The position numbers and the translations under genes are program-made. A DNA stretch of 64,000 nucleotides from Pseudomonadales bacterium (lineage in GTDB: Bacteria; Pseudomonadota; Gammaproteobacteria; Pseudomonadales; Azotimanducaceae): assembly GCA_028281005.1 (NCBI GenBank), contig JANQKS010000132.1, positions 62,001-126,000 on the forward strand, in the 5' to 3' direction. The notes beneath the pieces were generated by a model. The model saw only the letters and a program-made list of their open reading frames with translations. It had not been told where the DNA came from and did no database searches. This document shows positions 1-64,000 of this stretch, one piece after another (the first letter of the stretch is position 1; every line of letters starts with the position of its first letter).

Positions 1-1
1 G

Positions 2-838
2 GTGAGCTGGTTGGTTGAAGTGCTGCGGGAGCATGGTTTCAGTCCCGGGGTGGTGTTGCGCGGTTACGGCGGGCGTTTCAGTAAAAACGGCACGTTGGTG
101 CCCAGTGGTGCGGATCCGGAGCGCTACAGCGACGAAGCGGTGCAACTACGAGACCGCCTCGGATGCCCGGTGGCGATTTGCGCTGATCGGGTCAAAGGGT
201 TGCGTCTGTTGGAAACTCAAGTCTGTGACATCGCCATATCCGATGACGGTTTGCAGCACTACGCGATGGCGCGTGATTTGGAAATTGCCGTGATTGACGG
301 CAGCCGCGGTTTGGGTAACGGCTTGCTGCTCCCTGCCGGCCCTTTGCGTGAACCCGCTACTCGGCTTGCGGAAGTTGATTGGGTGATCGCCAATGGTGAG
401 CCCAGCGGTGTCGTGGAAGAAGAAACAGTCATGCGTATGCAAGCTGACGGCTTTTTTAATTTGGCCACCACTGAGCGGCTGGATAGTGATGAGTTTGTGC
501 ACCGCTACCCGCAGATTCACGCTGTGTGCGGCATTGGCAATCCAGCCCGTTTCTTCAATTCTTTGCACGAGCTGGGTTTGTCAACGGTGAAACACACCTA
601 CAGCGACCACTACAACTTTGCCGGACCGGAAGTACGTTTTGGCGACGGCTTACAGGTCGTGTGTACGGAAAAAGACGCAGCCAAACTGAATCACTTGGAA
701 GACGACTTCAGCCACGTGTGGTTTTTACGCGTATCGGTTGAGCTTCCGGAAGAAGCGCACCAACGTTTGTGTGAGCTTTTGCATGAGCGCGGCATCGTAC
801 CCAATCGCGAACTGGCCCACTCCGGCGGTCTGTTGTGA
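2..838 (+). CDS. lpxK: Tetraacyldisaccharide 4'-kinase, 5' truncated by window edge
   Basis: ORF with LpxK-like motifs (SDDGLQHYAMARDLEIAVIDGSRGLGNGLLLPAGPLREP); next to kdsB. Confidence 0.95.
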   Translation: MSWLVEVLREHGFSPGVVLRGYGGRFSKNGTLVPSGADPERYSDEAVQLRDRLGCPVAICADRVKGLRLLETQVCDIAISDDGLQHYAMARDLEIAVIDGSRGLGNGLLLPAGPLREPATRLAEVDWVIANGEPSGVVEEETVMRMQADGFFNLATTERLDSDEFVHRYPQIHAVCGIGNPARFFNSLHELGLSTVKHTYSDHYNFAGPEVRFGDGLQVVCTEKDAAKLNHLEDDFSHVWFLRVSVELPEEAHQRLCELLHERGIVPNRELAHSGGLL

Positions 839-1608
839 GTGTTTTTGTGGTGATACCGGCGCGCCTGGCCTCCACGCGTTTACCCAACAAGCCACTGGCC
901 GACATCCACGGTGAAGCAATGATTGTGCGGGTTGTCCGTCAAGCCTCTCGTTCCAACGCGGATGAGGTGGTCGCCGCGGTAGATGACCAACAGGTACTGC
1001 AAGTGGTGCAAGGCGCCGGGCTGCCAGTCATGCTGACAGCAACAACACACGCGTCTGGCTCGGACCGTGTCATGGAGGTTGCCGAGGCGCGTGGATGGCA
1101 GGCCGACGACATTGTCATTAACGTGCAGGGGGACGAGCCGTTGCTGCCGCCAACCATCATTGATCAGCTTGCTGCCTATATGCACAGCGCTGCTGACGTT
1201 GACATTGCCACGCTCAGCGAGCCGATCTCTCGCGTCGAAGATTTTTTGAATCCAAACGTGGTTAAGGTGTTGACCGATCGCAATGGGCAAGCGTTGTATT
1301 TTTCTCGTGCACCGATTCCGTTTCCGCGGGACGCCATGCTTTCGCAGAGCTTAACCCTGGAGACGCTGCAGCAAAACAATGTGCAGCGTCACGTCGGTGT
1401 TTATGCGTTCAGAGTTCACGCCCTGCGACGGTTCATAGGTATTAGCAACTCCCGCTTGGAACACATTGAGTGTTTAGAGCAGCTGCGTTGGCTCGAAGAT
1501 GGGGGGCGTATCGCGGTGTTGGAAAGTGTCGAGCCCATTCCGGGCGGTGTAGATACCCCTGAAGATTTAGCGCGTGTGCGCGACATTGTTGCTCTACAAG
1601 GCCAGTAG
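835..1608 (+). CDS. kdsB: 3-deoxy-manno-octulosonate cytidylyltransferase
   Basis: FVVIPARLASTRLPNKPLADIHGEAMIVRV and NVQGDEPLLPP motifs; overlaps the lpxK end by 4 nt. Confidence 0.97.
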   Translation: MSVFVVIPARLASTRLPNKPLADIHGEAMIVRVVRQASRSNADEVVAAVDDQQVLQVVQGAGLPVMLTATTHASGSDRVMEVAEARGWQADDIVINVQGDEPLLPPTIIDQLAAYMHSAADVDIATLSEPISRVEDFLNPNVVKVLTDRNGQALYFSRAPIPFPRDAMLSQSLTLETLQQNNVQRHVGVYAFRVHALRRFIGISNSRLEHIECLEQLRWLEDGGRIAVLESVEPIPGGVDTPEDLARVRDIVALQGQ

Positions 1609-1625
1609 ACGCAGAGCGCAGCGCG

Positions 1626-2174
1626 ATGCAATACATTCCTAGTTTCCTGGATGATAACGAAGCCCAGCAACTGCAGCGTTGGTTGACTTCCAACGCGGTG
1701 CATTGGTTACGTGAGAGTTTTCCGATTTTTGGCAAGCAGGTGACAGCGCCGCGGCGGCTTGCCTGGTTTGGAGATGACGGTGTTAACTATCGCTACACCG
1801 GCATTGATCATTGCGCACAAGGATGGCCTGAATCTTTGCAACCGCTGCGCGCCAAAGTCTGCGCTATGGCCAAACGACCGGCTGAGCAACCTTTTAATTT
1901 CCTCCTCGCCAACCGCTACAGTCATGGCGAGGAATACATGGGTTGGCATCGCGACGATGAGCACGCAGCCGATCCTCTGATCGCCTCTTTGAGTCTCGGT
2001 GCAACTCGCCGTTTTCGTGTCCGCTCAGGGCCAGGAAGGCCAAGTACTGTCTTCGACTTAGCCAACGGCTCTCTTCTGCTGCTGGACGGGCGTCAACAAC
2101 ACACCTTGACCAAAACCAAGCGTTTGGTGGGGGAGCGCATCAATTTAACGTTTCGCCGGATCGATGCAGCTTAG
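1626..2174 (+). CDS. AlkB-like 2OG-Fe(II) oxygenase
   Basis: ANRYSHGEEYMGWHRDDEHAADPLIASLSLGATRRFRVR: HxD and Rx(5)R-type AlkB/ALKBH2 pattern. Confidence 0.88.
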   Translation: MQYIPSFLDDNEAQQLQRWLTSNAVHWLRESFPIFGKQVTAPRRLAWFGDDGVNYRYTGIDHCAQGWPESLQPLRAKVCAMAKRPAEQPFNFLLANRYSHGEEYMGWHRDDEHAADPLIASLSLGATRRFRVRSGPGRPSTVFDLANGSLLLLDGRQQHTLTKTKRLVGERINLTFRRIDAA

Positions 2175-3168
2175 ACAGCATCTGGATATTCCTAATACGC
2201 TGGCTCTGCGTAGCACCGCTGACTACGGCTGTGAGGCCTATAGCTCGGCGGATGTCGCAGACGCACAGGCGTACGCACAAGCGCACCAACTGGCGTTTGT
2301 CCCGCTGGGCGAAGGGTCTAACGTCGTGCTGCATGCGCGCGTGCGCAGCTTTGTCTGTTTGCTCAGAAGCGCAGGCATTGAGGTACTTCAAGAGACGGCT
2401 GAGCATGTGACGATACGGGTAGCAGCCGGAGAGAATTGGCACCAGTTTGTACTGCATTGTTTGCGCCAAGGTTGGTATGGGCTTGAAAATCTTACCCTGA
2501 TACCGGGTTCAGTGGGTGCGGCCCCGGTGCAGAACATCGGCGCATATGGCGTTGAAATTGCACAGTTCATCGAAGCGGTGGAAGTGTTACATCCTCAAGG
2601 GGAGGTGGTTGCGTTGAATGCCGCGCAGTGTCGTTTCGGCTATCGCGACAGCGTGTTTAAGCACCAACCCGGTTACACCATCCTCAACGTCACCCTGCGG
2701 CTGAACAAACAAGATGCACCTGTATTCGACTACCCGGAATTGCAGGCCGCTCTGGCCGAACAAACGGAAGTGGCCGCACAACATGTTGCAGATGCGGTGA
2801 TTCGTATCCGCCAGCGCAAACTACCCGCGCCAGAGGAACATCCAAATGTAGGCAGCTTTTTCAAAAACCCTGTTGTGTCGCAGGCACAGGCCGACGAGCT
2901 AAACGTACGTATTGACGATCTGCAGACCTACCCGATGGAGGCGGGCTCCGGGCGGGTGAAGCTAAGCGCGGCGCAACTCATCGACCGCGCGGGTTGGAAA
3001 GAAAAACCAGGCAACCACGTGTCCTGTTGGTCTTCACAACCGTTGGTGTTGGTCAATACCGGTGGCGCCAGCGACGTCGAGGTGTTTACCTTCGCCGCCG
3101 CCATCGCCGATGACATCTATCGTCGTTATGGGGTTCAGCTTGAGTTAGAACCCTCAGAGTTGTCCTGA
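2164..3168 (+). CDS. murB: UDP-N-acetylenolpyruvoylglucosamine reductase
   Basis: [41 protein letters not shown] motifs. Confidence 0.97.
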
Positions 3169-6100
3169 AGCGCCTTGTTTTGACCTGCGTTACTCATCAC
3201 ACCCTGGGCTTTTAGTTCAGCTTCACGTTCGCGTCGACGGATTTCACGTGGGTCGTTAAACGCGCGTGTGGGTCGCGGTGAAACAATGGGTGGAAAGGGT
3301 GGTTCGCCAGCGTCGGCTTCTGCGTTGGCAGCTTCGTTAGCTTCAGCGGCCTCTTGCGCGTCTGCCTTCGGCACATCCGTTGCTGGCGCGTCCGCTGCGA
3401 GCGGGTCTGGTTCTGGTACGTCTGTTTCTTGCGCATCAACTTCTTGAGCATCCGCTTGGACTACTGGCTCCGTCGTGTCGGAGATGTCCGTAGGTGTCTC
3501 TGCCTGTGATTGCTCAATGCTGGCGGCTGCTGGCGTGGTTTCCTCTCGCTCTGTAGCGCCCGTAGCTGCGGGCTGCGCTGATTCCTCCTGTGCTTTTCCT
3601 GCATCTGGTACTGCATCTGGTGCTGCGTCTGTTGCTGCCTCCGGGCTTTCTGAGGCGGTGTCTAGGGCCTGAGCGGCGTCAGAGTTGCCTTCCGCCGGTG
3701 CCTGCAGGTTTGTCTGTGCATCCTCCGCCGGCGGGGGTGTCGCTGACTGGCTACCGGCGTCTGCGGATGTCTGTGCTGATTCAGCTGTAGCTGCGCCACG
3801 GTTGCGTGGATCATTTTTCGCGCGTCCGCGTGGCGTTTCAGACGCCTCTTGTTCTGCGGGCGTTTTGTTAGAAGTATCGTTCAGATCAACTGATCCAGTC
3901 GCCCGAGCTGTTTCTGCAGTGGGGGCTGACGGTGTGGTTGGATTCGCATCGGCCGCGGTTTCCTCCCGCGTGACGGGTGCTTTCTGAGGTTCTGCAGCCT
4001 TAGCGGGAGCAGTGGCGCTGGCTGCAGGTTTTGCGCTGCCGCTGTCACTGCGATTTCTTCGCGGTTCGCGTTTGCTCGCGCTGAGTTCTTCATCGCTGGG
4101 CATACGTTCGGCTTGGGTTGGGCGCGGCGTGTTGCGTTCTTTACCTTGCGCTTGCGCTTCAGGATTACGCTTATCCTGTTGACGTTTTCTGTCTTTGCGG
4201 GGCTCGCGCTGTTTGTTTTCCTGGCGATCGTCCTCTTGAGGGTTCTGCTTACGGTTGTCACTGTCCTTATTGCGTTTTTTTTGCCGATCTGCTGCCTTCG
4301 CGCCTTTTTTCTCTTTGTTATCTCTATTGTCTTTTTGCTCCGCACGCTCGGGGTTGCCTTTGCCGCTGCGTTGCTCGCCCTTTTTGCCTTTGGATCTGTC
4401 ACCACCGTCATTGCGCTTGGTGTTGCGATCTTGGTTGCGTCCACGATCGTCACGGTCATTTCGCCGCTTGCCACGGTTGCCATCGGAGCGTCTTGCTTGA
4501 TTGCCGCGCTGTTGGTTTTTCGCCGATTGTTCCGTCTCCGGCTCATGAGTGACCTCGTCGGAAAACAGGTTTTTCATCAAACGGCCCCAGAAACCGCTGG
4601 CTTGCTTAGGTTCGGCAGCCATTGGCGCGGCATTGCTTGTTGTGGCCGGTGCAGCCGCTTGTGGCGGCGGCGGGGCAGGCGGCTGCAGCGTTTGCACCGC
4701 AGCTTGGGGACGTTGGGGAATTGGCGTGTCTTGGGGGATTTCTTCCTGCCGGGCTTGATTAGCCAGCTCTGACAACTGATAGCTCGGGATTTCACCTTCT
4801 TCAGCGATGTGGTCGTCGCGCATGCGCTCAACGATGTAGTGGGGTGTCTCCAAGTTCATATTTGGAATGATGACCATGTGGGTGCCGGTGCGCTGTTCAA
4901 TGTCGGCAACATCCTGACGTTTTTCATTCAGCAGGTAAGCGCCCACCGCCAACGGCACTTGGGCACGCACCCTTGCGCTGCGTTCTTTGAGGGCTTCTTC
5001 CTCCATGACACGCAGAATGGCGAGTGCCAAAGACTTTGTGTCGCGAATCCGGCCTTGACCGTTACAGCGTGGACAAACTTGGGTGCTGATCTCTTCTAGC
5101 GAAGGGCGTAGGCGTTGGCGACTCATCTCCAAGAGCCCAAAACGAGATATACGGCTGGTTTGTACACGCGCCCGGTCTGCTTCCAGAGCGTCGCGCATGC
5201 GATTTTCCACGGCGCGCTGGTTCTTTTGGATCATCATGTCGATGAAATCAATGACCACCAAACCGCCGATGTCGCGGATACGCAGTTGCCTGGCAATTTC
5301 GTCTGCTGCTTCCAGGTTAGTATTTAGCGCGGTTTCTTCGATGTCAGCGCCTTTGGTCGCCCTGGCGGAGTTGATGTCAATGGACACCAGCGCTTCCGTC
5401 GGGTCGATGACAATGCTGCCGCCGGAAGGCAACTTCACTGTATGTTCAAACGCAGACTCGATCTGGCTTTCTATCTGGTAGCGGCTAAACAAAGGAATGG
5501 CGTCTCTATAAGCCTTTACCTTGTCCGCGTAGTTCGGCATCACCTGGCCGATGAAAGTGGCGGCTTCCTGATAGGCTTCGTCACCTTCTATGAGCACTTC
5601 ACCGATATCGCGGCGCAGATTGTCACGAATGGCACGCAGCACGGCGCTGTTCTCTTGGTAAAGCAGGGAGGGTATGGCTTCTTCGGCTTCGGCGTTTTGG
5701 ATGGCCTGCCACAGCTGCAATAAATAGGCGAGGTCCCACTGTAGTTCTTCGGCGCTGCGGCCTACACCTGCGGTACGCACAATCACACCCATGCCGTCTG
5801 GAATCTCCAAGTGCGACAACGCTTCACGCAGTTCATCGCGATCATCACCTTCAATGCGGCGCGAGATGCCACCAGCACGAGGATTGTTTGGCATCAGCAC
5901 CATGTAGCGACCGGCAAGGCTGATGAAGGTGGTTAACGCCGCCCCTTTGTTGCCGCGTTCCTCTTTGTCGACCTGCACCAGTACCTGTTGGCCTTCGCGC
6001 ACCAATTCTTGTATCGGCGTACGCTGACCGCCTTCATTCATGCGTTTGCTGAAGTAGCTGCGGGCAATCTCTTTTAGCGGCAAGAAGCCGTGCCGTTCAG

Positions 6101-6284
6101 AACCGAAATCAACAAAGGCAGCTTCCAAGCTGGGCTCAACTCGGGTGATTTTGGCTTTGTAGATGTTGGCTTTTTTCTGTTCGCGGGTGCGATTTTCGAT
6201 ATCAAGGTCATAAAGCTTCTGACCATCAACCAGGGCAATGCGAACCTCTTCAGGCTGCGATGCGTTGATTAACATTCTTTTCAT
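3135..6284 (-). CDS. rne: Ribonuclease E
   Basis: N-terminal [30 protein letters not shown], catalytic [13 protein letters not shown] / VVIDFIDM, zinc-link CPRCNGQG; long low-complexity C-terminal scaffold. Confidence 0.97.
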
Positions 6285-6437
6285 GTCTAACTCTTATATT
6301 GTCAAAAGGCAGGCATACACATGGCCTGCGGCTACTGACGACAATACGTTGGAGAGTCAGCGTTAATCAGCTGATAGACACCAAGGCGGTGGGCAACGCA
6401 GGCCTGAATATGTACGGCCGACGCTGAGCGCGTGTGC

Positions 6438-6480
6438 GATTCTGCATTTTTCTCATACTGCGGCGAAAAACAGCAGAATC
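6438..6480. promoter_or_regulatory. Hairpin in the rne 5' leader / rne-rluC intergenic region
   Basis: GATTCTGC a TTTTTC ... GAAAAA ca GCAGAATC: two stacked complementary arms (8 bp + 6 bp), about 150 nt upstream of the rne start. Confidence 0.55.
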
Positions 6481-6969
6481 ATATGCAGCGTATGGTCAGC
6501 GGCGCTGTGGCGTGCTGGACGATACGCTGTTCACTTTTCACTTTGTTAACCTCCACACGGTGAGCGTATTAGCTCAGCGCCACTCAAGCTGTTTGGCTTG
6601 GGTGTTGTGGTCACCTTGCTGAGCATTCCACTTTAAAGCCATGCAATGCTCGAAAAAACTATCAGTAGTTAAACAGCTTACGTTTCACGAGCGAGGGCAG
6701 GCGCATGGTTCGCACGGAGTACTTACTCTGCAAGTACTTGGTCTGTTTGCAGACTCGTTGTGCCAAACATGCCAATCTAGCTCTTACGCCGTCGACTCGT
6801 TACTCGTGGTCGAACTGTCGTCAGTCTGTTCAGCGTCTCGAGGTTGGATTTCAGTATTGCGGTGCACTACAGTTGTGCGTTGCAAAAACAGCGCCAATCA
6901 AGACGAGGTGATGTTAGCAGTGTTTGCTAAGCCCTTCAAACCCCTGAACTTTTTTGCCCACGGCACTGT

Positions 6970-7920
6970 TTGATGGGTGTCACATACGTAGACATCGTCG
7001 ATCGCAACGATGTCGGTCAACGAGCGGATAACTTCCTGCTGCGTCGACTTAAAGGGGTCCCCAGGCAGCACATATACCGCATTTTGCGTAAAGGGGAAGT
7101 GCGCGTAAACGGCGGCCGTGTCAAAGCAACCTATCGCTTGCAGCTTAATGATCGGATTCGGATCCCGCCGGTACGCACCGCGGAGCAAATGCCGGTGCAG
7201 TTTTCTGTCTCCGCTGCGGATCGTCTAACGGCGGCGGTACTGTACGAAGACGAACGTTACTTGGTGCTGAATAAACCGGCAGGTGTCGCCGTACACGGTG
7301 GATCCGGTATCAACGCGGGCGTGATAGAAATTTTGCGGGAACATCTATCCATGCCGCGCTTGGAATTGGTGCACCGCTTGGACCGCGATACGTCGGGCTG
7401 TTTAGCGCTTGCTAAAACGCGGGCAACGCTGCAGCAGGCTCAGCAAGCGTTTCGCCAGCGTCGTGTGAAGAAAATCTACGAGCTGTTTGTGGTTGGCGCC
7501 TGGCCGCAACAGGTGCGCACGGTGCAAGTCAAGCTTAAACGTTATGAAACCAGTTGGGGCGAGCGGCGGGTGAGGGTCGATGCTGAAGGTCAAACCGCGC
7601 GCACTGATTTTGCTGTATTGGAGCGCGCCGGGGACATAGCAACCCGGCTGCAAGCGAGCCTACATACCGGCCGTACCCATCAAATCCGAGTACATGCAAG
7701 CAGCCAAGGCCATGCCATTTTGGGTGATGAAAAGTATGCCACACGGCAGCTGTCAGCATCGACGAGCACCGCCTTGTCCGCAGTGTCTGTCGAGCGATTG
7801 TGTTTACATGCCAGTAAGCTGCACATTCCTCTAGAGCAAGGAGATTTGCGGGTTGCCGCACCGTTAAGCGAAGCGCTAACGAACACTTGGCAACAACTTA
7901 AGCTTGCTGCAGAGGCTTAA
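6970..7920 (+). CDS. rluC: 23S rRNA pseudouridine synthase RluC
   Basis: S4 domain plus LVHRLDRDTSGCLALAKT motif; divergent from rne as in related genomes. Confidence 0.93.
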   Translation: MMGVTYVDIVDRNDVGQRADNFLLRRLKGVPRQHIYRILRKGEVRVNGGRVKATYRLQLNDRIRIPPVRTAEQMPVQFSVSAADRLTAAVLYEDERYLVLNKPAGVAVHGGSGINAGVIEILREHLSMPRLELVHRLDRDTSGCLALAKTRATLQQAQQAFRQRRVKKIYELFVVGAWPQQVRTVQVKLKRYETSWGERRVRVDAEGQTARTDFAVLERAGDIATRLQASLHTGRTHQIRVHASSQGHAILGDEKYATRQLSASTSTALSAVSVERLCLHASKLHIPLEQGDLRVAAPLSEALTNTWQQLKLAAEA

Positions 7921-8485
7921 CACCACAAGTTGCCAGCATATCCAGCAGGGTGATGATGGGCAGGCCCACCAAGGCGGTGGGGTCATCGGCGCTGACACGT
8001 TCAAACAAGGTAATACCTAGCGACTCCACTTTGAAGCTACCAGCACAGTCGAGGGGCTGGTCAAGGTGCACATAGGTCGCTGCCTCAGATGGGCTAAATG
8101 CTCGAAACTGCAAGTCAGTGTTCACCACGCCACCGAGTTCAACGTCTTGCCGGATGCAATGGACCGCCACGGCGGTATAAAAAGTCGCCGCTTGTCCACT
8201 TAGCTTCTGCAGTTGCGCCACGGCAGCTTCGATACTGCCAGGCTTCGCCAGGCGTTGCCCATTACAATCCCCGACCTGATCAGAACCTATTACGATGGCG
8301 TCTGGGTTTTGCCTGGCTACGGCCGCCGCTTTGGCATGTGCAAGACGTAATGCCAGCTGGGCAGGGGGTTCTTGCACTGGGGCTTGTTCGTCGACGTTGG
8401 GAGCAACGCTCGCGAACGTTAGACCCAGCCGGGTGAGCGCTTCGGCGCGGTAGCGTGAAGTGGATGCCAGTATCAAATTCTGCAT
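7898..8485 (-). CDS. Maf/YceF-type nucleoside triphosphate pyrophosphatase
   Basis: LILASTSRYRAEALTRLGLTF, VIGSDQV; position next to rluC and yceD. Confidence 0.93.
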   Translation of the reverse strand: MQNLILASTSRYRAEALTRLGLTFASVAPNVDEQAPVQEPPAQLALRLAHAKAAAVARQNPDAIVIGSDQVGDCNGQRLAKPGSIEAAVAQLQKLSGQAATFYTAVAVHCIRQDVELGGVVNTDLQFRAFSPSEAATYVHLDQPLDCAGSFKVESLGITLFERVSADDPTALVGLPIITLLDMLATCGVKPLQQA

Positions 8486-8531
8486 GGATTTCAGAGGCTT
8501 GTGCGGGTTTACATGGCTGGACTAGGTCCCT

Positions 8532-9101
8532 ATGATGGCCGCCGCCATGACAACGCGCAATTCCCGTGCTCCAACTTATGTCGACTTGGCCAAGTCGCAA
8601 GCGGTGTTGACGCGCGAGTTGGCGCCTTCGGCGTGCCCTCGTTTGCGGGCGGTGGTGTTGCAGTTGGAAACGGTACAGGCAGAACTGCGCTTCGGCTTTG
8701 ATGCCGAACAGCGTATACAAGTAACGGGTAGCGCGGAAGCTGAGGTGGAAATGGCCTGCCAGCTTTGCTCAGAACCCGTACGCAGGCACTTGTCCGTCGA
8801 GGTGGAAGGCCTGTTAGCGCCGACCGAAGAAATGGCTGATGCTTGGCGTGAAGCTGAGGGTGCAGACAACATCGTCGTGGTCAGCACCGAAGAATTGGAC
8901 GCGGCGGAATTGGTGGAAGATGAATTGCTGCTGCAACTGCCGTCCCAGGTATGTACGGATGCAGATTGCGAAAATCGGCCGCAATTGAGCTACGCCCCGC
9001 CGCAAGCGCATGTGCCGGACGAGGCAGAAAAGCCTTTTGCGGCGCTGTCGTCATTAAAAGCGGCAATGCAAGCGCAGTCGAAGCTTGAGGATCAAGGTTA
9101 A
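8532..9101 (+). CDS. yceD: YceD/DUF177 family protein
   Basis: Composition, CxxC motif (ACQLCSEP), position immediately upstream of rpmF. Confidence 0.88.
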   Translation: MMAAAMTTRNSRAPTYVDLAKSQAVLTRELAPSACPRLRAVVLQLETVQAELRFGFDAEQRIQVTGSAEAEVEMACQLCSEPVRRHLSVEVEGLLAPTEEMADAWREAEGADNIVVVSTEELDAAELVEDELLLQLPSQVCTDADCENRPQLSYAPPQAHVPDEAEKPFAALSSLKAAMQAQSKLEDQG

Positions 9102-9177
9102 GGCAAAGTGTATGTCAGTGCGCGCGACGAAAGTAATTGAAGTCTAAGGTTAAGAAAGGTTAGGAAAGGAAAGCAAA

Positions 9178-9354
9178 ATGGCTGTTCAACAGAATAAAGT
9201 AACGCGCTCCCGACGCGGGCAGCGACGTTCTCACGATAGTCTCAAGAAGCCGACGCTGTCGATTGATGAAACCACCGGTGAAATCCACCGTCGCCATCAC
9301 ATCACGGCGGATGGCTATTACCGCGGACGCCAGGTCATCGCTGACAAAGAGTAG
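9178..9354 (+). CDS. rpmF: 50S ribosomal protein L32
   Basis: Manual translation [58 protein letters not shown]; not in the ORF track because it is short. Confidence 0.97.
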
Positions 9355-9359
9355 CGCGG

Positions 9360-10274
9360 GTGAGTTTAGGAGCGGTTTTTCCCGGCCAGGGTGCACAGAG
9401 TGTGGGTATGCTGGCGGAGTTAGCCAGCCAATATCCAAGCGTCACAGAAAAATTTAACGAAGCCTCGGACATCTTGGGTTTTGATGTCTGGAAAATGGTG
9501 CAAAACGGTCCCGCAGAGGACTTATCTGCGACCCAAAACACACAACCCATCTTGTTGACGGCGAGCGCAGCCATTTGGGATGTCTGGCAACAATACACCC
9601 CTCTGCCCAGCTATGTCGCCGGCCACAGCCTCGGCGAATACTCTGCGCTTGCCTGTACAGGCAGCATTGCTTTTGCCGATGCGGTGCGGTTGGTGCGTCT
9701 GCGCGGTGAGCTCATGGAGGCCGCAGTACCGCGCGGCCAAGGCGCCATGGCTGCGGTCATGGGTCTAGAGGATGAACCGGTGGCAGCCTGTTGCGAGGCG
9801 GTAGACGGTGTGGTGGTTGCCGCTAATTTCAATGCGCCCGGTCAAGTGGTGATTGCGGGAGAAGCCGCAGCCGTAGAATCCGCGGCAGAGGCCTGCAAGA
9901 CTGCCGGCGCGAAGCGCGCGGTGATGCTGGATGTCAGCGGTCCGTTTCACTCCCCTTTGATGCAAGCGGCGAAAGCTGAGTTTGGTGAAGCCTTAGCGGC
10001 GGTGGACGTGCGCATGCCGAATGTCCCCATTGTGCAAAACGTGAATGCCGACGTACCCGCCGATGCCGAGCAGTTGCGCGAAAATCTATTGGCACAGATT
10101 GCAGCGCCGGTGCTGTGGTCTAAATCTGTAATGCATATGGTGGACCTTGGCGTGGATCGGTTTGCTGAGTGTGGTCCAGGCAGCGTATTGGCGGGTTTAA
10201 TCCGCCGTATCTCTCGCGGTACCCCTACGGTTGGCTTGTCCAGCATCGACGGCATAACAAGCTTGCAGGCTTAA
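9360..10274 (+). CDS. fabD: Malonyl-CoA:ACP transacylase
   Basis: FPGQGAQSVGM, AGHSLGEYSAL motifs; GTG start. Confidence 0.97.
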   Translation: MSLGAVFPGQGAQSVGMLAELASQYPSVTEKFNEASDILGFDVWKMVQNGPAEDLSATQNTQPILLTASAAIWDVWQQYTPLPSYVAGHSLGEYSALACTGSIAFADAVRLVRLRGELMEAAVPRGQGAMAAVMGLEDEPVAACCEAVDGVVVAANFNAPGQVVIAGEAAAVESAAEACKTAGAKRAVMLDVSGPFHSPLMQAAKAEFGEALAAVDVRMPNVPIVQNVNADVPADAEQLRENLLAQIAAPVLWSKSVMHMVDLGVDRFAECGPGSVLAGLIRRISRGTPTVGLSSIDGITSLQA

Positions 10275-10334
10275 GCCCGGCATAGAGAAGTCCGGCATAA
10301 AGAAGCCCGGCGTAAAAAAGTTCGGTCTAAAGAG
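10275..10334. repeat. Four tandem imperfect 15-bp repeats in the fabD-fabG gap
   Basis: gcccggcatagagaa / gtccggcataaagaa / gcccggcgtaaaaaa / gttcggtctaaagag. Confidence 0.9.
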
Positions 10335-10346
10335 AGAACAAACAGC

Positions 10347-11081
10347 ATGGCAGACTCAAAAAAAACCGCACTAGTGACGGGTGCCAGCCGCGGAATTGGT
10401 GCCGCCATCGCCCAACGTTTGGCGGCAGACGGGTTTCATGTGGTTGGCACCGCCACTTCAGCAGCAGTGGCTGCACAAATCAGCGATGCACTGGGTGACA
10501 GCGGCAGTGGCGCCGTATTGGTATTGCAGGACGCAGACTCGGTGCAGTCTCTGTTGCAACACGTGTCTGAGCAGACTGAAGCGCCGCAGGTGCTGATCAA
10601 CAACGCGGGCATAACTCGCGATAACCTGCTGTTGCGCATGAGCGAAGAAGAATGGACAGAAGTGGTTGATACCAACTTACACGGGCTGTTTCGCGTCACG
10701 AAGGCGGTTTTGCGTGGCATGCTTAAGGCGCGATGGGGTCGGATCGTTAACGTCGGTTCAGTGGTTGCGCGTATGGGTAATCCCGGACAAAGCAACTACG
10801 TAGCTTCCAAGGCCGCCATCGAAGGCTTTACCCGCTCGTTAGCAATGGAGGTCGCAAGCCGTAACATAACTGTTAACACAATTGCGCCTGGCTTTATCGG
10901 CACCGATATGACCGCCGAGTTGACCGAAGAGCAGCAGGCACTCATGTTGGAGCGTATCCCCCTAGGGCGCATGGGTGACCCGGAGGATGTGGCCGCCGCC
11001 GTTGCTTATCTTGTTAGCGACGAAGCGGGTTATGTTACAGCGCAAACGTTACATGTTAACGGCGGTATGTACGCCGCTTGA
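10347..11081 (+). CDS. fabG: 3-oxoacyl-ACP reductase
   Basis: ALVTGASRGIGAAIA, YVASKAAIEGFTRSLA motifs; position in fab cluster. Confidence 0.97.
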   Translation: MADSKKTALVTGASRGIGAAIAQRLAADGFHVVGTATSAAVAAQISDALGDSGSGAVLVLQDADSVQSLLQHVSEQTEAPQVLINNAGITRDNLLLRMSEEEWTEVVDTNLHGLFRVTKAVLRGMLKARWGRIVNVGSVVARMGNPGQSNYVASKAAIEGFTRSLAMEVASRNITVNTIAPGFIGTDMTAELTEEQQALMLERIPLGRMGDPEDVAAAVAYLVSDEAGYVTAQTLHVNGGMYAA

Positions 11082-11174
11082 GAACCGCAGGATGTGCGCT
11101 TGCGTTGCAGAAATCGCCTCTATAGAATGCGCACGCCCTGCACCCAGGAACCTTTTGAGGGAGACCCCTTTAGC

Positions 11175-11408
11175 ATGAGCAGTGTTGAAGAACGCGTAAC
11201 AAAACTGATTTGTGAACAGCTTGGTGTGAAAGAAGACGAAGTCAAAGGCGACGCTTCTTTCGTAGAAGACCTCGGTGCTGACTCACTAGATACCGTAGAA
11301 CTTGTCATGGCGCTCGAAGAGGAATTCGAGACCGAGATTCCCGACGAAGAAGCCGAGAAGATCTCGACGGTCAAAGACGCCATCGACTACATCCTGGCCC
11401 ACCAGTAA
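11175..11408 (+). CDS. acpP: Acyl carrier protein
   Basis: [80 protein letters not shown] phosphopantetheine site. Confidence 0.98.
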
Positions 11409-11517
11409 GCCTCACTGCGCGTTTCGCGCAGGTGCGCTCATATCCCTCGTTGCTTCTCATGCGGCATTAGCTGATAGTGTCCGCGCGAGATGGATACGAA
11501 CCTGTGAGTAGACATTC

Positions 11518-12753
11518 ATGAGCAGACGAAGAGTTGTCGTGACCGGCATGGGGATGCTGTCGCCCATCGGTAACACCGTTGAAACATCCTGGCAGGCAGC
11601 CGTAGCCGGCGTGAGCGGCGTAGGCGTCAACCCTTACTTCGACACCGAAGACTACGGTGTGAAGATTTGCGCGGCCGTGAAAGATTTTGATGTCACTGAC
11701 TACATCGACGCGAAAGAAGCGCGCCGCTTGGATGGATTTATCCAGTTCGGCATGGCTGCAGGTATTCAGGCCATAGAAGACGCCGGATTAACTGCACATC
11801 CGGATGATGCGGACCGCATAGGTGTTGCGGTTGGCTCAGGGATAGGCGGGATCAACACTATCACGGACACGCACAGTACGCTGGTGAACAAAGGTCCACG
11901 GCGGGTATCCCCGTTTTTCATCCCGGGCTCGGTGATCAACATGATATCCGGCAATCTGTCGATTCGTTACGGCTATAAAGGGCCCAATATCGCCATCGTC
12001 ACCGCCTGTACCACGGGTACCCACAACATCGGTTTTGGCGCACGTATGATTCAACATGGCGAGGCTGACGTGATGATCGTGGGCGGCTCGGAGCACGCCA
12101 CCTCACCCATCTGCGTGGCGGGTTTCCATTCCATGAAAGCATTGTCGACCCGCAACGACGAACCAGAACTTGCCTCGCGGCCGTGGGATGAAGGCCGCGA
12201 TGGTTTTGTGCTGGGAGACGGCGCAGGTGTCCTCGTGTTGGAGGAATACGAACGCGCGAAGGCCAGGGGCGCCAAAATATATGGTGAATTTCTCGGTTTT
12301 GGTATGAGTGGCGACGCTTTCCATATCACCGGTCCAGCGGAGAATGGTGAAGGCGGCGCGGCGGCCATGCAAAATGCTTTGAACGACGCCGCCCTAAATG
12401 CCGAAGACGTGGGTTATCTAAACGCGCATGGCACCTCAACACCGTTAGGCGACGTGGCCGAAACCAAGGGTGTTAAATCTGTCTTTGGTGATGACACCAA
12501 GATTGCGGTGAGTTCCACCAAGTCGATGATTGGCCATTTGCTGGGTGCCGCTGGCTCGGTAGAGGCTATTTTCACGATCAAAGCGCTGGAACAACAGGTG
12601 TTGCCGCCCACCATCAATCTCCATGACCCAAGCCCGGAGTGTGATCTGGATTACGTACCCAACGAGGCGCGGCAGACCACGCTCAAAGCCGCGGCCAGCA
12701 ATTCGTTTGGCTTTGGCGGTACCAACGGAACGCTAATTTTCGGCACTGTATAA
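11518..12753 (+). CDS. fabF: 3-oxoacyl-ACP synthase II
   Basis: RRVVVTGMGMLSPIGN; active-site TACTTGTHNIG; downstream of acpP. Confidence 0.97.
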   Translation: MSRRRVVVTGMGMLSPIGNTVETSWQAAVAGVSGVGVNPYFDTEDYGVKICAAVKDFDVTDYIDAKEARRLDGFIQFGMAAGIQAIEDAGLTAHPDDADRIGVAVGSGIGGINTITDTHSTLVNKGPRRVSPFFIPGSVINMISGNLSIRYGYKGPNIAIVTACTTGTHNIGFGARMIQHGEADVMIVGGSEHATSPICVAGFHSMKALSTRNDEPELASRPWDEGRDGFVLGDGAGVLVLEEYERAKARGAKIYGEFLGFGMSGDAFHITGPAENGEGGAAAMQNALNDAALNAEDVGYLNAHGTSTPLGDVAETKGVKSVFGDDTKIAVSSTKSMIGHLLGAAGSVEAIFTIKALEQQVLPPTINLHDPSPECDLDYVPNEARQTTLKAAASNSFGFGGTNGTLIFGTV

Positions 12754-12756
12754 GTC

Positions 12757-13782
12757 GTGGGCGGATGGTTCCGCAAAATCCTGCCCGCCGCCCTCGTTGT
12801 GGTGGTGCTCGGCTTGGCAATGCTCGCGGGTGGCTATTGGCACCTCACGCGCTGGGCGGATCAGCCCATGGCCGCCAATCAGACCGCTTCACACACGGCA
12901 GTATTTGCCACGGGGGATACGCTTGTTTCGCTCGCTACGGAATTGCAACGCCACGGCTTTTTAGAAGGGACACAGCGTCTGTTGTTGCTCGGCCGCCTGA
13001 GCGGCCTGGATACACAGCTGCAGGCGGGTGAGTATGACATCGATGGGCAACTGACGCCGCGGGAGTTGTTAACAAAGCTCAGCCGCGGTGATGTGGTGAC
13101 ATACGAGTTTCGCATCGAAGAGGGCGGCACGGTGGCGCAAATGCTGAAGCGCCTAGCCCAACATGAAGCCCTGACACACGTCCTGCAAGCCCGCGACGCT
13201 GTCTCGTTACACAAAGAACTTGGCCTCGCCTCGGCATTTGCCGAGGGTATGTTTTTCCCGGACACCTATCAGTATCGTCGCGGCGATACTGATCGAGCGT
13301 TGTTGTGGCGCGCACACGAGGCAATGTTGCAGCTGCTTGAGCAAACTTGGCAAGGTCGTGGCACAGACCTTTACATCCATAGCATGGATGAGATGGTCAT
13401 ACTGGCATCCATCATCGAAAAGGAATCAGGTTTGGCCGCGGATCAAGGTATTATCAGTCAGGTGTTTCACAACCGCCTGGCGAAACGCATGTTGCTGCAA
13501 ACAGACCCGACGGTCATTTATGCGCTGGGGGAGACATTCGACGGCAACTTGACCCGCGCTAGCTTGAGAGTTGACTCTCCGTTTAACACCTATCGCTATC
13601 GCGGCCTGCCACCGACTCCTATCGCTGCACCATCGGCGGCGGCGTTGCAGGCAGCGGTACATCCCACCCCCGGGGACTACTACTACTTTGTGGCTCGAGG
13701 TGATGGCAGCAGCCAGTTTTCACGTACGCTTGCAGAGCACAACCGGGCTGTGCGCAAGTACCAGCTTGGACAGGACGGTTGA
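12757..13782 (+). CDS. mltG: Endolytic transglycosylase MltG
   Basis: YceG-like: EGMFFPDTYQYRRG, IIEKESGLAADQGIISQVFHNRL, YRGLPPTPIAAPS; GTG start. Confidence 0.95.
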   Translation: MGGWFRKILPAALVVVVLGLAMLAGGYWHLTRWADQPMAANQTASHTAVFATGDTLVSLATELQRHGFLEGTQRLLLLGRLSGLDTQLQAGEYDIDGQLTPRELLTKLSRGDVVTYEFRIEEGGTVAQMLKRLAQHEALTHVLQARDAVSLHKELGLASAFAEGMFFPDTYQYRRGDTDRALLWRAHEAMLQLLEQTWQGRGTDLYIHSMDEMVILASIIEKESGLAADQGIISQVFHNRLAKRMLLQTDPTVIYALGETFDGNLTRASLRVDSPFNTYRYRGLPPTPIAAPSAAALQAAVHPTPGDYYYFVARGDGSSQFSRTLAEHNRAVRKYQLGQDG

Positions 13783-13794
13783 TACCGAGGCGGT

Positions 13795-14427
13795 ATGGCG
13801 ACGAAGGGCAAATTCATCACGTTGGAAGGTTCGGAAGGTGCCGGCAAGTCGACCAATCTGGATACGTTGTGCGAATTGCTGCGGGCACATGACATCGATT
13901 TCTATCGCACACGTGAACCCGGCGGAACGCCCATGGCCGAAGCTTTGCGCACCGTAATGTTGGACGCCTGGGACGAACAAGTCGACGGCATGACTGAACT
14001 GCTGTTGGTCTTTGCCGCACGTAACCAGCATCTGAACAACGAGATAAAACCGCGTCTGGCGCGCGGCCAATGGGTGGTGTGTGATCGTTTCACTGACGCC
14101 ACTTACGCCTACCAAGGTGTGGCGCGAGGGATACCTACGGATTACGTGGAACAGCTCGAGCGGTGGGTGCAGGGTGATTTGCGACCCGATTTGACGCTCT
14201 ATTTGGACCTGGATCCCGCCATCGGCAAACAACGCATCGCAGATCGCTCACAAGACCGCTTGGAACAAGAGCAATTGGCTTTTTTTCAGGCGGTGCGCGA
14301 TGGATACTTGCAACGCGCACAACGAGAACCGCGTATCTGTACCATCGACGCGGCACAACCGTTAGCCGACGTGCAAGCGGCTCTGAGTGCGGAGGTGTAC
14401 AAATTCCTGGCGGCGCAAACGGCATGA
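13795..14427 (+). CDS. tmk: Thymidylate kinase
   Basis: FITLEGSEGAGKSTN, TREPGGTPMAE, VVCDRFTDATYAYQG. Confidence 0.97.
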   Translation: MATKGKFITLEGSEGAGKSTNLDTLCELLRAHDIDFYRTREPGGTPMAEALRTVMLDAWDEQVDGMTELLLVFAARNQHLNNEIKPRLARGQWVVCDRFTDATYAYQGVARGIPTDYVEQLERWVQGDLRPDLTLYLDLDPAIGKQRIADRSQDRLEQEQLAFFQAVRDGYLQRAQREPRICTIDAAQPLADVQAALSAEVYKFLAAQTA

Positions 14428-15302
14428 ACGCTGTCCTACCCTGGCACAGCGCTACCGTGGAGCGAGTGCTGCAATTAGCGGCGGCTGACAAGCTACCGAA
14501 CGCACTGGCGCTGACTTGCGCGCCGGGTTGGGGGCACGAACAATTACTCAGCAGCGTTGCATTACAATTGTTGGGGCTGGATTACAATCGCCCTGTCACG
14601 GAAATTGCTCACGCGGACTTTCGCTGGATTGAACCTGAAGGGGCGGTGCTCAAAATAGACCAGGTGCGTCGTATTAATGACTTTGCCGCGCAAACCTCCC
14701 AGGTGGGTGGGCGCAAAATTGCGGCCATTGTGGATGCCCACTTGTTTAATACAAACGCAGCCAATGCATTGCTAAAAACGCTAGAAGAGCCGCCACCCAA
14801 TACGCACTTGTTACTGGCGACCCCCTACTGGGGAAAGCTGTTACCCACCATCCGCAGTCGTTGCCAACGTATACAAGCGGCACCAGATCACGCTGCCGCC
14901 CGCGCCTGGTTGACGGCACAAGGGGTTGATTTGAGTGATGCGGAGTTTGCGGAATATGGTTACGCTCCGCTGACCGCGCGAGACGCTCATCAGGTGGAAC
15001 AGGTTGATATGACCGCTTGGCTGTGTGGCTTACCGGCATCGTCGCTGGAAGATGCAACGGCGCAGGTGTTAGACATGGATGTGGTCAACTGGCTGGCGCG
15101 ATGGTATCGGCGCATCTTGCTGCACTTGCAGGGTGTGCAAATCCCGCAGTGTGTTAGCGCAGCAAAAAGTTTGCTGATTTTTGCTGATCAACTGCTGGAT
15201 ATTCGCCGCCAGATAGAATCGTCGAATGCGGCTAACAGCCGCTTGCTGGTAGAGCAGCTCATCGTGCGCTGGGTACAAATGCAGCGCAAGCAGTCTAAAT
15301 AA
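14424..15302 (+). CDS. holB: DNA polymerase III subunit delta'
   Basis: ANALLKTLEEPPPNTHLLLAT, TIRSRCQ; between tmk and pilZ. Confidence 0.94.
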   Translation: MNAVLPWHSATVERVLQLAAADKLPNALALTCAPGWGHEQLLSSVALQLLGLDYNRPVTEIAHADFRWIEPEGAVLKIDQVRRINDFAAQTSQVGGRKIAAIVDAHLFNTNAANALLKTLEEPPPNTHLLLATPYWGKLLPTIRSRCQRIQAAPDHAAARAWLTAQGVDLSDAEFAEYGYAPLTARDAHQVEQVDMTAWLCGLPASSLEDATAQVLDMDVVNWLARWYRRILLHLQGVQIPQCVSAAKSLLIFADQLLDIRRQIESSNAANSRLLVEQLIVRWVQMQRKQSK

Positions 15303-15448
15303 GCCCTAAATAGACCCTAAATCGGATAGACTGAGGCTTGGTGCAGCGCACAGGCGATAAACTGTGCGCTGGTTCATATTTCCACCATTGACAGCAAAGC
15401 CAGGGGTGCGGAGTATGAGCGGTGCAAGAAAAAGGACGTTAAGCACCC

Positions 15449-15802
15449 ATGTCAGCAGCTAAACGAGGCGTTAGGAACGGGATCTTGTCTTTGGCCATCA
15501 AAGACAAAGCCGTGCTGTACGCAGCTTATATGCCGTTTGTGCAAAATGGTGGTTTGTTTATCCCCACCAAAAAAGACTATGAACTGGGTGATGAAGTATT
15601 CATGTTGCTCAATCTCATGGACGAAGCAGAGAAGATCCCGGTCGCTGGCAAAGTGGTGTGGATGACACCGAAAGGTGCACAGGGTAACCGTGCTGCCGGT
15701 ATAGGGGTGCAGTTTAACGATCAAGACGATATGGCACGCAGCAAGATAGAAACCTATCTCGCCGGTGCGCTGCAATCGGACCGCCATACCCACACCATGT
15801 AA
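15449..15802 (+). CDS. pilZ: Type IV pilus PilZ protein
   Basis: NGILSLAIKDKAVLYAAYMPFVQNGGLFIPT... GKVVWMTPKGAQGNRAAGIGVQF; holB-pilZ-tatD order as in Pseudomonas. Confidence 0.95.
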   Translation: MSAAKRGVRNGILSLAIKDKAVLYAAYMPFVQNGGLFIPTKKDYELGDEVFMLLNLMDEAEKIPVAGKVVWMTPKGAQGNRAAGIGVQFNDQDDMARSKIETYLAGALQSDRHTHTM

Positions 15803-15807
15803 TCGGC

Positions 15808-16557
15808 GTGTTTGTCGATTCCCACTGCCATCTTAACTATTTACAGGAACCGCTTGCGGCATTAACGCGCGCGCGTAACCGCGGCGTGCACGAAACCCTC
15901 TGTATTGGCGTGGAACAAGCCAGTATCGAAGCGGTGCTAGACATCGCTCACCAACAGCAGGGTGTGTGGGCCAGTGTCGGCGAACACCCGGGTTCCTGCA
16001 GCGGAGATGCTGCTTGGGTGGCCGATTACCTCGATCGTCCGAAGGTGGTGGCTGTAGGTGAGATGGGGCTTGATTACCATTACGAAGAAGACCCTGAGCA
16101 ACGCAGGCGGCAGCAGCACACCTTCACCCAACAATTGGCGCTGGCCGCTGCTGCCCAGTTACCGGTTATTGTGCATACCCGCGCCGCGGAAGCGGATACC
16201 TTGGCGATTCTCGAAGCGCAGCCTGAGGTGGTGGGTGTGCTGCACTGTTTCACGGAATCTTGGGCCATGGCGGAAGCGGCGTTACAAATGGATTATTACA
16301 TTTCGATCTCCGGCATCGTGACTTTCCGGAACGCACACAACGTGCGCGAGGTGGCGAAACAGGTGCCCGAAGATCGCTTACTGATTGAAACCGACGCCCC
16401 TTGGTTGGCGCCTGTACCGCATCGGGGGAAAAACAACGAACCCGCCTTTGTGGCCGATACCGCGGCCTATTTAGCGCAGCTGCGCGGCGTTTCCATCGAG
16501 TCTTTGGCCGCCACCACGCGCGAAAACTTCTTTCGGCTGTTTGCGCGCGCCGCCTGA
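15808..16557 (+). CDS. TatD family hydrolase
   Basis: FVDSHCHLNYL, VGEMGLDYHY, VIVHTRAAEADT, ETDAPWLAPVPHRGKNNEP. Confidence 0.96.
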   Translation: MFVDSHCHLNYLQEPLAALTRARNRGVHETLCIGVEQASIEAVLDIAHQQQGVWASVGEHPGSCSGDAAWVADYLDRPKVVAVGEMGLDYHYEEDPEQRRRQQHTFTQQLALAAAAQLPVIVHTRAAEADTLAILEAQPEVVGVLHCFTESWAMAEAALQMDYYISISGIVTFRNAHNVREVAKQVPEDRLLIETDAPWLAPVPHRGKNNEPAFVADTAAYLAQLRGVSIESLAATTRENFFRLFARAA

Positions 16558-16561
16558 GGCG

Positions 16562-17026
16562 CTAATCCGGCGCTAACGCCTCCTCAAACAAGCGGTAGTG
16601 TGTCTGGGTCATACCGATGTGCTGGTAGGTTTGTTGCGCGATGTGGTTTTCGCGCTCCACATACAAGCGCAGGCCGCATACCTGAGGATCTTGTTTGGCC
16701 ATGGCCCGCACCGCCTCGTGCATGGCACGGTAAACGCCGAGCCGGCGAAACGCTTGTGGTACATACACACTTTGGATCCACCAAAATCGGCCGTTGCGCC
16801 AATCACTCCATTCGAAAGTGATCATTAACGTTCCCGCGGCGTGTCCCTCGTGCTCGGCGATGAGATACAAACCTTCGTTGGCGTGTTGCATCAGGTACTT
16901 AATGCCTTTGCGCAGCGTCGGCGGATGCAGGCCGACATCTTCGGTTTCCCGGGCCATACTCTGGTTACTGTCGAGGATAAAATCGATGTCCTCGGGTCCG
17001 GCTTTACGTACGCTGATGTCGCCCAT
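16562..17026 (-). CDS. GNAT family N-acetyltransferase
   Basis: GNAT pattern WIQSVYVPQAFRRLGVYRAMHEAV. Confidence 0.9.
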   Translation of the reverse strand: MGDISVRKAGPEDIDFILDSNQSMARETEDVGLHPPTLRKGIKYLMQHANEGLYLIAEHEGHAAGTLMITFEWSDWRNGRFWWIQSVYVPQAFRRLGVYRAMHEAVRAMAKQDPQVCGLRLYVERENHIAQQTYQHIGMTQTHYRLFEEALAPD

Positions 17027-17050
17027 GGGTATTCCTGAAGGTGAGTAAAC

Positions 17051-19192
17051 CTAATTTAAAGTGCGTTGAAAGAAGTTCAGGATCAAATCGAAACGATGGA
17101 TAGACACCTCACGTTCTTGCATGGAATGTTTGGCGCCCGGGTAGGTCATGAGCTCAAATTGTTTACCCAGTTGCTGCAGCCGGGCCATGATCATCGTGCT
17201 GTGGGTAAACAATACGTTGTCGTCCGCCATGCCGTGGATCAGGAGTAACGGACCCTTGAGTTTGTCCAAGTGGCTTAACACGTTCGCGTCTCGGTAACCG
17301 TCCGGATTATCGTCGGGCAAACCCATATAACGCTCGGTGTAATGCGTATCGTATAACGCCCAGTCACTGACCGGGGCCACCGCCACGCCAGAGCGAAACT
17401 GATCGCTGGCTTGGCTGAGGCACATGAGGGTCATGTAACCGCCGTAGCTGTGCCCAAATATCCCAACTTTGGACCGATCCGCCCAGGGGACGTTATCCAA
17501 CGCAGCCAGGCCGGCGACCTGGTCCGCTACCTCAACACCGCCCATGCGGCGATAAATGGGTGCCTCAAAGTCACGGCCGCGATTACCGGAGCCGCGGTTG
17601 TCGATCTCCAGCACGCCAAAACCCTGCTGGGCGAACAGCTGAACCAGCAGCGGGCTCCACTCGTTGCGGGCCTTTTGCGGGCCAGGTCCTCCGTAAACGT
17701 ACACAATGGTGGGGTGGCGGCCTTGAATCTGCGCAGGCGGCGTCAGGCGGTAGTAGAGGGTTTGGCCGTCCGCGGCGGACAGCTCGCCAAATTGCGCGGT
17801 GGCGTGGTAGCGCGCGAACGGCGTGTAAGGGTGGTCCGCGGTAAACGCTTCGGCGTACAGCAGGGTAGCCTCAGAATCGCTGGAAGCCGCATCTGATAGA
17901 TTGCGTAATGTCAGGCTTGGCGGTTCGGTTACACTGCTGAAGTAGTCTAAGTACCGCCCGCTGGCAGCATCCACCACCGCTTCATGCCAACCGGAGGTAC
18001 TTGTGAGTTGTATAAAGCCGCTGCCATCCAGTTGGACGGCGAACAAATGATTTTCAATCGGGGTATCCTGCCAGCCGCTCACCCACAGCGTTGTGTCGTT
18101 GTGGCTATGCACCTTATTAATGTGGGTGGGTCCGGCGAGTGGTTCTATGCGGCCGTTGAAGTGTTGGATCACAGCCTGCCGCGTACCCTGTTGTTCGTGG
18201 GTTAACAGCAGGGCGTCGTTGAGGGGGCGGAAATCATCGGTTAAGTTGACCCATGTGTCAGCGGCTTCGGTATACAGCGGTTGCCAGCGGCCGTGCTCGT
18301 AAGCGGACAAGGTCAAACGTTGTTGCAGGCGGTTTTGAGTTTGTATCAGCAGGCCGCTGTCGACATAGTGTACTCGCGCCAGATAAGCATCGTTATCGTC
18401 GTTTTGCCAGACACACTCGCAGGTACCGGCAGCAAGGTCATGCAGCCACAGCGATACATCAGGGTTTGTTGCCCCGGTGTAAGGGTAATGCTGTTCGATG
18501 GTGCGGGCGCCATCGGCGTCCAGTTCCAACCGATGGCTGACCGCCACCGGAGCGTTGTCAACTTTGGTAAACGCCAGTTGCTGTTCGTCCGGTGACCACC
18601 AGTGTCCTTCAAAACGGTGCATTTCTTCGGCGGCGAGAAAGTCCGGCAGACCGTTGCTGAGCACGTCTGTGGCATCGACAGTAAGCCGCGTCTCTTGCTG
18701 GCTTTTGATGTCGGTGACGTATAAGTCCCCGTCACGCACGTAGCTGATATAGCGGCCGCGTGGAGAGACCTGCAGCCCTGTTTGGCGACTGTTGGCCGGA
18801 CACAGGGGTGTGACACGAGGCGGGGAGATTGCAGGGTCCACCAAAAAAACCTGGCCGTCGGCTGGAATCACCAACTGATTTCCATCCGGATGCCACTGGT
18901 AGGTGGTAATGCCGTGGCTGAACTGACGCCGCCGTTCGCGTTCAGCACGTTCGGCGGCAGTCAGCGCAGTCACATCACTACTGGTGGTGGCCAGATGGCG
19001 GGCGTCCAACAACAATTGGTGTGTGCCGGTGGCCAGTTCAATCTTCCACAAATCCATACGCTCGCGGTCATCGTCCGCGGCACGGCTATAAGTCAGGGAG
19101 GTGCCGTCCGGTGCAAACTTCAGATCCGCAGGTGCGCCCCGGGTGAGCGGCGGTGTGCTGAACAGGCGCTCGGGAGTGAGTAGGTCAGGCAC
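17051..19192 (-). CDS. S9 family prolyl oligopeptidase (DPP IV-like)
   Basis: GxSxGG nucleophile GIFGHSYGGYMTL, C-terminal GAKHSM; beta-propeller N-terminus. GTG start at 19192 preferred over the longer ORF start. Confidence 0.92.
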   Translation of the reverse strand: MPDLLTPERLFSTPPLTRGAPADLKFAPDGTSLTYSRAADDDRERMDLWKIELATGTHQLLLDARHLATTSSDVTALTAAERAERERRRQFSHGITTYQWHPDGNQLVIPADGQVFLVDPAISPPRVTPLCPANSRQTGLQVSPRGRYISYVRDGDLYVTDIKSQQETRLTVDATDVLSNGLPDFLAAEEMHRFEGHWWSPDEQQLAFTKVDNAPVAVSHRLELDADGARTIEQHYPYTGATNPDVSLWLHDLAAGTCECVWQNDDNDAYLARVHYVDSGLLIQTQNRLQQRLTLSAYEHGRWQPLYTEAADTWVNLTDDFRPLNDALLLTHEQQGTRQAVIQHFNGRIEPLAGPTHINKVHSHNDTTLWVSGWQDTPIENHLFAVQLDGSGFIQLTSTSGWHEAVVDAASGRYLDYFSSVTEPPSLTLRNLSDAASSDSEATLLYAEAFTADHPYTPFARYHATAQFGELSAADGQTLYYRLTPPAQIQGRHPTIVYVYGGPGPQKARNEWSPLLVQLFAQQGFGVLEIDNRGSGNRGRDFEAPIYRRMGGVEVADQVAGLAALDNVPWADRSKVGIFGHSYGGYMTLMCLSQASDQFRSGVAVAPVSDWALYDTHYTERYMGLPDDNPDGYRDANVLSHLDKLKGPLLLIHGMADDNVLFTHSTMIMARLQQLGKQFELMTYPGAKHSMQEREVSIHRFDLILNFFQRTLN

Positions 19193-20582
19193 GGGATTGC
19201 CTTGTAAATGCGTCGCGTGTGAGGTTCTCCACGCCCTCCGGCAACACACGCACGTTGTCTTCAATGCGAATGCCGCCACATTCTTGGAGTGCTTCAACCT
19301 CTGCCCAAGCGACGGGCGCGTTTGCCTGCTTAAGCTCGGCGAGCAGGGAGGGAATAAAATATAACCCTGGTTCCACGGTGAACACTTGGTCTACTTCCAG
19401 CGTTCGGGTGAAGCGCAGGCTCGGATAATTTGCAGGCGGCGGCGCGGCGTTGCCCTGATCGTCTGCCAAGTGTCCGCCGACGTCGTGCACTTGTAAACCT
19501 AAAAGGTGGCCGAGACCGTGGGGGCAGAATTTTTCCGTCAGGCCAGTCGAAAAGGCTGCTTCGGCACTGCAGGTGACCAGACCGCTCTGCGCCAGCACCT
19601 CGGCAAGTTGTTGATGCATTTGTGCATGTAAGTCAGCGAAGCTCATGCCGGGTGCGATGGCGTCTATCAGCTGCCGTTGATGGCTTTGCATCAAGTCAAT
19701 GAGTGCGCCGAATGCCTGGTTGGCGGGGATGTCGATGGTGTAGGTGCGTGTGATATCGCTGGCGTATCCGCGATAGTTGCCGCCGGCGTCGATCAGCAGG
19801 CTGCGTGCGGGCCGTGGCTGGTGGCGTTGTTGATGCTGATAGTGCAACACCGCCGCATGTTCATTGATTGCGACAATGTTGCCGTAGGGCAGATCAATCT
19901 CAGCTTGCTGCGAAGCGCGTAGGTAGGCCATGTGAATGTCAAACTCGGTGCCCCCGGCGGTAAAAACCTCAGCGGCAGCCAAGTGCCCGGCGGCACCCAC
20001 ATCGCTGGCTAAACGCATGGCGGCCAGCTCGTAAGGCGTTTTTGTAGCGCGATGAAAATGCAGATAGTCCAACAACGCGGTTGGATTTGACTCACCCATG
20101 GCTTCGTTGTCGGTGCTCTCGTCACCGATGTGTGCCATGCGCGGGTTACCGTGCACAGCTTGTTGACAGGCGTCCAGCAGCGCCGCAGGTTCGGCGAACG
20201 TACGCACCTCCATTAAGTCATTTAGTTCGTCCGGCAACGGCGGCGGCGCGTGCCAATAATCTGTTGGTGCATGCAAAAACAGGATCGGACGTTGATCTTG
20301 CTTCAGCAGCAGGCGTGATCCGGGGCTTAGGTACTCCCGGTTAACCCACTGCGACAAGTAGGGGTTGGCTTTGAACTTTGGACCGTGGTCGTCTTGAAAA
20401 TAGAGGCTCTGCTCGCCCGCGCTCAGCCACGCGCCATCATATTCATAGTTTGCCAATGCATCTTGCCAATGGGCGAGTAAGTGCTCGATGTGACCGGCCA
20501 GTTCAGCTTGCAGCGCTTCACTGGGGTGGGGCAGGGAAATAGAGTGGTCAGGGTTATGTGTGTCTATAGTCGGAGTCGGCAT
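19185..20582 (-). CDS. pepQ: Xaa-Pro dipeptidase (PepQ-like M24 peptidase)
   Basis: VPYGN-like LPYGNIVAINEHAAVLHYQ, LIDAGGNYRGYASDITRTY, PHGLGHLLGLQVHDVGG, GGIRIEDNV. ATG at 20582 chosen over the upstream ORF extension. Confidence 0.92.
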   Translation of the reverse strand: MPTPTIDTHNPDHSISLPHPSEALQAELAGHIEHLLAHWQDALANYEYDGAWLSAGEQSLYFQDDHGPKFKANPYLSQWVNREYLSPGSRLLLKQDQRPILFLHAPTDYWHAPPPLPDELNDLMEVRTFAEPAALLDACQQAVHGNPRMAHIGDESTDNEAMGESNPTALLDYLHFHRATKTPYELAAMRLASDVGAAGHLAAAEVFTAGGTEFDIHMAYLRASQQAEIDLPYGNIVAINEHAAVLHYQHQQRHQPRPARSLLIDAGGNYRGYASDITRTYTIDIPANQAFGALIDLMQSHQRQLIDAIAPGMSFADLHAQMHQQLAEVLAQSGLVTCSAEAAFSTGLTEKFCPHGLGHLLGLQVHDVGGHLADDQGNAAPPPANYPSLRFTRTLEVDQVFTVEPGLYFIPSLLAELKQANAPVAWAEVEALQECGGIRIEDNVRVLPEGVENLTRDAFTRQSRA

Positions 20583-20734
20583 GAAGCTTTTGTATTCTTG
20601 AGCGAGCGAAGGCGGCATTCTAGCCGATAATTCCGCTAAACAACGGCGGCGTTTTGCCGCTCTCTTTCCGAAGCCTCCGGGGTCTGTTAGATTCTCCGCT
20701 TCGTTTCCACTTCTATAATTTCTAGGGAGGATCC

Positions 20735-21613
20735 ATGGGGGCATATGCCTATGTGGCGCCGCAGTCTGTCGACGAAGCACTCAGCGTACTGGGTGAGCAA
20801 GCGTCGAGCGGCACGCGTGCGCAAGTATTGGCCGGCGGCACCGATCTGCTGGTGCAAATGCGGTCAATTGACCGTGGTGCACGAACCATCATCGACATCA
20901 AGAAACTGGCAGAAACCAATCGGCTTGATGTGGGTGCCGACGAGATTTATATCGGCGCCGCGGTATGCAGCGCTTTGATGAACGAACACGAAGCGCTGAA
21001 GGCTCTTCTACCCGGCCTTATGGAAGCAGGCGACCTGATTGGTTCCACCCAGATCCAGGGGCGCGCAACCATTTGTGGCAACCTGTGTAATTCGTCTCCC
21101 GCGGGTGACAGCATTCCAGCTCAAATTGCAGTGCGTGCGGTAGTGGACATCGCCAACGCCAGCGGCGGCCGTCAATTGCCCGTGGAAGAGTTTGTTACCG
21201 GTGTAGGCACGAATGCGTTAGAGGACGGCGAATTTGTCTTGGGATTAAAAATTCCTCGACCTGCGGAGAATAGTTCAGACGCCTATTTGCGTTTTATTCC
21301 TCGCACTGAAATGGACATTGCCGTGGCCGGCTGTGGCGTTAGCGTCACGCTGGCAGAAGATGGCACTTGCAGTGCTGCTCGGGTAGCCATCGGTGCTGTG
21401 GCGCCTACCGCCTTGCTGGTGCCGGCAGCGGCTGAGGCCTTGATTGGCTCGAAGCTGGACGATGCTGCGCTGCAAGCTGCGGGTGAAGCCTGTAGCACAG
21501 CCTCATCACCCATCACCGACAAACGCGGCACAGCCGAATACCGCCGCAAAGTGGTGGCGGTGTTGTGCCGCCGCGCGGCAGCCATTGCAAAACAACGGGC
21601 AACAGGAGCGTAA
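20735..21613 (+). CDS. FAD-binding subunit of xanthine dehydrogenase/CO dehydrogenase family (CoxM-like)
   Basis: VLAGGTDLLVQMR, TQIQGRATICGNLCNSSPAGDSIP. Confidence 0.93.
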   Translation: MGAYAYVAPQSVDEALSVLGEQASSGTRAQVLAGGTDLLVQMRSIDRGARTIIDIKKLAETNRLDVGADEIYIGAAVCSALMNEHEALKALLPGLMEAGDLIGSTQIQGRATICGNLCNSSPAGDSIPAQIAVRAVVDIANASGGRQLPVEEFVTGVGTNALEDGEFVLGLKIPRPAENSSDAYLRFIPRTEMDIAVAGCGVSVTLAEDGTCSAARVAIGAVAPTALLVPAAAEALIGSKLDDAALQAAGEACSTASSPITDKRGTAEYRRKVVAVLCRRAAAIAKQRATGA

Positions 21614-21616
21614 CCG

Positions 21617-22093
21617 ATGGCCAAAGTACATGTGACCACCCGCATCAACGGTGAAGCGCGCGAATTTCTCTGTGAGCCCCATCAGACGTTACTCGACGTG
21701 CTGCGCGATGAACTCGGTTTGACCGGGACCAAGGAAGGCTGTGGCAGCGGTGACTGCGGCGCTTGTTCCGTCACCATTGACGATCGCCTCGTTTGTTCGT
21801 GTTTGGTGCTGGGCGCGGAGGCCGAAGGGGCGGAGATTGGCACCATCGAGGGGGTTGCCGGTGCGGAACTGCACCCCGTACAGCAGAAGATCCTTGAACA
21901 CGCCGCGCTGCAGTGCGGTATCTGCACCCCGGGTATCGTGGTGGCGGCTAAAAACTTGCTGGAACGTCATCCAGACCCGGATGAAACCACCATTCGCTAT
22001 TGGCTGGCGGGTAACCTATGCCGCTGCACCGGTTACGACAAAATTATCCGCGCGGTGCAGGATGCGGCTAAGGAACTGGCCCATTCGGCGTAA
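21617..22093 (+). CDS. (2Fe-2S)-binding subunit of the same family (CoxS-like)
   Basis: CGSGDCGACSV, ALQCGICTPGIVV, NLCRCTGYDKI. Confidence 0.96.
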   Translation: MAKVHVTTRINGEAREFLCEPHQTLLDVLRDELGLTGTKEGCGSGDCGACSVTIDDRLVCSCLVLGAEAEGAEIGTIEGVAGAELHPVQQKILEHAALQCGICTPGIVVAAKNLLERHPDPDETTIRYWLAGNLCRCTGYDKIIRAVQDAAKELAHSA

Positions 22094-22099
22094 CCCAGC

Positions 22100-23029
22100 T
22101 TGGCTAAGTTAGTTAACGTTGGCTCGCTGTGCATTGATTTGGTGTATGGCGTGCCGACGATTGTGGCGGCGGGAGAAACCATCGCCAGCGGTGAGCGGCA
22201 GATTTTTGCCGGCGGGAAAGGCTTAAACCAGTCATTGGCGGCTGCCCGCGCCGGGGCGGCGGTCAGTCACTATGGTGCGGTTGGGGACGATGGCGACATG
22301 CTGCTGGCCGTCTTGCGCGATGAAGGTGTCGCGATCGACGGGGTAGTGAGTCTCGATGGTCCTTCTGGCCATGCGGTCATTCAGGTGGATGTGAACGGCC
22401 AAAACGCCATTGTCATCAGCCGCGGATCAAACCGGCGTTTAGATCCAGCATTGATCGATGCGGCCATAGACAATCTCGAAGCTGACGATTGGGTACTGCT
22501 GCAAAACGAAATCAACGACGTTGACGTGGTGATGCGTAAAGCCGCGGAGCGAGGCGTGGCCGTGGCATTCAACGTGGCGCCCCCAGATGAGCGCATCAAC
22601 AGCTACCCGGTGGAACTGTTGCGCCTGCTGGTGGTGAATGGTCACGAAGCCATGGCGTTAGCCGGTTCCGAATATGCCAACCCGGAGGCAGCTTTCGACG
22701 CGTTGGCGTCTCGTTGTCCAAATACTCATATAGCCCTCACTCAGGGTAAAGACGGGTTGAGTTTTCGCGATGCGGATCAGGGTAAGACGCTGTCGATGCC
22801 GGCGTTTGCTGTGCACGCGGTTGATGAAACCGCGGCGGGTGACGCCTTTGTGGGCTATCTCATGGCGGGTTTAGTGGGTGGAATGAGCATCGAGGACACA
22901 TTGATCCGCGCCAGCGCCGCCGGTGCGTTGGCGGTGACCAAAGAAGGTGCGGCGCCGTCCATTCCAAGTGCTGCCGCCGTGGATGAGTTGCTCAGCGCTC
23001 AAGCCGCGCCGGTCATTACGGAAAACTGA
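22100..23029 (+). CDS. PfkB/ribokinase family carbohydrate kinase
   Basis: FAGGKGLNQSLAAARAGA and DETAAGDAFVGYLMAGL; probable TTG start. Confidence 0.92.
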   Translation: MAKLVNVGSLCIDLVYGVPTIVAAGETIASGERQIFAGGKGLNQSLAAARAGAAVSHYGAVGDDGDMLLAVLRDEGVAIDGVVSLDGPSGHAVIQVDVNGQNAIVISRGSNRRLDPALIDAAIDNLEADDWVLLQNEINDVDVVMRKAAERGVAVAFNVAPPDERINSYPVELLRLLVVNGHEAMALAGSEYANPEAAFDALASRCPNTHIALTQGKDGLSFRDADQGKTLSMPAFAVHAVDETAAGDAFVGYLMAGLVGGMSIEDTLIRASAAGALAVTKEGAAPSIPSAAAVDELLSAQAAPVITEN

Positions 23030-23666
23030 GGCCCGTTACCGCGGCCAGATCATCAATTGCCTGCTGTTCGTTCAGCACCTTGATAGTGCGCATGCCAAGC
23101 GCTTTAGCGGGTTTTAGGTTGATGCCGAGATCATCTAAAAACACCGCGTGCTCGGTTGGCACCTGTAGGCGTTCACAGGTGAGTTTGTATATCTGCGGAT
23201 TGGGTTTGCGTATCCCCTCGACGCTGGATTCCACCACCAAATCAAACATCGCCATGACTTCCGCCACCGCGGCCGCTTTTTCCGCGCTGCGACTCATGCC
23301 GGGACCTTCACCGGCTTTAACATTGTTGGTGATGCACGCCACTTTAAAGTTCTGTTTGCAGATGCGCAGCACCTCAACCATACGCGGACGCAGATCACCG
23401 CTCAGCCTAGCAATCACTTCCCGCCCCGGAATCCGATGCCCACGTGCCTCAGACTCCTCGGCAAACATTTGGTCAAATTCGTCAAAGCTCACCTGGTTGG
23501 ATTCAAACTGCGCCCACGCGTTACTTTCGGGATTGGTTGCGTTGATGGAGCGGATGAAGTCTTGGGGTGCGCCGATGGACGCTTCCAAAACGTTAAACGC
23601 CTCAAACGGGCTGGTGGTCATCACCCCTCCAAAATCCCACAAAACCGCTGCAATTTGGTCGGACAA
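23016..23666 (-). CDS. HAD superfamily hydrolase
   Basis: VLWDFGGVMT, ITNN, KPNPQIYKL, VFLDDLGINLKPA motifs. Confidence 0.93.
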   Translation of the reverse strand: MSDQIAAVLWDFGGVMTTSPFEAFNVLEASIGAPQDFIRSINATNPESNAWAQFESNQVSFDEFDQMFAEESEARGHRIPGREVIARLSGDLRPRMVEVLRICKQNFKVACITNNVKAGEGPGMSRSAEKAAAVAEVMAMFDLVVESSVEGIRKPNPQIYKLTCERLQVPTEHAVFLDDLGINLKPAKALGMRTIKVLNEQQAIDDLAAVTGLSFP

Positions 23667-23816
23667 TCTCGGCTCCTCATCAGATAAACGTTAACGTTCC
23701 AATCCAGCTTGATTAAACCGGCCAGATTGGCAACATGCATATGTGCAATGGTGGTGAGTTGACTCACCGTGCTTGAAAGGGCGGAACTATAGGGCCTTAA
23801 GGCAGGGGATGGCAAT

Positions 23817-24053
23817 TTGACAGTAACAGACGGCCCCGAAGGCAACACCAAGCCGAAACAGCCGAGCCATGACAACCAGCGCAAGTTGTATCGCTTTGCG
23901 GTGGTGTTGTGGAGCTGTGTTGCGGTGGTAGCGTTGTTGGTGCCGTGGCCATACGCCCTGGTGGCGGTGCTGTTCGCCACCTTCTTGCATTTTGCATCCC
24001 TCGATGGGGATACGGCGACTCGGGAGTATGCAAGGCGCAAATTCGGACGTTAG
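23817..24053 (+). CDS. Small protein with predicted transmembrane hairpin, unknown function
   Basis: 78-aa ORF with hydrophobic FAVVLWSCVAVVALLVPWPYALVAVLFATFLHF flanked by charged termini; TTG start inferred. Confidence 0.5.
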   Translation: MTVTDGPEGNTKPKQPSHDNQRKLYRFAVVLWSCVAVVALLVPWPYALVAVLFATFLHFASLDGDTATREYARRKFGR

Positions 24054-24070
24054 ATTTTCGGGTTGTATTC

Positions 24071-24182
24071 GGTCTGGGGTGGCTTAAGCCGTTTCAGGAC
24101 CGCCGTGAACCCATCCATGGGGGCTGGCGCTGCGCCGTCCCTGGCGCAGAGCCTCCTGAAACGGCTTAAGCCACCCCAGACC
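24071..24182 (+). repeat. Long-stem palindromic element, copy 1 (29-bp perfect inverted repeat + 54-nt core)
   Basis: ggtctggggtggcttaagccgtttcagga at 24071-24099 is the exact reverse complement of 24154-24182. Confidence 0.97.
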
Positions 24183-24340
24183 TTGTGGTACCCAAGCGTC
24201 TGGTAGCCTTAGACGTGTAGCGCATACCCCCAAACCTTGGTCATCAATGAGCGTGATCACTCCAACCAAGCGAAGCTGTCGAACAGCCGCTGTTCTAAAG
24301 AAATCGCGATTCGACGCCCCCCAATTCCTGATCAACCTAA

Positions 24341-24452
24341 GGTCACGGGCGGGGCGTGCCTGTTCAGGAGGCTCCGAGCCAGGGATGGCGAGGCGCCAGC
24401 GTCCATGGATGGACTTGCAGCGGTCCTGAACAGGCACGCCCCGCCCGTGACC
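24341..24452 (-). repeat. Long-stem palindromic element, copy 2, inverted relative to copy 1
   Basis: ggtcacgggcggggcgtgcctgttcagga at 24341-24369 is the exact reverse complement of 24424-24452; core reverse complement matches copy 1 core at 42/54. Confidence 0.97.
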
Positions 24453-24508
24453 GACTCGATCGAAAAGATGTTAGACATGTCGAAACTAGATCTAACGGAA
24501 AAGGCTGG

Positions 24509-25195
24509 TCACCCACCCGCGGAAAACCTATAGCCGACGCCTCTGACAGTTTGGATTAGATGCGCCAAATCAAACGGCTGCAGTAGTTTGCGCAGCCGCA
24601 GCACATGCACATCCACCGTGCGTTCTTCCACATAGACACTGCGGCCCCACACACGGTCGAGTAGCTGGCTGCGGTCAAACACGCGCTCCGGGTGACGCAT
24701 AAGTAGCTCGAGCAAACGGAATTCGGTGGGGCCGATGTGTATGGGTTCACCGCGAATACTGACGCGATGGCTGTCGAGATTAAGGCTGATGTCGCCTGAT
24801 TCCAGCACGTTGCCTTCCGGGGCGCCGGTACGGCGTAGCAGGGCTTTGATGCGGGCCAGCAGTTCACGGGGTGAGAAAGGTTTGGTGACGTAGTCGTCGA
24901 CGCCGACGTCAAAACTTTTTAGCTTGTCACCTTCCTCGCCGCGCGCGGTTAACATGATGATGGGCAGGTCGGCGGTGAGTTCATCCTGGCGCATGCGCTT
25001 GGCCAGTTCCACACCGTCCATGCCGGGTAACATCCAATCGATGAGCACCAGTTCCGGCAGACCCTTGTCGAGCTTTTGCAAGGCTTGTTCGGCGGACTCC
25101 GCGGCGACCACGTCGTAACCGGCACGGCCGATGGTGAAGGTTAACAGTTCGCGGATATCCGGTTCGTCTTCTACGACCAATATGGCTTGGGGCAT
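24509..25195 (-). CDS. phoB: Phosphate regulon response regulator PhoB
   Basis: ILVVEDEPDIRELL, LIDWMLPGMDGVEL, VDDYVTKPFSPRELLARIKALLRR, OmpR-type C-terminus. Confidence 0.95.
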   Translation of the reverse strand: MPQAILVVEDEPDIRELLTFTIGRAGYDVVAAESAEQALQKLDKGLPELVLIDWMLPGMDGVELAKRMRQDELTADLPIIMLTARGEEGDKLKSFDVGVDDYVTKPFSPRELLARIKALLRRTGAPEGNVLESGDISLNLDSHRVSIRGEPIHIGPTEFRLLELLMRHPERVFDRSQLLDRVWGRSVYVEERTVDVHVLRLRKLLQPFDLAHLIQTVRGVGYRFSAGG

Positions 25196-25247
25196 AGGCG
25201 TGGCAGGATTGGCTGTGTTTCAGTGGGGCGCATTTAACCCCTTCATT

Positions 25248-25265
25248 ATGACGATTGCGTGACGA
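25248..25265 (-). promoter_or_regulatory. Candidate Pho box upstream of phoB
   Basis: Minus strand TCGTCAC-GCAA-TCGTCAT: two 7-mers at 11-bp period, 10 bp upstream of a TTAAAT -10-like hexamer (25232-25237). Confidence 0.5.
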
Positions 25266-25317
25266 TTTTACTAAGCACTTGCCCTCACGTCAGCAGGTCA
25301 GTAGTGTCTGCGCCTCA

Positions 25318-25339
25318 CGTCAATTTAGCGTCAATTTAG
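25318..25339 (+). repeat. Tandem 11-bp repeat (CGTCAATTTAG x2)
   Basis: Exact duplication just upstream of the dienelactone hydrolase start. Confidence 0.9.
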
Positions 25340-25350
25340 GGAGAATGTAG

Positions 25351-26022
25351 ATGGGTCAAAACATTACTTTAGCCACCGCAGACGGCTTTGAAGTCGGGGC
25401 ATACGTTGCGCAACCGGATGGGGCGGCCAAAGGTGCTGTGGTCGTCATCCAGGAAATTTTTGGTGTCAATCAGCATATACGCGAAGTCACAGACGGTTAC
25501 GCAGAAGCCGGGTTCTATGCCATTGCACCTAAGATCTTTGACCGCATTGAGCGCGACATTGAACTGGGTTACGAAGAGGCCGACATGGGCCGGGGTATTG
25601 AACTTGCCTTTCAGAAGCTCGACCACGCCAAGGCGTTGGGTGATATTCAAACAGCCATTAATGCGGCAGCAGAACACGGCAAAGTGGGCGTGGTGGGGTA
25701 TTGCTTCGGCGGCTTGATGACTTGGTTGTCCGCCTGCGATCTCGACGGCGTGAGTGCTGCCAGTTCCTATTATGGCGGCGGGGTTGCCGGACAAATGGAC
25801 AAGACACCAAATTGCCCGGTGATCATGCACTTTGGTGAACTTGATGCGCATATCCCCATGAGCGACGTGGAGACGGTTAAAACCGCGCAGCCGGACACCC
25901 CGGTCTACGTCTACAACGCCGACCACGGTTTTAACTGTAATCATCGCGGCAGTTACGATGCGGACGCGGCTCAGCTCGCCTATGCGCGGACGCTGGAACA
26001 CTTCAACGCACACTTACAATAG
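25351..26022 (+). CDS. Dienelactone hydrolase family protein
   Basis: VVVIQEIFGVNQHIREVTDGYAEAGFYAIAP, GVVGYCFGG. Confidence 0.95.
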   Translation: MGQNITLATADGFEVGAYVAQPDGAAKGAVVVIQEIFGVNQHIREVTDGYAEAGFYAIAPKIFDRIERDIELGYEEADMGRGIELAFQKLDHAKALGDIQTAINAAAEHGKVGVVGYCFGGLMTWLSACDLDGVSAASSYYGGGVAGQMDKTPNCPVIMHFGELDAHIPMSDVETVKTAQPDTPVYVYNADHGFNCNHRGSYDADAAQLAYARTLEHFNAHLQ

Positions 26023-26382
26023 AAGCGTGTCCGCGCTTGACATCTACAGGGGGTTTGTTGATCCTTCGCCCACGGAATGGGGCGGGCGAATCAAACTTTC
26101 CCCCGTTTACACTTTGGCCTCACTTGAACCACCAAGTACTGGCTGAGGTTAAGCAAAACAAGACACATGCTGTACACACTTGAAACCCACTCGGTGCAAA
26201 CGCCGCGTACGTTTCTGCCGCTGTTGTTCAGGTGAGGGATTGTTGTCTTTGTTTGCTGTCGTCGTCCGACATGATGTCGAGCGAAGGGAAAACACTAGTT
26301 TCAATCTAGGTTATAAAAAGTTGAAGTCGCGTTAAGCGACCGAGTAATCGACAAGAACGGATCTTTCCAGTAGGAAGTTGTA

Positions 26383-27186
26383 ATGAAAAATCTTATGCAA
26401 AGGCTAACGACCTTAAGGCTCGCCAAGCATGTGCTCGGGGCTGTCGGCGGCGTCGTGTTGATGAGTGTCGGCACCACCGCTTCAGCCACTACATTGGCGG
26501 ATATCTTCCAGGTCGCTGACCAGATTAATCAGGCCGCCATTCGGTCGCAGACAAAAATTGATGCGCTGACCGAAGAGACTCGCCGGCTGCTGAGTGAGTA
26601 CAAGACCGTACTCAAAGAGATTGAGGGGTTACGCGTTTACAACCGCCAGCTCGAAAAGCAGATCGCCAACCAAGAGCAGGAAATGTCGGACCTGGCCGAG
26701 TCGATTGACAAGGTCACCATCATCGAGCGGCAAATTACCCCGCTGATGCTGCGCATGATCGACGGGCTTGAGCAGTTTGTGGGTCTGGACATGCCGTTCC
26801 TCATGAAAGAGCGCCAAGACCGCATCGACCGTCTGCGTGAGATGATGGATCGCGCCGATGTAGCGGTGTCGGAGAAGTTCTCCCAGGTGTTCCGCGCGTA
26901 CCAGATCGAAAACGAGTACGGCCGCACCATGGAAACTTACGGTGACACCATCAACATCGCGGGCACCGAACGTAAGGTTGACGTCTTGAAGGTGGGCCGC
27001 GTAGCCCTGGTTTATCAAACCCCTGACGGTGAAGAAACCGGCATGTTTAACAAAAACACCGGCGAGTGGGAGCCGGTGGGTAATGAATACCAGGCGTCTG
27101 TTCGCCAGGGTATTCGCATGGCACGGCAGCAAGCGACCCAAGACATGTTCAGCATTCCTGTGCATGGCGCGGAGGCGGCACTATGA
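26383..27186 (+). CDS. DUF3450 family exported coiled-coil protein
   Basis: Signal-like N-terminus, coiled coil, RQITPLMLRMIDGLEQFVGLDMPFL; first gene of an ExbB/ExbD/TonB cluster. Confidence 0.88.
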   Translation: MKNLMQRLTTLRLAKHVLGAVGGVVLMSVGTTASATTLADIFQVADQINQAAIRSQTKIDALTEETRRLLSEYKTVLKEIEGLRVYNRQLEKQIANQEQEMSDLAESIDKVTIIERQITPLMLRMIDGLEQFVGLDMPFLMKERQDRIDRLREMMDRADVAVSEKFSQVFRAYQIENEYGRTMETYGDTINIAGTERKVDVLKVGRVALVYQTPDGEETGMFNKNTGEWEPVGNEYQASVRQGIRMARQQATQDMFSIPVHGAEAAL

Positions 27187-28670
27187 AAGCGAGCACACTG
27201 AACATGACGAGCACCCTAAGAAATACCTTGATCGCCAGCTTGCTGGCGATCCTCGCGCCATTTGCCATGGCTGAAGAGGCTGCTGAAGCAGCGCCTGCCG
27301 CAGACGATCTAACGCTCAATCAAGCCAATTCTCTCGAACAGCTGCTGGACAACGTTGAGCAACGCAGAGTGGTTGAGTCTCGCGAGCACACCGAGCGGGA
27401 ACGCCGTTTCACCCAGGAGCGCGCCAACCAGGCCAAGATGCTGCAAGACGCTCAGGCTGAGCGGACCCGGGAAGAGCGTCGCTCCGATCGCCTTGAAACC
27501 CAGTTTGAAGAAAACGAAATACGCATTGGTGACTTAACTGAGCAGCTCGACAAGCGGTTGGGTTCACTGCGTGAACTGTTTGGCGTGCTGCAGCAAGTGG
27601 CCGGGGATACCCGCGGTTTGTTCGAAGCTTCGCTGATTTCTGCGCAATACGAAAATCGCGGCGAGTGGCTCGGTGAGTTAGCCAAGAAGATGGGCACCGC
27701 CAGCCAGTTGGCCACCATCGAAGAAATGGAAGACCTGTGGTTTGAGCTGCAGCGCGAAATGACCGAATCCGGCAAAGTTACCAAGTTCCCCGGCACCATC
27801 ACCAAGCTCTCTGGTGAAAAGGTCAACACCGACATTGTCCGCGTGGGTTCTTATGCCCTGCTGGGTGAAGGTGAATACCTGCAGTGGGACGTTGATACCC
27901 AAGCGATTATCGAGTTGGCGCGTCAGCCGACCGGTCGCCACGTCAGTACGGCAGAGGCAGTGCAGAGCGCCGCGCCGGGAGAGATTGTCGAATTTTCTAT
28001 TGACCCGCTGCGCGGTTCTTTGTTGGCCTTGTTGATTCAAGCCGCTACGTTGGAAGAGCAAGTTGGCTCCATCGGCGCGGTAGCCGAATGTTACTTGCCG
28101 TTCTGTGACGGCCAGGGTGGTACGGTCGGCGCCATCATCATATTGGGCGGTTTCATCGGTGTGTTGCTTGCCCTTGAGCGGCTGATCACCCTGTCCATGG
28201 TGGGTGCCAAGGTAAACTCTCAGCGTAAGAACCCCACCCCAAGCGACGACAATCCACTGGGTCGTGTGTTGAAAGTCTACGACGAAAACAAAGAAGTGGA
28301 CGTCGAGACGCTGGAATTGAAATTGGGTGAAGCGATTCTCGGGGAAACACCCAAATTAACCAGGAATATCACCTTGATACAGGTGATCTCCGTGGTGGCC
28401 CCGTTGACCGGCCTGTTAGGTACGGTGATCGGGATGATCGAAACCTTCCAAGCCATTACTTTGTTTGGTGCGGGGGATCCGAAAACCATGGCCAGTGGTA
28501 TTTCCAAAGCGCTGATGACCACGGTCTTGGGCTTGTGTGTGGCGATTCCTACCACCTTGCTGCATGCCCTGGTGAATGCCCGCTCCAAGTCGGTGATCCA
28601 TGTGATTGAAGAACAGAGCGCAGGCATCATTGCCGAACATGCTGAAAAGTCAGGCCAGCCGCTAGGCTAG
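27183..28670 (+). CDS. Large MotA/TolQ/ExbB family protein with N-terminal periplasmic coiled-coil domain (TtpC-like)
   Basis: C-terminal APLTGLLGTVIGMIETFQAITLFGAGDPKTMASGISKALMTTVLGLCVAIPT; ATGA overlap with upstream gene. Confidence 0.92.
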   Translation: MKASTLNMTSTLRNTLIASLLAILAPFAMAEEAAEAAPAADDLTLNQANSLEQLLDNVEQRRVVESREHTERERRFTQERANQAKMLQDAQAERTREERRSDRLETQFEENEIRIGDLTEQLDKRLGSLRELFGVLQQVAGDTRGLFEASLISAQYENRGEWLGELAKKMGTASQLATIEEMEDLWFELQREMTESGKVTKFPGTITKLSGEKVNTDIVRVGSYALLGEGEYLQWDVDTQAIIELARQPTGRHVSTAEAVQSAAPGEIVEFSIDPLRGSLLALLIQAATLEEQVGSIGAVAECYLPFCDGQGGTVGAIIILGGFIGVLLALERLITLSMVGAKVNSQRKNPTPSDDNPLGRVLKVYDENKEVDVETLELKLGEAILGETPKLTRNITLIQVISVVAPLTGLLGTVIGMIETFQAITLFGAGDPKTMASGISKALMTTVLGLCVAIPTTLLHALVNARSKSVIHVIEEQSAGIIAEHAEKSGQPLG

Positions 28671-28713
28671 CGTTTTGAGGCAGACGTTGAAAAACAAAGG
28701 GAGCTGTCGATAG

Positions 28714-29232
28714 ATGTTTGGCGACGCTTATCTAGCCATTGTTCGCTTCATGGAAATGGGGGGCGATGTGTTGTATCTCATCGCCCTCATCACCTTTCTG
28801 ATGTGGACGCTCATTTTTGAACGTATTTGGTTTTTCTGGACCGAGCACAAAGCGCTCGTTCGCGAAGCCACTGAAAAGTGGGAAGGGCGACCAGAGCGCA
28901 ATTCGTGGAGTGCTCACCAAGTACGTGAAGCGATGATTTCAGAAGCTGCAGACCGTATCAGCGGGTCTTTACCCATTATTCAAACCTGCGTGGCATTGTG
29001 TCCCTTGTTTGGGTTGCTGGGGACGGTGACCGGCATGATCGCGGTGTTTGACGCCATGGCTACCCAGGGCGGTAACGCCCGTTCCATGGCGGCAGGGGTA
29101 TCCATGGCGACCATACCCACTATGTCCGGGATGATTGCGTCTCTGTCAGGTTTGGTCGGCAGCACTTTCCTGCGCCGCAAAGTGGACTATGAAACTGAGC
29201 TGTTTGAAGATGTTCTGACACTGGATCATTAG
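28714..29232 (+). CDS. MotA/TolQ/ExbB proton channel family protein
   Basis: FGLLGTVTGMIAVFDAMATQGGNARSMAAGVSMATIPTMSGM. Confidence 0.94.
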   Translation: MFGDAYLAIVRFMEMGGDVLYLIALITFLMWTLIFERIWFFWTEHKALVREATEKWEGRPERNSWSAHQVREAMISEAADRISGSLPIIQTCVALCPLFGLLGTVTGMIAVFDAMATQGGNARSMAAGVSMATIPTMSGMIASLSGLVGSTFLRRKVDYETELFEDVLTLDH

Positions 29233-29318
29233 GGTCAGTTAGGTGTCTAAAGCTTCAGCAAGCCGCAGGCGCTAACAGCGAGGACAAGGACGACAAGGAT
29301 AAGGGAGAACGATGCAGC

Positions 29319-29732
29319 ATGCGTAGACAATTTAGACGACGCGGTAGTGGCAGCGACGACGATGCCGATATCAACCTGACGCCCATGTTGGACGTGGTGT
29401 TTATCATGTTGATTTTCTTCATTGTGACCGCGACGTTTATCAAACAAGCCGGTATTGACGTGTTCCGGCCCGATGCCGTGACCGCTGAACAGAAGCCCAC
29501 GGTGGCCATGTTGATAGCGATTAGTCCGAACGGCGACATCTGGATAGACAAGAAACGTGTCGACCCTACCACCGTACGGGCGCACATCGAAAAACTGCAC
29601 GCGGAGAACCCCAAGGGCGGTTTGGTGATCCAAGCCGATAAAGCCTCAAAAAACGAAAAGTTGATGGTGGTCTTGGCCGCGGCCCGGGCGGCGGGGTTGC
29701 AAGAGGTTGCAATCTCAACCGAAAAGAATTAG
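29319..29732 (+). CDS. ExbD/TolR family biopolymer transporter
   Basis: DADINLTPMLDVVFIMLIFFIVTATF. Confidence 0.95.
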   Translation: MRRQFRRRGSGSDDDADINLTPMLDVVFIMLIFFIVTATFIKQAGIDVFRPDAVTAEQKPTVAMLIAISPNGDIWIDKKRVDPTTVRAHIEKLHAENPKGGLVIQADKASKNEKLMVVLAAARAAGLQEVAISTEKN

Positions 29733-29773
29733 GAAAGGAATTAAGAATTAATAGCGAGTAGCTAGGAAACGAT

Positions 29774-30373
29774 ATGCTGACACGTTATGCGATCGGAGTG
29801 GGATTGGGCGCGATTGTCACATTCCTACTGTTTCTCATCATGCAGGCAGTCATTCAGAATGATGGCGCCAATCTTGATGAAGGTCCGAAGGGTAAGCTGT
29901 TGGATATGGTGCGTCTCACCGAAGACGAAGAAATCCAGACCAAACAGCGTAAACCCAAGCCGCCGCCGCCGCCGGATGAACCGCCACCGGATATGCCGAA
30001 ACCGACGTTTGATTCTTCCGACGTATCACAAGGTGTCGACATCGGGGCGGTAGACGTCAACGTGGACTTAAACGTTGGCGGTGGAGGTTTTAGCTCCGAC
30101 GGTGAGTATTTACCCATCGTTAAGGTAGCACCGGTGTACCCGCGACGTGCGCAAACACGGGGCATCGAAGGCTACGTGCTGTTGGAATTCACAGTGACCA
30201 AAACCGGCGCGGTGGAAAATCCGGTGGTGATTGAAGCCAAACCTCCGGGCATCTTTGACCGCGCCGCCATTAACGCGGCGCTGAAGTTCAAGTACAAGCC
30301 AAAAGTTGTGAACGGCGCTGCAATTGACGTGGCGGGCGTTCGTAACCGTATTACGTTTGAACTGGCCGACTAA
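29774..30373 (+). CDS. TonB family energy transducer
   Basis: TM helix, KPKPPPPPDEPPPDMPKP linker, APVYPRRAQTRGIEGYVLLEFTVTKTG. Confidence 0.94.
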   Translation: MLTRYAIGVGLGAIVTFLLFLIMQAVIQNDGANLDEGPKGKLLDMVRLTEDEEIQTKQRKPKPPPPPDEPPPDMPKPTFDSSDVSQGVDIGAVDVNVDLNVGGGGFSSDGEYLPIVKVAPVYPRRAQTRGIEGYVLLEFTVTKTGAVENPVVIEAKPPGIFDRAAINAALKFKYKPKVVNGAAIDVAGVRNRITFELAD

Positions 30374-30394
30374 CTGGCCGACTAGAGGTAGGAC

Positions 30395-31723
30395 ATGAAA
30401 AGCTTGCTACACATAAGCTCTGTACTTGTAACGGCACTGTTAACGCTGACTCTGGCGGTTGGAGGCTTCGCAGTACCGACGGTCGCCGAAGCGGCGGAAG
30501 AAGGGCAGAAGCCGCAGAAAACGCGTCGTGTGCCCTCCATGAGTGAGGCGGTCTATAAAAAGCTGGCTGAAGGCCAGGAAGCCATCGATGCCAAAGACTA
30601 CGTCACCGCCGAGCAAGTTATGAAAAACATGCTTGAGCGTTCAAAGCGTTATAACGGCAATGAAATTGGGCAGGTCTACAGCATGTTGGGCTACGTCTAC
30701 TTCCTGAAAGAAGACTACCGTTCAGCCATTGATGCGTACAAAAAGGTGGTTGCCCAGGGTGAAGACATTCCTGAAGGTCTGGAGCAGACCACGCTCTACA
30801 CGTTGGCTCAGCTGAGTTTTGTAGAAGGCTTTTACACCGATGCTCTGAAGCACATGGAAGAGTTTATCTCTAAAGCCACTAACCCAGGTCCGGAACCACG
30901 CATCTTTATGGGCCAGGTGTACTACCAAATGAAAGATTACCCTGCAGCGATTAACCAGATGATTGCGGGGATTGATCTGGCCAAGGAACGCGGTCTTACG
31001 ATTAAGGAAAATTGGTGGCAATTGTTGAATTTCCTGTACTACGAACAGGAAAACATGCCAAAAACCATCGAAACACTCGAGATTTTAGTACGGGATTATC
31101 CAAAGCGCGATTACTGGATTCGCCTAGCGGGTATGTATGGTCAGGAAGGCCAAGAGAAGAAACAATTGCATACCCTGCAGGCAGCTTATGCCGGTGACTA
31201 CCTCTCTAAAGAGACCGATTTCACTAACCTGGCAGGTTTGCTGATGCAGGAAGAAGCGCCTTACAAAGCCGCCAAGGTGATGGAGCACGGCCTTGATGAT
31301 GACATTATCGAGCGCTCCTCGAAAAATCTGCGCGCTTTAGGCCAGGCATGGCAGTTGGCGCAGGAAGTCGACAAAGCCATTCCGGTTTTAGAAGACGCCG
31401 CTGATTTGGCTGACGACGGCCGTATCTACGACCAGCTTGCCTACGTTTACTTAGAAGCCGATCGCTATGACGATTGCGTACGTTCAGCTAACGGCGCGCT
31501 GGACAAAGGCGGAATTCGCAAGAAACAAAGCACCTATTTTGTGCGCGGCTTGTGTTTGTACAACGACGACAAGTTGAACGATGCGCGCGGATCTTTTGTG
31601 TCCTGCCGCAACGAATCCCGCCGTGACGAAGACGACACCAATCTGCGCACCTGTGCACAGTGGATCACCTATATCGACCGGGAAAAAGACCGTCTTGCAC
31701 AGCTTGCCGCTGCGGGTCAGTAA
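30395..31723 (+). CDS. Exported tetratricopeptide-repeat protein
   Basis: Signal-like N-terminus and TPR pattern (YSMLGYVYFLKEDYRSAIDAYKKVV); last gene of the TonB cluster. Confidence 0.88.
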   Translation: MKSLLHISSVLVTALLTLTLAVGGFAVPTVAEAAEEGQKPQKTRRVPSMSEAVYKKLAEGQEAIDAKDYVTAEQVMKNMLERSKRYNGNEIGQVYSMLGYVYFLKEDYRSAIDAYKKVVAQGEDIPEGLEQTTLYTLAQLSFVEGFYTDALKHMEEFISKATNPGPEPRIFMGQVYYQMKDYPAAINQMIAGIDLAKERGLTIKENWWQLLNFLYYEQENMPKTIETLEILVRDYPKRDYWIRLAGMYGQEGQEKKQLHTLQAAYAGDYLSKETDFTNLAGLLMQEEAPYKAAKVMEHGLDDDIIERSSKNLRALGQAWQLAQEVDKAIPVLEDAADLADDGRIYDQLAYVYLEADRYDDCVRSANGALDKGGIRKKQSTYFVRGLCLYNDDKLNDARGSFVSCRNESRRDEDDTNLRTCAQWITYIDREKDRLAQLAAAGQ

Positions 31724-31776
31724 CATCAGGTAGGCTGCGTTATTGTGTTTGAGCACTAGTGCTATAATCAGACAAG

Positions 31777-31802
31777 AGGCCGGCTTTATGCCGGCCTTTT
31801 TC
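31777..31802 (+). terminator. Rho-independent terminator after the TonB/TPR operon
   Basis: AGGCCGGC-tttat-GCCGGCCT followed by a T run. Confidence 0.85.
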
Positions 31803-31831
31803 GTACACACCCGTACCAGGAGAAATCACCT

Positions 31832-32476
31832 TTGTTCACAGGCATTGTGCAAGACCTTGTTCCCGTGCAGGATATCGTCGATCAAGGCGACCTGAAACGG
31901 TTACGCATAGACTTGGGTGCGCTTACCGACAACCTCAAACTGGGTGCTTCTGTTGCTGTCAATGGCACCTGTTTGACGGTCACCGAAGTGGCTGCCGGTT
32001 CCGCTTGGTTTGATGTCATCACCGAAACCCTGCGAGTGACTAATCTTGGCGACCTAAAGGTGGGCGATTTGGTGGACGTCGAACGTTCATTCCAGGTAGG
32101 GGATGAAGTCGGCGGGCATATTGTATCCGGCCACATCACGGCCACTGCTGAGCTGGTTGAGCGTGCGGTCGCCGGCCACGATCATGTGCTGACGTTAGCC
32201 CTCGATCAACAGTGGATGAAGTATGTCTTCCACAAAGGGTTTATCGCCTTGGATGGGGCGAGCTTGACCGTATCGTCTTTGGACCGTGCAAGCAGTACTT
32301 TCTGTGTCAGCTTAATTCCTGAAACGCTCAGTCGTACTACGTTGGGAACCATTGCCGTTGGCGAGCGGGTGAATGTAGAAGTGGATGCACAAACCCTAAC
32401 AACGGTGGATACGGTGGAGCGCCTGTTTGCAGATGAGCAGTGGCGCGCTCAGGTGATGGCTAAGCCGCTGTCCTAG
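31832..32476 (+). CDS. ribE: Riboflavin synthase alpha chain
   Basis: FTGIVQ, duplicated lumazine-binding domains (VNGTCLTVTEV / LDGASLTVSSL); TTG start. Confidence 0.95.
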   Translation: MFTGIVQDLVPVQDIVDQGDLKRLRIDLGALTDNLKLGASVAVNGTCLTVTEVAAGSAWFDVITETLRVTNLGDLKVGDLVDVERSFQVGDEVGGHIVSGHITATAELVERAVAGHDHVLTLALDQQWMKYVFHKGFIALDGASLTVSSLDRASSTFCVSLIPETLSRTTLGTIAVGERVNVEVDAQTLTTVDTVERLFADEQWRAQVMAKPLS

Positions 32477-32495
32477 AAGGAGAGCCCGTCAGGCG

Positions 32496-34805
32496 CTACT
32501 GTGCCCGTTCGCGTTGCATTTGTCGCAGGTTGCCGATCACCGACTGTAGGGCGCGGTCAAACACCTGGGATTCATCAATACGCTTCAGTTGCTCTTCTTG
32601 GACCAAATCAGCCAACTCCGCTTGGCTTTTCTCCAGTACCTTCATGCCGCGGCGATTGACAAATACGTAGTTGCCGCCGGGCTGTGTGACCGTTGCCAGC
32701 TTGCAGCGCAACTTGCTGTCGTCATCCTGTCGAACCTCAACCCACGAACCTTCGGTGATCAGCTTCAATTGCTCACGCGCTTCTTGTGTCACCGTTGACT
32801 CGTCAAATACCGGCGGCGGTGAGGCCAGCACTATCTCTTCCACTAATTCTTCCTTGAAATCTAACTCGGGACGTTCCTCGTCCTCTAAGAAAGCTCGGTC
32901 GTTGTCAGACAAACTCTGCAGGTGTGACCCTAGCCACTCTTGATAGCGGTCTATCTCTTCCTGCGGGCAGCCAAGCTCCTGCATGCCGTCGCCGATGCGT
33001 TCATGCAGTTGTGGCGTGCGTTCATCCCGTGCCTGCACATCCTCTAGATCAGACAGGGGTTGCAACGCCCACAACAGGTCGTCCAAAAGACCCACTGCGG
33101 TGCGCCAAGCGTCAGAGTTTTCGCCGTGTTTAACGATTCTTAAGGTGAGGACCCGAGTCCAGACTTCGGAGACAAATTTTCCAGCTTCGGCTGGTAAGCG
33201 CAGTCCACAGGCTTTCTGGTTAACCAGATTTTGAACTTTCAATTTGGCGGTGTGTGTCTTGGCTTTACCGGCTTCGGCTTCTTTGACGCGTTGCTCAACC
33301 AAGACACTGCGCCGTGTATCGCTGCTGACGAAGTCTCTGAGCTCTTGTAAGACTTCTCCGAACAAATCAGGGTTGTCTGAAAACTCATTCAACACCCGCA
33401 ATACGATGGATTCGATTTTGTTGTACAGCGCATCCCGTTTCAGTTCTTGGGCTGAACTCCAACCAATACCGGCGCTTGATAATTCGTTCAGCAACACACG
33501 AGCGGGATGCCCACCTTTTTCGAAAAAGCTCTTGTCGATGATCGCCAGTTTCACAATCGGAATTTGTAGACGGCCAATCAGCGCCTTCATCGGAATGGCC
33601 AAGTTACGGTCATTCAGGATGTAGTCGAACAACATGCCGACGAAGTTAACGGTGTCATCGTCGGCTTGGCCAAGAGATTTGTTTTTGGTGCCGGGCTGAG
33701 CCAATACCAGGGTCCGAACATCGTCCAGCTTGGGTACTTGCTCGATGTCAATCAGTTCGGAACTGCTGACGGTTTGTAACTGGTCGAGCGCCGACATTAA
33801 CTCGTTGGGTTGTAACGGTGGCAGCAGCGTTGCATTGCCGCCCGAAGCACCGCCAACTGCGCCGCTGGCGGCGATACCACCAACGCTGCCCTGACCAGGA
33901 AAACCACCGTCCGCGGTGCGTGCGCCAGCCAGCAATGATTGAACGCTGCTAAATGACACGCCTGCACCACCATTGCGGCTGAATACCGGCGCTTGGCCGG
34001 CGCCGCTGGTGGAATCGTCTAGCGTCGCGTTGCCCTTGTTAGAGCTTGACGAAGGGGCAGGCGCGCGCGTGGCGGCACGTTTTTTGAGATCCGGCAATAC
34101 GCCCGCTTCGATCAACATATGGTTGGCCGATTCATACAGCGGGCCAAGGCGCTCCATGACAAAACGTTCAAACATCTTCATCAAGATGATACGCACCTTG
34201 ATGTCGACATCGAGTTCGGACAACGCGTTGGCAAACGCGTTGCTCAGCGCAAACGGCCCGAGTGGGTTACTGCGTTCGTTGATGGTGCCGTTTTTGGCAA
34301 GGTGATCGAAGCGTTTCGTCAATTGCATGACCGCCAGGCTGTACTGGCTGGTCACTTTTGAAACGATGCCAGACACGGCGACGTTCATTTCCAACTCGTC
34401 TTGTTCGAGCAGTGCGTAATCTGCCTCGTCGTCATCGTCGTCGAAGGCATCCGCTGAACCAGCTGCGTTGGTGTCCACGGTGAAGGCGGTTTTAAACGCA
34501 TCATAGAACGCGCGCATGTAGTTCGAAGCCACCGTTTTGCGGTGCAGCCGAATCATGCGCATGGAGTCAAAATACATTTCTTGTTGCTGTACTGACTGGG
34601 AACGGTCAGCGAGCTCAAATAGCGCATCGTCAATGTTATTGAACAAGTTCTGCAAAAGCTCTGCCATCTGGCGTTTGCAGCGTTGGCGTATGGTATGCAC
34701 GATCGGCGGCAGCGGGGTGGCCGCTTTACTCGAAGCTGACGGGCGCTTAGCAGCGCTAGGCGGGGTTCCCTCGAGATTAAGCTCTACGACTTTTGCTTGG
34801 CTCAC
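32496..34805 (-). CDS. DUF1631 family protein
   Basis: Length and motifs typical of the family (PIVKLAIIDKSFFEKGGHPARVLLNELSSAGIGW). Confidence 0.9.
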   Translation of the reverse strand: MSQAKVVELNLEGTPPSAAKRPSASSKAATPLPPIVHTIRQRCKRQMAELLQNLFNNIDDALFELADRSQSVQQQEMYFDSMRMIRLHRKTVASNYMRAFYDAFKTAFTVDTNAAGSADAFDDDDDEADYALLEQDELEMNVAVSGIVSKVTSQYSLAVMQLTKRFDHLAKNGTINERSNPLGPFALSNAFANALSELDVDIKVRIILMKMFERFVMERLGPLYESANHMLIEAGVLPDLKKRAATRAPAPSSSSNKGNATLDDSTSGAGQAPVFSRNGGAGVSFSSVQSLLAGARTADGGFPGQGSVGGIAASGAVGGASGGNATLLPPLQPNELMSALDQLQTVSSSELIDIEQVPKLDDVRTLVLAQPGTKNKSLGQADDDTVNFVGMLFDYILNDRNLAIPMKALIGRLQIPIVKLAIIDKSFFEKGGHPARVLLNELSSAGIGWSSAQELKRDALYNKIESIVLRVLNEFSDNPDLFGEVLQELRDFVSSDTRRSVLVEQRVKEAEAGKAKTHTAKLKVQNLVNQKACGLRLPAEAGKFVSEVWTRVLTLRIVKHGENSDAWRTAVGLLDDLLWALQPLSDLEDVQARDERTPQLHERIGDGMQELGCPQEEIDRYQEWLGSHLQSLSDNDRAFLEDEERPELDFKEELVEEIVLASPPPVFDESTVTQEAREQLKLITEGSWVEVRQDDDSKLRCKLATVTQPGGNYVFVNRRGMKVLEKSQAELADLVQEEQLKRIDESQVFDRALQSVIGNLRQMQRERAQ

Positions 34806-34957
34806 AGATTCTGCCCAATGGCTATTCCTCTTGGGCTATTACAGCAATTTATGCGCTGCTGGACTGAGCGCTACACCCCTTTACCACTGTGCACCACATC
34901 ACAGCCTGTGAGTGAACTCACTGTGGTGGTGAAGCCTGTGGTTTTTGGGGCAGGGAT

Positions 34958-35380
34958 TTAACGTGCGTAGGCGGTGGCGTGGAAATCTCGCCAGTCCAAA
35001 ATGTCGGTGGCGGCGCCGGATTTGAGCTGTACGCCGACGAAGTAAAGCTCGGAACCGTTTTCATCGAACTCACCCGTTGGGCGGCTCCAGCGCACCTCTC
35101 CGGCAAGGAAAAACTTTCCGGGCCGGGAGCTGACGTCTACCCACAAGTCCAGCAAGGTGCCCACTGGTACAGATTGGGTGGTTTTAAACTGAATGCCGCC
35201 GATCGACATGTTGACCGCCGTACAAGACAGCGTAACACCCACCAGTTCGGGCTCGTCTGCGGCCAACACCACTTGCGTAAATAAGCGGTCATCGCTTTCC
35301 AGCCGCGGATGCACCCGCTTGTCGGTACTCGACAGACGCTTCACCCTGGCGCGGTTAAATTCTACGATGTTGTCAGCCAT
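34958..35380 (-). CDS. PilZ domain-containing protein
   Basis: NMSIGGIQFKTTQSVPVGTLLDLWVDV PilZ-type core. Confidence 0.82.
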   Translation of the reverse strand: MADNIVEFNRARVKRLSSTDKRVHPRLESDDRLFTQVVLAADEPELVGVTLSCTAVNMSIGGIQFKTTQSVPVGTLLDLWVDVSSRPGKFFLAGEVRWSRPTGEFDENGSELYFVGVQLKSGAATDILDWRDFHATAYAR

Positions 35381-35677
35381 GACACTCTCCGACGGACCTG
35401 CACATTCGTCCCTAATGTTTACAGGCCTGATGTTTAAACATGTACTTCATCCAAATCGTACATGCTATCAGTGACGGGAATAATACCCTCACCGACAAGA
35501 ATGCTAAATCCGTGCCATATAAAAAACCATTTGTTTTTCATGTAGTTATGAACTTTATGTAAAGCGATGCAACGATTGTAAATGCAGCCATGTAGTCAAA
35601 TGTTGCCGTTACACGTCAGCTTGCGCTGTGTGAAGTGCTTCGCCTCACGCCGTGTCTTGCTTTAACATGCGCAGCCC

Positions 35678-36493
35678 ATGAATGTATATCAAAAACTGCA
35701 GCGTGCTTGGACGCGGCAGAATTCTTTACTGTGTGTCGGCCTGGATCCCGACGCGGCGCGCATACCCAGCCATTTAATCCAGCTACCAGATTCGTATTTT
35801 GAGTTCTGCCGTAGGATTGTAGACGCCACAGCGCCTTTCGCGTGTGCCTTCAAACCTCAGGCTGCCCATTTTGCCGCGGTGGGTAAAGAATCCGAACTGG
35901 CGCAGTTGATGGGGTATATCAAACAAAGTTATCCGCAGCACTTGCTGATATTGGATGCCAAGCGCGGTGATATCGGCAGCACGGCGTCTTACTACGCTCA
36001 GGAAGCGTATGAACGTTTTGGCGCGGACGTTGTCACCTTAAACCCCTATCTCGGGTACGAATCTGTTGCGCCTTTTTTGGAATACAAGGACAAGGGGGTG
36101 GTCCTGTTGTGCCGCACCAGTAATGCGGACAGCGATTGGCTGCAGAATGACCGCCAGGATGAAACACCAGTCTATCAGCGTGTGGCACAGCGGGTGCTGC
36201 AATGGAATGAGGCAGGGCAGTGTATGCTGGTCGCCGGTGCCACTTACCCCGAAGAGTTGGGTGTGATTCGCGGTCTGGTCGGCCACATGCCCTTGCTGGT
36301 TCCTGGCATCGGCGCCCAAGGGGGGGATCTAGCCGCGGTCATGCAGCACGGTGCTGACGAGCAGGGCACCGGGCTGTTGATTTCCAGCTCCCGTGGCATT
36401 CTTTACGCTGGCAATGACACGGCGTTTGCCGATGCCGCGGCACAGGCCGCAGCCCAGCTGCAAGGGGAAATCAATTCTTTCCGAAAGTTATAG
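35678..36493 (+). CDS. pyrF: Orotidine 5'-phosphate decarboxylase (type 2 subfamily)
   Basis: LLCVGLDPDAARIP, FKPQAAHFAAVG, LILDAKRGDIGSTA; length about 271 aa. Confidence 0.94.
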   Translation: MNVYQKLQRAWTRQNSLLCVGLDPDAARIPSHLIQLPDSYFEFCRRIVDATAPFACAFKPQAAHFAAVGKESELAQLMGYIKQSYPQHLLILDAKRGDIGSTASYYAQEAYERFGADVVTLNPYLGYESVAPFLEYKDKGVVLLCRTSNADSDWLQNDRQDETPVYQRVAQRVLQWNEAGQCMLVAGATYPEELGVIRGLVGHMPLLVPGIGAQGGDLAAVMQHGADEQGTGLLISSSRGILYAGNDTAFADAAAQAAAQLQGEINSFRKL

Positions 36494-36781
36494 AAAATAT
36501 ACGTAACCTTATGATTAATAAAAGATAAGTTGCCGATACAAGTTTTCTATGTTCATTGCCTGTCAGATCGTTAAAATAGCTTCGGCAGGTAACCTTACGC
36601 AAACAGCGTAGCGCTAAGATGGCGCTTCGCCGAGCGAGTTGATGCGAACACGCAAACGCGCAGACGCGGATGCTTAGACGCATACACCCGGCGCAATTGA
36701 GAGGCCCTCAACACCTCACCCGCTGTGCAGGGTCAGCGCGGCTGTGATCACATTAGGCAGTACATTGGGAGACTAGGCGCT

Positions 36782-38629
36782 GTGACCCCAGACGCGGTCA
36801 TATATCGCTATCTGCAGCTTGCCGCTCCATCCGGCGGCGACATCGACCAGCTGTGTCTGCTGTTGTCTGCAGATGCCGATCTCCTCACTCGTTGGCTCAA
36901 ATTACTGGACTTACCGGCCGATCTGGAAGCGCTGCGCGAGCGTATTGGTCAGCTCGATGCGGACGAATTTAATGGCCTGGCGCAATCCCAAGCTTGGGCG
37001 GTTCTACCCGTGGTTGGCAGCGCGCGTCTTAGTCTTGACCAATGGCTGGCGGTATTACGGGCGGCGTGTTTAGCGGAGGTCTTGGCTGATCACTTCGCCG
37101 CCGATCAAGCTGGGCAGGCGCTGCGACCAGGTGCCGGCGTTAATGCGCGTCTACGCGCCTTGCTGGCCATTTCAGGTGTGCATCTAGCGCAAGACCCTGC
37201 CCTGGCCGCGCTGATTGAGTTCCGCGGCACCAACCCCGCGCTGTTGGAAGACGCCAGCTTGGAACTGCGCATCTTCGCCGTGGTGGATGCCATGGAAGTG
37301 GGCCGCGAGGCTGAGCTTGCGGAGATGCTGTTGGGGCTGTCGGCGCAAACCTTTGCCGGTCTACTGGAAGCCGCGGAGGCAGCGAGCCAGCAACTGGTAC
37401 AAGCACTGCAAATCGATGTGCAAGGCGATGTAGATTGGGCTTACCGCATTTGGTTACGCCAGCAGATTGGCATCATGACAGCCAGCTTCCGTCTGTGTGT
37501 AGACCTCAACGCGTTCAACGCCCTACACCAGTTGGTCAGCCGCTGTTTGTTTAACACAACCCCGCTATTGCTGTGCCAACAGCGCGAAGATGGCCCGCTT
37601 GAGCTAGTGCTTGAACCCGAAATTGCAATCGGCCTGCACAGTCGAACCTCAGTGCTTGCCGCCGCGGTGCGTACCGGGCGCAGCATGGCATTGCGGGAAA
37701 GCGCTGACCTGGCGGTTGTAGATCGCCAACTCCTGCGCTTCTTGGCCGCGGAAGAAGCACTTGCCGTACCCATTCCTCATGCAGACGTGAATGCACTGTT
37801 GTTGGTGGCTTTGGATGAAGATACCGATGTGGAAACAGCTGCCGAGCTGTATGCAGAAGAAATTGCGGCCCATCTTGCGCAAGTGGTCTCGGGTGGTCCG
37901 ACAGATGCATCAAGCGATCAAAACGCGTTGGTGGAAGAGTTCCGCAGCAGTGAACATAAACGCTTGCGTGAGATTGTGCATGAGGCCAACAACCCCTTGG
38001 CCATTGTGCACAACTATTTGCACATCTTGGAATTGCGCTTACAGCAGGACCCGGAAGTGGTAGAGCAGCTGGAGATGATTGCAGCAGAGCTGCGACGGGC
38101 CGGAGAGGTCTTTACCCGGGCGCGCGACGTGCCACAACAAATCCAGACGGAAACCCCCGATGACAGCGTGGCCGTGGAAACGGATCTAGGCGCTTGGGTC
38201 AGTAACCTCGCAGAACTACACAGCGGCATTGCGGCAGAGCAGGGCGTAGCGCTGCATACCAATTTGCCGCCTCAGGCCATCGCCATCACCACCCAGGCCG
38301 ACAAGCTGACACAGATCATCAGCAACTTGGTGAAAAACGCTATCGAAGCCTGTGCGGCTGGTGACGAGGTAACGTTAGGGGCACGCGGTAGTGTGTTCCG
38401 GGAAGGGCGCCTCGGTGTAGAACTTTTTGTGCAAGATTCAGGATCCGGTCTGACCGATGAGGTGCTGCAGAACCTGACTGTGGCAAAGCGCTCAACCAAG
38501 GGTGGGGACCACCAGGGGATCGGGTTGCAGGTTGCCTTCAAACTCACCGCTGAATTAGACGGCGCCCTGGATGTGCGCACCGAGCTGGGGCAGGGCACCA
38601 CGTTCAGCCTGTTTTTGCCGCACAGCTAA
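36782..38629 (+). CDS. Sensor histidine kinase with N-terminal HDOD-like region
   Basis: HEANNPLAIVHNYL H-box, NLVKNAIEA N-box, GIGLQVAF G-box; GTG start at 36782 preferred over the ORF-track start. Confidence 0.85.
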   Translation: MTPDAVIYRYLQLAAPSGGDIDQLCLLLSADADLLTRWLKLLDLPADLEALRERIGQLDADEFNGLAQSQAWAVLPVVGSARLSLDQWLAVLRAACLAEVLADHFAADQAGQALRPGAGVNARLRALLAISGVHLAQDPALAALIEFRGTNPALLEDASLELRIFAVVDAMEVGREAELAEMLLGLSAQTFAGLLEAAEAASQQLVQALQIDVQGDVDWAYRIWLRQQIGIMTASFRLCVDLNAFNALHQLVSRCLFNTTPLLLCQQREDGPLELVLEPEIAIGLHSRTSVLAAAVRTGRSMALRESADLAVVDRQLLRFLAAEEALAVPIPHADVNALLLVALDEDTDVETAAELYAEEIAAHLAQVVSGGPTDASSDQNALVEEFRSSEHKRLREIVHEANNPLAIVHNYLHILELRLQQDPEVVEQLEMIAAELRRAGEVFTRARDVPQQIQTETPDDSVAVETDLGAWVSNLAELHSGIAAEQGVALHTNLPPQAIAITTQADKLTQIISNLVKNAIEACAAGDEVTLGARGSVFREGRLGVELFVQDSGSGLTDEVLQNLTVAKRSTKGGDHQGIGLQVAFKLTAELDGALDVRTELGQGTTFSLFLPHS

Positions 38630-39786
38630 CCGGCGGCCTTGATGAGGTTGCGCGCGATGATGCCTTGCTGGATTTGGCTGGTGCCTTCGTAAATTCGGAA
38701 CAGACGAACATCGCGATAGAAGCGCGATACAGCATATTCGTCCATGTAGCCGGCGCCGCCGTGAATTTGTACTGCGCGATCCGCGACGCGCCCGACCATT
38801 TCGGTGGCAAACAACTTAGCGCAAGACGCCAACATGGTGACCGCCTCACCTTCATCCCGCCGCCGTGCGGCATCCAATACCATACACTGCGCGGCGTAAC
38901 ATTCCGCTTGGCTATCGGCCATCATGCCTTGTAATAACTGGAATTCAGCGATGGCTTGGCCAAACTGCTGACGTTCAGTGGCATAGTTGACGGACATATC
39001 GATGAGCCGTTGCGCGCACCCCACAGATAAGGCAGATATGTGCAAACGACCGCGGTCCAGGGTTTTCATCGCGGTTTGAAACCCTTTGTTGAGGTTTTCC
39101 GGGCCGCCAATAATGTTCGCCGCAGGTACCCGGCAATCATCAAACATGACGTCACACACATGTGCGCCTTGCTGCCCCATCTTTTTGTTGGCCGGGCCCA
39201 AGCTGATACCGGCGCTGCCCGCGTCAACCAAAAAGGCGGAAACGCCGCGTGAGCCGGGCAAATCTTGATCAGTGCGGGCAAATACGGTGAACAGCTGTGC
39301 GCTCGGCGCATTGGTGATGTAGCGTTTGGTGCCATTGATGATGAAGTCATCCCCATCGCGAAGTGCGCGGGTTTTCACCGCACCGGCGTCAGAGCCGGCG
39401 TCTGGTTCCGTTAACGCAAATGAACCGATGTATTCACCACTGGCCAAGCGCGGTAGGTAGTACGTTTTTTGTGCCTCGGTGCCATCCATAACCAAGCCTT
39501 GAGAACCGATGCCGTTGTTGGTGCCGATGACCGAACGGAAAGCCGGTGCTGCGCGCCCCAACTCCATGACAACCTGACATTCCTCAACCGTGTTGAGTCC
39601 TAAACCGCCATACTGTTCGGGAATGGTCAGTCCAAACAACCCAAGTTCACGCATCTCTTGCACCAGCTTAAGTGGCATGCGATCTTCTTCTGCCACTTGC
39701 GCTTCCAGCGGAATGAGACGTTCGTTAACAAACCTACGCACGGTGGACAGCAACTGCGCAAGGGTTTCCGGATCTAAGGCCATCAT
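38626..39786 (-). CDS. Acyl-CoA dehydrogenase
   Basis: FALTEPDAGSDAGAVKTRA, QIHGGAGYMDEYAVSRFYRDVRLFRIYEGTSQIQ. Confidence 0.95.
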   Translation of the reverse strand: MMALDPETLAQLLSTVRRFVNERLIPLEAQVAEEDRMPLKLVQEMRELGLFGLTIPEQYGGLGLNTVEECQVVMELGRAAPAFRSVIGTNNGIGSQGLVMDGTEAQKTYYLPRLASGEYIGSFALTEPDAGSDAGAVKTRALRDGDDFIINGTKRYITNAPSAQLFTVFARTDQDLPGSRGVSAFLVDAGSAGISLGPANKKMGQQGAHVCDVMFDDCRVPAANIIGGPENLNKGFQTAMKTLDRGRLHISALSVGCAQRLIDMSVNYATERQQFGQAIAEFQLLQGMMADSQAECYAAQCMVLDAARRRDEGEAVTMLASCAKLFATEMVGRVADRAVQIHGGAGYMDEYAVSRFYRDVRLFRIYEGTSQIQQGIIARNLIKAAG

Positions 39787-39914
39787 GGTTTCCAGTCGGG
39801 TTTACACGGCGGCGATTATAACGCTGCTATGCATAGCCGTTGCAGTTCGAAGGTGGCTGCTTTAGCCTTGCGGCCGTTTTTAGTAACCGCACCGTTGACG
39901 ATAGGACCGAACAC

Positions 39915-41099
39915 ATGGCCAACGACAAAGCCCCATTTTCATGGGAAGACCCGCTGCTGCTGACACAACAGCTCACCGAAGAGGAGCGCATGGTGCAGCA
40001 AAGTGCACACGACTATGCGCAAGGTAAGCTGATGCCGCGGGTATTGATGGCCAACCGCCATGAAAGTTTTGATCGAGAGATCATGAATGAGTTTGGGGAA
40101 CTCGGCATGCTTGGCGCGACGCTGCCAGAGAAGTATGGCTGCTCGAATGTAAACTATGTGTGTTATGGCTTGATGGCTCGCGAAGTGGAACGCGTGGATT
40201 CGGGCTATCGTTCGGCGATGAGTGTGCAATCTTCTCTAGTCATGCATCCGATCCATGCTTACGGCAATGAAGACCAACGCGAGAAGTACTTACCCAAGTT
40301 GGCCACCGGGGAATGGGTAGGCTGCTTTGGCCTGACCGAACCCGATCACGGATCAGATCCGGGTAGCATGGTGACCAATGCCAAACCGGTGGACGGCGGT
40401 TACGTACTGAATGGCGCCAAAATGTGGATCACCAATTCTCCGATCGCGGATCTCGCTGTGGTGTGGGCCAAACTGGAAGGGGAAATACGCGGTTTTATTG
40501 TGGAGCGAGGTTTTGAGGGTTTCAGCACGCCAAAGATTGAAGGCAAGATGAGCTTACGTGCTTCTATCACCGGCGAAATTGTCCTCGATGAGGTATTTGT
40601 CCCGGAAGAAAATCTGTTGCCGGAAGGGCGCGGTTTAGGTGGGCCGTTTGGATGTTTAAACCGTGCGCGTTACGGCATTGCCTGGGGTGCCATGGGGGCG
40701 GCCGAGTTCTGCTGGCATGCGGCCCGCACCTACACCGTGGAACGCAAACAATTTGGCCGCCCCCTGGCCGCCAACCAACTGGTGCAAAAAAAGCTCGCCG
40801 ACATGCAAACAGAGATCACCTTGGGCCTGCAGAGCTGTTTACGCATGGGGCGCATGTTTGACGAAGGCACGTTGCCCATCGAGGTGATCTCTTTGATGAA
40901 GCGCAACAACTGCGGCAAAGCGTTGGAGGTGGCGCGCACCGCTCGCGACATGCACGGCGGTAACGGTATTGCCGACGAATTCCACGTCATTCGCCACGTC
41001 ATGAATCTGGAAACCGTCAACACTTACGAAGGCACCCACGACATACACGCCTTAATCTTGGGACGCGCGCTTACGGGCCTGCAAGCGTTTACCGGCTAA
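39915..41099 (+). CDS. gcdH: Glutaryl-CoA dehydrogenase-like acyl-CoA dehydrogenase
   Basis: [65 protein letters not shown] at 39915. Confidence 0.9.
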
Positions 41100-41235
41100 C
41101 GGGTGATATCACCAGGATATTGCACTATGGAAATTTCCTGAAAGTTAGCCTGAATTCACCCCTGGGTGATTGTCCCGGTAGAACACCCCCCTTATGTTGC
41201 CTGTACTGACAAGCAAATCACCAACGGGGGATGAC

Positions 41236-41934
41236 ATGATAAGAGTTGTTGTAGCCGACGATCACACGCTGATACGCAAGGCTTTGTGCGGTTTGTTAAA
41301 CGCCATCAGCAATGTGCAGGTGGTGGGGGAGGCAGCTACCGGCGAGCAAGCGGTGCAGCAGGCGCGTAAGCTGCAACCTGATATCGTCTTTATGGATATC
41401 ATCATGCCTGGTATGGGCGGTCTGGAAGCGACGCAGCGCATCGCCCAACAAGAAACCTCCAGCGCGGTGATTGCGCTCACCGCGTGTGCTGAGCCACCGT
41501 TTCCCGCGCAGATGCTTAAAGCCGGGGCTAAGGGTTACCTCACTAAGAACATCGACTTGGCGGAGTTAGAACTTGCGGTGCGACGTGTGTTTGCGGGGAA
41601 ACGTTATGTATGCAATGAGATTGCCCAAGACCTGGCCAGCTACGCTTATGATGAACATGTCGAGAGCCCATTTGCGGTGCTTTCTCATCGCGAGATGCAG
41701 ATCATGATGATGGTGGTGGGGTGTCAGAAGGTGAGCGAAATCTCGGGCAGCCTACACTTGTCTCCGAAGACGGTGAACAGCTACCGCTATCGTATTTTTG
41801 ACAAGTTGAACATTTCCAGCGATGTGGAGTTGGTTTTACTGGCGGTGCAACATGGCATGGTCTCCACAGTGCATAAGGGGCCCGCGGCCGCTCCGCGCGC
41901 GGTGGCCGCTGCTGCTTTAAGCCACACCGCGTAA
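41236..41934 (+). CDS. gacA: LuxR-family response regulator (GacA/UvrY)
   Basis: MIRVVVADDHTLIRKALCGLL, C-terminal LSHREMQIMMMV...VSEISGSLHLSPKTVNSYRYRIFDKL; close to uvrC/pgsA. Confidence 0.92.
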   Translation: MIRVVVADDHTLIRKALCGLLNAISNVQVVGEAATGEQAVQQARKLQPDIVFMDIIMPGMGGLEATQRIAQQETSSAVIALTACAEPPFPAQMLKAGAKGYLTKNIDLAELELAVRRVFAGKRYVCNEIAQDLASYAYDEHVESPFAVLSHREMQIMMMVVGCQKVSEISGSLHLSPKTVNSYRYRIFDKLNISSDVELVLLAVQHGMVSTVHKGPAAAPRAVAAAALSHTA

Positions 41935-41945
41935 CCTCGTTGCCG

Positions 41946-42581
41946 ATGACCTATTCACTCGCCAGCCTGCCCGCTTGCCGACGCTGCTCGCGTTTGGTGG
42001 CCAAACACAAAGAGGTGCGGCTGCGCTACCCCGGATACCATGCTGCCCCGGTGGGCGCCTGGGGCGATCCTCGCGCAAGGTTACTGGTGGTGGGTTTGGC
42101 GCCGGGTTTGCACGGCGCTGCACGGAGCGGACGCGCGTTTGTTGGGGATGCCAGTGGGGACTTTTTGTTTGCCGGTCTTGCCCGGCACAACCTGGCCACC
42201 AGTGCAGACCCGCAGCGAGCAAAACTGTTAAACACCCGTATCACGAACGTGGTTAAGTGTTTACCGCCGGACAACGCACCCACAACTGCTGAGATCAACA
42301 CCTGCCTGGGTTACCTGCGCACTGAGCTGCAGCAATTCTATTCTCCCGGTGTGCGTAAACCTCGTGTGGTGCTGACCCTTGGTGGGGTGGCACATCGTGT
42401 CGTGTGTCGCGCGTTGAGTGTCAAGCATACCTTTGCGCACGGCGCCGAGTGCCAGGTACATCCGCAGCTGACGTTGCTGGCGAGCTTCCACCCCAGTCGG
42501 TTAAACGTAAATACGCGACGTCTGACACCGGTTATGTTCGATACTGTGCTGCAACGCGCGCAAATGAGTCTCGGGGTTTAG
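41946..42581 (+). CDS. Uracil-DNA glycosylase, family 5 (UdgB-like)
   Basis: ARLLVVGLAPGLHGAARSGRAFVGDASGDFLF, ITNVVKCLPPDN, SFHPSRLNVNTRRLT. Confidence 0.88.
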   Translation: MTYSLASLPACRRCSRLVAKHKEVRLRYPGYHAAPVGAWGDPRARLLVVGLAPGLHGAARSGRAFVGDASGDFLFAGLARHNLATSADPQRAKLLNTRITNVVKCLPPDNAPTTAEINTCLGYLRTELQQFYSPGVRKPRVVLTLGGVAHRVVCRALSVKHTFAHGAECQVHPQLTLLASFHPSRLNVNTRRLTPVMFDTVLQRAQMSLGV

Positions 42582-42642
42582 CCGAACCGACAATTTGTGC
42601 GGGCGGTGTTGTTTCTGGCGCGGGTAACGCTATAGTGCCGCC

Positions 42643-44475
42643 ATGTCCGAAGCCAGTGCAGCGCCTGCGTTTGACGCGGAATCGTTCCTCAAGACCCTAA
42701 CCAAAAAGCCCGGTGTGTACCGCATGATTGGGGCAGAAGGGGAGGTGCTGTACGTGGGTAAAGCGCGAAACCTGAAAAACCGCGTGACCAGTTACTTCCG
42801 TGCTTCGGGTTTACAAGCAAAAACCATGGCGTTGGTGGCTAAGATCGAGGATATACAGGTCACTGTCACGCAAAGTGAAACGGAAGCCTTGCTGCTCGAA
42901 CAAAGCCTCATCAAACAGGAGCGGCCCCCGTACAACATCGTCTTACGCGATGACAAGTCATACCCCTATATCTATCTGACGGAACACAAAGACTACCCGC
43001 GCCTCACTTTCCACCGCGGCGCTAAGCGCAAAGGCGGTCGTTACTTTGGCCCCTTTCCTTCTGCTTATGCGGTGCGCGACAGCCTTAACATCCTGCAGAA
43101 GCTGTTTCGCTTGCGCCACTGCGATGACAGCTATTTCAAAAACCGTTCGCGTCCTTGTTTGCAGTATCAGATACAGCGGTGCAGTGCGCCGTGCGTGGGT
43201 TTGATCGACACGCAAGCCTACCGTGAAGACGTGGAGTTGGCGGTGATGTTCTTGGAAGGTAAAAGCCAGGCGGTACTGGATACCTTCAAGCGCAAAATGG
43301 ATGCTGCAGCCGCAGACCTCGAATTCGAAAAAGCCGCCAGCCTGCGGGATCAGATTACCCACCTGCGCAAAGTGCAAGAAAGCCAATATGTGCACGGCGA
43401 GGGTGGCGACGTGGACGTCTTTGGCTTAGCTACGCAAAGCGGTTCCAACTGCATCCAAGCTATGTTCATTCGTAATGGCCGTATGTGGGGGCAACGCGCG
43501 TTCTATCCGAAAAATGAGCTGGATATGCCGGCCGATGAACTGCTTGAAGCCTTTCTTTCCCAATACTACCTCGCCGGCAAAAGCCGGGATGTGCCGAAAC
43601 TGGTGGTCGCGTCCCACGTAGGAGAAGATCGGGATCTGTTAGCGGAAGCGCTCAGCGAGCAATCCGGTCGCCGGGTGCAAATACTTAAAGATGTGCGTGG
43701 CCAACGCGCGCGGTGGTTGGCTTTGGCGTTGGAAAACGCGGCGATGAGTCTACAGACCTACCTGGCTGACCGCCGCAATATGTTTGCACGCTTTGTTGAT
43801 CTGCAAGAAGCACTGCAATTGGAGACTATGCCAGAGCGTTTGGAGTGTTTTGACATCAGCCACACTATGGGTGAGGCGACGGTCGCCAGTTGCGTCGTGT
43901 TCGACACCAATGGTCCGCTAAAGTCCGATTACCGCCGCTTCAATATTGCAGGCATTACCCCTGGCGATGACTATGCGGCGATGGAACAAGCGCTGACGCG
44001 TCGCTATAGGCGCCTAAAAGAGGGTGAAGCCAAACTGCCGGACATTCTGGTGATCGATGGTGGCCCAGGTCAGGTTGCCAAGGCGGTGGAGGTCCTTGCA
44101 GCGCATGATGTCCAAGACGTGCAGATTTTGGGGATTGCCAAAGGCCCGGATCGACGCGCAGGTCTGGAGCGTTTTTTCCTAGACGGTGAGGAAGTCCGTA
44201 TTGAAGGAACGTCCAGCGCGGCGTTGCTACTGCAGCACATTAGAGATGAAGCACACCGTTTTGCCATCACCGGGCATCGTCAACGGCGTCAAAAGAAACG
44301 TCAGCAATCCGAATTGGAGGAGATACCAGGCGTCGGCCCAAAGCGGCGCAAGGAACTGCTGACCCATTTTGGTGGTTTGGCAGGGATAAAAGGGGCCAGT
44401 ATCGAGGAGTTGGCCAAAGTGCCCGGCATCAATCGCCGCCTGGCGGAGCAGATCTATGGCTCGATGCATCAGTAA
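42643..44475 (+). CDS. uvrC: Excinuclease ABC subunit C
   Basis: KPGVYRMIGAEGEVLYVGKARNLKNRV, ECFDISHTMGEATVASCVVFD, C-terminal HhH. Confidence 0.97.
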   Translation: MSEASAAPAFDAESFLKTLTKKPGVYRMIGAEGEVLYVGKARNLKNRVTSYFRASGLQAKTMALVAKIEDIQVTVTQSETEALLLEQSLIKQERPPYNIVLRDDKSYPYIYLTEHKDYPRLTFHRGAKRKGGRYFGPFPSAYAVRDSLNILQKLFRLRHCDDSYFKNRSRPCLQYQIQRCSAPCVGLIDTQAYREDVELAVMFLEGKSQAVLDTFKRKMDAAAADLEFEKAASLRDQITHLRKVQESQYVHGEGGDVDVFGLATQSGSNCIQAMFIRNGRMWGQRAFYPKNELDMPADELLEAFLSQYYLAGKSRDVPKLVVASHVGEDRDLLAEALSEQSGRRVQILKDVRGQRARWLALALENAAMSLQTYLADRRNMFARFVDLQEALQLETMPERLECFDISHTMGEATVASCVVFDTNGPLKSDYRRFNIAGITPGDDYAAMEQALTRRYRRLKEGEAKLPDILVIDGGPGQVAKAVEVLAAHDVQDVQILGIAKGPDRRAGLERFFLDGEEVRIEGTSSAALLLQHIRDEAHRFAITGHRQRRQKKRQQSELEEIPGVGPKRRKELLTHFGGLAGIKGASIEELAKVPGINRRLAEQIYGSMHQ

Positions 44476-44502
44476 CGGGTCGGCAAGTTGGTGCTTGTGG
44501 GT

Positions 44503-45087
44503 ATGAATCTACCAAACATCATAACTTTGGCGCGGATTTTCCTGATCCCGGTGTTTGTGCTGATTTATCTCATTCCAGGACAGTGGACCTATGTGTTGGC
44601 CGCGGTCTTCTTTGGCCTGGCGGCCTTCACTGATTGGTTAGACGGCTATCTGGCCAGACGTCTGAATCAAACCACCCCATTTGGCGCCTTTCTTGACCCG
44701 GTGGCGGATAAACTCATTGTGGTCAGCGCCTTGGTATTACTGATTGCCCAACACCATAACATCTGGCTCACGTTGCCGGCCTTGATCATTGTCGGCCGGG
44801 AGATTGTCATCAGCGCCTTGCGCGAGTGGATGGCGGAAATGAACAGCTCCGGTGCGGTGGCGGTGAGCGTGTTAGGCAAGGTGAAGACCACGGTGCAGAT
44901 GATAGCGATTTTCATGCTGCTGGCTTATCCGCCGAATATGGAGGCTATTTGGGTAGTGGGTAGCTACGTGTTGTTGTACGTCGCAGCATTTATGACCCTG
45001 TGGTCGATGTGCATCTACCTGATGGCGGCATGGCCGGCGTTAAAAGCTGGGTTACAGGGTGCTAAGCGTCGCAGCGATCCACCTTGA
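44503..45087 (+). CDS. pgsA: CDP-diacylglycerol-glycerol-3-phosphate 3-phosphatidyltransferase
   Basis: MNLPNIITLARIFLIPVFV, DWLDGYLARRLNQTTPFGAFLDPVADKL. Confidence 0.97.
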   Translation: MNLPNIITLARIFLIPVFVLIYLIPGQWTYVLAAVFFGLAAFTDWLDGYLARRLNQTTPFGAFLDPVADKLIVVSALVLLIAQHHNIWLTLPALIIVGREIVISALREWMAEMNSSGAVAVSVLGKVKTTVQMIAIFMLLAYPPNMEAIWVVGSYVLLYVAAFMTLWSMCIYLMAAWPALKAGLQGAKRRSDPP

Positions 45088-45131
45088 GCGTTACGCTTTT
45101 TGGCGTGCTAACGCGAGCGAGAGGAGATTAA

Positions 45132-45205
45132 TGGAGGCTGAGACCGGAGTCGAACCGGTGTACACGGAGTTGCAGTCCGCTGCATAACCACTCTGCCACC
45201 CAGCC
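45132..45205 (-). tRNA. tRNA-Cys(GCA), CCA encoded
   Basis: Minus strand ggctgggtggcagagtggttatgcagcggactgcaactccgtgtacaccggttcgactccggtctcagcctcca; GCA anticodon, TpsiC GGTTCGACTCC. Confidence 0.95.
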
Positions 45206-45259
45206 GCAAAGGGGGCGCATTCTAACGGGAAAACAGTAGAAATGGGATAGGCCAACAGC

Positions 45260-45655
45260 CTATTTGCCGAACTTATGCCGCAATGTGTACCAGCTGGGGT
45301 AGGGAATGGGCCGCGGGTCTTTTTTGGAGGTCCAAAACCTGACGACTCTGCCATCGGATAAGCGCAGCGCTTTGGCGACATCTTTGTTGGACAAACCTTT
45401 GCGGTCCATCCATTCACGCAACTCTTCCGGCGTGGGTGGGTACTTCTTCATACCACTGCCTTTTTTCTTGTCGTCCTTTTTGTCACCGCTGGATTTGCTG
45501 TCAGCGGAACCATCTTCTTCGCTTTCTTCGCTCGCTCGACGTCGCTCGCTTCTGGCGGCACTCTTCTTATCGTCCGTCTCGATGGCTGGCTCGGCATCTG
45601 AATGATGTTTTTGGTCTTTAATTTCGGTGCTTTCAGACTGCACGGCCGAATCCAA
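45260..45655 (-). CDS. Small protein: charged disordered N-terminal half plus HTH-like C-terminal domain
   Basis: MDSAVQSESTEIKDQKHH...DKKDDKKKGSG then PPTPEELREWMDRKGLSNKDVAKALRLSDGRVVRFWTSKKDPRPIPYPSWYTLRHKFG (XRE-type HTH). Confidence 0.8.
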   Translation of the reverse strand: MDSAVQSESTEIKDQKHHSDAEPAIETDDKKSAARSERRRASEESEEDGSADSKSSGDKKDDKKKGSGMKKYPPTPEELREWMDRKGLSNKDVAKALRLSDGRVVRFWTSKKDPRPIPYPSWYTLRHKFGK

Positions 45656-45754
45656 TTTTGCGTAGCAGAATGCTACTCAGCTTAGGAATATTGTTCCATA
45701 GGATTTTTTTGTTTTTTTGTTTTGGATCAAGTTCGGAGTGCGATTCTGACGAAA

Positions 45755-45772
45755 GTGTCATAAATCTGTAAC
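45755..45772 (+). promoter_or_regulatory. Near-consensus Pho box
   Basis: GTGTCATAAATCTGTAAC against CTGTCATA(A/T)A(A/T)CTGT(A/C)A(C/T); only the first base differs. GCTAAT (-10-like) 11 bp downstream. Confidence 0.65.
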
Positions 45773-45798
45773 ATAAAAGTTGTGCTAATTCAGATAGT

Positions 45799-45815
45799 TA
45801 GGCAATAATTGCCTA
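45799..45815. promoter_or_regulatory. 17-bp palindrome, candidate operator
   Basis: TAGGCAAT-a-ATTGCCTA. Confidence 0.6.
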
Positions 45816-45901
45816 CGGAAATTTTACCCTACGGAGCAATAATCCTTAGGTCGTATATTCCTAGATAGGCTAAGCGTTATTCCTAAATGGACTTGCAAAA
45901 A

Positions 45902-45924
45902 TATTAGGTAAATATATCCTAATA
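45902..45924. promoter_or_regulatory. Inverted repeat with TAGG/CCTA core, candidate operator
   Basis: TATTAGG-taaatatat-CCTAATA. Confidence 0.55.
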
Positions 45925-46080
45925 GCCGCTGAGAGGAGCACACTTGAACGACACCTAGAGTGAAATTTTGGACTCGTCTGGGCATGCAAGATCTCTCATA
46001 GGTACAACGACATAGAGCGTTGCAGAGACAGAAGCTATCGCCGAGGCAGATCTTTCAAGGTATAAATTGGAGTAGAAGTA

Positions 46081-46352
46081 TGAAGCAGACCCTTACCATC
46101 TTATTGTTAGCTGGCATTGCCGCCGGTTGCGCTAACACCTCAAACCAAAACACCCCGACCCATCGTTGGGAATCCACCAATGCAGCCACAGAAGTCCAAT
46201 ACCGCAACGATCATGCTCGCTGTCAGGCAAATGCCAGCGCGGTGGCCAGCGATGATACCTTTGCGGCTGATAGCGAGACGTTTGCTGTCTACAAGCAATG
46301 TATGATGAACCGCGGGTACGAACTCACCGCGTACAACAGCGGCCGCGAATAG
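46081..46352 (+). CDS. Small predicted lipoprotein, unknown function
   Basis: MKQTLTILLLAGIAAGCANTSNQ signal with lipobox; ATG at 46081. Confidence 0.72.
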
Positions 46353-46403
46353 GCCCCGGCTACCAGAAGAAATAAGGCGAAGAGAGACGAAGAGAGAAGA
46401 AGA

Positions 46404-46449
46404 AAGAAAAGAAAAACTTAAACAGAATAGGGCGAGTTTTTCTTTTCTT
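46404..46449. terminator. Bidirectional terminator-like hairpin between convergent genes
   Basis: AAGAAAAGAAAAACT ... AGTTTTTCTTTTCTT, perfect 15-bp arms with 16-nt loop. Confidence 0.65.
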
Positions 46450-46465
46450 CTCTTCGGCCCAGCAC

Positions 46466-47419
46466 TCAGCCAATCCCCAACCAAATGGCCCCACCGGCCA
46501 GCGCCATGCTAACGACCAACCCAGCGCCGGCTTTCGCGGCGTCTTTGCCGATGAGTACCGCTGAATGCTGTAAAGTTCGGTCTTTCATCAACATCGAGAT
46601 GGCAATTTCCCGTCCGGCCAGCAAACCTAGAAACACCCAAGTGGTGCTCATCGGCATGTCGCTCCACTCCTTAAAGACCAATAGGATCAGCCCATAAACG
46701 AAGTCGATGATGGTCGCCGAGCGAATGTCATTGACGTTGGTTTTGGACGTGACAATCTGCTGGATGCGCCCGCCGGCTTGATAAAAAATGACCCCTTGCA
46801 TGAGCACCAGTAGGATGGTTCCGAAAGCGATCCAATTGATGGAAAGATCTCGCGGCAAAAACACAAAGATGTTTGCCAGATCTTGGATGAGCCATTGACT
46901 CCACAGAAACGCGGTTGACGCCCACTGCAATATGACCCAATAGGTGGGTGCCTCTTGATCAACGGTATCCATCAGGTACTGCACGATGCGTCGAATCAGC
47001 AGGTACAGTAACAATGCCACGCCAAATGCCACCACGTACCCGAGTGCCGACTTCATCAGCATAGATTCGATGTTTTGCGGTGCAAATACGCTGAGGACCA
47101 AGAAGGTGGTGCTGACGGGGATCCCAAAACGGGTAAGCAGCAACAGCACAAATGGCGCTAAGACGTGCAACCAGGACACACCGTCCACCGGCTCCGGAAA
47201 TTTGTTCAACCGCCCGTAGGAGGGGTCGCCGTCGTTCATCAACCAGCCGTACCACAGCACAATGACCAGAATGCCGGAGGCGAAGATCCAGAGCTGCCAC
47301 CAAGCGCGTTTGGCGTTGGCGGCCAAAAAGGTACCGAGGGTTTGAATGGAATCGTTAGAGACAACCGAAAAAGCGGCCAGGGTAAATCCCACGACCATGA
47401 GTATTTCAGTTAACTGCAT
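46466..47419 (-). CDS. Polytopic membrane protein, distantly PiT phosphate-permease-like
   Basis: Multiple TM segments; SNDSIQTLGTF and GIPVSTTFLVLS resemble PiT ND / PVSTT motifs. Confidence 0.6.
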   Translation of the reverse strand: MQLTEILMVVGFTLAAFSVVSNDSIQTLGTFLAANAKRAWWQLWIFASGILVIVLWYGWLMNDGDPSYGRLNKFPEPVDGVSWLHVLAPFVLLLLTRFGIPVSTTFLVLSVFAPQNIESMLMKSALGYVVAFGVALLLYLLIRRIVQYLMDTVDQEAPTYWVILQWASTAFLWSQWLIQDLANIFVFLPRDLSINWIAFGTILLVLMQGVIFYQAGGRIQQIVTSKTNVNDIRSATIIDFVYGLILLVFKEWSDMPMSTTWVFLGLLAGREIAISMLMKDRTLQHSAVLIGKDAAKAGAGLVVSMALAGGAIWLGIG

Positions 47420-47570
47420 TTCGCCCCCAACGAAGCGCGGTGAAGATCTACTAAAAGTGGTGGCCGCGCGCGGCGGATTCTATACGCCCTGACATGCGGA
47501 TACACTGAGGAACAAGGTTCCTACAGGATGAAAGTTCCGCGTTGGATAAGCGCGGTAGAGAGGGTTTGGC

Positions 47571-47927
47571 TTAGCGGTCGGCCAGCTGTTGGGCGCTGAA
47601 GAAGTTTGCCAGTGCCTGTGCACCTTCACAGACTGCAGTTTGCATGTCTGCTTGTTTGGGAGTGAGTTCCCCCTTGGTTTCATACCACGCACATTCGTCT
47701 TGCAGCCAGTCGATAGCAGCTTGCTGGCATTGTGGGCGATCTGTACGCGACGCTTTGCGGCAGGCTCGCTCGGGCACAATCTTGCGATCTTTCCAGTCTA
47801 AGCCGATGTTGACGCCGTCATGTTGGAACCCGACGGTGTAGACCATCCCCGGGTCTTGGGGAAGGCGAGCTTCAATACTCTCGGACAGACCGAGCGACAG
47901 TGTAGTGAGGAGCAGCAATATATTCAT
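47571..47927 (-). CDS. Small exported protein, unknown function
   Basis: Signal-like MNILLLLTTLSLGLSESIEA, several cysteines; ATG at 47927. Confidence 0.65.
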   Translation of the reverse strand: MNILLLLTTLSLGLSESIEARLPQDPGMVYTVGFQHDGVNIGLDWKDRKIVPERACRKASRTDRPQCQQAAIDWLQDECAWYETKGELTPKQADMQTAVCEGAQALANFFSAQQLADR

Positions 47928-48034
47928 ACCGGCATTGTAGGAAGCCGGCTGGCGGGTCACTGTGATGCAGATGGCAAATTTGGAGAATGGTCACGTTTCA
48001 GCGCTATTGTTGGATCCCGTTTGCCGCGCTATGT

Positions 48035-48874
48035 TTATTGAAAAACGACGGTTTTGCCTTGATTCAGCAGTACACGGTGCTCAGCCTGATAACGCACCGC
48101 TTTGGCCAGCACCATACGTTCGATGTCGCGCCCCACGGCCACCAACTGCTGGGGCGACATGCGATGATCCACCCGTTCGATGCCCTGCTCGATGATCGGG
48201 CCTTCGTCCAAGTCCGCGGTGACGTAATGGGCGGTGGCGCCAATCAGCTTAACCCCTTTGGCATGCGCTTGGTGGTAGGGGCGTCCGCCTTTAAAACTCG
48301 GTAGGAACGAGTGATGAATGTTGATGATGCGGCCGGGCATGGCTTCACACACCGCAGGCGAGAGCACTTGCATGTATCTGGCCAGAACCACAAAATCGAT
48401 GGCGCGGCGCGTTATCTCTTCCAACAGTTTGGCTTCTTGTTGAGCCTTGTTTTGCTCGTTGATCGGCAGATGTAGAAAGTCGATGTCTTGGTTGGCCGCC
48501 AGCGGGTAGGCGTCGCGGTGATTGGAAACCACCGCATTCACCTCAATGGGCAGCTCGCCATTGCGGGTTCGATATAAAAGATCCACCAGGCAGTGGTCTA
48601 GTTTACTGACCATAATGAGGACATTGGGCCGCTTGTTAACGGGCCATATCTCGCCGTGCATGTTGTGCATACGGGCGATTTCAGCAAATCCATGATTGAG
48701 CCTGTCTAGCGGCTCATTTCCCGCAAAATGTACACGCATGAAAAACAAGCCAGAGTCAGGGTCACCGTACTGGTCGCTGTCGAGAATGTTGCAGTCCAGC
48801 TCAAACAGCCAGCTGGACACCGAGCGTACCAAGCCGATTTGGTCTGGACAGGAAAACGTAAGGATGTATTCCAT
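48035..48874 (-). CDS. purU: Formyltetrahydrofolate deformylase
   Basis: ILTFSCPDQIGLVRSVSSWLF ACT domain; IINIHHSFLPSFKGGRPYHQAHAKGVKLIGATAHYVTADLDEGPII. Confidence 0.96.
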   Translation of the reverse strand: MEYILTFSCPDQIGLVRSVSSWLFELDCNILDSDQYGDPDSGLFFMRVHFAGNEPLDRLNHGFAEIARMHNMHGEIWPVNKRPNVLIMVSKLDHCLVDLLYRTRNGELPIEVNAVVSNHRDAYPLAANQDIDFLHLPINEQNKAQQEAKLLEEITRRAIDFVVLARYMQVLSPAVCEAMPGRIINIHHSFLPSFKGGRPYHQAHAKGVKLIGATAHYVTADLDEGPIIEQGIERVDHRMSPQQLVAVGRDIERMVLAKAVRYQAEHRVLLNQGKTVVFQ

Positions 48875-49046
48875 CAGTTTTTTAGATGAGTTGCAGGTGC
48901 GGCGCCTGGGTGGAAGTGCGCGGCATACTAGCATAGCCGTTCGCTAGAGGACTGGGGTTGGTCCGATCAGCCAAGAAAATGGAGCTTATTTGGGACTTGG
49001 TCCTCGAATTAGTACAAATGCACTATTCGGCTGAAAAATTGACGAT

Positions 49047-50597
49047 ATGATCCTGCGCTTAGTTGCCTTCGGACACGGAGAAGTCCCTTTGAGCAAACCA
49101 GTTGAGCTGCGGGCCGTTGATGCCACGGCAACCCCCGGCGTGCAGATGCCACGCTCGGAGTTTCGCAAGATTGTCGATACCCTGATCGACGGCGTCATCA
49201 TCATTGATTCACAAGGCACCATACAGCGTGCGAACAATGCCGTTGAGGGCATCCTCGGATATCGCGAGGATGAATTGCTGGGCAAAAATGTGAACGTGCT
49301 CATGAGCGGCGATGATCGTGAGCATCACAACCGTTATCTGGCCCACTTTAAACACTCCGACGGATCCACCGTAATGGGGCGTGGTCGTGAAGTAGAAGCC
49401 AAACACAAAGACGGCACGTCGGTACCGTTAGAGATTGCGGTTACCCCGGCGGAAATCAGCGGCCAGACCATGTTTGTTGGCATGTTGCGCGACATTACCG
49501 AGCGGCGGGAATACGAAGCGCGCATAAAAACGAACGAAAAGATCATGCGTGCTGTGAATCAGGCGTTGGGTAACGTGATCAGCGATGGCTTGTCTACGCT
49601 CGAAGTATTTGATGGTGCGTTGGCGGACCTGTTGAGCGTGACCGACAGCGCCTACGGCTTCATTGGTGAGATCTTGCACAGTAACGACTTGCCATACTTA
49701 AAAACCCATGCCATTACCAACATCGCTTGGAATCACGAAACACGCAAATTCTACCGTGAGAACATTGCTAGAGGCTTGGAGTTCACCAACTTGGACACCT
49801 TGTTTGGGGTCACCATACGCTCCGGCCAACGTTTGATTGCCAATGACCCTATGCAAGACCATCGCCGCGGTGGATTACCCAAGGGGCATCCGCCGCTTAA
49901 GTCTTACATGGGTCTACCCATCTACTCGGGGTACAAGTTTCTAGGCATGGCGGGTATCGCCAATCGTAAAGGCGGCTATGACGACGAATTGGCGCAACAA
50001 ATCAAACCTCTGCTAAACGCTTTGGGCACATTGATAGCCGCCCACCAAAACAACACCTCTCGCATCAAGGCGGAGGAGAAATTGTTCCGCACCCAACAGC
50101 AACTCAAAGAAATGGCCACCAACGATCCGGTGACCGGCATCGCCAACCGCTACATGGTGGTGCAGGAGTTAGAGATGCTATTTGAGCGTTCGCAAAACGG
50201 TGAGAATCTGACCCTGCTATTTGTCGATGTGGATCACTTCAAACAAGTCAACGATAGCCACGGACACGACGTCGGTGATCAGGTGCTAAAACACATCGCA
50301 GACACCATCAGCCAAACCCTACGACCCACAGATACGTTGGGGCGTTACGGGGGTGAGGAGTTTTTGGTGGGTCTGCCCGGTTGTGGTCCGCAACACGCCA
50401 GTATGATTGCGGAGCGGATCCGCACGACGATCGATGAAAATCCCTTCTATCTAGAGGACGGTACCGAACTCCGTTTAAGCGCAAGTATCGGTATTGCCGG
50501 TAGTCATCAAGGCTGGGAGAGTTTAGGCGCGTTGATCAAAGCCAGCGACACGGCCATGTATGAAGCAAAAAGCAAAGGACGCAACTGTGTGGCCTAG
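49047..50597 (+). CDS. PAS-GAF-GGDEF diguanylate cyclase
   Basis: PAS (IIDSQGTIQRANNAVEGILGY), GAF (SYMGLPIYSGYKFLGMAGIANR), GRYGGEEFLV active site. Confidence 0.92.
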   Translation: MILRLVAFGHGEVPLSKPVELRAVDATATPGVQMPRSEFRKIVDTLIDGVIIIDSQGTIQRANNAVEGILGYREDELLGKNVNVLMSGDDREHHNRYLAHFKHSDGSTVMGRGREVEAKHKDGTSVPLEIAVTPAEISGQTMFVGMLRDITERREYEARIKTNEKIMRAVNQALGNVISDGLSTLEVFDGALADLLSVTDSAYGFIGEILHSNDLPYLKTHAITNIAWNHETRKFYRENIARGLEFTNLDTLFGVTIRSGQRLIANDPMQDHRRGGLPKGHPPLKSYMGLPIYSGYKFLGMAGIANRKGGYDDELAQQIKPLLNALGTLIAAHQNNTSRIKAEEKLFRTQQQLKEMATNDPVTGIANRYMVVQELEMLFERSQNGENLTLLFVDVDHFKQVNDSHGHDVGDQVLKHIADTISQTLRPTDTLGRYGGEEFLVGLPGCGPQHASMIAERIRTTIDENPFYLEDGTELRLSASIGIAGSHQGWESLGALIKASDTAMYEAKSKGRNCVA

Positions 50598-50620
50598 TGT
50601 AGGGCGGATCAGCTAAGAGG

Positions 50621-50707
50621 TTGGGGATACAACAGATGGTAGACGACGTTTCCGCCAACGGCGGAAACTCGATAAAGTCGCCCTCAAGGGCGACTGACAT
50701 GGTGCCC
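50621..50707 (-). repeat. tRNA-trailer repeat copy A (tRNA 3'-end remnant + two hairpins)
   Basis: Shares gatggtagacgacgtttccgccaacggcggaaactcg[a/c]taaagtcgcc... with copy B; ends in tggtgccca. Confidence 0.93.
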
Positions 50708-50746
50708 AGACAGAACGTAGCAAGCAAAACACGAACCAAAAAGAAC

Positions 50747-50834
50747 CTGGGGACCTACGAGATGGTAGACGACGTTTCCGCCAACGGCGGAAACTCGCTA
50801 AAGTCGCCCCTCAAGGGGCGACTGACTGGTGCCC
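50747..50834 (-). repeat. tRNA-trailer repeat copy B, fused to the 3' end of tRNA-Leu(UAA)
   Basis: Same unit at 126-bp period; its terminal tggtgccc is the genuine tRNA-Leu 3' end. Confidence 0.93.
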
Positions 50835-50913
50835 GGAGCCGGACTCGAACCGGCACGAAGTTACCTTCGAGGGATTTTAAGTCCCTTGTGTCTACCAATT
50901 TCACCACCCGGGC
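50827..50913 (-). tRNA. tRNA-Leu(UAA), CCA encoded
   Basis: Minus strand gcccgggtggtgaaattggtagacacaagggacttaaaatccctcgaaggtaacttcgtgccggttcgagtccggctccgggcacca. Confidence 0.96.
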
Positions 50914-50931
50914 AAATCTCAATCGCATATG

Positions 50932-51017
50932 TGGTGCCCAGGGAGGGAGTCGAACCCTCACGCCACTTGGGCACTGGAACCTAAATCCAGCTTGTCTACC
51001 AGTTCCAACACCTGGGC
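50932..51017 (-). tRNA. tRNA-Leu(UAG), CCA encoded
   Basis: Minus strand gcccaggtgttggaactggtagacaagctggatttaggttccagtgcccaagtggcgtgagggttcgactccctccctgggcacca. Confidence 0.96.
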
Positions 51018-51103
51018 ATGCGAGGCGCGCATGTTACGAGCGTTGCTGCATTGCCGCAAGCAGGTTGAGTCGTCGTCGCTTGGTTAAGCATGCGGGCGGT
51101 GTT

Positions 51104-51784
51104 TCACAAGCTAGACTTCGACTGATGTCGCACATCACGACCCTGGACTTGGAAGATCACGTATTCGCACATGTTTTTGGCATGATCCCCAATCCGCTCA
51201 AAGGAGCGTGCGACCCAAATGGTGGTGAGCAGGTGCTTAATTTCTTCAGGCTGTGCAGACATGTCTTCGGTGCACCGTGCGACAATGGCATCATAAGCAT
51301 CGTCCACCGCTTCGTCCGCCTTGATGACCTCCGCCGCCGCCTCAGGATTCACTCTAGCAAAGGCATCTAAAGCACTGTTTAACATAGCAATAACGCTTTG
51401 GTGCATGCCGCGTAAATCGCCGTATTGGTGGGCTGGAATACCCTGATCCAGAATCTGAAGGGTCATTTTTGCAATTCGGTTGGCTTCATCGCCGACGCGT
51501 TCCAAATCGGTAATGGCTTTCATCACGCCGATAACGTTGCGGAGATCACTGGCGGCAGGCTGACGGCGGGCGATAATGGCAACACATTGATCATCGAGCG
51601 CAATTTCCATGGCGTTCAAGCGACGTTCCCGTTGCCGCACCTCTTGTGCCATGGACATATCATGCGTGACGTAGGCGGCACCGGCATCTTGGACCTGTTG
51701 TTCCACCAAGCCACCCATCTCCATGAGTTGGTCGCGGATTGCGCCTAATTCTAGGTCGTACTGTTCAGATATGTGCCTGCTCAT
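51104..51784 (-). CDS. phoU: Phosphate signalling protein PhoU
   Basis: HISEQYDLELGAIRDQLMEMGGLVEQQ; VARSFERIGDHAKNMCEYVIFQVQG. Confidence 0.96.
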   Translation of the reverse strand: MSRHISEQYDLELGAIRDQLMEMGGLVEQQVQDAGAAYVTHDMSMAQEVRQRERRLNAMEIALDDQCVAIIARRQPAASDLRNVIGVMKAITDLERVGDEANRIAKMTLQILDQGIPAHQYGDLRGMHQSVIAMLNSALDAFARVNPEAAAEVIKADEAVDDAYDAIVARCTEDMSAQPEEIKHLLTTIWVARSFERIGDHAKNMCEYVIFQVQGRDVRHQSKSSL

Positions 51785-51819
51785 GGCTGCCTTGTGCGGG
51801 TAGCTCAGGCAGATAGCTG

Positions 51820-52617
51820 TCAGCCGTAGCGACCCGTGATGTAGTCTTCGGTACTCTTTTCCTTAGGGTAGCGGAATATTGTGTCAGTTTCGCCGTACTC
51901 AACCAATTCACCTAGATTGAGAAAAGCAGTGAAATCGGAGACGCGCGCAGCCTGCTGCATGTTGTGAGTGACGATGACTATGGTGTAGTCGCTCTTCAAC
52001 TGGTGCACCAGCTCTTCAATTTTGAGGGTTGAGATTGGATCCAGCGCAGAAGCGGGTTCGTCGAGGAGGAGCACCGACGGTTGTACGGCGATGGCTCGGG
52101 CGATGACCAGGCGTTGTTGCTGCCCGCCGGATAAGCTTAGCGCCGATTCATCCAGGCGGTCGCGTACCTCTTCCCATAAGGCAGCGCTGCGCAGCGCCCA
52201 TTCCACGCGTTCGTCAAGCGATGCGGTGGAAGCCTCCCCTTGAATCTTCAGGCCGTAGGCGACGTTTTCGTAAATCGACTTGGGGAAGGGGTTGGGGCGC
52301 TGAAATACCATCCCCACCCGACGCCGCAACTCCGCCACATCGACGTCTGCGGCGTAGACATCCTCACCTTCAAGCTCGATGGTGCCGTTGATCTCGACGC
52401 CTTCGATGAGGTCATTCATGCGATTGAAACAACGCAGCAACGTGGATTTGCCGCAGCCGGATGGACCAATAAACGCTGTCACGTGGTGTTTTGGAATTTC
52501 CACGTTGATGCGCTTGAGCGCCGTGGTGTTGTCATAACTCAAACTCAGGTCACGTACACGTAACCCGATCTCGGTGGGTGGCGGCGAGGCGGATGGGGTA
52601 TCTGTTTGCTCGGACAT
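51820..52617 (-). CDS. pstB: Phosphate ABC transporter ATP-binding protein
   Basis: Walker [45 protein letters not shown]. Confidence 0.97.
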
Positions 52618-52644
52618 TTCTTAGTGTGTGGTTGCCGGAAGTGG

Positions 52645-54360
52645 TTACTCGAAGCTGCGATACCGTTGCTCTAGGCGGTGACGCAGGGTGATGGCGGCCA
52701 GGTTAAGACTGACGATGATGGTAATCAGCAACAGCGCTGTGGCATAGACCAGCGGCCTAGCGGCTTCTACATTAGGACTTTGGAAACCCACATCATAAAT
52801 GTGAAAGCCTAAATGCATGAACTTGCGGTCGAGGTGCAAAAACGGGAACTCACCATCAATTGGTAGCGCGGGTGCAAGTTTAACCACACCCACCAGCATC
52901 AACGGCGCCACTTCACCGGCCGCACGCGCCACCGCCAGGATGACGCCGGTGAGGATTGCCGGAGAAGCCATGGGTAAGACGACTTGCAGCAATGTTTCCG
53001 CGCGGGTTGCGCCTAGCGCCAAGCTGCCCTCACGAAGAGCCATGGGGATGCGCGCCAAGCCTTCTTCCGTCGATACAATCACCACCGGTACGGTTAACAG
53101 GGCTAGCGTCAACGATGCCCAGAACAAACCAGGTGTGCCAAACGTCGGCGCTGGCAGTGCCGCTTGGTAAAACAGCTGATCGATATTGCCACCGAGGAAG
53201 TAGACAAAAAAGCCTAACCCAAACACGCCGTACACGATGGACGGTACCCCGGCCAAATTGCTGATTGCGATTCGCAGCACGCGTATGAGCGGGCCTCGCG
53301 TGGCGTATTCATGCAGATACACCGCTGTAATGACACCTATTGGGGTGACCACCACGCTCATTAACAAGACCATCAACACCGTACCAAAAATAGCTGGAAA
53401 CACACCGCCTTCGGTATTGGCTTCGCGTGGATCTTCGCTGAGAAAACGCCAAATGTTGCTGGTGAACTGAACGGCTTTGTCGACGAAACCCATACGGTTG
53501 GGATAGCTCACCCGCAAGGTGTCGGCCAGATCAATGGTGTGTTGCTGTCCGTTTTGGATCTGTACTAACAACTCACTGCCGGCCAAACTCGATAACAAGC
53601 CGCTTAAAATGGTCTCCTGTTCCGCATAGGTCTGCAGCAGTATTTGTTCTTCTGCTCTGAGTTGAGCCTGTCGGTTGGTGGCGTCGGCAGACGCCGATAG
53701 TTGCATGGCGCGTTGCTGCAGACGTAAAGCCTGCAGCTCGCTGCTGATCTGTTTGATGGTGCCACTTTCCAGTGTTGCTATAGCATCGCGGGTGTCATTC
53801 AGGCGCTGTAACGTGCTTTGCAAAACGGGCTGCAGCTCTGCACCGGTGACAGCAGAAAGTGGTGCCCCGGGCGTTTCATTGCTCAAAAATCGCAACGCCT
53901 CGATTCGTCCGAATGCATATCCCCATTCCACTCGCTCAATGCTGGTCAATGTTTCAGGTTGCGCTTGGGTGATGATGTCGTGACGATATACCCAACGAAA
54001 ATCCGGCGGATTCAGGCGCCGATTGCCGGTTTTAAACAACCATCGTTCCACTTGGTTGGCGTTTTCAGGCAAGCGTGAGGCATCCCCGCCGGCTTCCGTA
54101 AACTGCGTGCGTGACAGCGTGTCGGTTTCTACGCGTTGCCCAATCAATGTGACGCTGCGGTCATCTGCGTCGCGATAAGTGATCTCATATAGTGGCTGCG
54201 GCCAAAAATGTGTCAGGCCATTAAACGCAATCAGCAGCAAGATGAAGGCCACCGTACAAACGCTGAGAGCCAGCGCGCCTGCGTTCAGCCACACCCAGAT
54301 TTCGTTGGCATCAAACCAGTGGTTAGGGCGTCTCAGGTTTGTGGTGGGTGTGGCTTGCAT
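52645..54360 (-). CDS. pstA: Phosphate ABC transporter permease, extended N-terminus
   Basis: C-terminal permease (GVPSIVYGVFGLGFFVYFLGG...EGSLALGATRAETLLQVVLPMA); 571 aa. Confidence 0.95.
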   Translation of the reverse strand: MQATPTTNLRRPNHWFDANEIWVWLNAGALALSVCTVAFILLLIAFNGLTHFWPQPLYEITYRDADDRSVTLIGQRVETDTLSRTQFTEAGGDASRLPENANQVERWLFKTGNRRLNPPDFRWVYRHDIITQAQPETLTSIERVEWGYAFGRIEALRFLSNETPGAPLSAVTGAELQPVLQSTLQRLNDTRDAIATLESGTIKQISSELQALRLQQRAMQLSASADATNRQAQLRAEEQILLQTYAEQETILSGLLSSLAGSELLVQIQNGQQHTIDLADTLRVSYPNRMGFVDKAVQFTSNIWRFLSEDPREANTEGGVFPAIFGTVLMVLLMSVVVTPIGVITAVYLHEYATRGPLIRVLRIAISNLAGVPSIVYGVFGLGFFVYFLGGNIDQLFYQAALPAPTFGTPGLFWASLTLALLTVPVVIVSTEEGLARIPMALREGSLALGATRAETLLQVVLPMASPAILTGVILAVARAAGEVAPLMLVGVVKLAPALPIDGEFPFLHLDRKFMHLGFHIYDVGFQSPNVEAARPLVYATALLLITIIVSLNLAAITLRHRLEQRYRSFE

Positions 54361-54365
54361 TGCGA

Positions 54366-56582
54366 CTACAGCCGACCGTAGTGGCTGCGCAGGCGTTCGC
54401 GCACAATCTCAGCCATGGTGTTAAAGGCGAAGGTGATCACAAACAATACCAGGGCGGTGAGAAACAAGATTCGGTAGTGTGAGCTGTCGACTTCCGTTTC
54501 CGGCAGCTCCACGGCGATGTTGGCCGCAAACGTGCGCATCCCCTCAAAAATGTTGATGTCCATGATGGGGGTGTTACCCGTTGCCATCAGCACAATCATG
54601 GTTTCGCCAACCGCGCGGCCAACCCCCACCATTACGGCGGCGAAGATTCCGGGCCCGGCGGTCAACAACACCACTTGGGTCAAGGTTTGCCATGGCGTGG
54701 CCCCCAAGGCCAGGGAGCCATTAATCAGATGCTGCGGCACGCCATGGATGGCATCCTCGGCGATGGAAAAGATGGGGGGTATGACCGCCAGGCCCATGAC
54801 CATACCAACCACCAAGGCATTACGTTGCGCGTAGTCGAGCCCGGCCACCTCTCGCAGCCACGCGCGGCTATCGCCAAAGAAAAACAGATTCTCAAACACC
54901 GGACCAAGCTGAAAGGAAAGGCTTACGGAGACAATGATGGCGGGGATCACCACTAACGCAAACCCACCCGGTACGCGCCGCCGTATCGATGGCGGTGTGG
55001 CGGACCAAGCGACTGCGACTGACAAAAGAGCCAACGGAACAGCAATAAACGCTGTTAACACGCTGGCCAACTCGCTTTCAATGATGGGCGCCAACCAAAG
55101 CCCACCGATAAAACCGAGAATCACCGTCGGCAGCGCTGCCATGATCTCTATGCCGGGCTTGATCCAAGCGCGCAATTCAGGGGCCATAAAATAAGCTGTA
55201 TAGATGGCCCCCATGATGGCAAGCGGCAGAGCAAACAGCAGGGCATAAAACGCCGCTTTTAAGGTACCGAATAACAGCGGCACCAGTGAAAATTTGGGTT
55301 CAAAGTCGTTGTCGGCGGAGGATGATTGCCAGCTGTACACAGGCGCGGCGTATCCTTCGTACCACACCTGCCTCCACAACGCGGAAAAAGACAGCTCAGG
55401 GTGCTCATTGTGGAGTTGATAAAGCGTCAGCCGGTCCGCAGCAGGGCTGGCAAGGAGCAGGTCTGCGCGCGGAGAAATAGCGCTGACCACAGGGCTTGTC
55501 ATGGTTGCTGCTTGTTCTGCGACGATATTACCCGCGGCGGGGTAAAGCAGGTGCAGGTGACCGTCGCCAGTGGCTGCAAAAACACCTTTGCGTCGAGGTT
55601 CGGCAAGGAGTGTGTGAACGCCATGTTGCAGTTCAAAGCTTCGAATGGGTTGTAATCTAAAGCCCAGACTGTCACGCACGACGGACCATTGCGCCAGGCT
55701 GCCACGGTCGTCGGCTACCATAATGGATTGGCGGCCGAGCAAAGGCGTTAGCGCAGTAACGCGCCGCTCCGGTGCCCCCAACTGTGTTTGAAAAATTGTT
55801 TCGATGTGGGTGAAGTCGCGAATGCCCACTACGTGTAGGCTGTTGTTTTCACTTTGTAGGAAAATCCACTCGTTGCGCGGCCCCAAGTAGGCGTGAGCAA
55901 TCGGTGATTCGTGTAGATAGCTGGTTTCGCTGGCGTCGAGCAATGGAAAGCCTGCTTCTACGTTGGTGTAGCGTAGGAGTGATAGGCGTGCGCCATCCAC
56001 ACTGGCAATGGTCAGGGTGTCGTTTGCCAGATGGGCGTCAAACGCTGCGGTGGCACCCAAGGCGATGGGTTGTTGGCCAAAAGCCGGCTCCAGGCGCGGC
56101 ACAACCTTGCGCACGTTTCCTTCAAAGACAACTTCGAAGTCGGTTTGCACGAGCCACAAGCGGTTGGTGGTGTCCAGCAGGGCATATCTATTTAGCGTGG
56201 GATAGACGCGCTGTGCTTTGCTTATGGGTACACCAAGGTCGTATGCGGCTAAGGGTGTGCCTTGTTGCACCTCATAAAATTCAATCACCCCGTCCGTGGA
56301 AATCCGTAGGGCAACTTCGCCACTTTCGCTGATGTCCACCAACGCGGCAGAACGCGGTAGTACCGACAGTTGGTGTGAGGGTGTAATGGACGCAGGCGCA
56401 AAAGCTGGCGCCACCGTCCAAAGTAAGTACACAAAAATCAACACCACTGCAGCCAGGACAGTGATGCCGCCGGTGGTAACCAAGTAGCGCACAGCCTGAT
56501 CCAACAAAGCACGTTTACGTGCGCTCCGGTCGGCACTCAGCGTATGGGGTATCACCCCCTTTTGTTCAGCCGGAGTTACCAC
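54366..56582 (-). CDS. pstC: Phosphate ABC transporter permease with large N-terminal domain
   Basis: C-terminal ALPTVILGFIGGLWLAPI...GSLALGATPWQTLTQVVL; 738 aa. Confidence 0.95.
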   Translation of the reverse strand: MVTPAEQKGVIPHTLSADRSARKRALLDQAVRYLVTTGGITVLAAVVLIFVYLLWTVAPAFAPASITPSHQLSVLPRSAALVDISESGEVALRISTDGVIEFYEVQQGTPLAAYDLGVPISKAQRVYPTLNRYALLDTTNRLWLVQTDFEVVFEGNVRKVVPRLEPAFGQQPIALGATAAFDAHLANDTLTIASVDGARLSLLRYTNVEAGFPLLDASETSYLHESPIAHAYLGPRNEWIFLQSENNSLHVVGIRDFTHIETIFQTQLGAPERRVTALTPLLGRQSIMVADDRGSLAQWSVVRDSLGFRLQPIRSFELQHGVHTLLAEPRRKGVFAATGDGHLHLLYPAAGNIVAEQAATMTSPVVSAISPRADLLLASPAADRLTLYQLHNEHPELSFSALWRQVWYEGYAAPVYSWQSSSADNDFEPKFSLVPLLFGTLKAAFYALLFALPLAIMGAIYTAYFMAPELRAWIKPGIEIMAALPTVILGFIGGLWLAPIIESELASVLTAFIAVPLALLSVAVAWSATPPSIRRRVPGGFALVVIPAIIVSVSLSFQLGPVFENLFFFGDSRAWLREVAGLDYAQRNALVVGMVMGLAVIPPIFSIAEDAIHGVPQHLINGSLALGATPWQTLTQVVLLTAGPGIFAAVMVGVGRAVGETMIVLMATGNTPIMDINIFEGMRTFAANIAVELPETEVDSSHYRILFLTALVLFVITFAFNTMAEIVRERLRSHYGRL

Positions 56583-57640
56583 TAGATAAGCTTTTGCAAC
56601 TCACGGTACGCGATTTGTGGTGACACCGGGATGTAGCCATCTTTGCTGACGATGGCCTGGCCTTCGCTAGACAACGCAAAGCGGACAAACTCACGTTCCA
56701 GTGGTAATAGGGGTTGATTGGGCGGTTTGTTTACGTAGATATAGAAGAATCGTGACAATGGATAACTGCCGTCTGCGGCGCTGGCAATATTGGCGCTCAC
56801 CGGGTTAGCGCCATGTCGCCCCACTCGTAACGCCTTGACCCCAGATGTGCGGTAGCCGATGCCTGAATATCCCACCGCATTCAGCGACGACGCCACGGCT
56901 TGCACCACTGATGCGGAGCCGGGCTGTTCGTTGAGGGAGTTTTTGTAGTCACCGGCGCACAGCGCCACACTCTTAAAGTAGCCGTAGGTCCCGGACACTG
57001 AGTTACGCCCGTAGATTTGGATCGGCCGCTCTTGCCAACCGCCAGTCAAGCCCAGATCTCCCCATAACGCGATGTCCCTGCGACTTCCACAGCGTCGGGT
57101 GACGGAAAATATGGCGTCGATTTGTTCAATCGTGATTTCCTGCAAAGGATTATCTTTGTGCACGTAGACCGCAACCGCATCAATCGCCACGCGTATAGCG
57201 GTTGGCTTGTAGCCAAAACGTTGCTCAAACGCTTCGATTTCATTGTCCTTAAACGCGCGGCTCATGGGGCCAAAATTAGCCGTACCTTCGCTGAGCGCGG
57301 GGGGTGCGGTTGATGAGCCGGCTGCTTGGACTTGGATGTTTACGCTGGGATAAACGCGTTTAAAGCTGTCAGACCACAAAGTCATTAGGTTGGACAACGT
57401 ATCCGAGCCGGCGCTGCTTAAGGTGCCTGATAATCCCGACATTCTTACGTAGGGGTGCAGCGCCGACACTGCTGAATCTGGGCTGGGTTGGTTCAGTTCT
57501 AGCGGCACGGGCTGTACGGCCTGTGCTGGGTGTCCGCGCAGTTCAAGATCACGCGGCGGTTCATCGCTGCAAGCAGTTAGGATTGTCAACAGCCCGGCGA
57601 TGAAGGTGATGGATAAGCCAGGCGAGTTATGCTTGCGCAT
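56582..57640 (-). CDS. pstS: Phosphate-binding protein, predicted lipoprotein
   Basis: Lipobox [50 protein letters not shown]. Confidence 0.94.
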
Positions 57641-59003
57641 GTGCTTGTGAAGACTGGTTGTCTAACAACTTGGATTCGGCGGCGAGGTCAGTGAGCTTTG
57701 CGGCGGTGAAGTCACAGTAAAACTCGCTGCCTTCACCCACCACGGAGGAGACGTGCAATTCGGAATTGTGGCGACGTAAGACATGTTTAACGATGGCCAA
57801 CCCCAGACCGGTGCCGCCACGGGTGCGCGCATCTGCCATATCCACTCGATAAAATCGTTCTGTAATGCGATGCAGGTGTTCGGGGGCGATACCGACACCG
57901 GCATCCTTCACCATCAAGCGGACCGTTGACTGGCTCGCGGCGTCGGACGCCACCTCTGTGCTGGTCGTGTCCCCATCTACCAATTGCCAACTGATCTCAA
58001 CCGGCGTGCCTTCTTGGCTGTAACGTAACGCATTGCTTAACAGATTGACGCACACACTATACAGCTCCGCTTCGATGCCGAGCACTTTGGCATTTGATGT
58101 GCAGTTGATGGTGATCTGATCTCTACTGTGTGCAAGCCCTTGTACCTCCTGCACAGCGTTGCTGATGAGTTGCGGCATCGACACCGGATCCAACTCTGCA
58201 GGCATGGGGGTAGATTCGAGCCGTGTCAGCAGCAGTAGATCGTCCACCAGAGAGCGGATGCGTCCGATGGGGGAGGTGAGACGATCGATGAGACTCAAGC
58301 GTAAATCGTCAGGCTGGCTGTCGTCAGCAATGGTCTCCAAATATCCGGAGACCACGGTCAACGGCGTGCGCAATTCATGTGATACGTTGGCGATAAAGTT
58401 TTGCCGCATGGTTAACAGGCGATTCAGTTCTGTGTTGTCGCGCACAAGCACCACAAAGCGGTTTTCTTCGACGCTAAAACTGCGCGCCTCAAGTGTCTTG
58501 TCTGCGTCAAACGGCGAGGGGAATTCTAGGATCGCGTTGTTTACACCTTCGCGCAGAAAGGTGACAAAATCCGGGCTGCGTACCACCGCGGCAAGGCCAA
58601 TGCCGCGGTCACTCTCTTTTAGGTGCAACAGACGCTGTGCAGCCGCGTTGAAACCTTCGATTTCGCCGGTTTCATTCAAGATGATCACCGCATCGGGAAT
58701 TACTTCCACCAGGGCCATCACCTCGCGTAGGCGCGTCATGAACTGACGCGAGCGAACGCGCTCACGTTGCAACATGCGATAGGGGGTGATGCTCAGCGCA
58801 TACCAACTGCGATTGGCATTGGCGGGCGGCCGCAGCGGCCTGGCCGCCCACGTCTGCGCCTTGCGAAACTCAAACCATTGCAGACCAATCCAGGCCAGTG
58901 TTGCAGCAAACAGCGCCCAACCGAGCGCCCCTGTGGCCAAGCCAATGGGCACGGCTAAGACCAGCAGCAGTAGGGCGGTGACAACTTCTTTGGTGAACTT
59001 CAC
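57627..59003 (-). CDS. phoR: Phosphate regulon sensor kinase PhoR
   Basis: PAS domain, [23 protein letters not shown]-box, [21 protein letters not shown] start. Confidence 0.95.
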
Positions 59004-59030
59004 ACTGCGAAACCCGGAGTTGGCCGGGTT

Positions 59031-59912
59031 TTACACTTCCATCGGTTTTAACAGTTTTGGCCAACTGTCTATCGAAGCCTCCATGGCTTCACCAATTTCC
59101 GCCACACTCCAAGGTTGATCCAACGCATCCTTCTCAGCAATCACGTCGACGCGCCAAGACAACAATGTGGTGCGATTGCCGCTGACGCAGAACTGTCGAC
59201 CGGTCACCTTGGCGGCCTCATCGGTGCATAGCCACACCACCGTGGGGGATACCTTTTCCGGTGCCAGGCGCTCACTCAGGTTTGGTGCATCGGGCATGAT
59301 GTCTTCGGTCATGCGCGACAAGGCGGCCGGTGCCAGCACATTGACGGTAATGCCGTACTTCATGCCTTCTAGGGCCAGCACGCGCATAAATCCGGCAATC
59401 CCCGCTTTGGCCGCTCCGTAGTTGGTTTGGCCAAAGTTGCCGATCAAGCCAGAGGTGGAGGAGGTCATGACGATGCGGCCACCTTCACCTTGTTCCAGCA
59501 TACGTTGCCACGCGTGTTTGGTAACCAGATAGGTGCCACGCAGGTGGACGTCGATGACGATGTCCCATTCGTCATCACTCATGTTCTTAAAAGACTTGTC
59601 GCGCAGAATGCCGGCGTTGTTGATAAGAATGTCCAAGCGCCCGAAAGTATCGACCGCACACTGCACCATACCGGCAGCATCTTCATCGTTGGTCACCGAG
59701 CCGTAGTGTGCCACTGCGCTGCCGCCCGCGGCTTTGATTTCATCCACAACCCCGTCAGCCATGCTGGTACCGCCGCCGCCACCGTGCCGATCCCCTCCAA
59801 GGTCGTTGACCACCACCGAGGCGCCTTCCTGCGCGAGTAGTAACGCGTGAGCGCGGCCTAGGCCTCCGCCTGCCCCGGTGACGATCGCTACTTTACCGTC
59901 TAGTTGTCCCAT
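59031..59912 (-). CDS. SDR family oxidoreductase (HSD17B4-like)
   Basis: VAIVTGAGGGLGRAHALLLAQEGASVVVNDLGG, NYGAAKAGIAGFMRVLALEG. Confidence 0.94.
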   Translation of the reverse strand: MGQLDGKVAIVTGAGGGLGRAHALLLAQEGASVVVNDLGGDRHGGGGGTSMADGVVDEIKAAGGSAVAHYGSVTNDEDAAGMVQCAVDTFGRLDILINNAGILRDKSFKNMSDDEWDIVIDVHLRGTYLVTKHAWQRMLEQGEGGRIVMTSSTSGLIGNFGQTNYGAAKAGIAGFMRVLALEGMKYGITVNVLAPAALSRMTEDIMPDAPNLSERLAPEKVSPTVVWLCTDEAAKVTGRQFCVSGNRTTLLSWRVDVIAEKDALDQPWSVAEIGEAMEASIDSWPKLLKPMEV

Positions 59913-60009
59913 AGTTGCTCTCCTCTTTTTGTCGTGTTGGTTGTCGTGTTGTTTGAAATGTTGTCAGTAGTGTCGTTTGTGATTGTTGCAGCCTGATGGC
60001 GCAGACTGA

Positions 60010-61200
60010 TCAGTATGAGCGTGGCATCTCCAGCACGTGCTCCGCTAAGTAACTTAGAATCAAGTTCGTTGAAATGGGTGCAATCTGGTACAGCCGGGTT
60101 TCACGGAACTTGCGCTCAATGTGATATTCCTTGGCAAAGGCAAAACCGCCGTGGGTTTGCATGCAGACATCTCCCGCTTGCCAAGAAGCTTCTGAGGCCA
60201 GCATTTTGGCCATGTTGGCTTCCGCTCCGCAGGGCTTGCCGGCATCAAACATGCGCGCCGCTTTGTCCACCATGAGGCTGGCCGCTTCCACTTGGGTATA
60301 GGCCCGCGCAATTGGAAATTGCACCCCTTGATTGTGCCCGATGGCGCGGCCGAACACTTCCCGGTCGCTGGCATAGGTGCTGGCTTTGTCGATGAAATAG
60401 CGGCCATCACCCACACACTCGGCGGCAATGAGAATGCGCTCCGCGTTCATGCCGTCGAGGATGACGCGAAAGCCTTTACCCTCTTCACCCAACAAGTTTT
60501 CTGCGGGGATGCGCAGATCGTCAAAAAACAGCTCGCACGAGTGGTGGTTGATCATCGATTCAATCGGGCGGATTTCCAAGCCGTTGCCTTCTGCCGCTTT
60601 GACGTCAATGATGAAGGTGGACAAACCTTCGGTTTTGCGCGTGGTTTTGTCTTTGTCCGTGGTGCGCGCCAGCAACAACATCAGGTCGGAATGTTGTATG
60701 CGGCTGATCCATACTTTTTGTCCGTTGATGACGTAAGCATCCCCATCCCGTCGCGCGGTCGTTTTTAAGCTTGTTGTATCGCTGCCGGTGGTGGGTTCAG
60801 TGACACCGAAACTCTGCAGGCGCAATTCGCCACTCGCAATTTGCGGTAGGTATTTGCTTTTTTGCTCAACGCTGCCGTGGCGCAACACCGAGCCCATGAC
60901 GTACATCTGTGCATGACACACCCCAGCATGGGCCCCGGAGCGGCAGACTTCTTCCATCACCGCTGCGGCTTCGAGCACACCCAGACCCGAGCCGCCATAT
61001 TGTTCCGGTATCAGTACGCCGAGAAAACCAGCTTGGGTCAGTTCTGCGACGAAGTCGCTGGGGTAGCCGTGGTTGCGATCCATTTCCAGCCAATAGTCTT
61101 CTCCATACTTCGTACACAGCTGCCTAACCGCCATGCGGATGTGCTCAATTTGCTCGTCGCGCGAATCTGCTTGCTGGCCTTCCACAGGCTGTTCAGCCAT
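60010..61200 (-). CDS. Acyl-CoA dehydrogenase
   Basis: QSFGVTEPTTGSDTTSLKTTA, CMQTHGGFAFAKEYHIERKFRETRLYQIAPISTNLI. Confidence 0.94.
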   Translation of the reverse strand: MAEQPVEGQQADSRDEQIEHIRMAVRQLCTKYGEDYWLEMDRNHGYPSDFVAELTQAGFLGVLIPEQYGGSGLGVLEAAAVMEEVCRSGAHAGVCHAQMYVMGSVLRHGSVEQKSKYLPQIASGELRLQSFGVTEPTTGSDTTSLKTTARRDGDAYVINGQKVWISRIQHSDLMLLLARTTDKDKTTRKTEGLSTFIIDVKAAEGNGLEIRPIESMINHHSCELFFDDLRIPAENLLGEEGKGFRVILDGMNAERILIAAECVGDGRYFIDKASTYASDREVFGRAIGHNQGVQFPIARAYTQVEAASLMVDKAARMFDAGKPCGAEANMAKMLASEASWQAGDVCMQTHGGFAFAKEYHIERKFRETRLYQIAPISTNLILSYLAEHVLEMPRSY

Positions 61201-61450
61201 GGTGTATTCCTTGGTGGTTTACTGCTTCCCAAGTGTGCATTGTAACGTGGAATGCTTGACCCGTGGCCGTGCTAATGGGACGATCTCTCGGTCGATATAG
61301 TGAGCTAGCGTCAATATTTCACGAAAAGTGGGATAGAGTGACATAGGGCGGCTTGCAATATAGCCACTATAAAGATGGGGAGCCGCGGCAAATTGCCGCC
61401 ACACCAAAGCGGATAGAAAAGCGGATAGAATTGGAGTAGAGGGAGAGCAC

Positions 61451-62299
61451 ATGCGTTTGCATCGTCTATTTGTCACGCCGGTCATTTTATTAGGTCTGGT
61501 CATTTCCATGGGCGCACAGGCGGAAGCTTACAAAGCACCACGCGGACCAGATGGTAAGCACCCAGATTTAAACGGTATTTGGCAGTCGCTGAACACCGCC
61601 AATTACAACATCGAAATGCATACCGCGAGCCATTCGATGCAGCTGCGCGAGGGTCCGATGGGGCCTCTTCCTGCTGTGAAAACCATGTACCTGGGTGCCG
61701 TGGGTGCTGTGCCCCCAGGCCTTGGTGTGGTAGTCGGCGGCAAAATTCCTTACAAGCCCGAAGCGCTGGCTAAACGCGACGAAAACAAAGCCAATTGGAT
61801 TGACCGTGATCCGGAGATCAAGTGTTTTCTGCCAGGTGTGCCGCGTGCTACCTACATGCCGCAACCCTTCCAGATCTTCCAAAGCGCCGACTCCGTCTTC
61901 ATCGCCTACCAATATGCTGGCGCAACCCGCGAAATTTATATGGAAGATCCCGGTGAGGCGCCGGTAGACAGCTGGATGGGTTGGTCCCACGGTTGGTGGG
62001 AAGGGGACACGCTGGTGGTTAAAGTGACCGGTCAACTGGACAGCACTTGGTTTGATCGTGCCGGTAACCACCATAGTGCCTTCATGACCGTCACCGAACG
62101 CTACACGCCTATGAGTCCCAATCATCTGATGTACGAAGCGACCATCGAAGATCCGGAAACGTTCACGGAACCGTGGACCATACGCATGCCTTTGTATCGC
62201 CGTATGGAGCCGAACGCGCAGCTGATGGAGTTCCGCTGTGTCGAGTTTGTCGAGGAGCTCATGTACGGCGAATGGCGTCGTGAACCGCTGCCACGCTAA
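61451..62299 (+). CDS. Exported protein of unknown function
   Basis: Signal peptide MRLHRLFVTPVILLGLVISMGAQAEA; GWSHGWWEGDTLVVKVTGQLDSTWFDRAGN. Confidence 0.8.
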   Translation: MRLHRLFVTPVILLGLVISMGAQAEAYKAPRGPDGKHPDLNGIWQSLNTANYNIEMHTASHSMQLREGPMGPLPAVKTMYLGAVGAVPPGLGVVVGGKIPYKPEALAKRDENKANWIDRDPEIKCFLPGVPRATYMPQPFQIFQSADSVFIAYQYAGATREIYMEDPGEAPVDSWMGWSHGWWEGDTLVVKVTGQLDSTWFDRAGNHHSAFMTVTERYTPMSPNHLMYEATIEDPETFTEPWTIRMPLYRRMEPNAQLMEFRCVEFVEELMYGEWRREPLPR

Positions 62300-62386
62300 G
62301 CTGAGAACAACGGCTTCAACCGCATGAAGCGATTAGGTATCATCACATCCACCGGTTCCTAGAGGGTTCCTAGAGAGGAAACAGAT

Positions 62387-62824
62387 ATGGCAGTAGTCAC
62401 AGTAAAACGAATGGCCGCGGTGATTGGGTTTTCCAGCCTGGTGCTGAGTTCTACCCAGTCTTGGTCACATCATGCCTTCGGTGCTGAGTTTGACCCGAAC
62501 CGTCCGCTCATCTTACGCGGGCCGGTTACCAAGGTAGAGTGGGTAAACCCTCACGCATGGATCCACATGGAACACACCAACGAAAATGGTGAAAAAGAGC
62601 AGTGGATGGTAGAGGGTGGTACGCCGAATACGCTGCTGCGGCGTGGCTTAACCCGCCGCTCGTTGGTGCCGGGCACCGTGATTGTGGTCGACGGTTATCA
62701 ATCCAAAGACCGCTCACAACGTGCCAACGGACGTGATGTCACCTTTGAAGACGGCACCAAAATTTTTATGGGTTCCTCTGGCACCGGTGCACCTCGCGAT
62801 GGCCGAGATCCGACCGAGCGCTAA
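62387..62824 (+). CDS. DUF6152-like exported protein
   Basis: WSHHAFGAEFDPNRPLILRGPVTKVEWVNPHAWIHM. Confidence 0.85.
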   Translation: MAVVTVKRMAAVIGFSSLVLSSTQSWSHHAFGAEFDPNRPLILRGPVTKVEWVNPHAWIHMEHTNENGEKEQWMVEGGTPNTLLRRGLTRRSLVPGTVIVVDGYQSKDRSQRANGRDVTFEDGTKIFMGSSGTGAPRDGRDPTER

Positions 62825-62842
62825 GTTAGCGACCGCTCTGAC

Positions 62843-62870
62843 AAAAAGCCGGGCTCGTCCCGGCTTTTTT
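62843..62870 (+). terminator. Rho-independent terminator
   Basis: AAAAAGCCGGG-ctcgt-CCCGGCTTTTTT. Confidence 0.93.
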
Positions 62871-62983
62871 AGTGGGGAAAATGTGGGTGAAAATATTGAA
62901 GGATACGGACGTACTTAGAAGTCGCCGCAAGAGAACTTAGATAGAGTTTAGAAAGGACTAAAAAGGGCTAAAAAGGACTTAAG

Positions 62984-64000
62984 TTGGATCTAGTGACCCT
63001 GCTCAATGAGCTGAACATCGCATTGGCCGCCGCCAACCCGTGGTGGTTGTTGGGTGGTGGCGCCTTGTTCGCGGCCGCGGTGACCGCGTTTTGTTTGCAC
63101 CGGGTATACAGCAAACGCCAAGCGGCTGCTTTTGAAGCGGGGCTGCAGCAAAACGCCGCGGCTCAGGCGGATGAGCGCCGTATCCTGGAAGAGCGCATGG
63201 CCCAACTGCAGGATAAGCAGGTGCAGGCGGAGCAAAAGCATGCCGGGGATGCGGCTACTGTCTCCGGCCTGGGTGAACAAATTGCCCAGCTGCGTCAAGA
63301 TCTGGAGGTGCGCCGGGATCAACTTGCCCAAAGCCAAACAGAAGCGGCTGCCACGCGGGCTCGCCTGGAAGAGGCACAGAAAAGTTTTGCGGAGAAGGAA
63401 GCGTTGTTCCGCGAGACCAGCAGTCAATTAAAAAAGGAGTTTGAACTGCTGGCCAACCGTGTCTTCGACAATCAAGGCGCCAAACAGCACGCTTCGCTGC
63501 AGAGTGTGCTCACACCCTTCAAAGATCAGATAGTCGATTTCAAAAAAAAGGTGGACGAAGTCTACGTCACCGACGCCAAAGAGCGTGCTACGTTGCTGAA
63601 CGAAATCAAAAATCTGCAAAGCGCCAGCGAACGCATTAACACCGAGGCGGAGAATCTGACCAAGGCGCTCAAGGGTGACAAAAAGTTACAAGGCAATTGG
63701 GGTGAACTGGTACTCGAGCGGGTCTTGGAAGAATCGGGCCTACGCAAAGACCACGAATATTTTGTACAGAGTAGTCAGCGCGATGCGGCCGGCGATATGA
63801 AACGCCCGGACGTGCTCATCCAACTGCCGGACAATAAAGACGTGGTGGTGGACAGCAAAGTTACGCTCAATGCTTACGAAGAGGCGTTAGCGTCGGAAGA
63901 GGACACGCAACGCGAAGCGTTTATGAAACAGCACTTGGTGAATCTGCGCAGCCACGTGAAACGGCTGTCCGAGCAAGACTACGATCAACTGCCAGACGTG
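62984..64000 (+). CDS. rmuC: DNA recombination protein RmuC, 3' truncated by window edge
   Basis: Manual translation from TTG: MDLVTLLNELNIALAAANPWWLLGGG..., LQGNWGELVLERVLEESGL, MKRPDVLIQLPDNKDVVVDSKVTLNAYEEA. Confidence 0.93.
   Translation, partial: MDLVTLLNELNIALAAANPWWLLGGGALFAAAVTAFCLHRVYSKRQAAAFEAGLQQNAAAQADERRILEERMAQLQDKQVQAEQKHAGDAATVSGLGEQIAQLRQDLEVRRDQLAQSQTEAAATRARLEEAQKSFAEKEALFRETSSQLKKEFELLANRVFDNQGAKQHASLQSVLTPFKDQIVDFKKKVDEVYVTDAKERATLLNEIKNLQSASERINTEAENLTKALKGDKKLQGNWGELVLERVLEESGLRKDHEYFVQSSQRDAAGDMKRPDVLIQLPDNKDVVVDSKVTLNAYEEALASEEDTQREAFMKQHLVNLRSHVKRLSEQDYDQLPDV

Follow-up and report, generated by a model that had tools for sequence, protein, structure and literature searches.

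The two hairpins of the window

In the window (the whole 64-kb stretch of DNA analysed here), two 112-nt hairpin elements stand close together, each with its own arm sequence around a head of the same layout. The locus raises the question of what these elements are and how arms that differ between copies stay perfectly paired. The pair is well supported as part of a family of small mobile hairpins in Gammaproteobacteria, to which YPAL/RU-2 of Yersinia and TwoAYGGAY also belong.

Both copies were found where the preliminary description had placed them, with arms complementary at 29 of 29 positions and a 54-nt core in each (Table 1). When the whole 64 kb was scanned for inverted repeats (14 bp or longer, loop below ~110), only the two copies and one A-rich 15-mer were returned, showing that the copies lie far beyond chance. 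Two 116-nt stretches of the locus are 72% complementary to one another, as expected for members of one family in opposite orientation. Folded as RNA, the two copies reach -87.7 and -90.2 kcal/mol (z-scores -10.9 and -10.2), far more stable than shuffled sequence. The spacer is not part of the repeat, since host-genome matches to window positions 22900-25300 cover just the two elements and ~13 nt. No sigma-70-like promoter site was found in the 158-bp spacer. A T tract is absent after the stem of both window hairpins, and an intrinsic terminator was therefore rejected.

Table 1. Features of the divergent hairpin pair (window positions)
Feature	Position	Strand	Remarks
Copy 1, 112-nt hairpin element	24071..24182	- (RNA, TwoAYGGAY orientation)	R1 121.9 bits
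Copy 1, 3' arm (RNA strand), private sequence	24071..24099	-	29/29 complementary to 24154-24182
Copy 1, head hairpin 2	24109..24122	-	loop ATGGAT at 24113-24118; alignment A2 columns 61-74, pair counts
Copy 1, head hairpin 1	24126..24153	-	loop AGGGAC at 24137-24142; alignment A2 columns 30-57, pair counts
Copy 1, 5' arm (RNA strand)	24154..24182	-	pairs with 24071-24099
Copy 1, short upstream motif CTTGGGTACCACAA, just before the stem	24183..24196	-	consensus CTTGG.AAC..AA
158-bp spacer, 5' ends of the divergent pair facing	24183..24340	.	non-repeated in the host
Copy 2, 112-nt hairpin element, divergent from copy 1	24341..24452	+ (RNA orientation)	R1 121.8 bits
Copy 2, 5' arm, private sequence	24341..24369	+	29/29 complementary to 24424-24452
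Copy 2, head hairpin 1 (CCGAGCC/GGCGAGG, tandem G-A variant)	24370..24397	+	loop AGGGAT at 24381-24386; alignment A2
Copy 2, head hairpin 2	24401..24414	+	loop ATGGAT at 24405-24410; alignment A2
Copy 2, 3' arm	24424..24452	+	pairs with 24341-24369

A common head and private stems in the host genome

Further copies, for which the preliminary description had proposed a search, were readily found, BLAST with copy 1 giving 43 matches in the host genome (G000). A covariance model, R1, was built from 25 host copies aligned without gaps and recognised ~42 distinct places on the RNA strand of the host; with default filters it missed at least one patterned copy (L234), and its counts are lower bounds in places. 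The repeated unit is about 112-125 bp long, and nearly all inspected copies have near-perfect arms of 28-30 bp. The head reads GGCUCUGCGCC-ANGGAN-GGCGCAGCGCC-AGC-NNCC-ANGGAN-GGNN...GCGG and forms two hairpins. Neither the A column nor the GGA columns of the two loops vary among the 25 aligned copies. The covariation score is 0.693, as compared to 0.159 after shuffling. The upstream motif is weakly conserved across 31 host copies, and a related one, TGGCAC..GAG, was seen at the copies of G039, a genome of another family. Divergent pairs with their 5' ends facing are frequent among the copies of the host, of G039, of G041 and of S. maltophilia. On a rough, ORF-based estimate, the 3' side of most host copies lies at most ~75 bp from a gene border. 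Two host copies (L009:1310-1452 and L015:1733-1877) carry an extra hairpin between both head hairpins.

Between host copies, stem identity is 0.35, the level expected by chance from composition, as compared to 0.85 for the head, and the two identities are uncorrelated (r=0.006). All 25 aligned stems differ, and base pairs 8-19 counted from the head are Watson-Crick in 299 of 300 cases. The arms of different copies have just the outermost G-C and the inner TTTTCAGGA in common; MITE-type terminal inverted repeats common to copies are absent, the arms being private. Searched against the host, the 18-mer of the copy 1 stem matched its two arms and one further place with 2 mismatches, and that of copy 2 matched its own two arms only. 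As neither window stem has a donor, capture of the stem from elsewhere in the host was rejected.

Empty sites in relatives and the search for a mobiliser

Empty sites, also proposed as a check, do exist: five same-genus relatives lack the insert at this locus. In all five the HAD-type gene and phoB are syntenic, with the small membrane-protein gene between them in four, and a short spacer alone stands where the host has both hairpins. Gain of the pair in the host lineage is therefore the most likely history, and loss in the relatives a less likely one. A target-site duplication did not show, these relatives being too diverged (about 72%) for base-by-base alignment of the intergenic site. With the best 100 candidates per genome scored, 24 same-genus genomes yielded no R1 match, although the relative G026 does carry copies (see below). 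The suggested co-occurrence with RAYT/TnpA-REP did not hold: Y1_Tnp (PF01797) was absent from the host and from Y. proxima, both rich in copies, while the E. coli control was positive. No mobilising enzyme was found.

Range across Gammaproteobacteria

A degenerate pattern for head hairpin 2 alone, which carried no stem information, matched at least 119 loci. Among the matches listed, all come from Gammaproteobacteria, including Halomonas, Marinobacter, Microbulbifer, Stenotrophomonas, Shewanella, Rheinheimera, Idiomarina, Yersinia and other genera. At nearly all of 80 pattern loci tested, R1 recovered the head together with the outer stem. At the upper end, S. maltophilia SJTL3 has 120 matches and Marinobacter azerbaijanicus 134, some sites being counted on both strands. 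The family is almost absent from E. coli (5 of 5,426 genomes). Plasmids of wastewater E. coli, Klebsiella and Citrobacter (L310, L311) carry a single YPAL-type copy adjoining an iron-containing alcohol dehydrogenase gene. A phage origin was rejected, because the search of phages with the YPAL-type head returned no match and R1 confirmed elements in just 4 of the 13 viral records matched by the pattern.

The behaviour of the stems varies between genomes. In G039, six copy pairs show zero head differences together with stem identities of 0.45/0.20, as for random stems. In G065, stem variation comes in blocks with conserved stem blocks between them. In Arenimonas (G070) and in G046, copies have spread with the stem kept, and G070 has the same stems at unrelated loci. 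At orthologous sites of S. maltophilia, some hairpins are identical and others occupy the same position between conserved flanks but differ completely; one pair is inverted, and some stems carry several changes that are compensated, others single changes that are not. Several S. maltophilia stems are common to multiple copies, indicating that exchange between copies also occurs there. The helix of head hairpin 1 barely drifts within one genome and differs freely between genomes. Near the head, an A-G mismatch is conserved in G041, Yersinia and Halomonas, which shows that RNA structure is selected in these lineages too. Two local arrangements were also recorded. In the same-genus relative G026, a tRNA gene lies near three copies arranged in tandem (L060:993-1617), which repeat every ~257 bp and hardly differ in their stems. 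The divergent-pair spacers of S. maltophilia (L324-L403) contain another repeated palindrome, GGGGTCAGATCCGTTTTCC..GGAAAACGGATCTGACCCC, and TTGCTGTTGC repeats.

Pairing along the stem

With genomes pooled, base pairs 8-17 from the head are 97% Watson-Crick and 1.3% G-U, and G-U rises to 7.5% at base pairs 18-27 (p=6e-17). The ratio of G-U to A-C is 19:7 inside and 100:4 outside (p=0.001), the inner residue being less G-U-biased; both pooled p-values overstate the evidence, because related copies are counted as independent. S. maltophilia taken by itself shows a weak contrast, with 10 G-U of 640 inside and 20 of 556 outside. On the TwoAYGGAY strand of the outer stem half in the host, the departures from Watson-Crick pairing include 21 G-U and 2 A-C. 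Mutation alone would give about equal numbers of G-U and A-C. The large excess of G-U therefore indicates selection for pairing on that one strand, whether as RNA or single-stranded DNA. The contrast between the inner and outer stem can also reflect stricter RNA selection beside the junction.

How the arms may stay paired

The explanation that we consider best, and to which we give about an even chance, is that of a mobile family forming an RNA hairpin with CsrA-type loops, the arms of which are recopied by template switching. One arm would be repeatedly recopied from the other at the DNA level, through hairpin formation and replication template switching, and a mutation or patch in one arm would be either erased or copied to the opposite arm. 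The stem sequence would thus drift freely, and the inner ~17 bp would remain Watson-Crick. Selection, together with conversion between copies, would keep the heads alike. Read in the TwoAYGGAY orientation, the hairpin would act as RNA, with two GGA loops that may bind a CsrA/Rsm-type protein. That template switching can fix RNA stems, and also create them, is documented (PMC8794818). The inner stem of the host copies is as diverged as the outer one yet rarely found in an intermediate state, which fits such recopying of the arms. Against it stands the conserved A-G mismatch of G041, Yersinia and Halomonas, which unrestricted copying should erase. The weak inner-outer contrast of S. maltophilia, the uncompensated single changes and the stems common to several copies in that species, and the alternative of stricter RNA selection beside the junction also speak against it.

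The main rival to template switching is compensatory mutation. Here the elements would be a plain RNA family evolving by ordinary compensatory mutation under pairing selection, with gene conversion homogenising the head only. We regard this as possible but rather doubtful. The strong covariation speaks for it, as do the 100:4 excess of G-U over A-C in the outer stem, pointing to selection on one strand, the conversion and swapping between copies visible in S. maltophilia, and the A-G mismatch conserved in some lineages. It accounts poorly for a host inner stem that diverged as far as the outer one almost without G-U intermediates, for the unchanged heads beside random stems in G039, and for a hairpin-1 helix that barely drifts within a genome although it is free to differ between genomes. 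An unlikely alternative is that the stem is rewritten at mobilisation, each new copy receiving a new random stem through a foldback synthesis step. The 25 different stems among the 25 aligned host copies, the identical heads with unrelated stems in G039 and the missing donors for both window stems would follow naturally; however, the copies of Arenimonas and G046 spread with the stem intact, and orthologous S. maltophilia copies can retain identical stems. There is likewise a small probability that the element is a mobile hairpin without known transposase, in which dedicated foldback copying would supply a new private stem as the element spreads, giving each copy a paired barcode on a common protein-binding head.

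Two further readings start from the DNA into which the elements move or from the enzyme moving them. Insertion of the core into pre-existing palindromes such as terminators, the stem then being target DNA, is very improbable. It recalls the targets of YPAL, which are described as spanning or adjoining dyad symmetry (PMC2229807). However, motifs outside the stem are common to copies, the same stems occur at unrelated loci in G070, orthologous sites have different stems within conserved flanks, and the short spacer of the five empty sites leaves no room for a comparable palindrome. In addition, neither window hairpin is followed by a T tract, and both arm sequences are otherwise absent from the host, apart from the single 2-mismatch match of copy 1. 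REP/BIME-type elements mobilised by a Y1 (RAYT) transposase would also give palindromes in opposite-orientation pairs and at least 100 matches in some genomes. The absence of Y1_Tnp from the copy-rich host and Y. proxima, and the size of the element, 112 nt with a branched head, largely refute this reading for the host, and the chance left to it is minimal. Of the readings put forward in the preliminary description, a non-autonomous repeat with a conserved core and selection on pairing are both supported, insertion into existing palindromes is disfavoured, and rewriting of the stem or arm-to-arm conversion is the better choice. Overall, we retain recopying of the arms by template switching as the preferred explanation.

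A predicted CsrA-binding RNA

The GGA motif occurs twice in 25 of 25 host copies and in most others; two GGA are expected by chance in 22% of random 54-mers of the same composition. The head displays two ANGGAN hexaloops, 24 nt apart, on short stems, and these fit a CsrA/Rsm site, in agreement with the CsrA binding already predicted for TwoAYGGAY (PMC4333381). CsrA genes are present in 11 of 11 genomes tested. The hairpin is probably transcribed as a CsrA-type RNA, with predicted CsrA/Rsm binding by the GGA loops. If these loops bind CsrA, some genomes would contain tens of dispersed CsrA-binding sites. A literature search on CsrA with palindromic repeat elements returned nothing relevant. One of the two CsrA genes of the host lies ~550 bp past the right end of the window (G000:C65:126550-126702).

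Comparison with known systems

The preliminary description had recognised no named family; three turned out to be related, TwoAYGGAY (RF01731), YPAL/RU-2 and Ysr224 (RF02770). TwoAYGGAY has been listed in human gut, Gammaproteobacteria and Clostridiales, and as not cis-regulatory (PMC2864571; Weinberg et al. 2010). On the same strand as our elements, it has an outer stem and two hairpins with AYGGAY-type loops (AGGGAC/ATGGAT in copy 1, AGGGAT/ATGGAT in copy 2). RF01731 scored 44.5 bits on copy 1 (24063-24190, minus strand), above its gathering score of 43, but 35.4 bits on copy 2; only 2 of the 28 host matches exceed this cut-off. Repeat number, private stems and mobility were not found in the descriptions of TwoAYGGAY. 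In the same Rfam-type search of the copies, many human miRNA matches were returned, and were rejected as chance matches to a long hairpin.

As described in PMC2229807 and PMC2759123, YPAL of Yersinia is an intergenic, multicopy and mobile element of ~167-168 bp, with a target-site duplication given as 3-26 bp. The RU-2 sequence (De Gregorio 2006), as printed in Table 1b of PMC2759123, aligns over 102 nt with the Y. proxima copy L107, and the host-derived R1 detects this same copy at E=8e-9. The two-hairpin head, in sequence and structure, the outer stem and the intergenic multicopy mobile behaviour are thus found on both sides. The differences are of size and stem: YPAL is ~168 bp long, with a stem common to the two Yersinia copies compared, whereas the host elements measure ~112-125 bp and have private stems. 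Ysr224 overlaps the YPAL-type Y. proxima copy (L107:375-481, 94 bits) and the enterobacterial copy L310 (72.4 bits), and scores 18-19 bits on host copies. The overlap suggests that YPAL-type copies are transcribed in Yersinia. The Ysr224 model runs on the other strand from that of TwoAYGGAY, and a wrong or a second strand is thus possible for one of these two Rfam families. No source linking the names YPAL, TwoAYGGAY and Ysr224 was found in the literature. The three names appear to cover a single large family of Gammaproteobacteria, the matches of which exceed 100 in some genomes. The novelty of the elements lies in degree, not in kind, and we found no description of their stem behaviour.

CsrA-sequestering sRNAs of the CsrB/RsmY/RsmZ type also carry several GGA motifs in hairpin loops; in contrast, the family studied here has a long outer stem and lies scattered over the genome in dozens of copies, and its binding of CsrA is a prediction. 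The closest parallel to the proposed mechanism is with RNA hairpins maintained by template switching (PMC8794818), which likewise stay paired despite sequence change. There, the process was inferred for RNA genes between species, whereas here the contrast is between multiple copies within one genome. Dozens of near-constant heads with different, perfectly paired stems thus offer a within-genome test of RNA stem evolution, one that distinguishes slow compensatory mutation from recopying by template switching.
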